Shown here piece after piece: positions 1-33,788 of a stretch of DNA of 33,788 nt. The DNA is from a virus, in the IMG/VR virus record IMGVR_UViG_3300043446_002750, positions 1-33,788 of that record. One strand, given 5' to 3'. Numbering within the stretch: position 1 is the stretch's first letter; the number at the start of each line of letters is the position of its first letter. The position numbers and the translations under genes are program-made. The notes under the pieces are model-generated. The model did not search any database. It was given only the letters and a program-made list of their open reading frames with translations, and was not told the origin of the DNA.

Positions 1-127
1 TCTATTTTTGTCTTTTCCGCACGAATGTAATGCTGGCAATCATGCTCACGATCTAATGAATAAAATGTCGCAAGCGTCATTGTGCAAAGCCCAAATCCAT
101 GCTCTGACAATGTTTTATCTTTCCGCA
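1..127. repeat. Terminal direct repeat, left copy (contig circularisation overlap)
   Basis: The first 127 bases are identical to the last 127 bases of the window. The length matches the largest k-mer commonly used by de Bruijn assemblers, so the likely meaning is that the contig is a closed circle of 33,661 bp. The repeat lies inside a protein-coding gene that reads through the junction, which argues against a packaging terminus. A true short physical terminal repeat cannot be excluded from sequence alone. Confidence 0.95.
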
Positions 128-158
128 AATCTAAAAAGCGGCATTCAATGCAGCGCAT
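1..158 (-). CDS. Small Cys-rich (zinc-ribbon-like) protein, N-terminal part; gene crosses the contig ends
   Basis: Read on the circle, the gene starts at ATG 158, passes base 1 into the right-hand end and stops with TGA at 33624-33622, giving 65 residues. It begins MRCIECRF and has a CxxC pair (C3, C6), then C25 in GLCTM and C41 in DREHDCQH, followed by a basic, helical tail (about 46-65). This pattern suggests a small metal-binding protein; its function is unknown. An SD-like AAGGAAG lies about 9 bases before the ATG. The start overlaps the end of the helicase-loader gene by 14 bases and the end overlaps the nuclease start, so it sits in a translationally coupled row. It has no full-length copy in the linear window. 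The reading is strong because the frame stays open exactly across the circular join. Confidence 0.75.
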   Translation of the reverse strand, partial: MRCIECRFLDLRKDKTLSEHGFGLCTMTLATFYSLDREHDCQHYIRAEKTKI

Positions 159-831
159 TCGATAATGCTTCCTTTGCAAAACTGATTTGAATGTGCGTCA
201 GAGTTTTATCGCCAGATTTGTGCCGTTCCATAATCAATTTTGCCCATCGCTTGTGATCGACTTGCGAATCCTGATTCTTTATAACTTGCGTTTCTGCAAT
301 ATATCGTTCTGCCACTTCCTTTGATGCCGGTGCGAGTGCTGGCAATGCAATCATTGGTTCGGGTATTGCAGACCATGCGTTTTTTGCCATTTCTTCCGAC
401 AATGCCGATTCCCATCGAGTTTTTATTTGGGAATAGGTCTGATGCTTCAAATCAAACGCGCCAATCTTTACCGATGCCCAAAAAATAGCCGGATGTGACC
501 ATTCGCCAATGTTGCCATGCTCACGCGCAATTACGCCGTTCACCGCTTGGTAATACGCCGCCACAGCGTCAATTGCCGGTTTGCACAGCTTAATGAATTG
601 CGGCAGCGTTGGCGGCCATTCCTGCGCCATCAAAGCATTTGCACCTCGCGCAATTTCATCCCGAGACAGCTTGCCCAATTTCTGCGCCCATGTTGCCTTT
701 ACTGTTTCAATGTCGATGTCGCGCCACATTTCGGCAAATTTATTTCCGTAAATCATAAACATTTTTGCGAATAACGCATCAATCCATGTTTGCGGAATTG
801 GATCAATTGATGTCGATAATTTGCTGTTCAT
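145..831 (-). CDS. Lambda P-like replicative helicase loader
   Basis: The protein has 228 residues. The stretch from about residue 15 to 85 (FAKMFMIYGNKFAEMW, then WAQKLGKLSRDEIARG, then WPPTLPQFIKLC) matches the N-terminal pattern of lambda P-type proteins: an F..m...YG.kF...W segment, a helical region and the WPP.LPqFi..C motif. These proteins bring the host DnaB helicase to the phage origin. The gene directly follows the DUF1376 initiator and overlaps it by 29 bases, the same order as O-P in lambdoid phages. The SD is GGGAG, upstream of ATG 831. The C-terminal half is less conserved by eye. The assignment rests on motif pattern and position; confidence in the loader role is fairly good. 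Confidence 0.75.
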   Translation of the reverse strand: MNSKLSTSIDPIPQTWIDALFAKMFMIYGNKFAEMWRDIDIETVKATWAQKLGKLSRDEIARGANALMAQEWPPTLPQFIKLCKPAIDAVAAYYQAVNGVIAREHGNIGEWSHPAIFWASVKIGAFDLKHQTYSQIKTRWESALSEEMAKNAWSAIPEPMIALPALAPASKEVAERYIAETQVIKNQDSQVDHKRWAKLIMERHKSGDKTLTHIQISFAKEALSNALH

Positions 832-1528
832 TTTTTACGCTCCCGAAAATTTTTTCTGCCAATTCGCGTCTGCTTTTATCTTTTGCGCTTTCGTAAGGTT
901 TAAATTGGCCTGATTGGGCCCGTTGATTGCGTACCCAATTTCGCCATGTTGCCAGCCAATCCGCCTTTCGCCCTTTTGCGCCAGCAACCGAAACCCAATA
1001 ATCCCGAAAACTATCAGCAACTGCTTTAACTTGCAATTCTGGTCTTTCATTTTTGCAAAATTCGATCATTTCTGGCGTTGGTGTCCAGTCTGTAGGCAAT
1101 CGCGTTGCGCGAGTGCGCTCTACATTGGTTAATGGTTCATGGTTATTAGTTATTGGTTTATGGTTATTGGTTGGTTGAACGTCCGTTGCAACGGGCGTTG
1201 AACGTCTGTTCAATCTCGCTTCAGCAGATGCTTTACCCGCTTTTGACGCTTGTTCAATTTTGGAATGAAAATGCTCGATTTCCTTGTCTGCGCGAAAGTT
1301 TATCCAACCGTTTTCGGTTAATTGAAAAAATTCTTCAAGGATAATTTTTACTTCGTTTTCATATTCTTTTGCGTTGATTTGTCGTGCAACGGACGTTATA
1401 CCAGCGTTTAACGGACGTTCATGCAGATAATATACGTCAAGCAAACGTCTATAAATTGCATCTTCAATTAAAGACAAATGCCGGGTATGACTAGCGTAAT
1501 CGCCAATATTAAATTGATAATAATGCAT
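803..1528 (-). CDS. DUF1376-family replication initiator (O-like)
   Basis: The protein has 241 residues. The N-terminal part (about 1-100, starting MHYYQFNIGDYASHT, with LSLIEDAIYRRLLDVYY and ERPL) is a typical DUF1376 domain, a winged-helix-like domain found in phage initiators. A low-complexity linker at about 120-135 (TNNHKPITNNHEPLTN) is encoded by tandem 7-bp repeats that look like iterons. The C-terminal part (about 145-240, LPTDWTPTPEM and DWLATWRNWV) matches the tail end of O-like proteins. It probably binds its own internal repeats and recruits the P-like loader made by the next gene. The SD AAGGGA precedes ATG 1528. Origin-within-initiator is established for lambda O; for this gene it is inference. 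Confidence 0.8.
   Translation of the reverse strand: MHYYQFNIGDYASHTRHLSLIEDAIYRRLLDVYYLHERPLNAGITSVARQINAKEYENEVKIILEEFFQLTENGWINFRADKEIEHFHSKIEQASKAGKASAEARLNRRSTPVATDVQPTNNHKPITNNHEPLTNVERTRATRLPTDWTPTPEMIEFCKNERPELQVKAVADSFRDYWVSVAGAKGRKADWLATWRNWVRNQRAQSGQFKPYESAKDKSRRELAEKIFGSVKNEQQIIDIN
1127..1168. repeat. Six tandem 7-bp repeats, candidate replication iterons
   Basis: Six adjacent heptamers read GGTTAAT, GGTTCAT, GGTTATT, AGTTATT, GGTTTAT and GGTTATT on the + strand, and two partial GGTT units follow. Three heptamers make 21 bases, so on the - strand the array encodes a seven-residue repeat (TNNHKPI/TNNHEPL) in the initiator. Short direct repeats inside an initiator gene are the hallmark of lambda-type origins. 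An initiator binding site is the likely role. Confidence 0.6.
1174..1419. repeat. Two inverted pairs of an AACGTCCGTT element flanking the DUF1376 N-terminal coding region
   Basis: AACGTCCGTT occurs at 1178-1187, with a one-mismatch copy at 1201-1210 (AACGTCTGTT). The reverse complement occurs at 1388-1397 and 1410-1419. The two pairs have matching internal spacing of 23 and 22 bases. A 13-bp version (AACGTCCGTTGCA, 1178-1190) matches 1385-1397 in inverted orientation. The copies fall in different reading frames of the gene, so conservation of protein sequence does not explain them. They may be protein-binding sites linked to the adjacent heptamer array. Confidence 0.5.
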
Positions 1529-1626
1529 GATTCCCTTACGTTATTGGGCAGCCGTTACAAGAAAAAGCAAAAGGCAGGAGGGTAACGAATCCTCTTTTCG
1601 CGGATCAGGCTAGCCTTTGCAAAATA

Positions 1627-1926
1627 TTATGCCACTTTCACAATTCCTTGCAAGAACATTTGAAGCAATGTGCGCTCAAATCCAGCTTGCCAATACTCGC
1701 ATTTTTTTTCGTATCGCATTTTTCCCTGATCCAATTCGACATGACAGGCATAACAAGCCCATGCAATATAACAATCATGCGCTTTTAAACCGCCGCCTTT
1801 GCCATGCCGTAATTGATTGCTGTGTGCCGCGACAACCGTTTCAGGATTGTTGTTGCAGATGTTAGGAATTTGCACCATGCATTCTTGCCCTCTAGCGGCA
1901 TCCAGCAATCGCTTACTACGATACAT
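1627..1926 (-). CDS. YbcO-like nuclease (DUF1364)
   Basis: The protein has 99 residues from ATG 1926 (MYRSKRLLDAARGQECMV). C16, C24 and H35 come first, then a GKGGGLKAHD segment and the end of the motif at C58, C61 and H62 (ACYACHVELDQG). This is the DUF1364 pattern known from YbcO of prophage DLP12, a zinc-binding HNH/beta-beta-alpha-Me-like fold, so a role in phage recombination or Holliday-junction-type processing is likely. The start overlaps the upstream repressor-like gene by 11 bases. A longer reading from 2013 runs through that gene and adds residues unlike the family, so I rejected it. The next 98 bases before the initiator contain no start codon on the - strand. Confidence 0.8.
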   Translation of the reverse strand: MYRSKRLLDAARGQECMVQIPNICNNNPETVVAAHSNQLRHGKGGGLKAHDCYIAWACYACHVELDQGKMRYEKKCEYWQAGFERTLLQMFLQGIVKVA

Positions 1927-2146
1927 TGGCACGAATAAACCCGGCCACTGTACGCAAATGCTGATCTTCCAGCATGGTTTCCATCTTAATTGCGCCATCC
2001 GTACCAAACTCAATTAGCGCAGCATTTTGAAACGTGACCTTTTTTTTGCCAGTACGCAGACGCGAAATTTCCGGTGGCGAAATTCCAGTTTTGTCGGACA
2101 GTTTTTTTGCTGCGCCATGCTGATTCAAATATTCATCTAGCGTCAT
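1916..2146 (-). CDS. Cro/YdaS-type helix-turn-helix DNA-binding protein
   Basis: The protein has 76 residues and opens MTLDEYLNQHGAAKKLSDKT. A helix-turn-helix is visible at about 12-37 (AAKKLSDKTGISPPEISRLR, then TGKKKVT), as in YdaS/Cro-like regulators. The small size and absence of a C-terminal peptidase or dimerisation domain make it more like Cro than CI. The SD GAGAGGAT lies upstream of ATG 2146. It is the second gene of the leftward unit, two bases after the upstream gene. A natural target is the control region at 2491-2659, which holds an inverted repeat. The DNA-binding role is fairly safe; its operator is inferred. Confidence 0.75.
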   Translation of the reverse strand: MTLDEYLNQHGAAKKLSDKTGISPPEISRLRTGKKKVTFQNAALIEFGTDGAIKMETMLEDQHLRTVAGFIRANVS

Positions 2147-2148
2147 TT

Positions 2149-2490
2149 TTAATATCCTCTCTTGTTGGCAAATAAATTGTAATTTCTCAATTCTGGCGTA
2201 AAAACATTGTGATACGGTGCGGAAACAATATTTTTTCGTTCATACTTTGATTGAATTTCCATCACATCATTCAGCAGCGCAATTGTTTCCTCAAACAAAT
2301 AATATTTGTCATGCCGCATTCGTACAAGATTTTTTTTTAAAAGCGAAGTCAGCGATTCCATTGCCCAACTACGCCGACAGACGCTTACCAAAGCCAGATG
2401 CTTCAGCAATTCATCAATGTTTAAAGCCCCGTTTTTGTGCAAAATTTGCAATATTTTATAGCCGTTAGTGTCTTTTCTTGGCAAATTCAT
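2149..2490 (-). CDS. Putative winged-helix regulatory protein
   Basis: The protein has 113 residues from ATG 2490, chosen because AAAGGAAAC lies 7 to 15 bases upstream. Residues about 9-55 (NGYKILQILHKNGALNIDEL through SLTSLLKKNLVRMRHDKYY) have the helix pattern of a winged helix-turn-helix: a scaffold helix, a candidate recognition helix and a short beta wing. The C-terminal part ends with NYNLFANKRGY and has no domain I can name. It is the first gene of the leftward unit, next to the divergent promoter region, a usual site for a CII-like activator or a second repressor. Regulator is my best reading; the specific family is not recognised. Confidence 0.55.
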   Translation of the reverse strand: MNLPRKDTNGYKILQILHKNGALNIDELLKHLALVSVCRRSWAMESLTSLLKKNLVRMRHDKYYLFEETIALLNDVMEIQSKYERKNIVSAPYHNVFTPELRNYNLFANKRGY

Positions 2491-2659
2491 GATATTTTGT
2501 TTCCTTTTTTGTAATAAAATGTGCGGAAATTGCATTATTATCCAAAAAAAACATTAAATAAAGCAATATTTGCTTGAGTTAAACACAATTTTGCGTCACT
2601 ATATGTATGTAGTTGTTTTATTTGTTTATTTATTAATAACATTCATTGTGAGGTCAATT
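2491..2659. promoter_or_regulatory. Divergent control region between the leftward and rightward units
   Basis: This AT-rich gene-free stretch separates the only two divergent transcription units. On the - strand a candidate promoter has -35 TTGCTT (complement of 2561-2566), an 18-base spacer and -10 GATAAT. On the + strand TTGAGT (2574-2579) or TTGCGT (2591-2596) could serve as -35, but no good -10 at standard spacing stands out. An SD (GTGAGG) for the first rightward gene lies at about 2649-2654. The promoters are inferred from pattern only. Confidence 0.6.
2561..2575. promoter_or_regulatory. Inverted repeat, candidate repressor operator
   Basis: AAGCAA (2561-2566) and TTGCTT (2570-2575) form a perfect 6-bp inverted repeat with a 3-base centre. 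The left arm overlaps the -35 hexamer of the candidate leftward promoter and the right arm adjoins candidate rightward -35 sequences. The size and position fit an operator for the Cro-like protein encoded nearby. No second copy was noticed. Confidence 0.4.
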
Positions 2660-2851
2660 ATGGAACAAGTGCTTATTAAAAATGCTGCCAAAGGCGAATA
2701 CATCAAACGCAAAGCAGATTCAAAAATTATTTACATTAAAGGCAATTATGATCGTGCATCACGTTCTTATTGCTGCACTGATGTAAACGACATTTGCCGC
2801 AATATTTATATCAAAGTAAATAAAAAAGTTTTTGTTGCTTTTGATTATTAA
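2660..2851 (+). CDS. Hypothetical early protein
   Basis: The protein has 63 residues starting MEQVLIKNAAKGEYIKRK. The start at 2660 is chosen because GTGAGG lies just upstream; a longer reading from 2570 would run through the control region. The sequence is basic, with a short beta-rich pattern (SKIIYIKGNYDRASRSY, then NIYIKVNKKVFVAFDY) and two cysteines followed by TDVND. It resembles small early phage proteins that work with DUF932 neighbours, but I do not recognise a family. It is the first gene of the rightward unit. Confidence 0.6.
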   Translation: MEQVLIKNAAKGEYIKRKADSKIIYIKGNYDRASRSYCCTDVNDICRNIYIKVNKKVFVAFDY

Positions 2852-2868
2852 TTCAAAGTGAGGAAATT

Positions 2869-3168
2869 ATGCAACCAATTCAACAAATCAATTACACCAT
2901 TGCAGATGAACGCAATTGGACAATTGGATATACCTATAAAGGTTATGGGTACGCAATCAAACGCCCCAATGGCGGGGTGGTGTGCAATATTGCGGAAGGT
3001 TTGCGCCCCGAAGAAGCCGCGCTTGCAACATTAATTTCCGCCACGCCCGATATGCTTGCTGCGTTGCAAGGCGTACAGGCGGCATGGGATGCAAATCGAT
3101 TGCTTACCAGTGATGAAGCGGCTGCCGTTCGCATTGCAATAGCCAAAGCAACTGGAAATGATGCATAA
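2869..3168 (+). CDS. Hypothetical early protein
   Basis: The protein has 99 residues. The N-terminal part (about 8-45) is beta-rich with WTIGYTYKGYGYAIKRPNGG. The C-terminal half is alanine-rich and helical (EEAALATLISATPDMLAALQ) and ends in DEAAAVRIAIAKATG. The ATPDMLAAL segment is common in small phage proteins of unknown function. The SD is in the repeated leader CAAAGTGAGGAAA, 17 bases after the previous stop. No function can be assigned. Confidence 0.65.
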   Translation: MQPIQQINYTIADERNWTIGYTYKGYGYAIKRPNGGVVCNIAEGLRPEEAALATLISATPDMLAALQGVQAAWDANRLLTSDEAAAVRIAIAKATGNDA

Positions 3169-3225
3169 AATCGTTTTTAAAATGCAATAACATTTATTTA
3201 ATTTTTTCAAAGTGAGGAAACAAAA

Positions 3226-4194
3226 ATGGCACATCAACTTACCACCCGCGAAAATGGTTTTGTCGAAATTGCATGGACAGGCGAAACACCTTGGCATGGT
3301 CTCGGTCAAAAATTGGAAGAAGGCGCAGACGTTGAAACATGGCGCAAAGCCGCCGGTCTTGATTGGGAAATTCAGCGCAAAAATGTCCATTATTTTGACG
3401 ATAATGGCGTTGCTCATTCATTTGACGGGCAGCACGTTTTATATCGTTCGGACAATAATACGCCAATGTCCGTGGTATCCAAAAGATATAAAATTGTGCA
3501 ACCGTCCGAAGTATTGGATTTTTTTAATAAATTGGTCGAACGTCAAGGCTATAAATTGCACACAGCCGGGTCCTTAAAAGGCGGCAAACGCATTTGGGCA
3601 TTAGCCGAAACAGGCAAAGTGGCTGAAGTAATCAACGGCGATCCAGTGGCAAAATATGTGCTTTTGGCAACATCATATGACAAAGGCATGGCAACAACAG
3701 CGCGTGAAACAAATATTCGCGTAGTGTGTGCAAATACCATTGCCATGGCCGATAAAGATACAACCAATGTAGTGTCAATTCCGCACAGCACCGACTTTAT
3801 TGCCGACAATGTATATAATCAATTGGGCATTTCTGTTGATTTGTTTTCAATGTTTATGGAAAAAACCAAACATTTGGCAAAACAGCAAATAAATTCGGGC
3901 AAATTTGATCATTTTATGGCGAATTTATTAAATTCAAAATATTATGAAATGAACGAAAAAGATATTAAAACCAATCGCGCATACAAAAAGATTTTGGAAT
4001 TGTTTGATGGTGGCGCAATTGGAAGCGATATCAAAGGCATTAGAGGCACTGGATGGCAATTGCTCAATGCTGTGACTGAATATGTGGATCATCACGCGCC
4101 AAATCGGAGCCCAGATGCTCGATTGGATTCAGCATGGTTTAGACAAGGCTCCAATCTTAAAATTGACGCAATGAACATTTTATTGGCAGCATAA
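3226..4194 (+). CDS. DUF932 phage/plasmid-like protein
   Basis: The protein has 322 residues and opens MAHQLTTRENGFVEIAWTGE, followed by TPWHGLG. This is the signature start of the DUF932 / TIGR03299 phage/plasmid family, as are residues with VVSKRYKIVQPSEVLDFFN, GGKRIWALAETG and RVVCANTIAMA. The family is widespread in phages and plasmids of proteobacteria; its biochemical role is not established. The length fits the family. The SD leader CAAAGTGAGGAAAC is almost the same as that of the previous gene. It heads the largest early genes, upstream of recombination functions, so a link to DNA processing is plausible but inferred. Confidence 0.85.
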   Translation: MAHQLTTRENGFVEIAWTGETPWHGLGQKLEEGADVETWRKAAGLDWEIQRKNVHYFDDNGVAHSFDGQHVLYRSDNNTPMSVVSKRYKIVQPSEVLDFFNKLVERQGYKLHTAGSLKGGKRIWALAETGKVAEVINGDPVAKYVLLATSYDKGMATTARETNIRVVCANTIAMADKDTTNVVSIPHSTDFIADNVYNQLGISVDLFSMFMEKTKHLAKQQINSGKFDHFMANLLNSKYYEMNEKDIKTNRAYKKILELFDGGAIGSDIKGIRGTGWQLLNAVTEYVDHHAPNRSPDARLDSAWFRQGSNLKIDAMNILLAA

Positions 4195-4201
4195 TTAACC
4201 C

Positions 4202-4219
4202 GCCCGGCGCAAGCCGGGC
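4202..4219 (+). other. Perfect 7-bp stem-loop with GCAA tetraloop
   Basis: GCCCGGC (4202-4208), GCAA (4209-4212) and GCCGGGC (4213-4219) form a very stable GNRA-capped hairpin just after the DUF932 stop and before the next SD. No T tract follows, so it is not a standard intrinsic terminator. It could protect the upstream message from 3' decay, partly attenuate transcription, or mark a processing point. Confidence 0.6.
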
Positions 4220-4240
4220 ATTACTAAGTGAGGAAATAAA

Positions 4241-4426
4241 ATGAAAAATTTATCTACCGCAACAAAAAACGCAATTGCAAAATATGGCATTGATAATTGT
4301 CTGTGGGCATTTGAAGAACACGAAAAAAACGGCAGTGGCGCAAACACCATCGGCATTTTCTTAAACATGACAACTCGTCAAGCAGATGCCGCAATTAATG
4401 CCGGGCGCGAATTGTCCAAGCAATAG
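4241..4426 (+). CDS. Hypothetical early protein
   Basis: The protein has 61 residues, begins MKNLSTATKNAIAKYGIDN and ends AINAGRELSKQ. The second half (NTIGIFLNMTTRQADAAINA) looks like a short helix-turn-helix-type segment, so weak DNA binding is possible. The SD leader AAGTGAGGAAATAAA stands directly before ATG and follows the stable hairpin. No family is recognised. Confidence 0.6.
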   Translation: MKNLSTATKNAIAKYGIDNCLWAFEEHEKNGSGANTIGIFLNMTTRQADAAINAGRELSKQ

Positions 4427-4430
4427 CATC

Positions 4431-4592
4431 ATGCGCTTTTGGGTATATGACGAGGAAGGCAAATTGTTTCGGCAGTTTGCCTTCAAATGCGAAGCAGAGC
4501 GATTTTTGCAGCCCGGTTGGGCATTAGTAGTGCAGCCCAAACCGCGCCAGCTTAAACCCACAATTGAGCAGTATGGCGAAGCCCTTTTTTAA
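4431..4592 (+). CDS. Hypothetical small protein
   Basis: The protein has 53 residues starting MRFWVYDEEGKLFRQFAFKC and ending QYGEALF. It starts four bases after the previous stop, with no clear SD, so translation is probably coupled. It is beta-rich at the start and contains AERFLQPGW, which suggests a small folded domain. A longer in-frame start at 4386 overlaps the previous gene and is less likely. No function is assigned. Confidence 0.5.
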   Translation: MRFWVYDEEGKLFRQFAFKCEAERFLQPGWALVVQPKPRQLKPTIEQYGEALF

Positions 4593-4604
4593 GTGAGGAA
4601 AAAA

Positions 4605-4715
4605 ATGAAATTCAAGCCCTTTGCAACAGACGATTGGTTAGCCCGGCATCCGAAAGTGATGCTGGCAATTTCTGTGATATTGTTTATTGTCCTTAGTTTT
4701 CTGGAGACAATATAA
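4605..4715 (+). CDS. Single-pass membrane micro-protein
   Basis: The reading frame encodes 36 residues: MKFKPFATDDWLARHPKV followed by a hydrophobic segment (about 19-34, MLAISVILFIVLSFLE). An excellent SD leader, AAGTGAGGAA, stands before the ATG and the stop overlaps the next ATG as TAATG, so it is very likely translated. It would be a short inner-membrane protein of unknown role. Confidence 0.6.
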   Translation: MKFKPFATDDWLARHPKVMLAISVILFIVLSFLETI

Positions 4716-4930
4716 TGAACATGAAAATTTCTGATATGTATGTCTATACACCAGCCACCACCGACATAACGATCCGGTGGAAAGCAGCAGGATGGATACC
4801 GCCCACCGAAGACCCTGTGTTTCAACGTAAGTGGGCAGAATTCCGCAATAAAACCGCAGCAGGTATTGAAGCAATTATTAATCTTAGTGAGGAATCTAAT
4901 CATGACCAAAGCCGTATACAAAGCCATTAA
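4715..4930 (+). CDS. Hypothetical early protein
   Basis: The protein has 71 residues starting MNMKISDMYVYTPATTD. It contains KAAGWIPPTEDPVFQRKWAE, resembling short phage proteins found next to recombination genes. Its start overlaps the previous stop (TAATG) and its 3' end overlaps the recombinase start by 29 bases; that overlap contains the recombinase SD. No function is recognised. Confidence 0.55.
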   Translation: MNMKISDMYVYTPATTDITIRWKAAGWIPPTEDPVFQRKWAEFRNKTAAGIEAIINLSEESNHDQSRIQSH

Positions 4931-5543
4931 TGCCGTTCAAATCGCCCTTGCCAAATCCGGCATAGCCAAAGATCGGGTAAATCAGCAAGGCGCATCTTAT
5001 AAATTTCGCGGCATTGATGATGTATATAACGCAATCTCGCCGCTGTTGGGCGAACATGGGTTATGCATTTTGCCGCGCATGATCCGCAGGGATTGCCAAG
5101 AACGCCAAACCGCCAAAGGCAGCGCAATTTTTTATGTGACAGTCGAAGCCGAATTCGACTTTGTAGCTGCCGAGGATGGTAGTTGCCATGTTGTACGCAC
5201 ATTTGGCGAAGCAATGGATATGAGCGACAAGGCCACCAATAAGGCCATGAGCGCAGCCTATAAATACGCCGCCATGCAAGCGTTTGCGATACCCACCGAA
5301 GGCGATAACGATGCAGACGCATCTACGCCCACAGTCGCGCCAAAACCCGAAGGCGCATTGCCTGATAACGTATTTGCCGACTATCTTGCCGCTTTGGAAG
5401 CCGCCGCCAATATGGGCGCATTGAAAGACGTATTTGCCAAAGCATATACCGCCGCCAAAGCAGTCAACGATCAGGCAGCAATGGGTACATTCCAAAAAGT
5501 GTACGAAAAGCAAAAAACCGCATTGACCGGGGAGCAATCATGA
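4902..5543 (+). CDS. erf: ERF-family single-strand annealing recombinase
   Basis: The protein has 213 residues from ATG 4902. This start is chosen because TTAGTGAGGAATC is upstream and MTKAVYKAINAVQ is the usual ERF N-terminus. Conserved features are YKFRGIDDVYNAISPLLGEH (about 35-54), an alternating beta region, and SDKATNKAMSAAYKYAAMQA then FAIPTEGDND (about 108-137), all typical of P22 Erf-like proteins. These form rings on single-stranded DNA and anneal complementary strands, for recombination or circularisation of phage DNA. The C-terminal part from about 150 is a helical tail. SSB and a Gp157-family protein are encoded downstream in the same unit, a common recombination set. Confidence 0.9.
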   Translation: MTKAVYKAINAVQIALAKSGIAKDRVNQQGASYKFRGIDDVYNAISPLLGEHGLCILPRMIRRDCQERQTAKGSAIFYVTVEAEFDFVAAEDGSCHVVRTFGEAMDMSDKATNKAMSAAYKYAAMQAFAIPTEGDNDADASTPTVAPKPEGALPDNVFADYLAALEAAANMGALKDVFAKAYTAAKAVNDQAAMGTFQKVYEKQKTALTGEQS

Positions 5544-5881
5544 ACGAGCGAGATTTTGAACGCAGAGAAAAAGCCCGTCTGGATGCCATGTATGACGCGC
5601 AATTTGCCGATGAGCCAACATCCGATGTTGAATATGCAGATGAACCGCTTGTAAATGGTTGGCCTTTATATTCTGGATTGCCGCAACCTATGAAACCAAC
5701 ACAAGAGCAGGTCTTGCAATGGGCGCAAGAAGTTTGGGGCGATAACAGCGGTAAACCGTGGCATGAGTCGGCACTGGTGCATTTGAAAGCCTTTGCCGCC
5801 ATCGCCTACGAAGCAGATTGCAAGGATAAAGCACTACAACGCCTGAACAAAGCCGCTGAAGATAACGGGGAAGAATTATGA
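5540..5881 (+). CDS. Hypothetical protein in the recombination cluster
   Basis: The protein has 113 residues. The N-terminus is strongly charged (MNERDFERREKARLDAMYDA) and followed by an acidic region. The C-terminal half is helical (QEQVLQWAQEVWGD, then KPWHESALVHLKAFAAIAYE). Its start overlaps the recombinase stop (ATGA) and its stop overlaps the next start (ATGA), so it is translated as part of a tight row. No family is recognised. Confidence 0.65.
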   Translation: MNERDFERREKARLDAMYDAQFADEPTSDVEYADEPLVNGWPLYSGLPQPMKPTQEQVLQWAQEVWGDNSGKPWHESALVHLKAFAAIAYEADCKDKALQRLNKAAEDNGEEL

Positions 5882-6078
5882 CACCAAAAAAAATTAACGA
5901 TTTGAAAAAAGAACACAATCGTTTGCAAGAGGAAGGCAGAGAAATTTACGCAAAAGCGATGGAATTGCACGAAAAATGCCTTGCAATCCAACAACAATTA
6001 ATTGATGCGGAAGGCAGCGATTACGATCCAATCCCATTAATTTTTGGTGCTGGCTTTTGGATTGACCCTGATCTATAA
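5878..6078 (+). CDS. Small coiled-coil protein
   Basis: The protein has 66 residues. Positions about 4-42 (KKINDLKKEHNRLQEEGREI and beyond) form a clear charged coiled coil. The end is GAGFWIDPDL. The ATG overlaps the previous stop (ATGA). Small coiled-coil proteins beside Gp157 genes are frequent in phages, but no activity is known from the sequence. Confidence 0.6.
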   Translation: MTPKKINDLKKEHNRLQEEGREIYAKAMELHEKCLAIQQQLIDAEGSDYDPIPLIFGAGFWIDPDL

Positions 6079-6089
6079 AAGGATAAAAC

Positions 6090-6590
6090 ATGAATCTTGC
6101 TTTATATCAAATCGCAGATCAATATTTGCAGGATATGCAAATGCTGCAAGAACGCGATCTTGACGATCAGACGTTTGTCGATACGCTCGAAAGTTTGTCT
6201 GGTGATCTGGAAGTCAAAGCCATTAATGTCGCAATGTTTATCCGCAATTTGGAAGCCAGCGCAGACGCAATCAAAGCAGCGGAAAAGCAAATGGCAGACA
6301 GGCGTAAAGCCATCGAAGCAAAGACCGAACGCATGAAAGAATATCTGCTTGAAAATATGGTGCGTACTGGCATCACAAAAATTGATTGCCCGTATTTTAA
6401 AATTTCTGTGCGCGATAATCCAGATTCATTAGTTGTCGATCCTGATGCAGTAGTGCCAAACGAATATTTCAATCAGCCGCCATTGCCTGATCCTGTATTG
6501 GACAAAATGCGATTGAAAAAAGATTTGCAATTAGGGGTTGTGGTGGATGGTTGTAAATTGGAGCGCAAGAAACGTATTGAAATCAAATGA
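6090..6590 (+). CDS. Siphovirus Gp157-family protein
   Basis: The protein has 166 residues. It has the usual Gp157 plan: an N-terminal helix (LYQIADQYLQDMQMLQERDL), a central segment LEVKAINVAMFIRNLEASAD, a long coiled coil (AIKAAEKQMADRRKAIEAKT) and a C-terminal beta part (CPYFKISVRDNPDSLVVD, then VPNEYF). The family is named after a Streptococcus phage Sfi protein linked to phage resistance and is nearly always next to recombinase and SSB genes, suggesting a role in DNA recombination or protection. The SD AAAAGGATAAA precedes ATG. The family call is strong; its mechanism is unknown. Confidence 0.85.
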   Translation: MNLALYQIADQYLQDMQMLQERDLDDQTFVDTLESLSGDLEVKAINVAMFIRNLEASADAIKAAEKQMADRRKAIEAKTERMKEYLLENMVRTGITKIDCPYFKISVRDNPDSLVVDPDAVVPNEYFNQPPLPDPVLDKMRLKKDLQLGVVVDGCKLERKKRIEIK

Positions 6591-6599
6591 GGAAATAAA

Positions 6600-7001
6600 A
6601 TGGCATCTGTAAACAAAGCAATTATTGTCGGGCATTTGGGGCAAGACCCTGAATTGCGATATACATCTGGCGGTGATGCAGCCGCCAATATATCGGTGGC
6701 AACATCCGAGCAATGGAAAGACAAACATTCTGGCGAACAAAAAGAGCAAACCGAATGGCATCGAGTTTCTTTTTTTGGCAAACCAGCAGAAATTGTCTGT
6801 CAGTATTTGCGGAAAGGATCGCAGATATACGTTGAAGGCAAAATCCGCAGCAAGAAATACACAGACAAAAATGGCATTGAACGAACAACATTTGAAATCA
6901 TTGCTGAATCGTTCAAAATGCTAGGCAGCAAATCAGAATCAGGCAGCACGAAAAAAGCAGCACCGCAGTCTGATATACCGCATGACGATATTCCATTTTA
7001 G
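6600..7001 (+). CDS. ssb: Single-stranded DNA-binding protein
   Basis: The protein has 133 residues. The OB fold spans about 3-108: NKAIIVGHLGQDPELRYTSG, then ISVATSEQWKD, TEWHRVSFFGKPAEIVCQYL, KGSQIYVEGKIRSKKY and TTFEIIAESFKMLG. A short flexible linker follows, and the last residues DDIPF are the acidic tip used by bacterial SSBs to dock partner proteins. It protects single-stranded DNA during phage replication and recombination. The SD is TGAGGAAATAAA, ten bases after the Gp157 stop. Confidence 0.95.
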   Translation: MASVNKAIIVGHLGQDPELRYTSGGDAAANISVATSEQWKDKHSGEQKEQTEWHRVSFFGKPAEIVCQYLRKGSQIYVEGKIRSKKYTDKNGIERTTFEIIAESFKMLGSKSESGSTKKAAPQSDIPHDDIPF

Positions 7002-7013
7002 AAAGGATAAATC

Positions 7014-7160
7014 ATGAAATATATTATTGCCCTTTGGTTAGCCGCAACCGCAACATTGTCTTATGCAGCTTGCACATACAATACTTATTGCAACAATGGT
7101 CAATGTGTATATTGCACTACCTGCTGTTACGGAAGCCAGTGTAATACCACCTGCAATTAA
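7014..7160 (+). CDS. Secreted Cys-rich micro-protein
   Basis: The reading frame encodes 48 residues. The N-terminus MKYIIALWLAATATLSYA is a classic signal peptide (Lys, hydrophobic core, small residues before the expected cut at about A18/A19). The mature part of about 30 residues has eight cysteines (positions 20, 26, 31, 34, 37, 38, 43, 47) with CVYCTTCCYG at the centre, which suggests disulphide bonding in the periplasm. The SD is GAAAGGATAAATC. It sits just after SSB in the early unit. Its function is unknown; superinfection exclusion or an envelope effect are guesses. Confidence 0.65.
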   Translation: MKYIIALWLAATATLSYAACTYNTYCNNGQCVYCTTCCYGSQCNTTCN

Positions 7161-7178
7161 GATCATGGGCAAAAGCAG

Positions 7179-7259
7179 ATGCTGTGCAATCCGATTAACA
7201 TAGGGTTCATCGGCACAGTGGAGCGAGTAGCCCACCTTTTTCTATGTGAGGAAATATGA
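7179..7259 (+). CDS. Possible 26-residue peptide
   Basis: An open frame MLCNPINIGFIGTVERVAHL, followed by FLCEEI, runs from ATG 7179 and its stop overlaps the next ATG as ATGA, which is how neighbouring genes are joined. The SD is poor (GGGCAAAAGCAG). Without this peptide the 95 bases between the Cys-rich gene and the next gene would be untranslated leader. It is listed only as a possibility. Confidence 0.25.
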   Translation: MLCNPINIGFIGTVERVAHLFLCEEI

Positions 7260-7594
7260 AAGAAATTGTCACCGATAATGACGTTCAAAAAGCATTAGAC
7301 TTTTTGCGTCATGAAGCCCAAAACGCCGCCGAAGCAAAAGCCCACCGCTTATACATGGTTGAATATCGCAAGACCATGAAAGCAAACATGATGCAAATGC
7401 ATCTGAATAAACCTGTTGCCGCACAAGAACGCGAAGCATATCGAGCCGAAGAATATATTGCTCATTTGGATGCGCTCAAAGCAGCAATCACGCAAGACGT
7501 TTATTTTGAATGGAAACGCGCCGCAGCCGAAGCCACTATTGAGGCATGGCGCACATTAAATGCCAATCGCCGCGGGGAAGGAAAACTACAATGA
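7256..7594 (+). CDS. Hypothetical helical early protein
   Basis: The protein has 112 residues and is almost fully helical, rich in Ala, Glu and Lys (DVQKALDFLRHEAQNAAEAK, EAYRAEEYIAHLDALKAAIT, then WKRAAAEATIEAWRTLNA). Small helical proteins of this style are common beside phage SSB genes and may bind DNA-replication partners; no activity is known. The SD leader TATGTGAGGAAAT precedes ATG. The stop overlaps the next start as ATGA. Confidence 0.65.
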   Translation: MKEIVTDNDVQKALDFLRHEAQNAAEAKAHRLYMVEYRKTMKANMMQMHLNKPVAAQEREAYRAEEYIAHLDALKAAITQDVYFEWKRAAAEATIEAWRTLNANRRGEGKLQ

Positions 7595-7935
7595 ATGTAA
7601 AAGCATTTTATATTATTAATACATTAATGGAAAACAAAGAAAAGTTTTCAGATGAATTTATAAATTGGTTTCCTGAAAACGAACACGTTTGGAATGCTTT
7701 TGCTCTTGAAACAATGAAAGTAAAACGCGCAGGATTTAAACATTACTCAGCAAGAACAATTGTTCATGTATTGCGGCATCATTCAGCCATTGCAGAAAAA
7801 GGCAGCGAATGGAAAATTAACGATCATCATAGCCCGTATCTTGCAAGATTGTTTGATATTGTGTGGCCTGAACATTCTGGTTTATTTGAATATCGCACTA
7901 CCAAAAAAACAAAGGTAAATTATGAGACAAAATGA
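7591..7935 (+). CDS. Hypothetical early protein
   Basis: The protein has 114 residues starting MNVKAFYIINTLMENKEKFS, with SD GGGGAAGGA before the ATG. It contains FPENEHVWNAFALETMKVKR, SARTIVHVLRHHSAIAEKG and WKINDHHSPYLARLFD, followed by IVWPEHSGLFEYR. This matches small phage proteins that carry a winged-helix-like WxxxDHHxxYLAR pattern, but no function is established. The base composition is more AT-rich than the neighbours on its left. Confidence 0.65.
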   Translation: MNVKAFYIINTLMENKEKFSDEFINWFPENEHVWNAFALETMKVKRAGFKHYSARTIVHVLRHHSAIAEKGSEWKINDHHSPYLARLFDIVWPEHSGLFEYRTTKKTKVNYETK

Positions 7936-8107
7936 TTTTGTTGAAATGGTAAAAAAAACTGGTTTTGATGAGGCAACAAAACAATTGCTCATTACAAGTT
8001 ATTTTATTGGGTACGATCAAGGCAAAATTGAACAAATGCGCGATGTAATTGATCGCATGGATTTAATCGCCGCCAAACGCCAAATGGAATTTGCGACCAG
8101 ACAATAA
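7922..8107 (+). CDS. Hypothetical small protein
   Basis: The protein has 61 residues starting MRQNDFVEMVKKTGFDEATK. It is helical, with LLITSYFIGYDQGKIEQMRD near the middle. It overlaps the previous gene by 14 bases and lies just before the MazG-like gene. No family is recognised. Confidence 0.55.
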   Translation: MRQNDFVEMVKKTGFDEATKQLLITSYFIGYDQGKIEQMRDVIDRMDLIAAKRQMEFATRQ

Positions 8108-8115
8108 GAAAAAAT

Positions 8116-8424
8116 ATGAATACATTTAACATTATTGAATTGGACGTTATCCGTTGGGGTGAAAAACGAGGCATCATCCAGAACAGCACCAGCGCAGCGC
8201 AAGTTAAAAAAACGCAAGAAGAAGTACAAGAACTGGTTGACGCTATTGCAGCCAATGATAAAGCAGGTATCATTGACGCGATTGGCGATGTGATGGTGAC
8301 GCTTACCATGATTGCCGCCATTGAAGATTTGCCGCTTGTCGCTTGTTATCAAGCAGCGTATGACCAGATAAAGAATCGCAAAGGATATTTAGATGCAAAC
8401 GGATTGTGGATCAAGGAATCTTGA
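8116..8424 (+). CDS. MazG-like nucleotide pyrophosphohydrolase
   Basis: The protein has 102 residues. The all-alpha NTP pyrophosphohydrolase pattern is visible: QVKKTQEEVQELVDAIAAND (about 30-49) with the paired acidic ExxE-type motif, and AGIIDAIGDVMVTLTMIAAI (about 51-70) with the second acidic set that binds magnesium. Such enzymes hydrolyse NTPs or alarmones such as ppGpp to monophosphates and are frequent in phages, where they may adjust the nucleotide pool or the stringent response. There is only a weak SD (AAGAAAAAAT). The C-terminal end KGYLDANGLWIKES is typical of phage members. Confidence 0.8.
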   Translation: MNTFNIIELDVIRWGEKRGIIQNSTSAAQVKKTQEEVQELVDAIAANDKAGIIDAIGDVMVTLTMIAAIEDLPLVACYQAAYDQIKNRKGYLDANGLWIKES

Positions 8425-8572
8425 GCCAGCACCAGAAAGCCCGGCAGGTACAAGGTATTGCAGCAATTGTCAGATGACCAAAAATTCTGTTGGTGGTTTT
8501 TGGAAACTTTATGAAAACAAAAAAAATCGGCGTTGGGTTTGCAAAGGTTGCGCTGAACGCCGATTTAGATAG
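8393..8572 (+). CDS. Zinc-ribbon micro-protein overlapping the MazG-like gene
   Basis: The reading frame encodes 59 residues from ATG 8393, which overlaps the MazG-like gene by 32 bases in another frame. The SD AAAGGAT lies about 7 bases before ATG. The C-terminal half has two clean CxxC knuckles: YCSNCQMTKNSVGGFW (C23, C26) and WVCKGCAERRFR (C50, C53). This is the layout of a four-cysteine zinc ribbon. The N-terminal 20 residues are Pro/Glu-rich and may be flexible. Function is unknown; nucleic-acid binding is likely. Without this gene the stretch 8425-8581 would be non-coding. Confidence 0.65.
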   Translation: MQTDCGSRNLEPAPESPAGTRYCSNCQMTKNSVGGFWKLYENKKNRRWVCKGCAERRFR

Positions 8573-8581
8573 CGAGGCAAT

Positions 8582-8779
8582 ATGAAAGCAGCGGTGATTG
8601 TTATGCTGTTTTATTTATTTGTATCTGTTGCAAGTATTTGCATGATTGCTTTGTTGATTCAAAAGCCGCCGCGAATACCTTGTGACATTATCGAAATTAG
8701 TCCCGATGTATCAAATACAGATCGAGAATATTGCCGTCAATTAAGGCATCGGCAATCATCATCAAAGCATTTTCTTTAA
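8582..8779 (+). CDS. Small membrane-anchored protein, last gene of the early unit
   Basis: The protein has 65 residues. The N-terminal part is a strong membrane segment (VIVMLFYLFVSVASICMIAL, about 5-24). The tail RIPCDIIEISPDVSNTDREY, followed by CRQLR, faces one side of the membrane; a C..IE.SPD....rEyCR pattern is common to small proteobacterial and phage proteins. Its last four bases overlap the convergent endolysin gene. Its role is unknown. Confidence 0.55.
   Translation: MKAAVIVMLFYLFVSVASICMIALLIQKPPRIPCDIIEISPDVSNTDREYCRQLRHRQSSSKHFL
8730..8756. other. Inverted repeat near the convergent gene ends
   Basis: ATTGCCG (8730-8736) and CGGCAAT (8750-8756) can form a 7-bp stem with a 13-base loop. 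It lies in the last codons of the early unit, just before the convergent endolysin stop. No adjacent T tract is present on either strand, although TTTTCTTT follows 14 bases later on the + strand. A weak terminator is possible. Confidence 0.3.
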
Positions 8780-9252
8780 GGTTGCAGGTAAAACATACGT
8801 TCATCATTGCGCCGCTTTACCAGACCTTTTAATACTTTGCCGCCAGCTTTGACGTATTTTAGGAATTCTTTAGACGCACCCTGATAATCGCCGCGATTGT
8901 GTTTCATGCGAAGCGTTGACCGCTGCAATGTGCCGTTTCCTAGATTGAAAGCAAAGGATACAAGTGCATCCATGCGCCCTTGATTAAGCCCAATAGGACA
9001 ATAACGGGATACGCCTGTGACAAACCGTTTAAGATCGTAAATAAGCAGCGCATCGACTTCCTCTTTTGTCCATATTTTATTGTCTTGTGGGCGCAATTGA
9101 ACCGACATTCTTTGATCCATCGGCAATTTGCCTTGCTCTGGATACAATACATGACCAACACCAACAGTCCAAAGCAATGCCGGGCAGCGGTATGGTTTAT
9201 ATTTTACGCCTTCATGATGTTTCAGCACATCAAGCATTTTTTGGCTAATCAT
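8776..9252 (-). CDS. Endolysin, GH24 lysozyme (muramidase)
   Basis: The protein has 158 residues. The catalytic glutamate is E14 in HHEGVKYKPY, and the second part of the active site is YRCPALLWTVGVGHV with T29. The usual aspartate position is occupied by C23, as in many phage T4-lysozyme relatives with an YxCPaGvWTiGyGh motif. The later segments NQGRMDALVSFAFNLGNGTL and VKRRNDERMFYL are also typical of GH24. It hydrolyses the MurNAc-GlcNAc bonds of peptidoglycan. No signal or SAR segment is seen at the N-terminus, so release should need the holin encoded just upstream (ATGA overlap). It is the last gene of the leftward unit. Confidence 0.93.
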   Translation of the reverse strand: MISQKMLDVLKHHEGVKYKPYRCPALLWTVGVGHVLYPEQGKLPMDQRMSVQLRPQDNKIWTKEEVDALLIYDLKRFVTGVSRYCPIGLNQGRMDALVSFAFNLGNGTLQRSTLRMKHNRGDYQGASKEFLKYVKAGGKVLKGLVKRRNDERMFYLQP

Positions 9253-9764
9253 TTGCCGAATGCCCTGCCGCCAAAATGAAACGCTATGATGGCGGCAAAC
9301 AATGCTTGCGTTTCATCATCCCAAAGTTGGTTTGCCATATCGGTAAAATTTACGCCAGCCTCAAATCCTTTATATGCAAGCGTTGCATCAATAGCGCACA
9401 GCAGGAAAAAGAAACCGTAAGTGATGACCGGGCGAACGCTTGTGCGTAGATTAATCATCCACTGACTAGCACCTTGACCGATGGCAATATCATGGGCATA
9501 AATCGCCGCCATCTCAGCCTGTTGCGCCTGAATCAATGCTTGCTGCGTTGTCGCTGCCGATTCTGTTTTTATTTCATCCAGCCGAATTTCTTCGATTCGC
9601 TCTTGCGCTTTATATCCACGTTCAAGCATTTGCAATTCACGCTCAGTCTGCAATTTTGCAAGTTCTAATTCGTGCTTTTTATCGGATTTATCTTGGAAAA
9701 AATCCAAAATCTTTGGCAAGCCGCCCATCAAAAATGATAGAAATGTTGATAGCATTGTCAGCAT
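9249..9764 (-). CDS. Holin, GTA 3TM-type
   Basis: The protein has 171 residues from ATG 9764, chosen because a near-perfect SD (AAGGAGG) lies 6 bases upstream and the start overlaps the previous stop as TAATG. An N-terminal hydrophobic stretch (MLTMLSTFLSFLMGGLPKIL) is followed by a long charged coiled coil (about 25-95). Two C-terminal membrane segments follow (VITYGFFFLLCAIDATLAY and ALFAAIIAFHFGG), ending FGGRAFGK. The W-D-D-E-T-Q-A-L-F-A-A-I-I-A-F pattern is typical of the 3TM holin family found in gene transfer agents and phages. It would open the inner membrane so the neighbouring endolysin can reach the wall. Confidence 0.8.
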   Translation of the reverse strand: MLTMLSTFLSFLMGGLPKILDFFQDKSDKKHELELAKLQTERELQMLERGYKAQERIEEIRLDEIKTESAATTQQALIQAQQAEMAAIYAHDIAIGQGASQWMINLRTSVRPVITYGFFFLLCAIDATLAYKGFEAGVNFTDMANQLWDDETQALFAAIIAFHFGGRAFGK

Positions 9765-10387
9765 TAATAACCTCCTTGTTGAAACATCCACCAGATTGCA
9801 TAAGCTAATGCAATGCTTCCAATTGCACCAAAAATCACGCCAATTATTATTTGCACGTTATCCCAAAACTGTTCTTTTTCTCTGCGCTTTTTCATTGCCG
9901 CGACTTTTTCAGCAAGCCGCTTTTCCATTTCCGCTTTGCGTTTTGCTTCCGCTTTTTCTTGCCGATCTGATTGCAGCTTGTTTAATCGCCGGTTGAAATC
10001 ATTCCATAAACCTGCTTCAGAAAAATTGTATATGAGCCATTGCTTTATGTTTTCATAAAACATTTTTTGCTCACGATCAATCGCCATCATTTCCAAGACA
10101 TATTCAGCATCGGAAATATATTCTGGTGGCTTTACTCCGGTTTCCTCAACAATTGCATCTTGCTTTTGCTGCGCCTCGACTAATTCGATGCGCTTTTCTT
10201 CATATTTGCTGGAATGAGAAAAAAATTTTGAGAATGATGGCATGGCATCCATCAATGATGCGCCAGCACCGACCATTTCCTCTAATTCTTTGAATGTTTC
10301 TTTGGCTAAATGCGCCGTTTCTTTTACGCCAGTGAGCGCAAGTTTAACGCCCTGCGCCACCATAATTGCTGTGGATATTGGTTCCAT
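9764..10387 (-). CDS. Coiled-coil membrane protein of the lysis region
   Basis: The protein has 207 residues. It starts MEPISTAIMVAQGVKLALTG, has a helical middle (about 20-110), then a long basic coiled coil rich in Lys, Arg and Glu (about 125-175). It ends with a membrane helix (VQIIIGVIFGAIGSIALAYA, about 178-202). The C-terminal anchor and cytoplasmic-style coiled coil resemble virion or lysis accessory proteins. A spanin-like or holin-partner role follows only from position next to holin and endolysin. The ATG is preceded by a poor SD (GGTG). Confidence 0.6.
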   Translation of the reverse strand: MEPISTAIMVAQGVKLALTGVKETAHLAKETFKELEEMVGAGASLMDAMPSFSKFFSHSSKYEEKRIELVEAQQKQDAIVEETGVKPPEYISDAEYVLEMMAIDREQKMFYENIKQWLIYNFSEAGLWNDFNRRLNKLQSDRQEKAEAKRKAEMEKRLAEKVAAMKKRREKEQFWDNVQIIIGVIFGAIGSIALAYAIWWMFQQGGY

Positions 10388-10394
10388 AATGCAC

Positions 10395-10425
10395 CATAAG
10401 ATTTAAATTTTTATTTTGTCTTATG
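10395..10425. other. AT-rich inverted repeat between lysis-region genes
   Basis: CATAAGA (10395-10401) and TCTTATG (10419-10425) form a 7-bp inverted repeat with a 17-base AT-only-plus-one-G loop, in the 52-base gap upstream of the 207-residue gene. No T tract of terminator type follows. It could be a regulatory hairpin or a binding site. Confidence 0.3.
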
Positions 10426-10439
10426 ATGTTTTTATTTGC

Positions 10440-10718
10440 TTAAAATAAATGCAATTGCTTTTTCATAGCAATAATTTCTTCGCGCAAAGCATCATTCATT
10501 TCTTCACATTTGCGGTTTTGTTGTTCAACAGTTGCCAAACGATCCGATAAGCGGGTGACTTCCTCACGCAAAGTCGTGATGACTTGTTGCCATGCAGCGT
10601 CAGTGGCATCAGCAGCTTTGTTGCTGCGGCTGTCGGCCATGATCTTCTGATACATACCGTAAGCACCAGCACCAGCAGCAGCGATACCAACGCCAATGTT
10701 AGTCAACCAGTCAGGCAT
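10440..10718 (-). CDS. Membrane-anchored coiled-coil protein (spanin-like)
   Basis: The protein has 92 residues from ATG 10718. The start is chosen because GAGGTG precedes it and it overlaps the previous gene as ATGCCTGA. The N-terminal half-buried segment IGVGIAAAGAGAYGMY (about 8-23) could be a membrane or signal-anchor helix. Residues about 45-90 (VITTLREEVTRLSDRLATVE, then REEIIAMKKQLHLF) form a coiled coil. This layout is that of an inner-membrane spanin, but no partner lipoprotein was found. Function is inferred from shape and from position near holin and endolysin. Confidence 0.55.
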   Translation of the reverse strand: MPDWLTNIGVGIAAAGAGAYGMYQKIMADSRSNKAADATDAAWQQVITTLREEVTRLSDRLATVEQQNRKCEEMNDALREEIIAMKKQLHLF

Positions 10719-10881
10719 CGCCCACCTCGTCCGCAGGTTCCGGCGTGTTGCCTTCTTCAAGCCACTTCAGATACTGCTGGTAGTCGGTGTTCGCTGGATC
10801 AAAGGGGATAAACATATTTGTTTTTACAAGAACCACATAGCATGGTTCTGTTCTATCAATCGGTGTAAAAAGTTTGTACAT
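10711..10881 (-). CDS. Small conserved-type protein after the tail fibre
   Basis: The reading frame encodes 56 residues: MYKLFTPIDRTEPCYVVLVK at the start, then FIPFDPANTDYQQYLKWLEE and GNTPEPADEVGDA. The segment FDPAN.DYQ.YL.WL..GN.P.PAD is common in small proteins behind phage tail fibres. Its ATG directly follows the fibre stop (TAAATG), with GGAG as SD inside the fibre gene, and its end overlaps the next start. It may assist tail-fibre folding, which is inference from position. Confidence 0.7.
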   Translation of the reverse strand: MYKLFTPIDRTEPCYVVLVKTNMFIPFDPANTDYQQYLKWLEEGNTPEPADEVGDA

Positions 10882-12126
10882 TTATAACTCCGCAGAAAGA
10901 CGAATTGGGAAAGAACCAACATAAGAGCCGGGTCTACCTGTGGCAGCGCCAGCGGCAGCTAAAGCATAAAAGTTATAGTTCTCTGTTGATTGATAACCAT
11001 AAGCGCCAAATGAACCCGGATTTGTAGTTCCAGCCCCAACAATGTCAATGTAGTTTGTCATTGTTCCAGATGGCAATGTTGTGCTTGGGTTTGTTCTCAT
11101 TGTCACAGGCAGTTTTGCTGTTAAAAAAACATCAGCCGATGACCAATAAGACCCAAAAGCAACACCAGACGTAAACTGGTAGTAATACCGCTGACACAAC
11201 GCCAACTCCGTACCATACGGCCTGTAATCAAACGATGTCGCTGTGCTGCCTTTTTCGAGTTGGACTCCGGTGATGTAGAAGGTTGCGCCGTTGGTTCCGA
11301 CTACGCTAGTTGCGCCAGATGGCTGAAGATATAAAGCACCAGCCCATGTATTTGCTGTACCGTTGTAGTTTGATCCACAACCAAGACTCCAGTAAATATA
11401 TAATCCAATACCGTTAGTTGCCCCAACCCATGTACCTGTTGTATCGCCGGGAATTGTTACTGTCTTGTATTCCCAAGTGTTTGCAGAGTTAATTGTGTAA
11501 CTAAATGGATAAGACCGATTTGTTGCATTATTAAATACAGACGCACCAAACGAACCCGTCAGTGAAGAACGAACCCAAAAAGATAAAGTAACTGCCGAAG
11601 CATTTGCAGTTCCCCATGCCATGTCAGCAAAGTTATAACCTTCAATTTTTTGACCAATATTAAAATTATCAGCCGCACCAACAGAATATGCAGAACTTGA
11701 AGTTACCCCTAAATAATTTGAAAAACCTACAGGAGACGTAACAGAACCAGCGTTCTGTTGCACTGTAAATTTTGACGCTTGGGAAACTGAAGCAAACCAT
11801 CTATCAAGCATGTATTGAAGATTGGTAGGCGTAACACTCGCCCCAGCATTACGCTGGTCGATCACCATCGCGCCGTTGATGATGCGGTTTTTGAAGCCGA
11901 GCGTATTGCCATTTGCATAACTTTGCAAAGTTGAACTATATGCTTGAACATTTGTGCCGGGAACTAATTGCAATGCTGTTTGCGCCGCAGCCGGGTTGCC
12001 TGTCATTCCAAGCAAGCCGGTTACATAATCCCACAGCGTACCAAATCCAGCCCTTGCAACCGCATTTGACGGGTTTGGATATGTATCAGAAATTTCCGTT
12101 TTTGCCGGTGGTGGTGAATATGCCAT
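10882..12126 (-). CDS. Tail fibre / receptor-binding protein
   Basis: The protein has 414 residues. The N-terminal region (MAYSPPPAKTEISDTYPNPS, to about 70) probably attaches to the tail tip. It is followed by NRIINGAMVIDQRNAG (about 79-95), a segment widespread in phage tail fibres. The centre and C-terminal half are rich in Gly, Ser, Thr and Asn with alternating beta patterns (SFWVRSSLTGSFG, then WEYKTVTIPGDTTG and FYITGVQLEKGSTATSFDYR), as in carbohydrate-binding jelly-roll domains. It likely recognises a surface glycan. The DNA is less AT-rich than the adjacent J-like gene, fitting a swapped host-range module. Confidence 0.8.
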   Translation of the reverse strand: MAYSPPPAKTEISDTYPNPSNAVARAGFGTLWDYVTGLLGMTGNPAAAQTALQLVPGTNVQAYSSTLQSYANGNTLGFKNRIINGAMVIDQRNAGASVTPTNLQYMLDRWFASVSQASKFTVQQNAGSVTSPVGFSNYLGVTSSSAYSVGAADNFNIGQKIEGYNFADMAWGTANASAVTLSFWVRSSLTGSFGASVFNNATNRSYPFSYTINSANTWEYKTVTIPGDTTGTWVGATNGIGLYIYWSLGCGSNYNGTANTWAGALYLQPSGATSVVGTNGATFYITGVQLEKGSTATSFDYRPYGTELALCQRYYYQFTSGVAFGSYWSSADVFLTAKLPVTMRTNPSTTLPSGTMTNYIDIVGAGTTNPGSFGAYGYQSTENYNFYALAAAGAATGRPGSYVGSFPIRLSAEL

Positions 12127-12127
12127 C

Positions 12128-14983
12128 TTAATATCCTTGCAATGTTATATCGGCTTTTGCGCCAGATGTCGCAACATTAGCCGAATTATATCCTGTTAAT
12201 GTTGGCGAAAGTGGTACAGTTTTGTCAACCCTTAATGTAACAACACCTAATGCATTTTGTTGCAATGTTGCCTGAACCGCTTTAATTGATGTGAAATTTT
12301 TTGTATATGGAATTGCTCCGCCGTTGACAATATGATTTGGTATTACTTCAACCAAATCAGGCGCATCAATTACAAAATTAAAATCAGTAACTTCGCCAAT
12401 ATCGCCAGTGCCAATTGTTATTCTAAATTGATATATATCATTCTTCATTACAATGCTTGATGGCATTGGAATAAATGGATTATCTACATCATAAAATGAT
12501 GCAGTTGGATCAGCCCCATACTTTGAATCTTCATCAGCACCATAAAACGGACTATCGTTTACAAGTCGATATTCAACAGTAATTGCGTTTCCTAAAGCAG
12601 TCCAATTTAAAACACCAGATGATCCAGCTAATGCACTAATAATATATACAGGATCAGTTGTATATTGCAGTGATTCAACGCTTGCTAATATATAAAATGG
12701 ATCATTATCTAATCCATAAAATGATTGATCATCTGCGCCATAAAATGAATCATCAACATTTGCAACAAGATTGCCGCCAATAATTGTGGCATTTGTTATT
12801 GTTCCCGGCCACCCATCAGCTTTAAAATCAATTACTTCAACCACATTGGCAAGCAATGTATCCGTTGTATTTAATTGAACATATGTTGCATTTAAAGATT
12901 CATTGCCAACCGTATCAACCGCTTTAACCATTACCGTAACAAGCGCAGATGGCAAACCATAAGCCAAATAAGCAGTTTCAGTCAGCAAACCATTAAATAA
13001 TGGCGTAGCACTTCCCCAATCTGTGCTTGATCCATATTGATACCGAAGTTTATATCCAGCAAGCCGCCAATTAGATACTGGTGTCCATTCAAGATTTATA
13101 CCATTACCAAAAATTGAAGCAACATCTTCAATATAAACTGGTGACCAAACTATTGATGCAGCCGAAGAAAAAACGCTTGTTTTAAGCGAATTGCCCATGC
13201 GACTAAAAAAATAATATGTACCAGCAACAAAATTATCTATTTCAAAAGCAGGTAAAGAATAATTTAATCCATATGATGTGCCATTTGTTGATGTATATGT
13301 TTGCAATAAAATTAATTGCGAAGCAGTCGGATTTGCAACTGTTGAATACCACAATTCGGCATATTCAATAATGCCCGATGTGCTTGTTGTTACCGTAACA
13401 TCAAATTTGGGTTTATATCCAGATGTGACAATGCCTGAAATTGTTGGTGCTGGTACTGTGCCAAAAATAGCAGGATCATAAAAACCTGTATTTGGCGAAG
13501 GCGTAAATTGTGTAACATTTGCATCATCATAAACAGCAGAATTAAATTCAGCCAAAATAAGCGATGCAGTTATTTGTCCATTATCAGAAAAATTTTCTGT
13601 AACTTTCTGAATTCTAAATGGTTTATTTGACCAACCATAATTGACATTGGTCATTTCCACAATATCGCCAGCTTCAAGTTGCAAACCAACATATCCAACA
13701 ACACATTGCACTTGCAAATCTTCGCGGCAAGATTCCAAAAATCTATTGGCAAGCAATTGTGCGCGAACATTATTATTAACAAGCGGCAATGTAATTTGCT
13801 GTTTATTAACTGGTTCGTTTGGGTACATAAGCGATGGATTTACCACCGCCAAATCAAATATTGCGGTTGCAAATGTATCTTGCTGTGTGCCATCAACAAA
13901 TTTAACTTCAGCAATATTGTATGAATTTGCTATATCTATTGGCGTAACAGATATTGCACCAACAATATTTGAATTATCAATCGTCATTGCCGAACTATAT
14001 GTCGGCTGTTGCGTAATAATTCCCCATTTTGCTGTTATTTCATTGTATCGCACCAAACAATCACAGCAATTTGCCATCAATTGAATATTGCTCATGATGG
14101 TTTGTGCTGTATCAATTACACCATCAAATCTAAATCTTGTAATAGTTGATGGCGATCCTTGATATGTTGTATAAGTAACCAACCCATTTGAATATGCATT
14201 TAATGTATTTAAACTTGTGGTATCTATATTTGCCAATGGTACTGCCGCGCCATATCTTTCAGATGTAAGGTAATCTAAAAAACAATCGCCGGGCGCAGAT
14301 CGAGGACTATTAATTTGAAATCTTGTTTGCTGTATTCCAGTTGTTCCAGCATCCTGAGAATATACAATTTTTATCACTGCAAAAGCAGTATTGCTCATCA
14401 ATTTTGACGCATTCCATTGATACGTCAAATTTGGATTTGACAACAAAGTTATTGCGGAAACTGCGCTATTTGTTGGCGTATATGATCCATTGCTATACAA
14501 ATAAATTTCAAGATAACCGCTTACGCTTGTATCAGTTAAACCTGTTGATTGATCTAGCAAACCAGTAACTTTATATGCTTGACCTGCAACAGAACTAAAT
14601 ATTACTTTTTTGCCGCCCCAATATATATCGCCAAAAGTATATACATCACCAGTATTACCGTTTTCAGAATTGGTTACTTCAGCTAATGACAAAACATAAT
14701 AAATGGTTTGCAAATCTTGGGTAATAGATAAATCAATTATTGTGCCGCCAACAAATGCGCTGCCATAAATAACAGGCAATTTATTATCTGTTGCTGGCGG
14801 TATTTGTTGTCTATTTCCGGGATTTGGGATTGTGCCGATATTATTGTCGGCAACATCAGGCGCAAATGCTTTTGCAATAACCGCGCTTGCAACCATATTG
14901 ACCGCAAATGCTGTTGCTGCAAAATACCATGTACTAGCTGCCGCGCTAGTAAATAAATATGTTGCGACTATTGATCCCGGCAT
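12128..14983 (-). CDS. Tail tip / central fibre protein (lambda J-like)
   Basis: The protein has 951 residues. The N-terminal hydrophobic segment (about 10-45) is followed by NKLPVIYGSAFVGGTIIDLS, a TipJ-like start. The middle (about 240-470, DCFLDYLTSERYGAAVPLAN; GVIDTAQTIMSNIQLMANCC; LQLEAGDIVEMTNVNYGW) is the typical phage-tail hub region that forms the baseplate cone. Further on are fibronectin-like beta domains (about 500-720). Two clusters of FYGAD/FYGLD motifs occur at about 742-765 and 808-834. It caps the tail and carries the fibre encoded next. The ATG directly follows the GNAT stop (TAAATG). Confidence 0.85.
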   Translation of the reverse strand: MPGSIVATYLFTSAAASTWYFAATAFAVNMVASAVIAKAFAPDVADNNIGTIPNPGNRQQIPPATDNKLPVIYGSAFVGGTIIDLSITQDLQTIYYVLSLAEVTNSENGNTGDVYTFGDIYWGGKKVIFSSVAGQAYKVTGLLDQSTGLTDTSVSGYLEIYLYSNGSYTPTNSAVSAITLLSNPNLTYQWNASKLMSNTAFAVIKIVYSQDAGTTGIQQTRFQINSPRSAPGDCFLDYLTSERYGAAVPLANIDTTSLNTLNAYSNGLVTYTTYQGSPSTITRFRFDGVIDTAQTIMSNIQLMANCCDCLVRYNEITAKWGIITQQPTYSSAMTIDNSNIVGAISVTPIDIANSYNIAEVKFVDGTQQDTFATAIFDLAVVNPSLMYPNEPVNKQQITLPLVNNNVRAQLLANRFLESCREDLQVQCVVGYVGLQLEAGDIVEMTNVNYGWSNKPFRIQKVTENFSDNGQITASLILAEFNSAVYDDANVTQFTPSPNTGFYDPAIFGTVPAPTISGIVTSGYKPKFDVTVTTSTSGIIEYAELWYSTVANPTASQLILLQTYTSTNGTSYGLNYSLPAFEIDNFVAGTYYFFSRMGNSLKTSVFSSAASIVWSPVYIEDVASIFGNGINLEWTPVSNWRLAGYKLRYQYGSSTDWGSATPLFNGLLTETAYLAYGLPSALVTVMVKAVDTVGNESLNATYVQLNTTDTLLANVVEVIDFKADGWPGTITNATIIGGNLVANVDDSFYGADDQSFYGLDNDPFYILASVESLQYTTDPVYIISALAGSSGVLNWTALGNAITVEYRLVNDSPFYGADEDSKYGADPTASFYDVDNPFIPMPSSIVMKNDIYQFRITIGTGDIGEVTDFNFVIDAPDLVEVIPNHIVNGGAIPYTKNFTSIKAVQATLQQNALGVVTLRVDKTVPLSPTLTGYNSANVATSGAKADITLQGY

Positions 14984-15430
14984 TTAATGCACCCAAGTTT
15001 CTTCGAGTTTTTCAAATCCAAACCGATCATATTTTAGATCAGCAGAATTAACCATTTTTGATACTGTATAAAAATCAATTTGATTTGATTTTTTTAATTG
15101 CTCACATTCCGATACATAAGCAGTGATTAATCTATATGCCGATGTACCGCCCCTATATTCTGGCTCAACCCAATATGCTATTTCGGTGCATTGCATAACT
15201 TGAGGATTCCATATATTAGGAAATTTTGCGGCAATCAACATACCAATTAAAATACTATCTTTTTCAGACACCAATATAAAACCAGCACCAGCTAATATAT
15301 TTGACAATATTTGCTCAATATATTCACGATCATTTGCAAAACGCAATGTTTTTAATGTTGAATGCTCACGATAATGAATAAGCATTTTTATAATGCCATC
15401 AATATCAAATTTATTTGCTTTGCGAATCAT
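14984..15430 (-). CDS. GNAT-family acetyltransferase within the tail operon
   Basis: The protein has 148 residues from ATG 15430. A longer frame upstream lies inside the previous gene and is rejected. The GNAT fold is visible: MIRKANKFDIDGIIKMLIHY at the start, central strands FILVSEKDSILIGMLIAAKF, then EIAYWVEPEYRGGTSAYRLI (about 83-102) with an acetyl-CoA-binding RGGTSA loop, and a last part YDRFGFEKLEETWVH. It lies between the hub protein and the J-like gene, where lambda-type phages usually have the NlpC/P60 protein K and protein I. It could acetylate a virion or host protein; the substrate is unknown. No good SD is seen, so coupling to the upstream stop is likely. Confidence 0.8.
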   Translation of the reverse strand: MIRKANKFDIDGIIKMLIHYREHSTLKTLRFANDREYIEQILSNILAGAGFILVSEKDSILIGMLIAAKFPNIWNPQVMQCTEIAYWVEPEYRGGTSAYRLITAYVSECEQLKKSNQIDFYTVSKMVNSADLKYDRFGFEKLEETWVH

Positions 15431-15434
15431 TTTA

Positions 15435-16064
15435 TTATGGTGCTGCAATTGCTCTTGCCATTTGATTTCCAAGTACTGTGGAACCAAATGCATAATTAAT
15501 TGTTTGAATAAATGCGACTCGATTCATTGATGTATCGCCGGGATTATAAAACTGCCATGATGCATCATTTGTATATCTACCAGATACGCGATTTTGCAAA
15601 ACCAATTGTATGCTTGAAGCATTAATTGTTACCGTTCCAAAATACCCGCGCACATCTTCCGACCATTGTTCACCAATACTAAATGAATTTATATAACCAT
15701 TAAAAAATTGATACAAACCGCCAGTGCCGCCAGTAGTCAATAACTGATTATTGGCATCAAAAAATCCATGCCACATTTCAATTTGTGAACCTTTAATCCC
15801 GCTATTTAAAACTAAAGCCAACATTGTTGTATCAATACCAACAAGCGTCACTGTTGTTTCATTAGCAGTGGATTTTATATCTCTAGATGCTTGACCAACC
15901 TGTACAAGTTGCCCAAGTGCAGTAAATGGCTGTGCATCAACCGCAGGTATTGTTAATGCCACTGGCGTTGTGGCAAATCTATACACAGCCGATGCTGTTG
16001 TAATGCGAACAAAATCAGCATATCGAATTACATTGGTATTTTGTACTGGTGGAATATTATTCAT
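15435..16064 (-). CDS. Tail hub/tip assembly protein
   Basis: The protein has 209 residues. It is beta-rich, with ADFVRITTASAVYRFATTPV, a central TVTLVGIDTTMLALVLNSGI and then SQIEMWHGFFDANN and LYQFFNGYINSFSIGEQWSE. This resembles hub-domain proteins (lambda L or DUF2163-like position) that join the tape-measure end to the J-like cone. It starts with ATGA overlap on the preceding gene. The C-terminal part ends NRVAFIQTINYAFGS, a typical end for this class. The role is inferred from order and pattern. Confidence 0.6.
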   Translation of the reverse strand: MNNIPPVQNTNVIRYADFVRITTASAVYRFATTPVALTIPAVDAQPFTALGQLVQVGQASRDIKSTANETTVTLVGIDTTMLALVLNSGIKGSQIEMWHGFFDANNQLLTTGGTGGLYQFFNGYINSFSIGEQWSEDVRGYFGTVTINASSIQLVLQNRVSGRYTNDASWQFYNPGDTSMNRVAFIQTINYAFGSTVLGNQMARAIAAP

Positions 16065-16741
16065 AGCACAGATTCCATTGCTCTAAATTCACCACTCCAA
16101 GAAATAAAAGAATCATTGGTCATTGGAATTAATGAATACGCTGGATATTCTCGCAAGACAACCGGAAAAGTAATGCCGGTATAAGTGCTACCACCAAGCG
16201 TTTGTGTTGTTCCATATTGTCCAATTACCGCTGGCATTGTGCTTGTCAATGTTGTTAATATTGTGCGATGTACGGGTATGTTTACTGTTGCACCTACACC
16301 GCGCTGCACATCAGCCGTTGCAATATATGCATATCTATCAATCTGCAAAAAATCGCCGGTTTTAACAATATAAGCAGTTGATGATATTGCTGGCAATGAA
16401 CCCAAAACAATTGTTTTGTTTGCAGTTAATGTTTGAAAATTACAAGCAGCAATTTGCACCGAAGTCATATCGCCACGATAAGCAATATAATTTAACCAGC
16501 CTGTATTTCCAAAATTTAAATATTGCTCTGATATTCTGTCAGCTTCACGCAATGAGGATAATACCGCCCGATTTTGTGAATAAAGCAAATAATTCATCGG
16601 GCGAATTGTGAATTCAAATGGCTGCACCGTCAAAATTTCAGACGTAGTAAGCCGCATATTGCGCGACAACATTTGTCCCGCAAATTTATGATCGTTAATA
16701 CCAACCGATTCAGCCACCGAAAGAATTGTTTGCAGCGACAT
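16061..16741 (-). CDS. Distal tail protein (Dit/M-like position)
   Basis: The protein has 226 residues. It is beta-rich with MLSRNMRLTTSEILTVQPFE, FTIRPMNYLLYSQNRAVLSS and a C-terminal TGITFPVVLREYPAYSLIPM. It is the first gene after the tape measure, where distal tail or lambda M-like proteins stand. Its length fits a Dit-like ring protein. No catalytic motif is visible. I base the call on gene order; sequence evidence is weak. Confidence 0.55.
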   Translation of the reverse strand: MSLQTILSVAESVGINDHKFAGQMLSRNMRLTTSEILTVQPFEFTIRPMNYLLYSQNRAVLSSLREADRISEQYLNFGNTGWLNYIAYRGDMTSVQIAACNFQTLTANKTIVLGSLPAISSTAYIVKTGDFLQIDRYAYIATADVQRGVGATVNIPVHRTILTTLTSTMPAVIGQYGTTQTLGGSTYTGITFPVVLREYPAYSLIPMTNDSFISWSGEFRAMESVL

Positions 16742-16743
16742 TA

Positions 16744-19323
16744 TTACCTCGAAATTGGAACACTACGATTTGCGCTTTGATATACAGCCCAAATTGTATT
16801 TTTATTTTTTGCCAAAAATTGCTGCCCTGATTGTGTATCAATTGCGCTCATGTTGGCTATGTATGTGCCATTATTTACAAAGCCACTGCCGCCCATATTT
16901 GCCGCAGCTTGTTGCCATGAACCATTTGGAATAACGGTGCCGGGAGTATTTGGCACAAATAATTCGGGGCCATTTTCTCCAACAATAGTTGGCGAATTAA
17001 TGCCGCCGCCAGCAGCAGCAAAACCAATTGATGTGCCTACTCCGGCATCATAATTCATGGTTTTTATTGGCGCAGGACTAAAAAATCCAACAATTGATCT
17101 AAATAACATGGTTGCTTGTGCTTGCATTTCCATGCGAATTAAATCTTTAATTACAGACAAAGCAAATTCTTCAAATTTAAATTTTCCTGTTTCAGCAAAT
17201 TTGCTAATTGCCGCATCCATATTACTCATTACAGACGAAAATGCAGCCTCTCCACGTTTAAATGCATTTTCAGAATTTTCTCTAAATTGTCTGGCAGCAG
17301 AATTCCAACCATCAACAAAACTTTTTTGTCGCTCTATTTCTTTTTCCAAATTACGTTGACGCGCATCATTAATTTGTTGAATTGCATCTAATTCAATATC
17401 TCGCACTTCTTCAATTGCTTTAATTCTTTGTTCGTATTGTTCACGCGCACGAGAACCGCCTCCTTGACGTTGCATTTCATATTCAGCTTCTTTCATTGCA
17501 TCATTATATTTTTTTTCTGCTTCAATTAAACGCTGTATATTATCTAATGCCAAACCAGATAAATTATATTGATTACTTGACATCAAATATCGATTACTTT
17601 CCAATTCAAGTCTTTGCTTTTCAATATTTAATGCTGATTGAATATTGCCAATATCGCGCCCTTTTTGTTGAGCAATATCCATCGCAAATAATTTATTTTG
17701 TATTTCAAATTCTTCTTCCAAATTTTTTCTTTTTAATTTTCCAAGAGCAAGAAAATTTGACATTGCCCATTGAGATTTGGTCTGCAATGCATCTAACTTT
17801 GCCTCATATTCAATTTCATCTTCTTTGGATTTTGCGGATTTTTCATATTCATCATTTAGTTTGCGAACGGCCTCAGACATTTCAATATGCATATCTCTGA
17901 GTTTATTTGTTTCCTCAACATCAAATTTTTTCAATTCATAAGCATCACTACCCAAATTAAATCTTTGTTTTTCTAAATCAATCAGATTTAATTCTTGCTC
18001 TACTTTTTGATTGCGGATTAATTCTTCAGCATAAGATTCATCTCTTATCGCTTTCATTGTAAGCATATGCTCACGTTGCCTTGCTTGCATACGCAAACCA
18101 TTTTCTTGCCCAAATTGCTCAACCCTTGCAAGAATTTCTGCTTTTTCTTTTTTATTAATTAAATCAATTTGCGCTTTTTCTTTTGATCTTTCTTTTGCTG
18201 CATTTGCGCGAATGGTAGCAATATCATTTGCCAATGTAAGCAACATTTTTTCTTGCGATACTGCTTGCTCACCAAGAACAATCCCTTTTTCATTTACGGC
18301 AAACATTTGCCGGGCAATATCTGCTTTTTTGGTTATTAAACCAATTTCTATTTGCAAAGCATCCCGCGCTTCTTTAATGCGCTTTGCATCATCCTCTGCT
18401 TTTTTCTTTGCAGATTTTTCTTTTTCGGTTAATGTTGAATAGCCACCTTCTTGCGATTTTGGAGCAATTGTTTTTTTAGAACTTGGAACAGCACCATAAC
18501 CATGAGTTATTGCCTCTCCCGGCATCCCGCCCATTGCCGCGCCCCAATCAAATTCTGTACTTCCCCCTTTAGACAAATGATCCATTGTTTCCGCAATATC
18601 TGAAATAGAATTAACTATTGCAGCCAATGGCATAACTAATTTTTGAGCAAAATAATAAATATTTTTAAATGCGATTTCTATGTTATCCCATGCTTTTGCA
18701 TTTTCTTGTATCGCAGAAAGCAAAGCAGGATCGCTCATTTCTTTGTATTTATCTACAAAAGTGCGAACATCAACTCCTTTCATTGCTTTACCCAGAAGGT
18801 CTTGTTGCAATGCCGCTCTTTGCGTAGTGTTTTCAACTTTGGCTAGTTCTTGCGTCACTCGCTTGAACATATCTTCAAGTTTTAAATCTTCTACATCTTT
18901 GCCGCTAATTCCCAATTTTGTAAAAGCAGCCCGCATTTCATCGCTGCCATCTTTTGCCGCTTGCTGATTATCTGCAAGTTTTTGCAAAGCATTAGTAATA
19001 TTGTCTGCTTCGCCACCAGCACCTTGCATTGCGCTTTTCATAGCAAGCAAAGCGGCAGTAGTTACATCAAAAGCGGTGGCAGTATCTTCAATTTGATCTG
19101 CATATTGAAATGCTTTGCCAACAGCTAACGCAGCAACCGCAATGCCAGCAAGACCTTTTGCCGCCGTTGCCATAAATTCGTCTTGCGCTTTTTGAGCATT
19201 TTTTAATGCTTGCTTTTGATTTTTTTCAAAATCTCGCGTTTTTTGAATAGCATCATCCAAGCCTTTATTAAATTCGGCAGTATTGATGCCCAAAATAACG
19301 CCAAGCCGCGCAATGATACTCAT
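16744..19323 (-). CDS. Tape measure protein
   Basis: The protein has 859 residues. The N-terminus MSIIARLGVILGINTAEFNK and the following coiled coil are characteristic, as are the hydrophobic helix at about 54-70 (AAKGLAGIAVAALAVGKAF) and the long helical region (about 300-700) rich in Lys, Glu and Gln. The C-terminal part has GENGPELFVPNTPGTVIP, a hallmark of tape measures. It sets tail length: at about 1.5 angstrom per residue the tail would be near 130 nm, an estimate. The gene lies between the gp10-like gene and the distal tail gene, and is the longest helical gene of the window. Confidence 0.93.
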   Translation of the reverse strand: MSIIARLGVILGINTAEFNKGLDDAIQKTRDFEKNQKQALKNAQKAQDEFMATAAKGLAGIAVAALAVGKAFQYADQIEDTATAFDVTTAALLAMKSAMQGAGGEADNITNALQKLADNQQAAKDGSDEMRAAFTKLGISGKDVEDLKLEDMFKRVTQELAKVENTTQRAALQQDLLGKAMKGVDVRTFVDKYKEMSDPALLSAIQENAKAWDNIEIAFKNIYYFAQKLVMPLAAIVNSISDIAETMDHLSKGGSTEFDWGAAMGGMPGEAITHGYGAVPSSKKTIAPKSQEGGYSTLTEKEKSAKKKAEDDAKRIKEARDALQIEIGLITKKADIARQMFAVNEKGIVLGEQAVSQEKMLLTLANDIATIRANAAKERSKEKAQIDLINKKEKAEILARVEQFGQENGLRMQARQREHMLTMKAIRDESYAEELIRNQKVEQELNLIDLEKQRFNLGSDAYELKKFDVEETNKLRDMHIEMSEAVRKLNDEYEKSAKSKEDEIEYEAKLDALQTKSQWAMSNFLALGKLKRKNLEEEFEIQNKLFAMDIAQQKGRDIGNIQSALNIEKQRLELESNRYLMSSNQYNLSGLALDNIQRLIEAEKKYNDAMKEAEYEMQRQGGGSRAREQYEQRIKAIEEVRDIELDAIQQINDARQRNLEKEIERQKSFVDGWNSAARQFRENSENAFKRGEAAFSSVMSNMDAAISKFAETGKFKFEEFALSVIKDLIRMEMQAQATMLFRSIVGFFSPAPIKTMNYDAGVGTSIGFAAAGGGINSPTIVGENGPELFVPNTPGTVIPNGSWQQAAANMGGSGFVNNGTYIANMSAIDTQSGQQFLAKNKNTIWAVYQSANRSVPISR

Positions 19324-19324
19324 G

Positions 19325-19771
19325 TTATTTGCCCTTCATCTTTCGTGATTTATAAGCATTTAATGTATATGCTAATGCTGATTCAAGCCGCCGCAAAACA
19401 ACATCTTGATTGTTTTCTAAAGCTGGACGCAAAAATGGATGTCCTGCTTTTTTTGCTGTTCCAAATTCTTCGCCCAAAGAAACCGCGCTTTGCCGAACAG
19501 AAACAATCCCTATGACCGCATCATCTCTATAAATATATGCACTTTTTCTATCACGCGCATTTGGAATTCTTGATTCAACCTTAATACTTTCTCGCATTTT
19601 TCCGGTATTTGCCCTCGCCATTAATTTTGCTGGCAAGACAATAGCTTCCATTGCAATTTTTGCAGATTTAGTTAATACATTTCTGGTTGTTTCTTTGTAG
19701 CCAAATTCTTCGCCCATTTGAATAAGCAAAGATTCAAATTCATCAAACCCCTCTGTTTTTACTTCAGACAT
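19325..19771 (-). CDS. HK97 gp10-like protein (neck/tail completion)
   Basis: The protein has 148 residues and contains MSEVKTEGFDEFESLLIQMG, then VLPAKLMARANTGKMRESIK and GTAKKAGHPFLRPALENNQD. The A-N-T-G-K-M-R-E-S motif followed by H-P-F-L-R-P-A is typical of HK97 gp10-family proteins that complete the head-tail joint or the tail. In most phages this gene lies upstream of the major tail gene; here it lies between the chaperone and the tape measure. It overlaps the chaperone end by 8 bases. Confidence 0.75.
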   Translation of the reverse strand: MSEVKTEGFDEFESLLIQMGEEFGYKETTRNVLTKSAKIAMEAIVLPAKLMARANTGKMRESIKVESRIPNARDRKSAYIYRDDAVIGIVSVRQSAVSLGEEFGTAKKAGHPFLRPALENNQDVVLRRLESALAYTLNAYKSRKMKGK

Positions 19772-20108
19772 TAAATTTTCCTTCAGAGCCGGGCATCATT
19801 TGCATGAACAATAACAATTGATTATTTGCTTCTTGTGCTTTTTGTTCATCTGTCAATGGTCTGTAAATGTAATCGTAAGACAAACCAATAATTTCTTTTA
19901 ATGTATACGCTTTAGAATTGCCACCGCGAATGTAATTAAAAACACCAGTAGTAAGCAATCCCAATGTATTTAAAATTATTTTGTTACCGATAAACCCATC
20001 ATTGATTCCAATCATTACCGCATTAAAATCATTCTCGCTCATTGCATCTGGATCGCCGCCATGTGCTAACACAAATGCTCTAGCTTGCAAACGCAATGAG
20101 CCTATTAG
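19764..20108 (-). CDS. Tail assembly chaperone, -1 frame extension (lambda T-like)
   Basis: This frame encodes 114 residues from the slippery site to the TGA at 19764. It has no good start: the first possible one is TTG at 20096 with no SD. In the -1 frame it is open from the slippery site (CTA ATA GGC TCA TTG) into LRLQARAFVLAHGGDPDAMS, so it is best read as the C-terminal part of a frameshift fusion (267 residues) with the upstream gene, as lambda gpG-GT. The sequence includes YTLKEIIGLSYDYIYRPLTD. The fusion would guide assembly of tail protein around the tape measure and leave before completion. Confidence 0.75.
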   Translation of the reverse strand, partial: LIGSLRLQARAFVLAHGGDPDAMSENDFNAVMIGINDGFIGNKIILNTLGLLTTGVFNYIRGGNSKAYTLKEIIGLSYDYIYRPLTDEQKAQEANNQLLLFMQMMPGSEGKFNV

Positions 20109-20566
20109 TTTTTTTTCGTTTCCTCATAACTAGGCGAAATTACTTCAGCGATTTTTTTCATCAATTCCAATTGCACAGGAAAAGGAAACTCGCTGTTAAT
20201 TTCTTCATAAGTTAATTCATCCATGTTTGCGCCTTCAATTTCTGGCACAAGCAATTTCACCATTTCCAAAATTCGCCGTTCTGTTTGAGCAGTAATTTTT
20301 GCCAAATCTTTTACGGATCGACCATCAACAATGACATCATCATCCAAATAAACAATAGAATCGCTTTGCAATGTTTCTTTTTTTTCTAGCAATGGCGCAA
20401 TTAATTCTTCCGTTTTTTGTGCAAAATCTATTTCTGATATACGTTTATTTATGGCATCCATTTCAGATGCTAATGGAACGCGCACTTTAAAATTTTGACC
20501 GCCCAAAACAAAAGAGCGAGTACGCAAAACTTGTTGATTAATTTTTAGAATTTCTGACAGTTTCAT
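20105..20566 (-). CDS. Tail assembly chaperone (lambda G-like)
   Basis: The protein has 153 residues and is mostly helical and acidic. It starts MKLSEILKINQQVLRTRSFV and then has VRVPLASEMDAINKRI, a pattern common in tail chaperones. A DDDVIVDGRSVKDLAKITAQ segment and LVPEIEGANMDELTYEEI follow, and it ends SPSYEETKKN. The 3' end carries an A-rich slippery heptamer just before the stop. It lies between the major tail and tape-measure genes, the usual place. It would act with its frameshift product. Confidence 0.8.
   Translation of the reverse strand: MKLSEILKINQQVLRTRSFVLGGQNFKVRVPLASEMDAINKRISEIDFAQKTEELIAPLLEKKETLQSDSIVYLDDDVIVDGRSVKDLAKITAQTERRILEMVKLLVPEIEGANMDELTYEEINSEFPFPVQLELMKKIAEVISPSYEETKKN
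20108..20114 (-). promoter_or_regulatory. Programmed -1 ribosomal frameshift site A AAA AAC
   Basis: On the - strand the end of the G-like gene reads ACG AAA AAA AAC TAA. The last seven bases before the stop, A AAA AAC, are a classical X XXY YYZ slippery heptamer. A -1 slip moves the ribosome into the downstream frame, which is open and lacks a good start of its own. The position (last sense codon, between major tail and tape measure genes) is exactly where lambda-like phages carry this site. Confidence 0.8.
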
Positions 20567-20569
20567 ATC

Positions 20570-20797
20570 TTATCCTTTCTTAATAATGCCGTTATATATT
20601 TCATTGTTCAAATCGTTCACATATTGAACAATCTCTTGTGGTGTCATTTTGTCAGCATGATTGGCGGCAATTGCATGGACAAGCGAAATGCCTGTTAGCT
20701 TTTGCTGTGGAAAACCGAACCAGCTTTTGGGAGCAGCCAGCGATTGCTCAAGCAAATACCCAAGCAAATCGCTGTTGTTGTTGATTTGTGTTGTCAT
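20570..20797 (-). CDS. Hypothetical small protein between tail tube and chaperone genes
   Basis: The protein has 75 residues, starts MTTQINNNSDLLGYLLEQSL and contains KSWFGFPQQKLTGISLVHAI. It is helical near both ends. It starts just after the intrinsic terminator that follows the second major tail gene (in the transcription direction), and three bases separate its stop from the chaperone start. No function is recognised; a tail-assembly accessory is possible. Confidence 0.6.
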   Translation of the reverse strand: MTTQINNNSDLLGYLLEQSLAAPKSWFGFPQQKLTGISLVHAIAANHADKMTPQEIVQYVNDLNNEIYNGIIKKG

Positions 20798-20809
20798 ATA
20801 TTCTCATGT

Positions 20810-20829
20810 AAAAAAGCCCCCGAAGGGGC
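20810..20829 (-). terminator. Intrinsic terminator after the second major tail gene
   Basis: Read on the - strand, GCCCC (20829-20825), TTCG loop and GGGGC (20820-20816) form a 5-bp GC stem closed by a UUCG tetraloop and followed by six T (20815-20810). It stands 8 bases after the second major tail protein gene and before the lower-demand chaperone genes. It should reduce transcription beyond the tail-tube genes. Confidence 0.85.
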
Positions 20830-20836
20830 AATTATT

Positions 20837-21355
20837 TTAGGTGTTTGACCAGCCGTACTGACCACCGCGAGGATGAACAGTAAATGTGCATTTGGCCTCT
20901 GCGCCGGGAGCAGGATCAACAGTAAATTGTGATACCCGACCATTAAACGCATAAGCCACTGTGCTTGCGCCATCTACAGCAGCAATCACAAATGTACGAT
21001 CCACTACGCCGCTATATGCATCAGAACGAATCTGAAGCAATGCGGTATCCGATGGATTCCATGCGGCAGTAATGGATAGCGAAGTCGGAGCAGATTGCAC
21101 AGGAATCTTGTCCGATTGACGCGCACCTGCCACTGAAAAGTTTGCCACTGCGTCATCTTGTCCAAAAGCAGGGATCGCCTCAACGGGAACCTGAATGCCA
21201 TTTGCGCCAGTGCCATTAGCAGATGTGCCTACAATCGCCGCTACTTGTGCAGTCCATACTGACAAATTTGCAGTGGTTAATGGTGTTGGTGTTGCAGCCG
21301 ATTGCATCCAAAGCGATGCGCTAAAACCGGGTAAAACTTTATTTGGAGCCGCCAT
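20837..21355 (-). CDS. Major tail protein, second copy
   Basis: The protein has 172 residues and opens MAAPNKVLPGFSASLWMQSA. From about residue 57 it matches the first copy closely (PVEAIPAFGQDDAVANFSVA and the end VHPRGGQYGWSNT). It differs mainly in an N-terminal insertion of about 8 residues (GTSANGTGANG region) and in scattered conservative changes. At DNA level the copies differ mostly at third codon positions, so both are old and under selection. It would form the tail tube, possibly mixed with copy 1. An intrinsic terminator follows. Confidence 0.85.
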   Translation of the reverse strand: MAAPNKVLPGFSASLWMQSAATPTPLTTANLSVWTAQVAAIVGTSANGTGANGIQVPVEAIPAFGQDDAVANFSVAGARQSDKIPVQSAPTSLSITAAWNPSDTALLQIRSDAYSGVVDRTFVIAAVDGASTVAYAFNGRVSQFTVDPAPGAEAKCTFTVHPRGGQYGWSNT

Positions 21356-21369
21356 GATTATTTCCTTAA

Positions 21370-21864
21370 TTATGGGTTATTAGACCAGCCATACTGGCCG
21401 CCGCGAGGATGGATCGTAAACGTGCATTTTGCTTCAGCACCGGGCGCAGGATCAATCGTAAATTGAGAAACGCGGCCATTAAAAGCATAATTAACAATGT
21501 TTGTTCCATCCGTTGCGGAGATAACAAACGTGCGATCAATAACACCGCTATAAGCATCGCCGCGCATAAGCAGCAAATTAGTATCTGAAGGATTCCATGC
21601 AGCAGTAATTGACATGGATGTTGGCGCAGATTGCACCGGAATTTTGTCTGATTGTCTTGCGCCAGCAACCGAAAAGTTTGCTACCGCATCATCTTGACCA
21701 AAAGCAGGAATTGCCTCAACCGGCAAAAGATTGCCAGATACAGCAATTGCAGCCACGTTTGCATAAGTAGCCAATTGCGTTGTGGTCAATGCCGTTGGCG
21801 TTGCACCGGATTGGCAATATAGCGATGCCGAAAATCCCGGCAATACTTTATCTGGAAGTGCCAT
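21370..21864 (-). CDS. Major tail protein, first copy
   Basis: The protein has 164 residues: MALPDKVLPGFSASLYCQSG, then VEAIPAFGQDDAVANFSVAG, RQSDKIPVQSAPTSMSITAA and the conserved C-terminus FTIHPRGGQYGWSNNP. It is beta-rich and in the standard place for a tail-tube protein, between tail terminator and chaperone genes. It is one of a tandem pair; 14 bases separate the two genes. A role as virion structural protein is secure from position and length, although the exact tube family is not named by a motif. Confidence 0.85.
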   Translation of the reverse strand: MALPDKVLPGFSASLYCQSGATPTALTTTQLATYANVAAIAVSGNLLPVEAIPAFGQDDAVANFSVAGARQSDKIPVQSAPTSMSITAAWNPSDTNLLLMRGDAYSGVIDRTFVISATDGTNIVNYAFNGRVSQFTIDPAPGAEAKCTFTIHPRGGQYGWSNNP

Positions 21865-21895
21865 TTTTAATTCCTCAAAAAGTTAAAAAATTATT

Positions 21896-22312
21896 TTATG
21901 TCGGAATATCCATTGTGCAATCAAGATAAATGGAATGTAAGCCAATGTCATTTTCAAACGTATTGTATAGAAAATCAACATCAATTTTGCTTACATAAAA
22001 TCCAGTTACCCCACCGAACTGCCCACTGTATCCATGCAATGCCTGTATTATCGTATTTGCTATGCTGAACGCATCTTGCAATGTGCCAGCATATATATTG
22101 GTCTGGAATATTGGTCTATCTATTCCTTTGACCGATTGCGTTGTGCCTGTATAAACTGGTTGATGCACATTCCGCAAATTCCATGTTACAAATTTCTGTT
22201 GCGAAGCAAAGTTTCTGTTAAATGATGCATACACAGGAACCGGCGAAACAACCGTTGTCAGTTGCGCTTGTATTGCTAGTGCATAATCACTGACATTGTT
22301 TTGACCAGCCAT
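21896..22312 (-). CDS. Tail terminator / minor tail protein (DUF3168-like)
   Basis: The protein has 138 residues: MAGQNNVSDYALAIQAQLTT at the start, then VYASFNRNFASQQKFVTWNL, TNIYAGTLQDAFSIANTIIQ and the final beta segments GLHSIYLDCTMDIPT. The pattern of N-terminal helix, strands with pvy.....p..yv.w and a strand-rich end fits tail-terminator proteins that cap the tail and join the head. The order (after head closure, before major tail) agrees. The family call is moderate. Confidence 0.65.
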   Translation of the reverse strand: MAGQNNVSDYALAIQAQLTTVVSPVPVYASFNRNFASQQKFVTWNLRNVHQPVYTGTTQSVKGIDRPIFQTNIYAGTLQDAFSIANTIIQALHGYSGQFGGVTGFYVSKIDVDFLYNTFENDIGLHSIYLDCTMDIPT

Positions 22313-22315
22313 TGT

Positions 22316-22660
22316 TTAAACCTGTGTTGATGGATCATTGTGATAACACAAAAACGTCACTTTCATTCTATCGTTTGATTCAATTGCACTATCAATTCGC
22401 CAATCATGTCCACGCCAAACAATAGAATACAAATTCTGGTTGTCGTACATATCTCGCGTATATGGTGTAAAATTAAAAGTTAAATTAATTACACCAGCAT
22501 AAATTCGATATTTGTCTGTAATGCGTAAATCATTTCTTACTTCTTTAACTTCTGCTTTGCTTTCAAATTTTAAAGTCTTTGTTGTTACCGTATCGCCATA
22601 AGCCGAAGTGGTAAACCCCAAAGTATAAACTTGCGCTTCTTCATATCTTGCGATTGCCAT
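22316..22660 (-). CDS. Head-tail joining / head closure protein
   Basis: The protein has 114 residues. The middle has TDKYRIYAGVINLTFNFTPY then TRDMYDNQNLYSIVWRGHDW and RIDSAIESNDRMKVTFLCYH. The Y.i.WrG.dWrI......rm.v.f.c pattern matches head-tail adaptor (HK97 gp7 / SPP1 gp16-type) proteins. It starts with TAATG overlap on the connector stop. It would close the capsid vertex after packaging. Confidence 0.75.
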   Translation of the reverse strand: MAIARYEEAQVYTLGFTTSAYGDTVTTKTLKFESKAEVKEVRNDLRITDKYRIYAGVINLTFNFTPYTRDMYDNQNLYSIVWRGHDWRIDSAIESNDRMKVTFLCYHNDPSTQV

Positions 22661-23319
22661 TACATCACCAGCGGTTTATATGGGCGCAATAATGTATCTA
22701 CGCCTAACGGAATTTGTGCAGTTTGTCCAACAGTAGAACCGACTGCCGAACGATTGTTATACAAGTGCGTAAACCAAAGCAAACCAGCTTGCTTGATAAC
22801 TGGATAGGTTGCAAATGGCGAAGCCGCAAGCGTATATGTCACAATCACAGGCGAAGTCATTTGCGGATTAATATCGCTAGGCAAATCTGTACAAATAACT
22901 TTGCGTCCTGTCGGATCGTAATAATATGCACTTGCTGATACTGTTGTTAGCACCGTTGGCGTTGCATCGTTGTAATATTGAACGCTATTAATTGTCACGC
23001 CGCCTTGTGATGTTTCAGGCAAATCTAACGACAATGGCGAACCGTACAAAGCCGAAACACCATAATAAGATTTGTATTGCACCGACACAATTGGCGCACC
23101 TAGATAATCCTCAATTGCCATGCGGATTGCTAGTTCAAGCGAAGTTAAATAGGTATCTTGACTTGTATCAGAATACAAATTTAACTGTTCCCGAATTTCG
23201 GAAAGTGTTAACCATCCCGTTGATACATTACGATTGGTTTGTTCAAACCAATCATAATTAAACGGGTTGCGCGTTGGCGCAAGTTGAACAAATCCTAGTC
23301 CTGTCTCTTGAACTGGCAT
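22660..23319 (-). CDS. Head-tail connector protein (HK97 gp6-like)
   Basis: The protein has 219 residues. The N-terminal part has WLTLSEIREQLNLYSDTSQD, TYLTSLELAIRMAIEDYLG (about 35-73). This helical start (E.reql.l......D..l..l...A...ie.ylg) is the hallmark of gp6-like connectors. A beta-rich insertion (about 75-165) and a final helical part with KQAGLLWFTHLYNNRSAVGS follow. It attaches to the portal ring. Stop and start overlap with the next gene as TAATG. Confidence 0.85.
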   Translation of the reverse strand: MPVQETGLGFVQLAPTRNPFNYDWFEQTNRNVSTGWLTLSEIREQLNLYSDTSQDTYLTSLELAIRMAIEDYLGAPIVSVQYKSYYGVSALYGSPLSLDLPETSQGGVTINSVQYYNDATPTVLTTVSASAYYYDPTGRKVICTDLPSDINPQMTSPVIVTYTLAASPFATYPVIKQAGLLWFTHLYNNRSAVGSTVGQTAQIPLGVDTLLRPYKPLVM

Positions 23320-23321
23320 GA

Positions 23322-24359
23322 TTAAGTCGCAATCAAACGAACACCGGCAAATGGATCAAGAACCGTTGACACCATACGTTTTTCAGCATACATCGTCACA
23401 AAACCGGGCGCAGTCTGTTCCATAGCTTGCACTGTCATTTCTTCAACATCAGCAATTGTCAAAAATTTAGGCCAATTTGCAAGATAAATTGATATATCAC
23501 CTGTAGCAGTCCATGCATCTAGGTATGGGTTTGGAATGACCGGGAATCCAAATACATGAACCAGCGCACCAGAATCAGAGCCGCCTACTTCTGCAAAACC
23601 GTAAGAATTGCCATGAACATAATCACGCAGCAGAGTAATAATTGATGGATGCATCATCCACGCAGTGCCGGGCAATGCCCAATATTGTGATGGCAATGCC
23701 GCCGCCATTGCCGACAATGTTTCTCTATCTAATGCGGCAATTGTTGAACCAACAGTGGCAATAGTATGCAAACCGTTGGTAATTGCTGTGCCACTAGAAC
23801 CAAATGCGGATGTTGCACCAGCCGCGCCGGGATAACTATTCAGACCGCGCAAACCATAAGTCGCGCCTGTGCTGGTTGTGGTGCTTCCTGCTTGATCGTT
23901 ATTTAAACCCATTGACGCGCCCTCTAGCTGCGCGAATTCCATCATCAAGTCTTCAATGAGTTCGTTATTCAGGCCATTAACATCTGACAATACCGCTGTG
24001 CGGATTGGCATCTGTGCGGTAATCACTCGCGTTGGCAATTGCCAAATGCTTGTGTCTATATTTGGCGAACCGCTATTAGGAGTAAAAGTATAACCCCAAG
24101 GGTTTGTAGAATTAGCAGCATTACCTGTCTTTGCGACAAATTGAACGTCAGACATATTTGCCGTTTTGATTTGTCGCGCACCCAAACGAAACGGGTTGGC
24201 ATATCGAAACGCTGCAAATACATCATCGAAGAAAGTTTGACCACCAACACCAGAACCGCTGCCGGTGAGAGCAGATGCCTCGCGCAAATCAATGGTGATC
24301 TTATCGCCAGTTTCTAGCGTCTGTTTAATACCGGAGAGGATTTTTTCAGTGGCTTTCAT
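23322..24359 (-). CDS. Second major capsid protein paralogue (HK97 fold, no delta domain)
   Basis: The protein has 345 residues from ATG 24359, which has GGAATGG as SD. It aligns along its whole length with the capsid protein encoded just upstream (shared EASxLTG, VFA..R.ANP, IWQL, FPIRTA/MPIRTA, D.GLR.L..Y.GA, and the end TV.DPFAGVRLIAT against NPFAGVRYRS). It lacks the roughly 80-residue N-terminal coiled-coil delta domain of that protein. It can be a minor capsid or vertex protein or a recent alternative coat protein. An intrinsic terminator lies directly upstream of its SD, so its expression is likely lower. Coat-fold identity is strong; the role is inference. Confidence 0.85.
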   Translation of the reverse strand: MKATEKILSGIKQTLETGDKITIDLREASALTGSGSGVGGQTFFDDVFAAFRYANPFRLGARQIKTANMSDVQFVAKTGNAANSTNPWGYTFTPNSGSPNIDTSIWQLPTRVITAQMPIRTAVLSDVNGLNNELIEDLMMEFAQLEGASMGLNNDQAGSTTTSTGATYGLRGLNSYPGAAGATSAFGSSGTAITNGLHTIATVGSTIAALDRETLSAMAAALPSQYWALPGTAWMMHPSIITLLRDYVHGNSYGFAEVGGSDSGALVHVFGFPVIPNPYLDAWTATGDISIYLANWPKFLTIADVEEMTVQAMEQTAPGFVTMYAEKRMVSTVLDPFAGVRLIAT

Positions 24360-24381
24360 TTTTTCCATTCCCAAATTTAGC

Positions 24382-24411
24382 AAAAAACCCCGGCAGCCAA
24401 AGCCACCGGGG
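24382..24411 (-). terminator. Intrinsic terminator between the two capsid genes
   Basis: On the - strand CCCCGG (24411-24406), a 12-base middle and CCGGGG (24393-24388) form a GC stem followed by six T (24387-24382). Extra pairs in the middle (GGC/GCT) may extend it. It stands 12 bases after the first capsid gene and about 22 bases before the second capsid gene start. Confidence 0.8.
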
Positions 24412-24422
24412 AAGCCGCATCA

Positions 24423-25763
24423 TTAGGTTGATGTGCCGGTAGAGCGATAACGCACACCAGCAAACGGATTGACAACCGAAGTTGCAAGACGTTTTTCACC
24501 AAAGAAAGTGATGAAGCCGGGGAGAGTCTGATCGTAACGGCGCAGAACCATCGACAAACGATCCACGATGGTATGGAAGCGAGTCCAATCTGCGAAATAC
24601 ATTGGATACAAGCTATTAGTGCCAGCCGAACCAGTGGTCAATTGCGATGGTGTGTCCAGATACTTGTTGACGATCACATCAAAGCCAAGCAGTGTGCCGA
24701 CAATACCATCTTCACGCGACAGGCCATCAATGTAAATCGGGCGTTTCTGGTCATCAACCAGACCGCGAATCTGCTGGAGCAGAACCGGATTAATCATAAA
24801 CTTGGCATCTGGTGTCCAATATTCCTGTGGCAGCGAATAAATGAAATTCACCACATCCTTGTATGTGATATTACCCGCACCGACCGTATTGCCGTTGGTT
24901 GTAAGTTGGTCATAAGTAGCAAGCGAATGCAGACCGGAAGTGCTACCAGTACCGCTAGTGCCAAAAGCGGCAGTAGTAACAGAACCGCCAGCATAAGTCG
25001 CAGCAGCACCAGCATATTGATCCAGACCGCGCAGACCATCTGTGCCGCCATAAGTACCGGCTGTTTGGTCATTGTTCTGAACCATTGAAAGTGCTTCAGA
25101 CTGCGAGAATTCCAGCAGCATATCGGAAACGACATTTGCTTCCAGACCATCGATGTCATCCAGAGCAGCAGTACGGATCGGGAACTGTACGTTCAAATCT
25201 TGCAGAACCAATTGCCAAATGTTGGTGTTTTCAGTAGTAGCTGCACCATTGTTCTGAATGGTATAACCCCATGCTGCACCAGCATTACCGACTTTTGCTC
25301 GGAACTGATACGAAGAACCATCGGTTGCAACTTGACGCGAGATTTGACGCATTGGGTTTGCAAGACGCAGCGGTGCAAATACTGGATCATAAGCAGTGCG
25401 GCCACCCTGATTGTTGCCGCCGCCAGTCAGCGATGATGCTTCCTTCATGTATGCATCATATTCGCCAGCATCTTCAAACAGTTTGACTTCCTTTTCCAGA
25501 CGGGAATTGGATTTGTAAAACTGTGACAGTGCTTCTTTAACACGGCGATTAACGTCAACCTGAATGCCTTTATTTGGACGCACGATTTCGGGCGCACGAA
25601 TTTGTGCGACCTTTGCTTCCAGCGCAGAAACCTTTTCGGCAAATTCTGCTTTGGCAGTTTCAACAGCGGTGGAAACCTCAGCCACTTTTTCAGCGACCAT
25701 TGCTTCCGCTTTTTCTTTCAGATTCGATTCAATGGAATCGAGTTTTTCAATGATTTTATCCAT
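24423..25763 (-). CDS. Major capsid protein (HK97 fold) with delta domain
   Basis: The protein has 446 residues. The N-terminal coiled coil (about 1-60, MDKIIEKLDSIESNLKEKAE) is a delta domain that acts as internal scaffold and is cut off by the prohead protease. The mature coat domain starts near ASSLTGGGNNQGG (about 110). Coat features include YQFRAKVGNAGAAWGYTIQN, ALDDIDGLEANVVSDMLLEF, the P-domain region and the end LATSVVNPFAGVRYRS. It directly follows the protease gene, as in HK97. It will form the icosahedral shell and probably be the more abundant of two paralogues, because a terminator follows. Confidence 0.93.
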   Translation of the reverse strand: MDKIIEKLDSIESNLKEKAEAMVAEKVAEVSTAVETAKAEFAEKVSALEAKVAQIRAPEIVRPNKGIQVDVNRRVKEALSQFYKSNSRLEKEVKLFEDAGEYDAYMKEASSLTGGGNNQGGRTAYDPVFAPLRLANPMRQISRQVATDGSSYQFRAKVGNAGAAWGYTIQNNGAATTENTNIWQLVLQDLNVQFPIRTAALDDIDGLEANVVSDMLLEFSQSEALSMVQNNDQTAGTYGGTDGLRGLDQYAGAAATYAGGSVTTAAFGTSGTGSTSGLHSLATYDQLTTNGNTVGAGNITYKDVVNFIYSLPQEYWTPDAKFMINPVLLQQIRGLVDDQKRPIYIDGLSREDGIVGTLLGFDVIVNKYLDTPSQLTTGSAGTNSLYPMYFADWTRFHTIVDRLSMVLRRYDQTLPGFITFFGEKRLATSVVNPFAGVRYRSTGTST

Positions 25764-25775
25764 GATAGTCCTTAG

Positions 25776-26567
25776 TTATTTCAAACGGGATTCCAGAGCC
25801 TTTAGCAATTCGCGTTGCTCAAGTGCTGCAAGAATTTCATCAGCCGCACCCGATGTTGCCTCGCGCTTATCGGAGTTCGGTTCGGCAGTATCGGGTTTCG
25901 CATCTCGCTTGCCCATTGCCTTGCCAAATACGGATGCGGCCTTTGTCGCATCCTTTTTTGAAAAGCCCACTTCACGCAGTGCTTTTTCAAATATTTTCAA
26001 ATCAGCAGAGCCATCTTCGCGGAAGAATTCCAGCTTGCTGATATTTGCCATTGGATTATTTGGTTGCATCACGATTGACACTTCAGCCAATCCACCTTTG
26101 GTGATGCTAAAATAACCATCCTCATCCATTGAATCAACCTGATTGCCTTCAGCGTCAACCATGCAATATTCATCTGCATACGCACCAACAGAAACGCCGC
26201 CAACCATCATGGGCGATTCTTTCATGATCGTATATAGATCACGCCCGGTTGTGGTGTTGGTATAAATCATGCCGCGACCGATCATGCCTTCATCGGTGAA
26301 TTCGAATTCATCCCATTGACCGACAGGCATTGATTGATCGTTATGTTGGAAATACATCGGAAGTGGTCTGCCAGCAGCAGCAAATTCTTTTGCCCATGCT
26401 TGAAATGGCGCAGCCTGATAATTGAATCTGCGACCGTCTGCGCCTTCACGCGCACCCCAGGTGGTAAGCATCGCTTCAATCTTGCCGCACATTTCATCGG
26501 CAGATTCATCGGCAGAACGACCCAATGCAACCTTAGACTCGAAAAAAAACGTCACGTTTTTAGTCAT
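25776..26567 (-). CDS. Prohead protease (HK97 gp4-type, family U35)
   Basis: The protein has 263 residues. The catalytic residues are visible: H75 in PMYFQHNDQSMPVG and S126 in MMVGGVSVGAYADEY; an acidic partner should follow in GLAEVSIVMQPNNPMANISK (about 164-184). The C-terminal part (about 190-263) is charged and helical, probably a self-cleaved targeting tail. It trims the delta domain of the capsid protein during maturation. The SD AAGGTG lies in the end of a small upstream gene, which overlaps the start by 8 bases. Confidence 0.9.
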   Translation of the reverse strand: MTKNVTFFFESKVALGRSADESADEMCGKIEAMLTTWGAREGADGRRFNYQAAPFQAWAKEFAAAGRPLPMYFQHNDQSMPVGQWDEFEFTDEGMIGRGMIYTNTTTGRDLYTIMKESPMMVGGVSVGAYADEYCMVDAEGNQVDSMDEDGYFSITKGGLAEVSIVMQPNNPMANISKLEFFREDGSADLKIFEKALREVGFSKKDATKAASVFGKAMGKRDAKPDTAEPNSDKREATSGAADEILAALEQRELLKALESRLK

Positions 26568-26700
26568 GGAAATTCACCTTTTTCTGTTGCATCCCATTGG
26601 TTTGCAATGGTTTAACTTTGCGCTTATCGGCATCTTGTTTTATTTTATCTGCGACTTGCTGTTGCTTTTGTCGCTTGCGATTTAGGCTAGGCCTTTCCAT
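26560..26700 (-). CDS. Small basic protein between portal and protease genes
   Basis: The reading frame encodes 46 residues, MERPSLNRKRQKQQQVADKI and KQDADKRKVKPLQTNGMQQK, followed by KVNFHD. It starts inside the last 14 bases of the portal gene with AGGA as SD and ends 8 bases into the protease gene, whose SD it contains. It is strongly basic with no hydrophobic core, perhaps DNA- or scaffold-associated. It fills a 119-base gap that otherwise lacks a gene. Support is moderate. Confidence 0.45.
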   Translation of the reverse strand: MERPSLNRKRQKQQQVADKIKQDADKRKVKPLQTNGMQQKKVNFHD

Positions 26701-28093
26701 TTTGTCCTGTCTTTCCGACCGAACTTGTGTTGCCGCCGCCGCCTGTATCTTGTGGTGATGAACCTGCAATCGGTTCTTGTTTGCCGCCTTTATTCACTAG
26801 CGTTTTGGCAATCGTATCATCAATTTCTGAAAGACCCAAATATTTTCTTGCCTCATTTGGTGTCAAAATTCCTGCGTTGACACCAGCGACAGAATAATTC
26901 ATCTGGTCAAGTGGCGCACCTTTTAGGAAATTTTCTGTTTGAAATTGTACAAACAAATTTGGATAACCTTGCAATAAACTCATTTTCAGCTTTTGCTCGA
27001 CATTGGTAATCAATGGCGATATTGTGCTTTTGTAGAATTCATCTAGCATTGTTTGCGTGTTATTGAATTTTGATTCGCCAACACTAATCATCTGTGGCGG
27101 TACGCCAAACACACCGCAGATTCGTTTCATGGTCTGTTCTTTCAGCGCAGCAAGATCAGCATCTTGAATTGAAAGCATATCAACAGGCATATACTTCATG
27201 CCATTGTCTAGCAGCATACCTTGACCGGGTTTGGATGGATCAGTCGGGCGTGATCCTGTTAGCTGCGACCAGCCTTCTTTAAGACGGGCAGCAATTTCTT
27301 TGTATTTAGAATCAGGGATTACTTGATCGGTGACAAACAACCCGGATGGTTTTGCGCCATTCTGCATAACGTAGTTTGCGTAAAGATCAATATCCTGATC
27401 CAATCCAACCAATTCAGCGAGCAGCGTACCTTTATTCCAACCGCCTGAACCTTGCCAGCCCATTTCCATCAAATGCATGACCTGCCAATAATCCAGCGGC
27501 ATATCCTTTGAGAATCCGTAGCTTGGCGTTGCCAGCCGGTACATCGGATAGCGGGTTTCGGTTAGCTGCGTTGTTATAAGCGTTGCATCCAGAATGTACA
27601 TTTCCAGTGGCGTTTGATCTGGTTTGTTCTGATCCTTGCGCCAAAATACTGTGTAGCATTCGCCAGCCATATCAAGCCACATTGAGAACTGATACCAGAA
27701 CTCATATTGCGATTGAAAGTTATTGGGATTGGCAAGCAGATTCCAAACTTGTCGCGCTTTAATTTTGTCACGCGCACCAATGGATGGATCATGGCAAGCA
27801 TCCACCAATTGATCGTTTGCGTTGTACGCAACAATCTTTACAGGCAATTGGGATAATGCTCTAGCTTTAACCGCAAGGCATGACATGACAGTCGAATTGC
27901 GCGACAGCACCGACATATCCACCGTTCGCCCTGCTTGCGTTGCAGAACTGGTGGTGACGTAAAGCATTTGCTGAAATGCAGATGATGATCCGACATTTCG
28001 CAATACGTTGTTGCCAAGTGTTGTTTGCCCAAATAAGGTATTAGATTCTTTTTGTGCTTTATCTTTTCTTTTAAAAATATCTAATACGCCCAT
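26687..28093 (-). CDS. Portal protein (HK97-type)
   Basis: The protein has 468 residues. It opens MGVLDIFKRKDKAQKESNTL and then has LSRNSTVMSCLAVKARALSQ, LPVKIV, typical of HK97-like portals. Further markers are NPNNFQSQYEFWYQFSMWLD, VMHLMEMGW, RICGVFGVPPQMISVGES, FNNTQTMLDEFYKSTISPLI and, at the end, VAGVNAGILTPNEARKYLGL. It makes the twelve-subunit ring at one vertex through which DNA is packaged. The C-terminal 40 residues are Gly-rich and flexible. The gene follows the large terminase. Confidence 0.93.
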   Translation of the reverse strand: MGVLDIFKRKDKAQKESNTLFGQTTLGNNVLRNVGSSSAFQQMLYVTTSSATQAGRTVDMSVLSRNSTVMSCLAVKARALSQLPVKIVAYNANDQLVDACHDPSIGARDKIKARQVWNLLANPNNFQSQYEFWYQFSMWLDMAGECYTVFWRKDQNKPDQTPLEMYILDATLITTQLTETRYPMYRLATPSYGFSKDMPLDYWQVMHLMEMGWQGSGGWNKGTLLAELVGLDQDIDLYANYVMQNGAKPSGLFVTDQVIPDSKYKEIAARLKEGWSQLTGSRPTDPSKPGQGMLLDNGMKYMPVDMLSIQDADLAALKEQTMKRICGVFGVPPQMISVGESKFNNTQTMLDEFYKSTISPLITNVEQKLKMSLLQGYPNLFVQFQTENFLKGAPLDQMNYSVAGVNAGILTPNEARKYLGLSEIDDTIAKTLVNKGGKQEPIAGSSPQDTGGGGNTSSVGKTGQNGKA

Positions 28094-28102
28094 GATTGCA
28101 CC

Positions 28103-29764
28103 TTAGAAAGTTCTGAACCCATAACCGCCATGATCTACCGGATGATCCAGCGAACAGTGCATGGCAATAATTAAGGCGATAATACCATCAACCTTTGCGG
28201 ATTTGTCTGCTTCATTCTTACGAATTTTTATGTTTCCGTTGACATCTTCGTACACTTCGCAATTACCTAGCTGCCAACCAAGAAACGGATTGCCATCATG
28301 TTTTATATTCTTGCCTAATATTAATTTTTCCAAATGCTTTGATGGGTTGCTTAGTACCGCCATTCCTTGCCCAACCTTTTTAACTGGCATAGCCTGATCG
28401 TGCAGCCGCGCAATTAAACTTGCGGCATTGTAAGCATCGTATCCAATCTCTTTCGGATCATATTTTGCGGATTGCTCACGAATATAATCGGATATTTCCC
28501 GATCATCCATGACGTTGCCTTCAGTCAAATGCAATATGCCTGAATCAATCGCGTTGCGGAATATGTCCTGATAATGTTGCGGCACAAAATTCAATCCTTC
28601 TTCGGGAAGAAAGAATTTCCACTCTGCAAAAAAATCATCTTCCGAATATCGTTTGAGCGTACACACCGCATTCAAATCGCGTGTTGCCGCCAAGTCAAAA
28701 CCAATGAACACCGCTTCCGGTTCACGCTCATCTTTTGGCGCAGCACATAAATCCCAATGTGTACGATCCAGCCAAGCGGAGTTAGCACTCACAAACACAT
28801 TAAGCGTTTTACAAAGAAACTCATTTAGCGTTGCGGGTTTGTGTTTTGCCTCATCTGCCCGTTGTTGGATTGCTTCCTCAAAAACCGTAATGCCATGCAT
28901 CGGGTTTGCTTTTGCCCATACCGCCGGGTCTTTCCAATCATCTTGCGTATCCAGCCCATAAAGCAGCCCAAACCATCGAGGATTATCTGTCGCTTCGCCC
29001 GATAGCATGGTTTGCATCATGAGCAAATCTTCATGAAATTTCGTATCCTTCGTGAAACTTGCCGTAGTGATATATATCCGCAGCGGATTTTTACGCGCCA
29101 CCATACCGGAATGTAGAACCTCAATGGAATTCCTGTCGATAATCTGCGCCGCTTCATCAATGATGGCACATGATGGATTCATGCCATCGCCGGTTTTTTT
29201 GGTATCTCGCGACAATGCTGTAAACATTGATTGCGAATCACCAATTTTAGTAATGTGCTTTTTTTGCACATTGTATAAATTTTGCACTTCTTGCGGCATG
29301 GATTCAATCAACCCTTTTGCCGATGTAAATACAATGCTTGCCTGATCTCTGCTGGTTGCCAGCGTATAAACTTCAGAACCTTTTTCGCCAAACAATAATT
29401 CATATAATCCGATCACAGCAATCAGCGTTGACTTACCTGCTTTGCGAGGAATGAACACGATCACATCATTGACCATGCGCTTGCCTTTGTCCTTCTTAGA
29501 CCAAAAGCCGTAAATGCCGCAGATCAAAAGTATCTGGAATGGTTCGAGGATTACAGGTTGACCGGCAAATACGCCTTTGGCATGGCGCATGATTGACGCA
29601 AATTTTAGGAAATGTTCGACCGCTTCAGGATGAAATTCCCATTCCCATTCGCGATTTTCGAGTTGATTGAGGAATCTTTGACAGGCAAGCAAAACATTCC
29701 GGCAAACAAGTATCTCGCCCTTCACTACTTGATTGGCATATACCACACCATCTTGCCATTTCAT
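28103..29764 (-). CDS. terL: Terminase large subunit
   Basis: The protein has 553 residues. ATPase: Walker A at about 105-113 (IPRKAGKST), Walker B at about 199-204 (CAIIDEA, with E204 catalytic) and the coupling motif ITTASFTKDTKFHED. Nuclease: the aspartates in FIGFDLAATRDLNAVCTL, GYDAYNAASLI and near the end KVDGIIALIIAMH. This is the Terminase_1 (HK97/D3-like) arrangement. It cuts concatemers and drives DNA into the prohead. The ATG overlaps the TerS stop (ATGA). Confidence 0.95.
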   Translation of the reverse strand: MKWQDGVVYANQVVKGEILVCRNVLLACQRFLNQLENREWEWEFHPEAVEHFLKFASIMRHAKGVFAGQPVILEPFQILLICGIYGFWSKKDKGKRMVNDVIVFIPRKAGKSTLIAVIGLYELLFGEKGSEVYTLATSRDQASIVFTSAKGLIESMPQEVQNLYNVQKKHITKIGDSQSMFTALSRDTKKTGDGMNPSCAIIDEAAQIIDRNSIEVLHSGMVARKNPLRIYITTASFTKDTKFHEDLLMMQTMLSGEATDNPRWFGLLYGLDTQDDWKDPAVWAKANPMHGITVFEEAIQQRADEAKHKPATLNEFLCKTLNVFVSANSAWLDRTHWDLCAAPKDEREPEAVFIGFDLAATRDLNAVCTLKRYSEDDFFAEWKFFLPEEGLNFVPQHYQDIFRNAIDSGILHLTEGNVMDDREISDYIREQSAKYDPKEIGYDAYNAASLIARLHDQAMPVKKVGQGMAVLSNPSKHLEKLILGKNIKHDGNPFLGWQLGNCEVYEDVNGNIKIRKNEADKSAKVDGIIALIIAMHCSLDHPVDHGGYGFRTF

Positions 29765-30237
29765 TGCGGTTGCCAGCCCTTCAAGAAGTCAGCAAGGGGT
29801 GACGCATCTTCCAGCTTGTTAGCCGCCAATCGCGATTTAGGCGTAAGGCCAAGTTCATTCATTAGTTTAATGCAATTTTCCATTGCCTTATTTGCCAATG
29901 CAATATAAGGATTAGGCGCAAGTGTTTTGCCGTTGTTTATTTTGACGACCAATGGATGTTTATCTTGCTGCGCCCTTGCGTCAATGTATGTTTGCATTTG
30001 ATCTGCCAACATCATCAACGTGTGCCGATCTTGTTCAGTCCCAATACCATAAACATCAAAAAGATATTGAGCCGTTTCATCTACAAATCTTTGTTTGCTA
30101 AATAATTCAGGTTGACTTGCCCATTCAGCAAAAGGAATTCTGATTTTTAATTTTTCAGGCAACATTACTCCAACATTCATGCCTTTACTGCCATGCATAG
30201 CATGAATTTCGGGTGGTAATTTATTGTGAGCTGCCAT
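29761..30237 (-). CDS. terS: Terminase small subunit (P27-like)
   Basis: The protein has 158 residues. LPPEIHAMHGSKGMNVGVML and PEKLKIRIPFAEW at the start are followed by a helical core (TAQYLFDVYGIGTEQDRHTL, QMQTYIDARAQ) and a C-terminal NPYIALANKAMENCIKLMNE, LGLTPKSRLAANK segment. The P-E-K-I-P-A-W start and the L-G-L-T-P-x-S-R end are the P27-family signature. It recognises phage DNA and starts packaging. The packaging type (cos or pac) cannot be told from this. It overlaps the TerL start by four bases. Confidence 0.9.
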   Translation of the reverse strand: MAAHNKLPPEIHAMHGSKGMNVGVMLPEKLKIRIPFAEWASQPELFSKQRFVDETAQYLFDVYGIGTEQDRHTLMMLADQMQTYIDARAQQDKHPLVVKINNGKTLAPNPYIALANKAMENCIKLMNELGLTPKSRLAANKLEDASPLADFLKGWQPQ

Positions 30238-30239
30238 TT

Positions 30240-31334
30240 TTAATCTGCAAATTTAAATGAATAAGTTTTAACGTCAACTCTAAAACCTTCTTTTCTTTTC
30301 ATATTTCCACCAATAATATTTTTTGTTTTTCTTTCTATGTTAATTAATTTCCATAATGGGTCACGTTTCATGGCAAGATAAACTGGCGTTGATGAAAATT
30401 TTGCCCAACATTCGTATCCAATGGAAGTCATGTATTTTGACGTTTCGGTAATTAATTTAATCCCCATTCCAAGTCCAGCATAATCAGGATGAATTACGGT
30501 TCTATTGCTGTGCATTTTCATTTTGCCGCCACGATGCGGCACATAATTTGCAAAACATTGAAACCCAATTTGATTGCCTTCATGAAATAAGCCAAAAGTT
30601 TTTATATGGCCGCCCGGCAATCTGTCGCTTAAATAATGATATTTGCTAAAATATTTCCATGATTTGTGATCGACTTCTTTAATGTCGAATTGCAATTGCT
30701 CTGGTCGTTTGAAATTTTGACAAAGCGACCTCCGATTAATATATTCTTGTTTATTACAATCAATTACCCAATCAGCATTTAGCCAATCAGCAACATCATA
30801 ATGACAAGAAAGAAGAACAATTTTTTTATTTGTTTTTCGAGCGTGTTTGGCAATGCAATGACTCATTACTTTGGCAACTGTTCTATCGACAACAGAAGTC
30901 CATTCATCAATAACAATAATATCTTCTGAATTTCTTGCCATTTGCAAAGCGCATTCTGCTCTTGCTTTTTGACCATTTGATAAAGTGTAAGCAGGTCTTA
31001 TCCAACAAGCGACCGCAGTTAACCCAACGCCAGCCAACATTGCAGCACATTGTTCATATTCAAAATGTTCTGGAAATTGATCTATAACAGGCTGATTTGG
31101 ATCCAATATTTCTTTAAAACGATCTTCGCCAAATATTTTTTTTGCAAAAGTTGTTTTGCCGCTTCCAGATGCACCAACAATTAACCCAATATTAAAAGCA
31201 GATTCAATGTCAGCCGAAACTTTAAAATGATGAATTGATTTTTTTGTTTGATCTATATCTAATGAATTAGCAGCTTTTGTGCATCTAAAAGAAGTGGCTA
31301 CGGGCGATTGTAAAATCAATTCATAATTTTGCAT
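30240..31334 (-). CDS. ABC ATPase fused to a GNAT acyltransferase domain
   Basis: The protein has 364 residues and two domains. Residues about 1-210 are a soluble ABC ATPase: Walker A GASGSGKTT (54-62), signature LSNGQ (118-122), Walker B IIVIDEW (139-145) with a D-loop SVVD, and the switch histidine H178 in SCHYD. No membrane segment is seen. Residues about 215-364 are a GNAT domain: SKYHYLSDRLPGGHIKTFGL, then IGFQCFANYVPH, the acetyl-CoA loop HPDYAGLGMGIKLI (282-295) and CWAKFSSTPVYLAMKRDP. The gene overlaps the ParB-like gene by 19 bases. Both are more AT-rich than flanking genes. GNAT-fold Mom of phage Mu modifies adenine in DNA; a similar role with ParB-guided DNA targeting is my inference. 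Confidence 0.85.
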   Translation of the reverse strand: MQNYELILQSPVATSFRCTKAANSLDIDQTKKSIHHFKVSADIESAFNIGLIVGASGSGKTTFAKKIFGEDRFKEILDPNQPVIDQFPEHFEYEQCAAMLAGVGLTAVACWIRPAYTLSNGQKARAECALQMARNSEDIIVIDEWTSVVDRTVAKVMSHCIAKHARKTNKKIVLLSCHYDVADWLNADWVIDCNKQEYINRRSLCQNFKRPEQLQFDIKEVDHKSWKYFSKYHYLSDRLPGGHIKTFGLFHEGNQIGFQCFANYVPHRGGKMKMHSNRTVIHPDYAGLGMGIKLITETSKYMTSIGYECWAKFSSTPVYLAMKRDPLWKLINIERKTKNIIGGNMKRKEGFRVDVKTYSFKFAD

Positions 31335-31867
31335 TCGAAGCCTCTTTCTTTCATTTCATCAAATAATTTTTGTAATTCTGTTTCTGTAATGGTTTCAATT
31401 AACAATAAATTTCTATTTCCATCATCGGATATTTCTTTTACTTCATCATCAATTTCATTTTCAAATAATTTATCTATTTCGTTTTTGTCAAAACCCAACA
31501 ATTCCAAATTAAAACCTTCTAATTTTAAATCTTCAACTTCTAAAGCAAGCATATCGTTATCCCAACTTGCATTTAAAGCAAGTTTATTGTCGGCAATAAT
31601 TAATGCTTTTTTCTGCGTTGGAGACAAATGAGAAAGTTCAATTACAGGAATTTTTTTCAAGCCAAGTTTTCTAGCCGCTGCCAACCGCCCATGCCCAGCA
31701 ATAATTCCAGCTTCGCCATCAACCAAAATTGGATTTGTCCAACCAAATTCTTTTATGCTTGCGGCAATTTGCGCGATTTGCTCATCGCTGTGAGTTCTGG
31801 AATTCCTTGCGTAAGGAATTAATTTCTCAATTTCAATTTCTTGTATTTTCATTTTGTTTTCTTTCAT
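31316..31867 (-). CDS. ParB/Srx-fold N-terminal domain protein
   Basis: The protein has 183 residues from ATG 31867; ATG 31852 (MKIQEIEIEKLIPYARN) is an alternative start. A TTG at 31900 is unlikely. The ParB N-terminal domain is clear: EIEKLIPYARNSRTHSDEQI, AASIKEFGWTNPILVDGEAG, IIAGHGRLAAARKLGLKKIP. The GHGR motif is the nucleotide-binding/catalytic core. The C-terminal part is acidic (FENEIDDEVKEISDD) and ends TELQKLFDEMKERGFECKIM. There is no C-terminal ParB dimerisation domain and no ParA, so plasmid partition is unlikely. Phage ParB domains of this type often accompany DNA-modifying genes; here the partner is the ABC-GNAT fusion. Confidence 0.85.
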   Translation of the reverse strand: MKENKMKIQEIEIEKLIPYARNSRTHSDEQIAQIAASIKEFGWTNPILVDGEAGIIAGHGRLAAARKLGLKKIPVIELSHLSPTQKKALIIADNKLALNASWDNDMLALEVEDLKLEGFNLELLGFDKNEIDKLFENEIDDEVKEISDDGNRNLLLIETITETELQKLFDEMKERGFECKIMN

Positions 31868-32083
31868 TGGAAAATTTAACCCCCCCATGTTTTGGCTCAA
31901 TATGCGTAAAATTGGGCCCGCGCCTGCTCGCTGTTATCCACAAATTTTTTAAGTTATTCACAACATTTTGAACCTTTTTTGAGCAAAACGCCGAGTTATC
32001 CACAGACTTATCCACAAAATTATTTTTGATCGCGATGCTTGCCACATTGCTAACCATTGCCAATAGTTTCACGCTATAAGCTA
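31868..32083. other. Intergenic region with DnaA boxes, candidate replication origin
   Basis: A gene-free stretch of about 216 bases lies between the HNH and ParB genes. It contains four DnaA boxes, AT-rich runs between them (AAATTTTTTAAG, AACATTTTGAACC, TTTTTT), a GC-rich patch (GGGCCCGCGCC at 31915-31925) and a run of C. A - strand open frame across it (31833-32087) simply translates the DnaA boxes and has no SD. It may also hold a promoter for the ParB and late genes. Confidence 0.65.
31934..32016 (+). repeat. Four same-direction DnaA boxes
   Basis: TTATCCACA occurs at 31934-31942, 31996-32004 and 32008-32016, and TTATTCACA at 31954-31962. All match the bacterial consensus TTATNCACA and point the same way. 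Start-to-start distances are 20, 42 and 12 bases. Four hits within 83 bases are far more than chance and suggest host DnaA binding for replication start or control. Confidence 0.8.
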
Positions 32084-32506
32084 TCAATACATCATCCCCG
32101 ATAACCTGATGTAATCATCATCACTGTAGCGCGTCACGCCATGTGCTGTGTAATGGTTGTATATCCCTTTGCGCTCATCTTGTCCTTTTAGCGTATGACA
32201 TCCAGTGCATAGCGATTGAAACAGGTTGATCCTAAACTTTGCTGCGTCACGCCTGTGCGGGAATACATGGTCAACCGTTGTTGCCGCCGTTATCTTTCCC
32301 TCATGCTGGCATCGGGCGCATAGCGGTTGTTTGCTTAGTTGCCGCGCCCTAATCTTGTCCCATGCCTGTTGGTTGTATAAGCGACTGTTGGCCTTTCCTA
32401 TCTCAGTCATACCGCCGCCATGCTCAATGCAATATGCGGATCGACTGGTCTTAGGATTGCGGCATTGATACTGCTTGCATTCCTTGTTCAGCGGTGCGGT
32501 GGGCAT
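32084..32506 (-). CDS. HNH endonuclease
   Basis: The protein has 140 residues from ATG 32506, chosen because it overlaps the previous stop as TAATG with GGGGTGG as SD; longer frames start inside the preceding gene. The N-terminal zinc site is KECKQYQCRNPKTSRSAYC then IEH. The HNH core is CARCQHEGKITAATTVDHVF, PHRRDAAKFRINLFQSLCTG then CHTLKGQDE. In many long-tailed phages HNH proteins next to terminase genes assist DNA packaging cleavage; here an origin region and the ParB/ABC-GNAT genes stand between the two. Confidence 0.9.
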   Translation of the reverse strand: MPTAPLNKECKQYQCRNPKTSRSAYCIEHGGGMTEIGKANSRLYNQQAWDKIRARQLSKQPLCARCQHEGKITAATTVDHVFPHRRDAAKFRINLFQSLCTGCHTLKGQDERKGIYNHYTAHGVTRYSDDDYIRLSGMMY

Positions 32507-32703
32507 TATCGTGCCACCCCGCGCCATTGCAATGATTGATAGGATGATTTGCATTCGGCATCAGGGTATCTGTCTGCATACCATTGCTTACCATCCCAAT
32601 AACAATACTCAATCACGTTCGTGCGGTAGATGGGATATAAGCGTTGATATATACCTTCATGCACAGGCAATTGCCATCCACTAAACCATTGGGTAACCTG
32701 CAT
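32506..32703 (-). CDS. Hypothetical protein, aromatic-rich
   Basis: The protein has 65 residues and is rich in Trp and Tyr (MQVTQWFSGWQLPVHEGIYQ, then YCYWDGKQWYADRYPDAE, and QSLQWRGVAR). The pattern W..P.H.G.Y.......YsyWdGk.WY is frequent in small phage proteins whose function is unknown. It overlaps the HNH start as TAATG. Confidence 0.65.
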   Translation of the reverse strand: MQVTQWFSGWQLPVHEGIYQRLYPIYRTNVIEYCYWDGKQWYADRYPDAECKSSYQSLQWRGVAR

Positions 32704-32705
32704 GA

Positions 32706-32933
32706 TTATTCTGCTGGTTGTTCTGCCGCTGGTGCCGATTCCACAATCGGTGTTTTCATCAATGCAGACAAATGCTGGAGCGCAACATATTCAGCGGTGT
32801 CAGGTTTGGCCTTTGCCAGCCGAGTGTTAATCTCTTTAGCATCCAGTGTTTCAAGATAACCAGTTGCGGCCTGTGCCAGCGATTGGTAAGTAGTGGTCAG
32901 ATGCTCAATTGCAGCGTCAAGTTCTTTGCTCAT
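32706..32933 (-). CDS. Hypothetical small helical protein
   Basis: The protein has 75 residues: MSKELDAAIEHLTTTYQSLA, TGYLETLDAKEINTRLAKAK and a Pro/Ala/Glu-rich tail ending AAEQPAE. It is mostly helical, with a flexible C-terminus. The SD (GGAATT) before the ATG is weak, nine bases after the Dps-like gene. No function is recognised. Confidence 0.55.
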   Translation of the reverse strand: MSKELDAAIEHLTTTYQSLAQAATGYLETLDAKEINTRLAKAKPDTAEYVALQHLSALMKTPIVESAPAAEQPAE

Positions 32934-32942
32934 GATAATTCC

Positions 32943-33350
32943 TTATTTAAAACGTCTGAGTTTATAAATAGTTGTGTCGATCAGATCAGCAATCGCATCA
33001 ACCAAATTCTGTATTTCTGAATCTTCGCCAAACAATGCGCGACCTTCTGTGAGTTCTTGGCTCAAATTTTCCATGTATGCAAGCGGTTGCATATCTTCGT
33101 ATGATTCCATTTCAACGGGAAATTTCCGCAGAATAATATTATTTTTGCCTTGATATGCTTCGACCACCGCATCCACCAGATCGGGTATTTCGCTATAAAA
33201 CTCGCCCAATGCAATATGCGCCGCATACGATTCGGTTTGCCAATGCATGATGTGCGTGATAATGCCCGAATGCAGCAAATCCATGACTAATTCGGTCAAA
33301 GTTTCGACTTCTTCATCATTATTGTTGCCGTTGATTGAATATGTAACCAT
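32943..33350 (-). CDS. Dps/ferritin-like four-helix protein (DUF5856-like)
   Basis: The protein has 135 residues. The central part TELVMDLLHSGIITHIMHWQ, TESYAAHIALGEFYSEIPDL, VDAVVEAYQGK (about 19-69) carries H36, W37, H45, E50, E54, D57 and D60. This is close to the Dps HWN...H..l.e.y..i...vD motif that binds iron at the ferroxidase site. The C-terminal helices include EIQNLVDAIADLIDTTIYKL. It may protect DNA from oxidation or bind DNA. The family assignment comes from pattern alone; metal binding is inference. It is found in the replication-gene row, 3 bases after the VRR-NUC stop. Confidence 0.65.
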   Translation of the reverse strand: MVTYSINGNNNDEEVETLTELVMDLLHSGIITHIMHWQTESYAAHIALGEFYSEIPDLVDAVVEAYQGKNNIILRKFPVEMESYEDMQPLAYMENLSQELTEGRALFGEDSEIQNLVDAIADLIDTTIYKLRRFK

Positions 33351-33353
33351 GAT

Positions 33354-33644
33354 TTAATCCTTTGTTTGATTAACGATTTCAGCCCATGCGCCTTCAGGCG
33401 AATTTATAACGGCAACCTGCCCTTTCCATTCATAATGCCACAATCTTTGTTCTGGTGTAAGTGCCTGTGCTGACAAAGGTTTGCTGCCATCTTTAATTTC
33501 AAGCAATATATTTTTGCCTTTGTAGCCGCAGACCAAATCAGGAAACCCGCGCCCGGTTGCGCTTGTAACCGATACTGTGACACCCTTTTCGCGCAGAAAT
33601 TTTGTAATCTGCTTTTGATTATCATCGACCCTTGCGATTTTCAT
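33354..33644 (-). CDS. VRR-NUC-type nuclease
   Basis: The protein has 96 residues from ATG 33644. An upstream TTG would add three residues; AAAAAGGG is better spaced for the ATG. The PD-(D/E)XK core of VRR-NUC domains is clear: SATGRGFPDLVCGYKGKN (about 26-43), LLEIKDGSKPLSAQALTPEQ (about 45-64) and a last helix AWAEIVNQTKD. D34, E47 and K49 would be the metal-binding and catalytic residues. Such small phage proteins cut branched DNA such as Holliday junctions or trim ends during recombination. It works next to ERF and SSB functions of this genome. Confidence 0.85.
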   Translation of the reverse strand: MKIARVDDNQKQITKFLREKGVTVSVTSATGRGFPDLVCGYKGKNILLEIKDGSKPLSAQALTPEQRLWHYEWKGQVAVINSPEGAWAEIVNQTKD

Positions 33645-33788
33645 ACCATTCAACCCTTTTTTCTATTTTTGTCTTTTCCGCACGAATGTAATGCTGGCAA
33701 TCATGCTCACGATCTAATGAATAAAATGTCGCAAGCGTCATTGTGCAAAGCCCAAATCCATGCTCTGACAATGTTTTATCTTTCCGCA
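33622..33788 (-). CDS. Small Cys-rich protein, C-terminal part (5' end cut by the contig end)
   Basis: This is the right-hand part of the gene that starts at 158 on the left end. The frame continues through the repeated 127 bases to TGA 33624-33622 and reads GFGLCTMTLATFYSLDREHD, CQHYIRAEKTKIEKRVEW and YENRKGR. It overlaps the nuclease start by 23 bases. Only the closed circle shows the full 65-residue gene. Confidence 0.7.
   Translation of the reverse strand, partial: RKDKTLSEHGFGLCTMTLATFYSLDREHDCQHYIRAEKTKIEKRVEWYENRKGR
33662..33788. repeat. Terminal direct repeat, right copy
   Basis: This is the exact duplicate of bases 1-127. Removing it leaves a circle of 33,661 bp in which the Cys-rich gene is intact. 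Confidence 0.95.

Follow-up and report, generated by a model that had tools for sequence, protein, structure and literature searches.

The window, as I refer to the whole stretch of viral DNA analysed (33,788 nucleotides), carries on its minus strand two overlapping genes followed directly by those for the small (TerS) and then the large (TerL) terminase subunit (Table 1). The upstream gene, parB, encodes a ParB_N-domain protein ending in a short tail, and the second encodes a fusion of an ABC ATPase with a GNAT acyltransferase domain (hereafter ABC-GNAT). The parB start is either the ATG at 31852, as in the homologue L001, or an alternative ATG at 31867, the one chosen in the initial annotation. 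The open reading frame coordinates agree exactly with the 19-base overlap given in the initial annotation, and I propose that the overlap reflects translational coupling. The pair is also AT-rich, as had been stated, with GC contents of 34.1% and 32.4% for the two genes against 41.2% for the whole window. No near-identical match to the window was found among phages.

Table 1. Features of the cassette in the window, with the accessory genes of related loci.
Feature	Position	Strand	Supporting result
ABC ATPase-GNAT fusion gene, 364 aa, ATG start	30240-31334	minus	phrog_11143 1.2e-73; AF2 pLDDT 91.3
ABC ATPase domain, residues 1-205	30720-31334	minus	PF00005 above cut-off; Foldseek to ABC nucleotide-binding domains
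Walker A GASGSGKT, residues 54-61	31152-31175	minus	G54, S56, G57, G59, K60 invariant in 70 homologues
ABC signature LSNGQ, residues 118-122	30969-30983	minus	L118, S119, G121 invariant in 70 homologues
Walker B IIVIDE, residues 139-144, catalytic Glu144	30903-30920	minus	D143, E144 invariant in 70 homologues
H-loop His178	30801-30803	minus	invariant in 70 homologues
GNAT acyltransferase domain, residues 215-364	30243-30692	minus	AF2 model of residues 208-364; Foldseek PDB GNATs, TM 0.55-0.69
His233-Tyr234 pair, early in GNAT domain	30633-30638	minus	invariant in 70 homologues; matches HY of Mom
Canonical acyl-CoA P-loop AGLGMG, residues 286-291	30462-30479	minus	G287 invariant; G289, G291 at least 90% (70 homologues)
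ParB_N-domain protein gene with C-terminal beta-alpha-beta tail, 178 aa	31316-31852	minus	PF02195 6.4e-9
ParB C-terminal tail module (NRNLLLIETITETELQKLFDEMKERGFECKIMN), proposed ABC-GNAT dock	31319-31417	minus	tail within 150 nt of ABC-GNAT, 162/199 loci
parB/abc-gnat overlap, 19 nt	31316-31334	minus	ORF coordinates
TerS, neighbour	29761-30237	minus	PF05119 9e-16
TerL, neighbour	28103-29764	minus	PF20441 1.5e-45
Aspartate decarboxylase and CoA-transferase III genes, related loci	L043 5101-6212; L154 about 2660-3700; L146 2425-2913 and 7239-8162
ASCH-domain neighbours, related loci	L019, L029, L036, L117, L121, L138, L140-L143, L146, L151, L152, L157, L158, L166 and others

Upstream of parB, four TTATNCACA DnaA-box-like sites lie within 83 bp (31934-32016), so that the pair does sit between a DnaA-box cluster and the terminase genes, as first described. 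The window as a whole holds 5 such sites, against 2.2 expected. Two or more DnaA boxes upstream were found at no related locus; I therefore rejected them as part of the cassette, and the cluster is probably a phage-specific origin or regulatory site. An HNH endonuclease gene lies at 32084-32554, also upstream of the pair. In L001, a 91%-identical relative, an HNH-like ORF is on the opposite side, which suggests that parB and abc-gnat move as a unit relative to HNH genes.

The N-terminal half of the fusion is, by its motifs, an ABC ATPase (ABC_tran, 29 bits with a cut-off of 25). The Walker A, LSNGQ signature, Walker B glutamate and H-loop are in place and invariant in 70 homologues, as is the D-loop D150, and with every ATPase catalytic element present the domain is predicted to be catalytically complete. 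The protein has no membrane domain, and its initial description as a complete soluble ABC ATPase is borne out. Apart from 9s30 (E 0.035-0.13), a sequence search for solved relatives returned nothing but generic ABC proteins. The AF2 model of the complete fusion matches the GNAT protein of Leptospira LE4 from end to end (TM 0.9). In phages of Oenococcus, Lactococcus and Streptococcus the protein is split: ABC and GNAT are two genes there, still preceded by this ParB, which confirms the two-domain reading.

For the GNAT domain, the window sequence is below threshold in Pfam, and the best family member reaches 3.3e-10. Modelled by AF2 (pLDDT 88.6), the domain resembles many GNAT crystal structures in Foldseek, in agreement with the initial call of a GNAT domain fused to the ATPase. 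The solved structures closest to it, at 7-14% identity, belong to protein and small-molecule acetyltransferases. With TM values of ~0.6 to many GNATs and no group preferred, classification by fold was uninformative. The structural comparison upholds the fold, and bears out no kinship to a particular GNAT group.

Mom of phage Mu is a GNAT-fold DNA adenine modification enzyme controlled by Com. Membership of ABC-GNAT in the Mom family was rejected on Pfam, PHROG and hhalign scores. The Pfam Mom profile (PF25680) gives 14.2 bits on the window protein, with a cut-off of 27.1; the PHROG Mom profile matches 8 of 70 members, its best value of 8e-4 being outscored by generic GNAT families (best 3.3e-10); and hhalign of the domain with Mom yields E 0.005-0.017 at a probability of 1-3%. 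That alignment places H233-Y234 on H58-Y59 of Mom, and weak similarity across the Mom N-terminus recurs in several ABC-GNAT members. The two proteins are alike in their GNAT fold, in an invariant His-Tyr pair at the same place and, as described below, in their genomic slots, behind com in a Mu-like phage and behind ParB_N in Arthrobacter and Psychrobacter phages. They differ in that ABC-GNAT keeps the acyl-CoA P-loop GxGxG, not seen in Mom in the alignment, possesses an additional ABC ATPase domain and a different partner tail, and fails the Mom profile tests.

The window ParB matches ParB_N (PF02195) at 36.2 bits, with a cut-off of 26.3, as well as phrog_620 (6e-59) and the ParB-methyltransferase family phrog_498 (4e-56). 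Assignment as a partition ParB was rejected (TIGR00180, 40.2 bits with a cut-off of 58.45), and a second DNA-binding domain was not found in the 178 residues, which comprise only ParB_N and the tail. Phage ParB_N-DNA methyltransferase proteins (phrog_498, PADLOC MTase_II) have a ParB_N up to ~60% identical, and similarly use it together with a DNA-modifying enzyme, but a methyltransferase replaces ABC-GNAT and the beta-alpha-beta tail is absent. ParB_N is common to Mom and to DNA methyltransferases, in line with the earlier remark that phage ParB domains often accompany DNA modification genes.

Across relatives, the tail spans 33-45 residues at the ParB C-terminus, with a predicted beta-alpha-beta pattern, a near-invariant Glu (98%), a Gly (93%) and two frequent Cys. 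It tracks ABC-GNAT, not ParB. In a tblastn search of the phage collection with the tail, 15/15 matches lie directly before ABC-GNAT; among the matches listed for ParB, all relatives matching through the tail precede ABC-GNAT (9/9 and 6/6), while for the others the match stops before the tail, and these are often annotated as DNA methyltransferases. A Mu-like clade lacks ParB_N, and the tail is there a microprotein in its own right, 40-80 residues long and ending at the ABC-GNAT start. These lone-tail members (Mu-like phages and related prophages, from Porphyromonas, Pseudomonas, Rhizobiales and gut phages) form one well-supported clade, within which a Gordonia phage with both ParB and tail is nested. 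Since the tail tracks ABC-GNAT and can occur by itself, ParB_N has the look of an exchangeable adaptor, and the tail that of a dock specific to the enzyme. A clade of T4-like and jumbo phages has ABC-GNAT with neither ParB nor tail, so this adaptor is not universal.

The ABC-GNAT family is large and mostly phage-borne, with relatives in 53 annotated phage records, 238 confirmed among IMG/VR candidates and 489 among genome-contig candidates. The latter came from an alignment-based scan; a single-sequence scan of the genome contigs found none. These proteins are currently annotated as "ABC transporter", "siderophore transporter" or "hypothetical". The initial annotation had made its proposal depend on the pair being conserved together, and this is what was found: among 199 loci whose upstream sequence reaches 600 nt or more, the tail lies within 150 nt upstream of ABC-GNAT in 162 and ParB_N within 700 nt in 152. 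An overlap with the upstream gene is conserved in 123 of 159 loci, mostly of 22, 19, 16 or 4 nt (22 nt in 57 loci; 19 nt, as in the window, in 19), and is therefore not due to chance. The pairing first described consequently stands as co-conservation, with the correction that what is conserved alongside ABC-GNAT is the tail; the ParB fold itself can be missing. Of 204 loci, 118 have a terminase-like cluster no more than 3 kb from ABC-GNAT, among them 37 of the 77 genome loci, which is consistent with prophages.

Comparison of syntenic phages places ABC-GNAT and Mom in the same slot. The Arthrobacter phages EastWest and Sonny have flanking genes 64%, 80% and 45% identical, and a ParB_N 54.5% identical over 132 residues; in EastWest the slot holds the tail and ABC-GNAT. 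Sonny instead has Mom there, together with one further small gene and a zinc-ribbon-like tail bearing a Cys pair (CPNCGHTF). The swap is repeated, with other flanks, between a Psychrobacter pygoscelis prophage (L141) and phage Y8A (ParB_N 73%, TerS 67% and TerL 35% identical), where the tail and ABC-GNAT of the prophage correspond to a different tail and Mom in Y8A. This Y8A Mom homologue (L255 3596-4249), deposited as "hypothetical" and located behind ParB, is 39.5% identical to Mu Mom; the Y8A genome paper assigns Mom to another ORF (69). In Microbacterium phage Antuna, a Cys-pair ParB overlaps Mom. A two-Cys zinc-ribbon-like tail likewise replaces the beta-alpha-beta tail in ParB_N proteins before Mom at L252 1645-2220 and L251 1969-2502.

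The Mu-like phage Komp_PAO1_1 has the gene order tail-fibre assembly, Com, tail microprotein, ABC-GNAT, formyltransferase, which is the com-mom position. Its Com zinc ribbon (L044 3644-3892; PF10122, 9e-21) is an unannotated gene, and Com-like motifs also precede ABC-GNAT in L201 and L212. Mom scores above cut-off in 1 of 32 ABC-GNAT records; this exception, the T4-like Aeromonas phage AsFcp_4 (L050, MH791407), has a bona fide Mom (194 bits) together with ABC-GNAT. By gene content, ABC-GNAT and Mom thus replace each other in one slot behind a conserved ParB_N in two phage pairs. This Mom-type slot is found in relatives, the window itself having the ParB-terminase slot, and a common slot is not proof of the same biochemistry.

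That a GNAT coupled to an ABC ATPase would carry out an uncharacterised acyl modification of DNA bases has been predicted by Iyer, Aravind and colleagues, naming phage pT24 (PMC7824862), and the core acylation idea is therefore not new. Tenacibaculum pT24 corresponds to tblastn matches H29/H30, at 35.7% identity (7e-39). With this homology and the same domain coupling, the window protein is, by sequence, a member of that GNAT-ABC family (phrog_11143 / pT24 type), which has the same domain pair and the same predicted role. The passage of PMC7824862 on GNAT-ABC proteins is silent on the ParB tail, the exchange with Mom, com, the formyltransferase and the beta-alanyl-CoA genes. Neither were the tail, the Mom swaps, the Com link or the donor and capping genes found in the literature examined, a scope outside which the original 2013 prediction lies.

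I consider it likely that the locus, in the late region, is a phage cassette for modifying DNA bases and takes the place of Mom in function; it probably acylates bases in the DNA of the phage itself, which would thereby escape bacterial restriction. The DNA-modification role is well supported, since a known DNA-modifying enzyme fills the same slot in related phages, while the acyl chemistry is a prediction. Judging from the comparisons, ParB_N would be a DNA-targeting adaptor common to Mom and phage DNA methyltransferases, and its beta-alpha-beta tail would dock specifically on ABC-GNAT. Going by what is known of such families, the ABC domain may dimerise in an ATP-dependent manner to clamp or open DNA, or to gate the active site, and the GNAT domain would take an acyl group from acyl-CoA and attach it to an exocyclic base amine, either N6 of adenine or N4 of cytosine. 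Modification shortly before packaging would render the phage DNA resistant to restriction. DNA modification before packaging, the reading put forward initially, is thus partly supported and is the best-supported reading of the cassette: the Mom slot swap, the com position, the sharing of ParB_N and the adjacency to terminase speak for it, as does the independent published prediction of DNA acylation, while the Mom profile and the nearest solved structures speak against.

An improbable alternative is that the enzyme acylates a host protein (RNA polymerase, a nuclease or a ribosomal protein) for takeover or to block defence, the ATPase and ParB choosing the target. Phage GNATs of such a kind exist, namely Rac of phiKMV-like phages (PMC7824862), and RimI and other protein acetyltransferases are among the structural neighbours of the GNAT domain. 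However, this would leave unexplained the exchange with Mom in two syntenic slots, the com gene, the sharing of ParB_N with DNA methyltransferases and the position beside terminase.

TmcA is an NTPase joined to a GNAT module that acetylates a nucleobase at N4, and a similar acylation of RNA or tRNA by ABC-GNAT, guarding phage translation or poisoning the host, can be envisaged. This tRNA cytidine acetyltransferase (PDB 2zpa) shares the NTPase-GNAT architecture and is among the structural matches, although a weak one (rank 50). ASCH proteins also adjoin the gene in 33 loci, and RNA or modified bases are the ligands of PUA/ASCH domains (PMC7641849). I nevertheless find an RNA substrate quite unlikely: TmcA has a helicase-type ATPase, not an ABC one, acts on RNA and shows no sequence relation to ABC-GNAT, no RNA-binding domain was found, and the replacement of Mom and the association with ParB_N point to DNA.

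It is very doubtful that the pair is a prophage-borne defence module, in which the ABC ATPase would sense invading DNA and the GNAT domain be the effector. GNATs and ABC ATPases are known from defence systems, and PADLOC returns Mad3 (2e-11) and Mad8 (2e-6), but these matches to the MADS defence system are confined to the ATPase and are compatible with the similarity expected among ABC proteins in general; the gene is also present in T4-like phages and usually lies within the packaging region, and no further system genes were recognised in the window scans, with PADLOC applied to the cassette proteins. Least credible is a role in DNA partition or packaging start, in which ParB would mark a position close to the origin-like DnaA boxes and the ATPase would be an SMC-like terminase loader. 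The location between the DnaA-box cluster and terminase would suit this, but neither a second ParB domain nor a partition-family hit above cut-off was found, no related locus has at least two upstream DnaA boxes, and the GNAT domain would be left unexplained.

For the preferred reading, modification of phage DNA bases, the genes accompanying ABC-GNAT in some relatives give hints of the chemistry. Within the Mu-like/Gordonia clade, 11 loci have a Formyl_trans_N gene directly downstream, overlapping or abutting ABC-GNAT. An aspartate decarboxylase (PF02261, 2e-33) and a CoA-transferase III (PF02515, 2e-8) accompany it in three unrelated hosts, a Rhodococcus phage, an Alsobacter genome and a Thermoanaerobaculia genome. 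In 2 of the 3 they directly follow ABC-GNAT, with their order conserved. These genes hint at an amine-bearing acyl group: aspartate could be converted to beta-alanine and then to beta-alanyl-CoA as donor, or a free amine be capped by formylation. Both the donor and the capping ideas are speculative, and concern sub-clades to which the window does not belong; the formyltransferase, decarboxylase, CoA-transferase and ASCH genes are all absent from its own cassette. A broader version, in which ABC-GNAT installs an aminoacyl-type base (beta-alanyl or glycyl, sometimes N-formylated) through a ParB_N with swappable tails for Mom, ABC-GNAT and methyltransferases, is a tentative suggestion.

The ASCH-domain genes mostly converge with the 3' end of ABC-GNAT, often overlapping it; in Oenococcus and Streptococcus phages, ASCH neighbours are on the same strand. 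YqfB deacylates N4-acylcytosine derivatives (PMC6972931), with the triad Lys21-Thr24-Glu74 and Arg26. The 33 ASCH neighbours nearly always keep the Lys and Arg, with Thr24 replaced by Glu. A YqfB-like deacylase, erasing the modification, was rejected on the loss of this Thr nucleophile, and for the same reason a reader function appears at least as likely as that of an eraser. The (PIN)-GNAT-EVE operons (PMC7641849), for which base acylation has been proposed too, similarly combine a GNAT with an ASCH neighbour, but contain EVE and PIN domains where the ABC-GNAT cassette has ABC and ParB.

If the aminoacyl, modular-adaptor version were true, phages would swap their DNA chemistry gene by gene in one slot. 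The accessory genes narrow the modification to concrete masses for a search, the swap pairs supply matched controls, and the tail offers a handle for redirecting a base-modifying enzyme. If the DNA-modification reading is right, this widespread phage family would represent a second GNAT-based route to DNA hypermodification, beside that of Mom.
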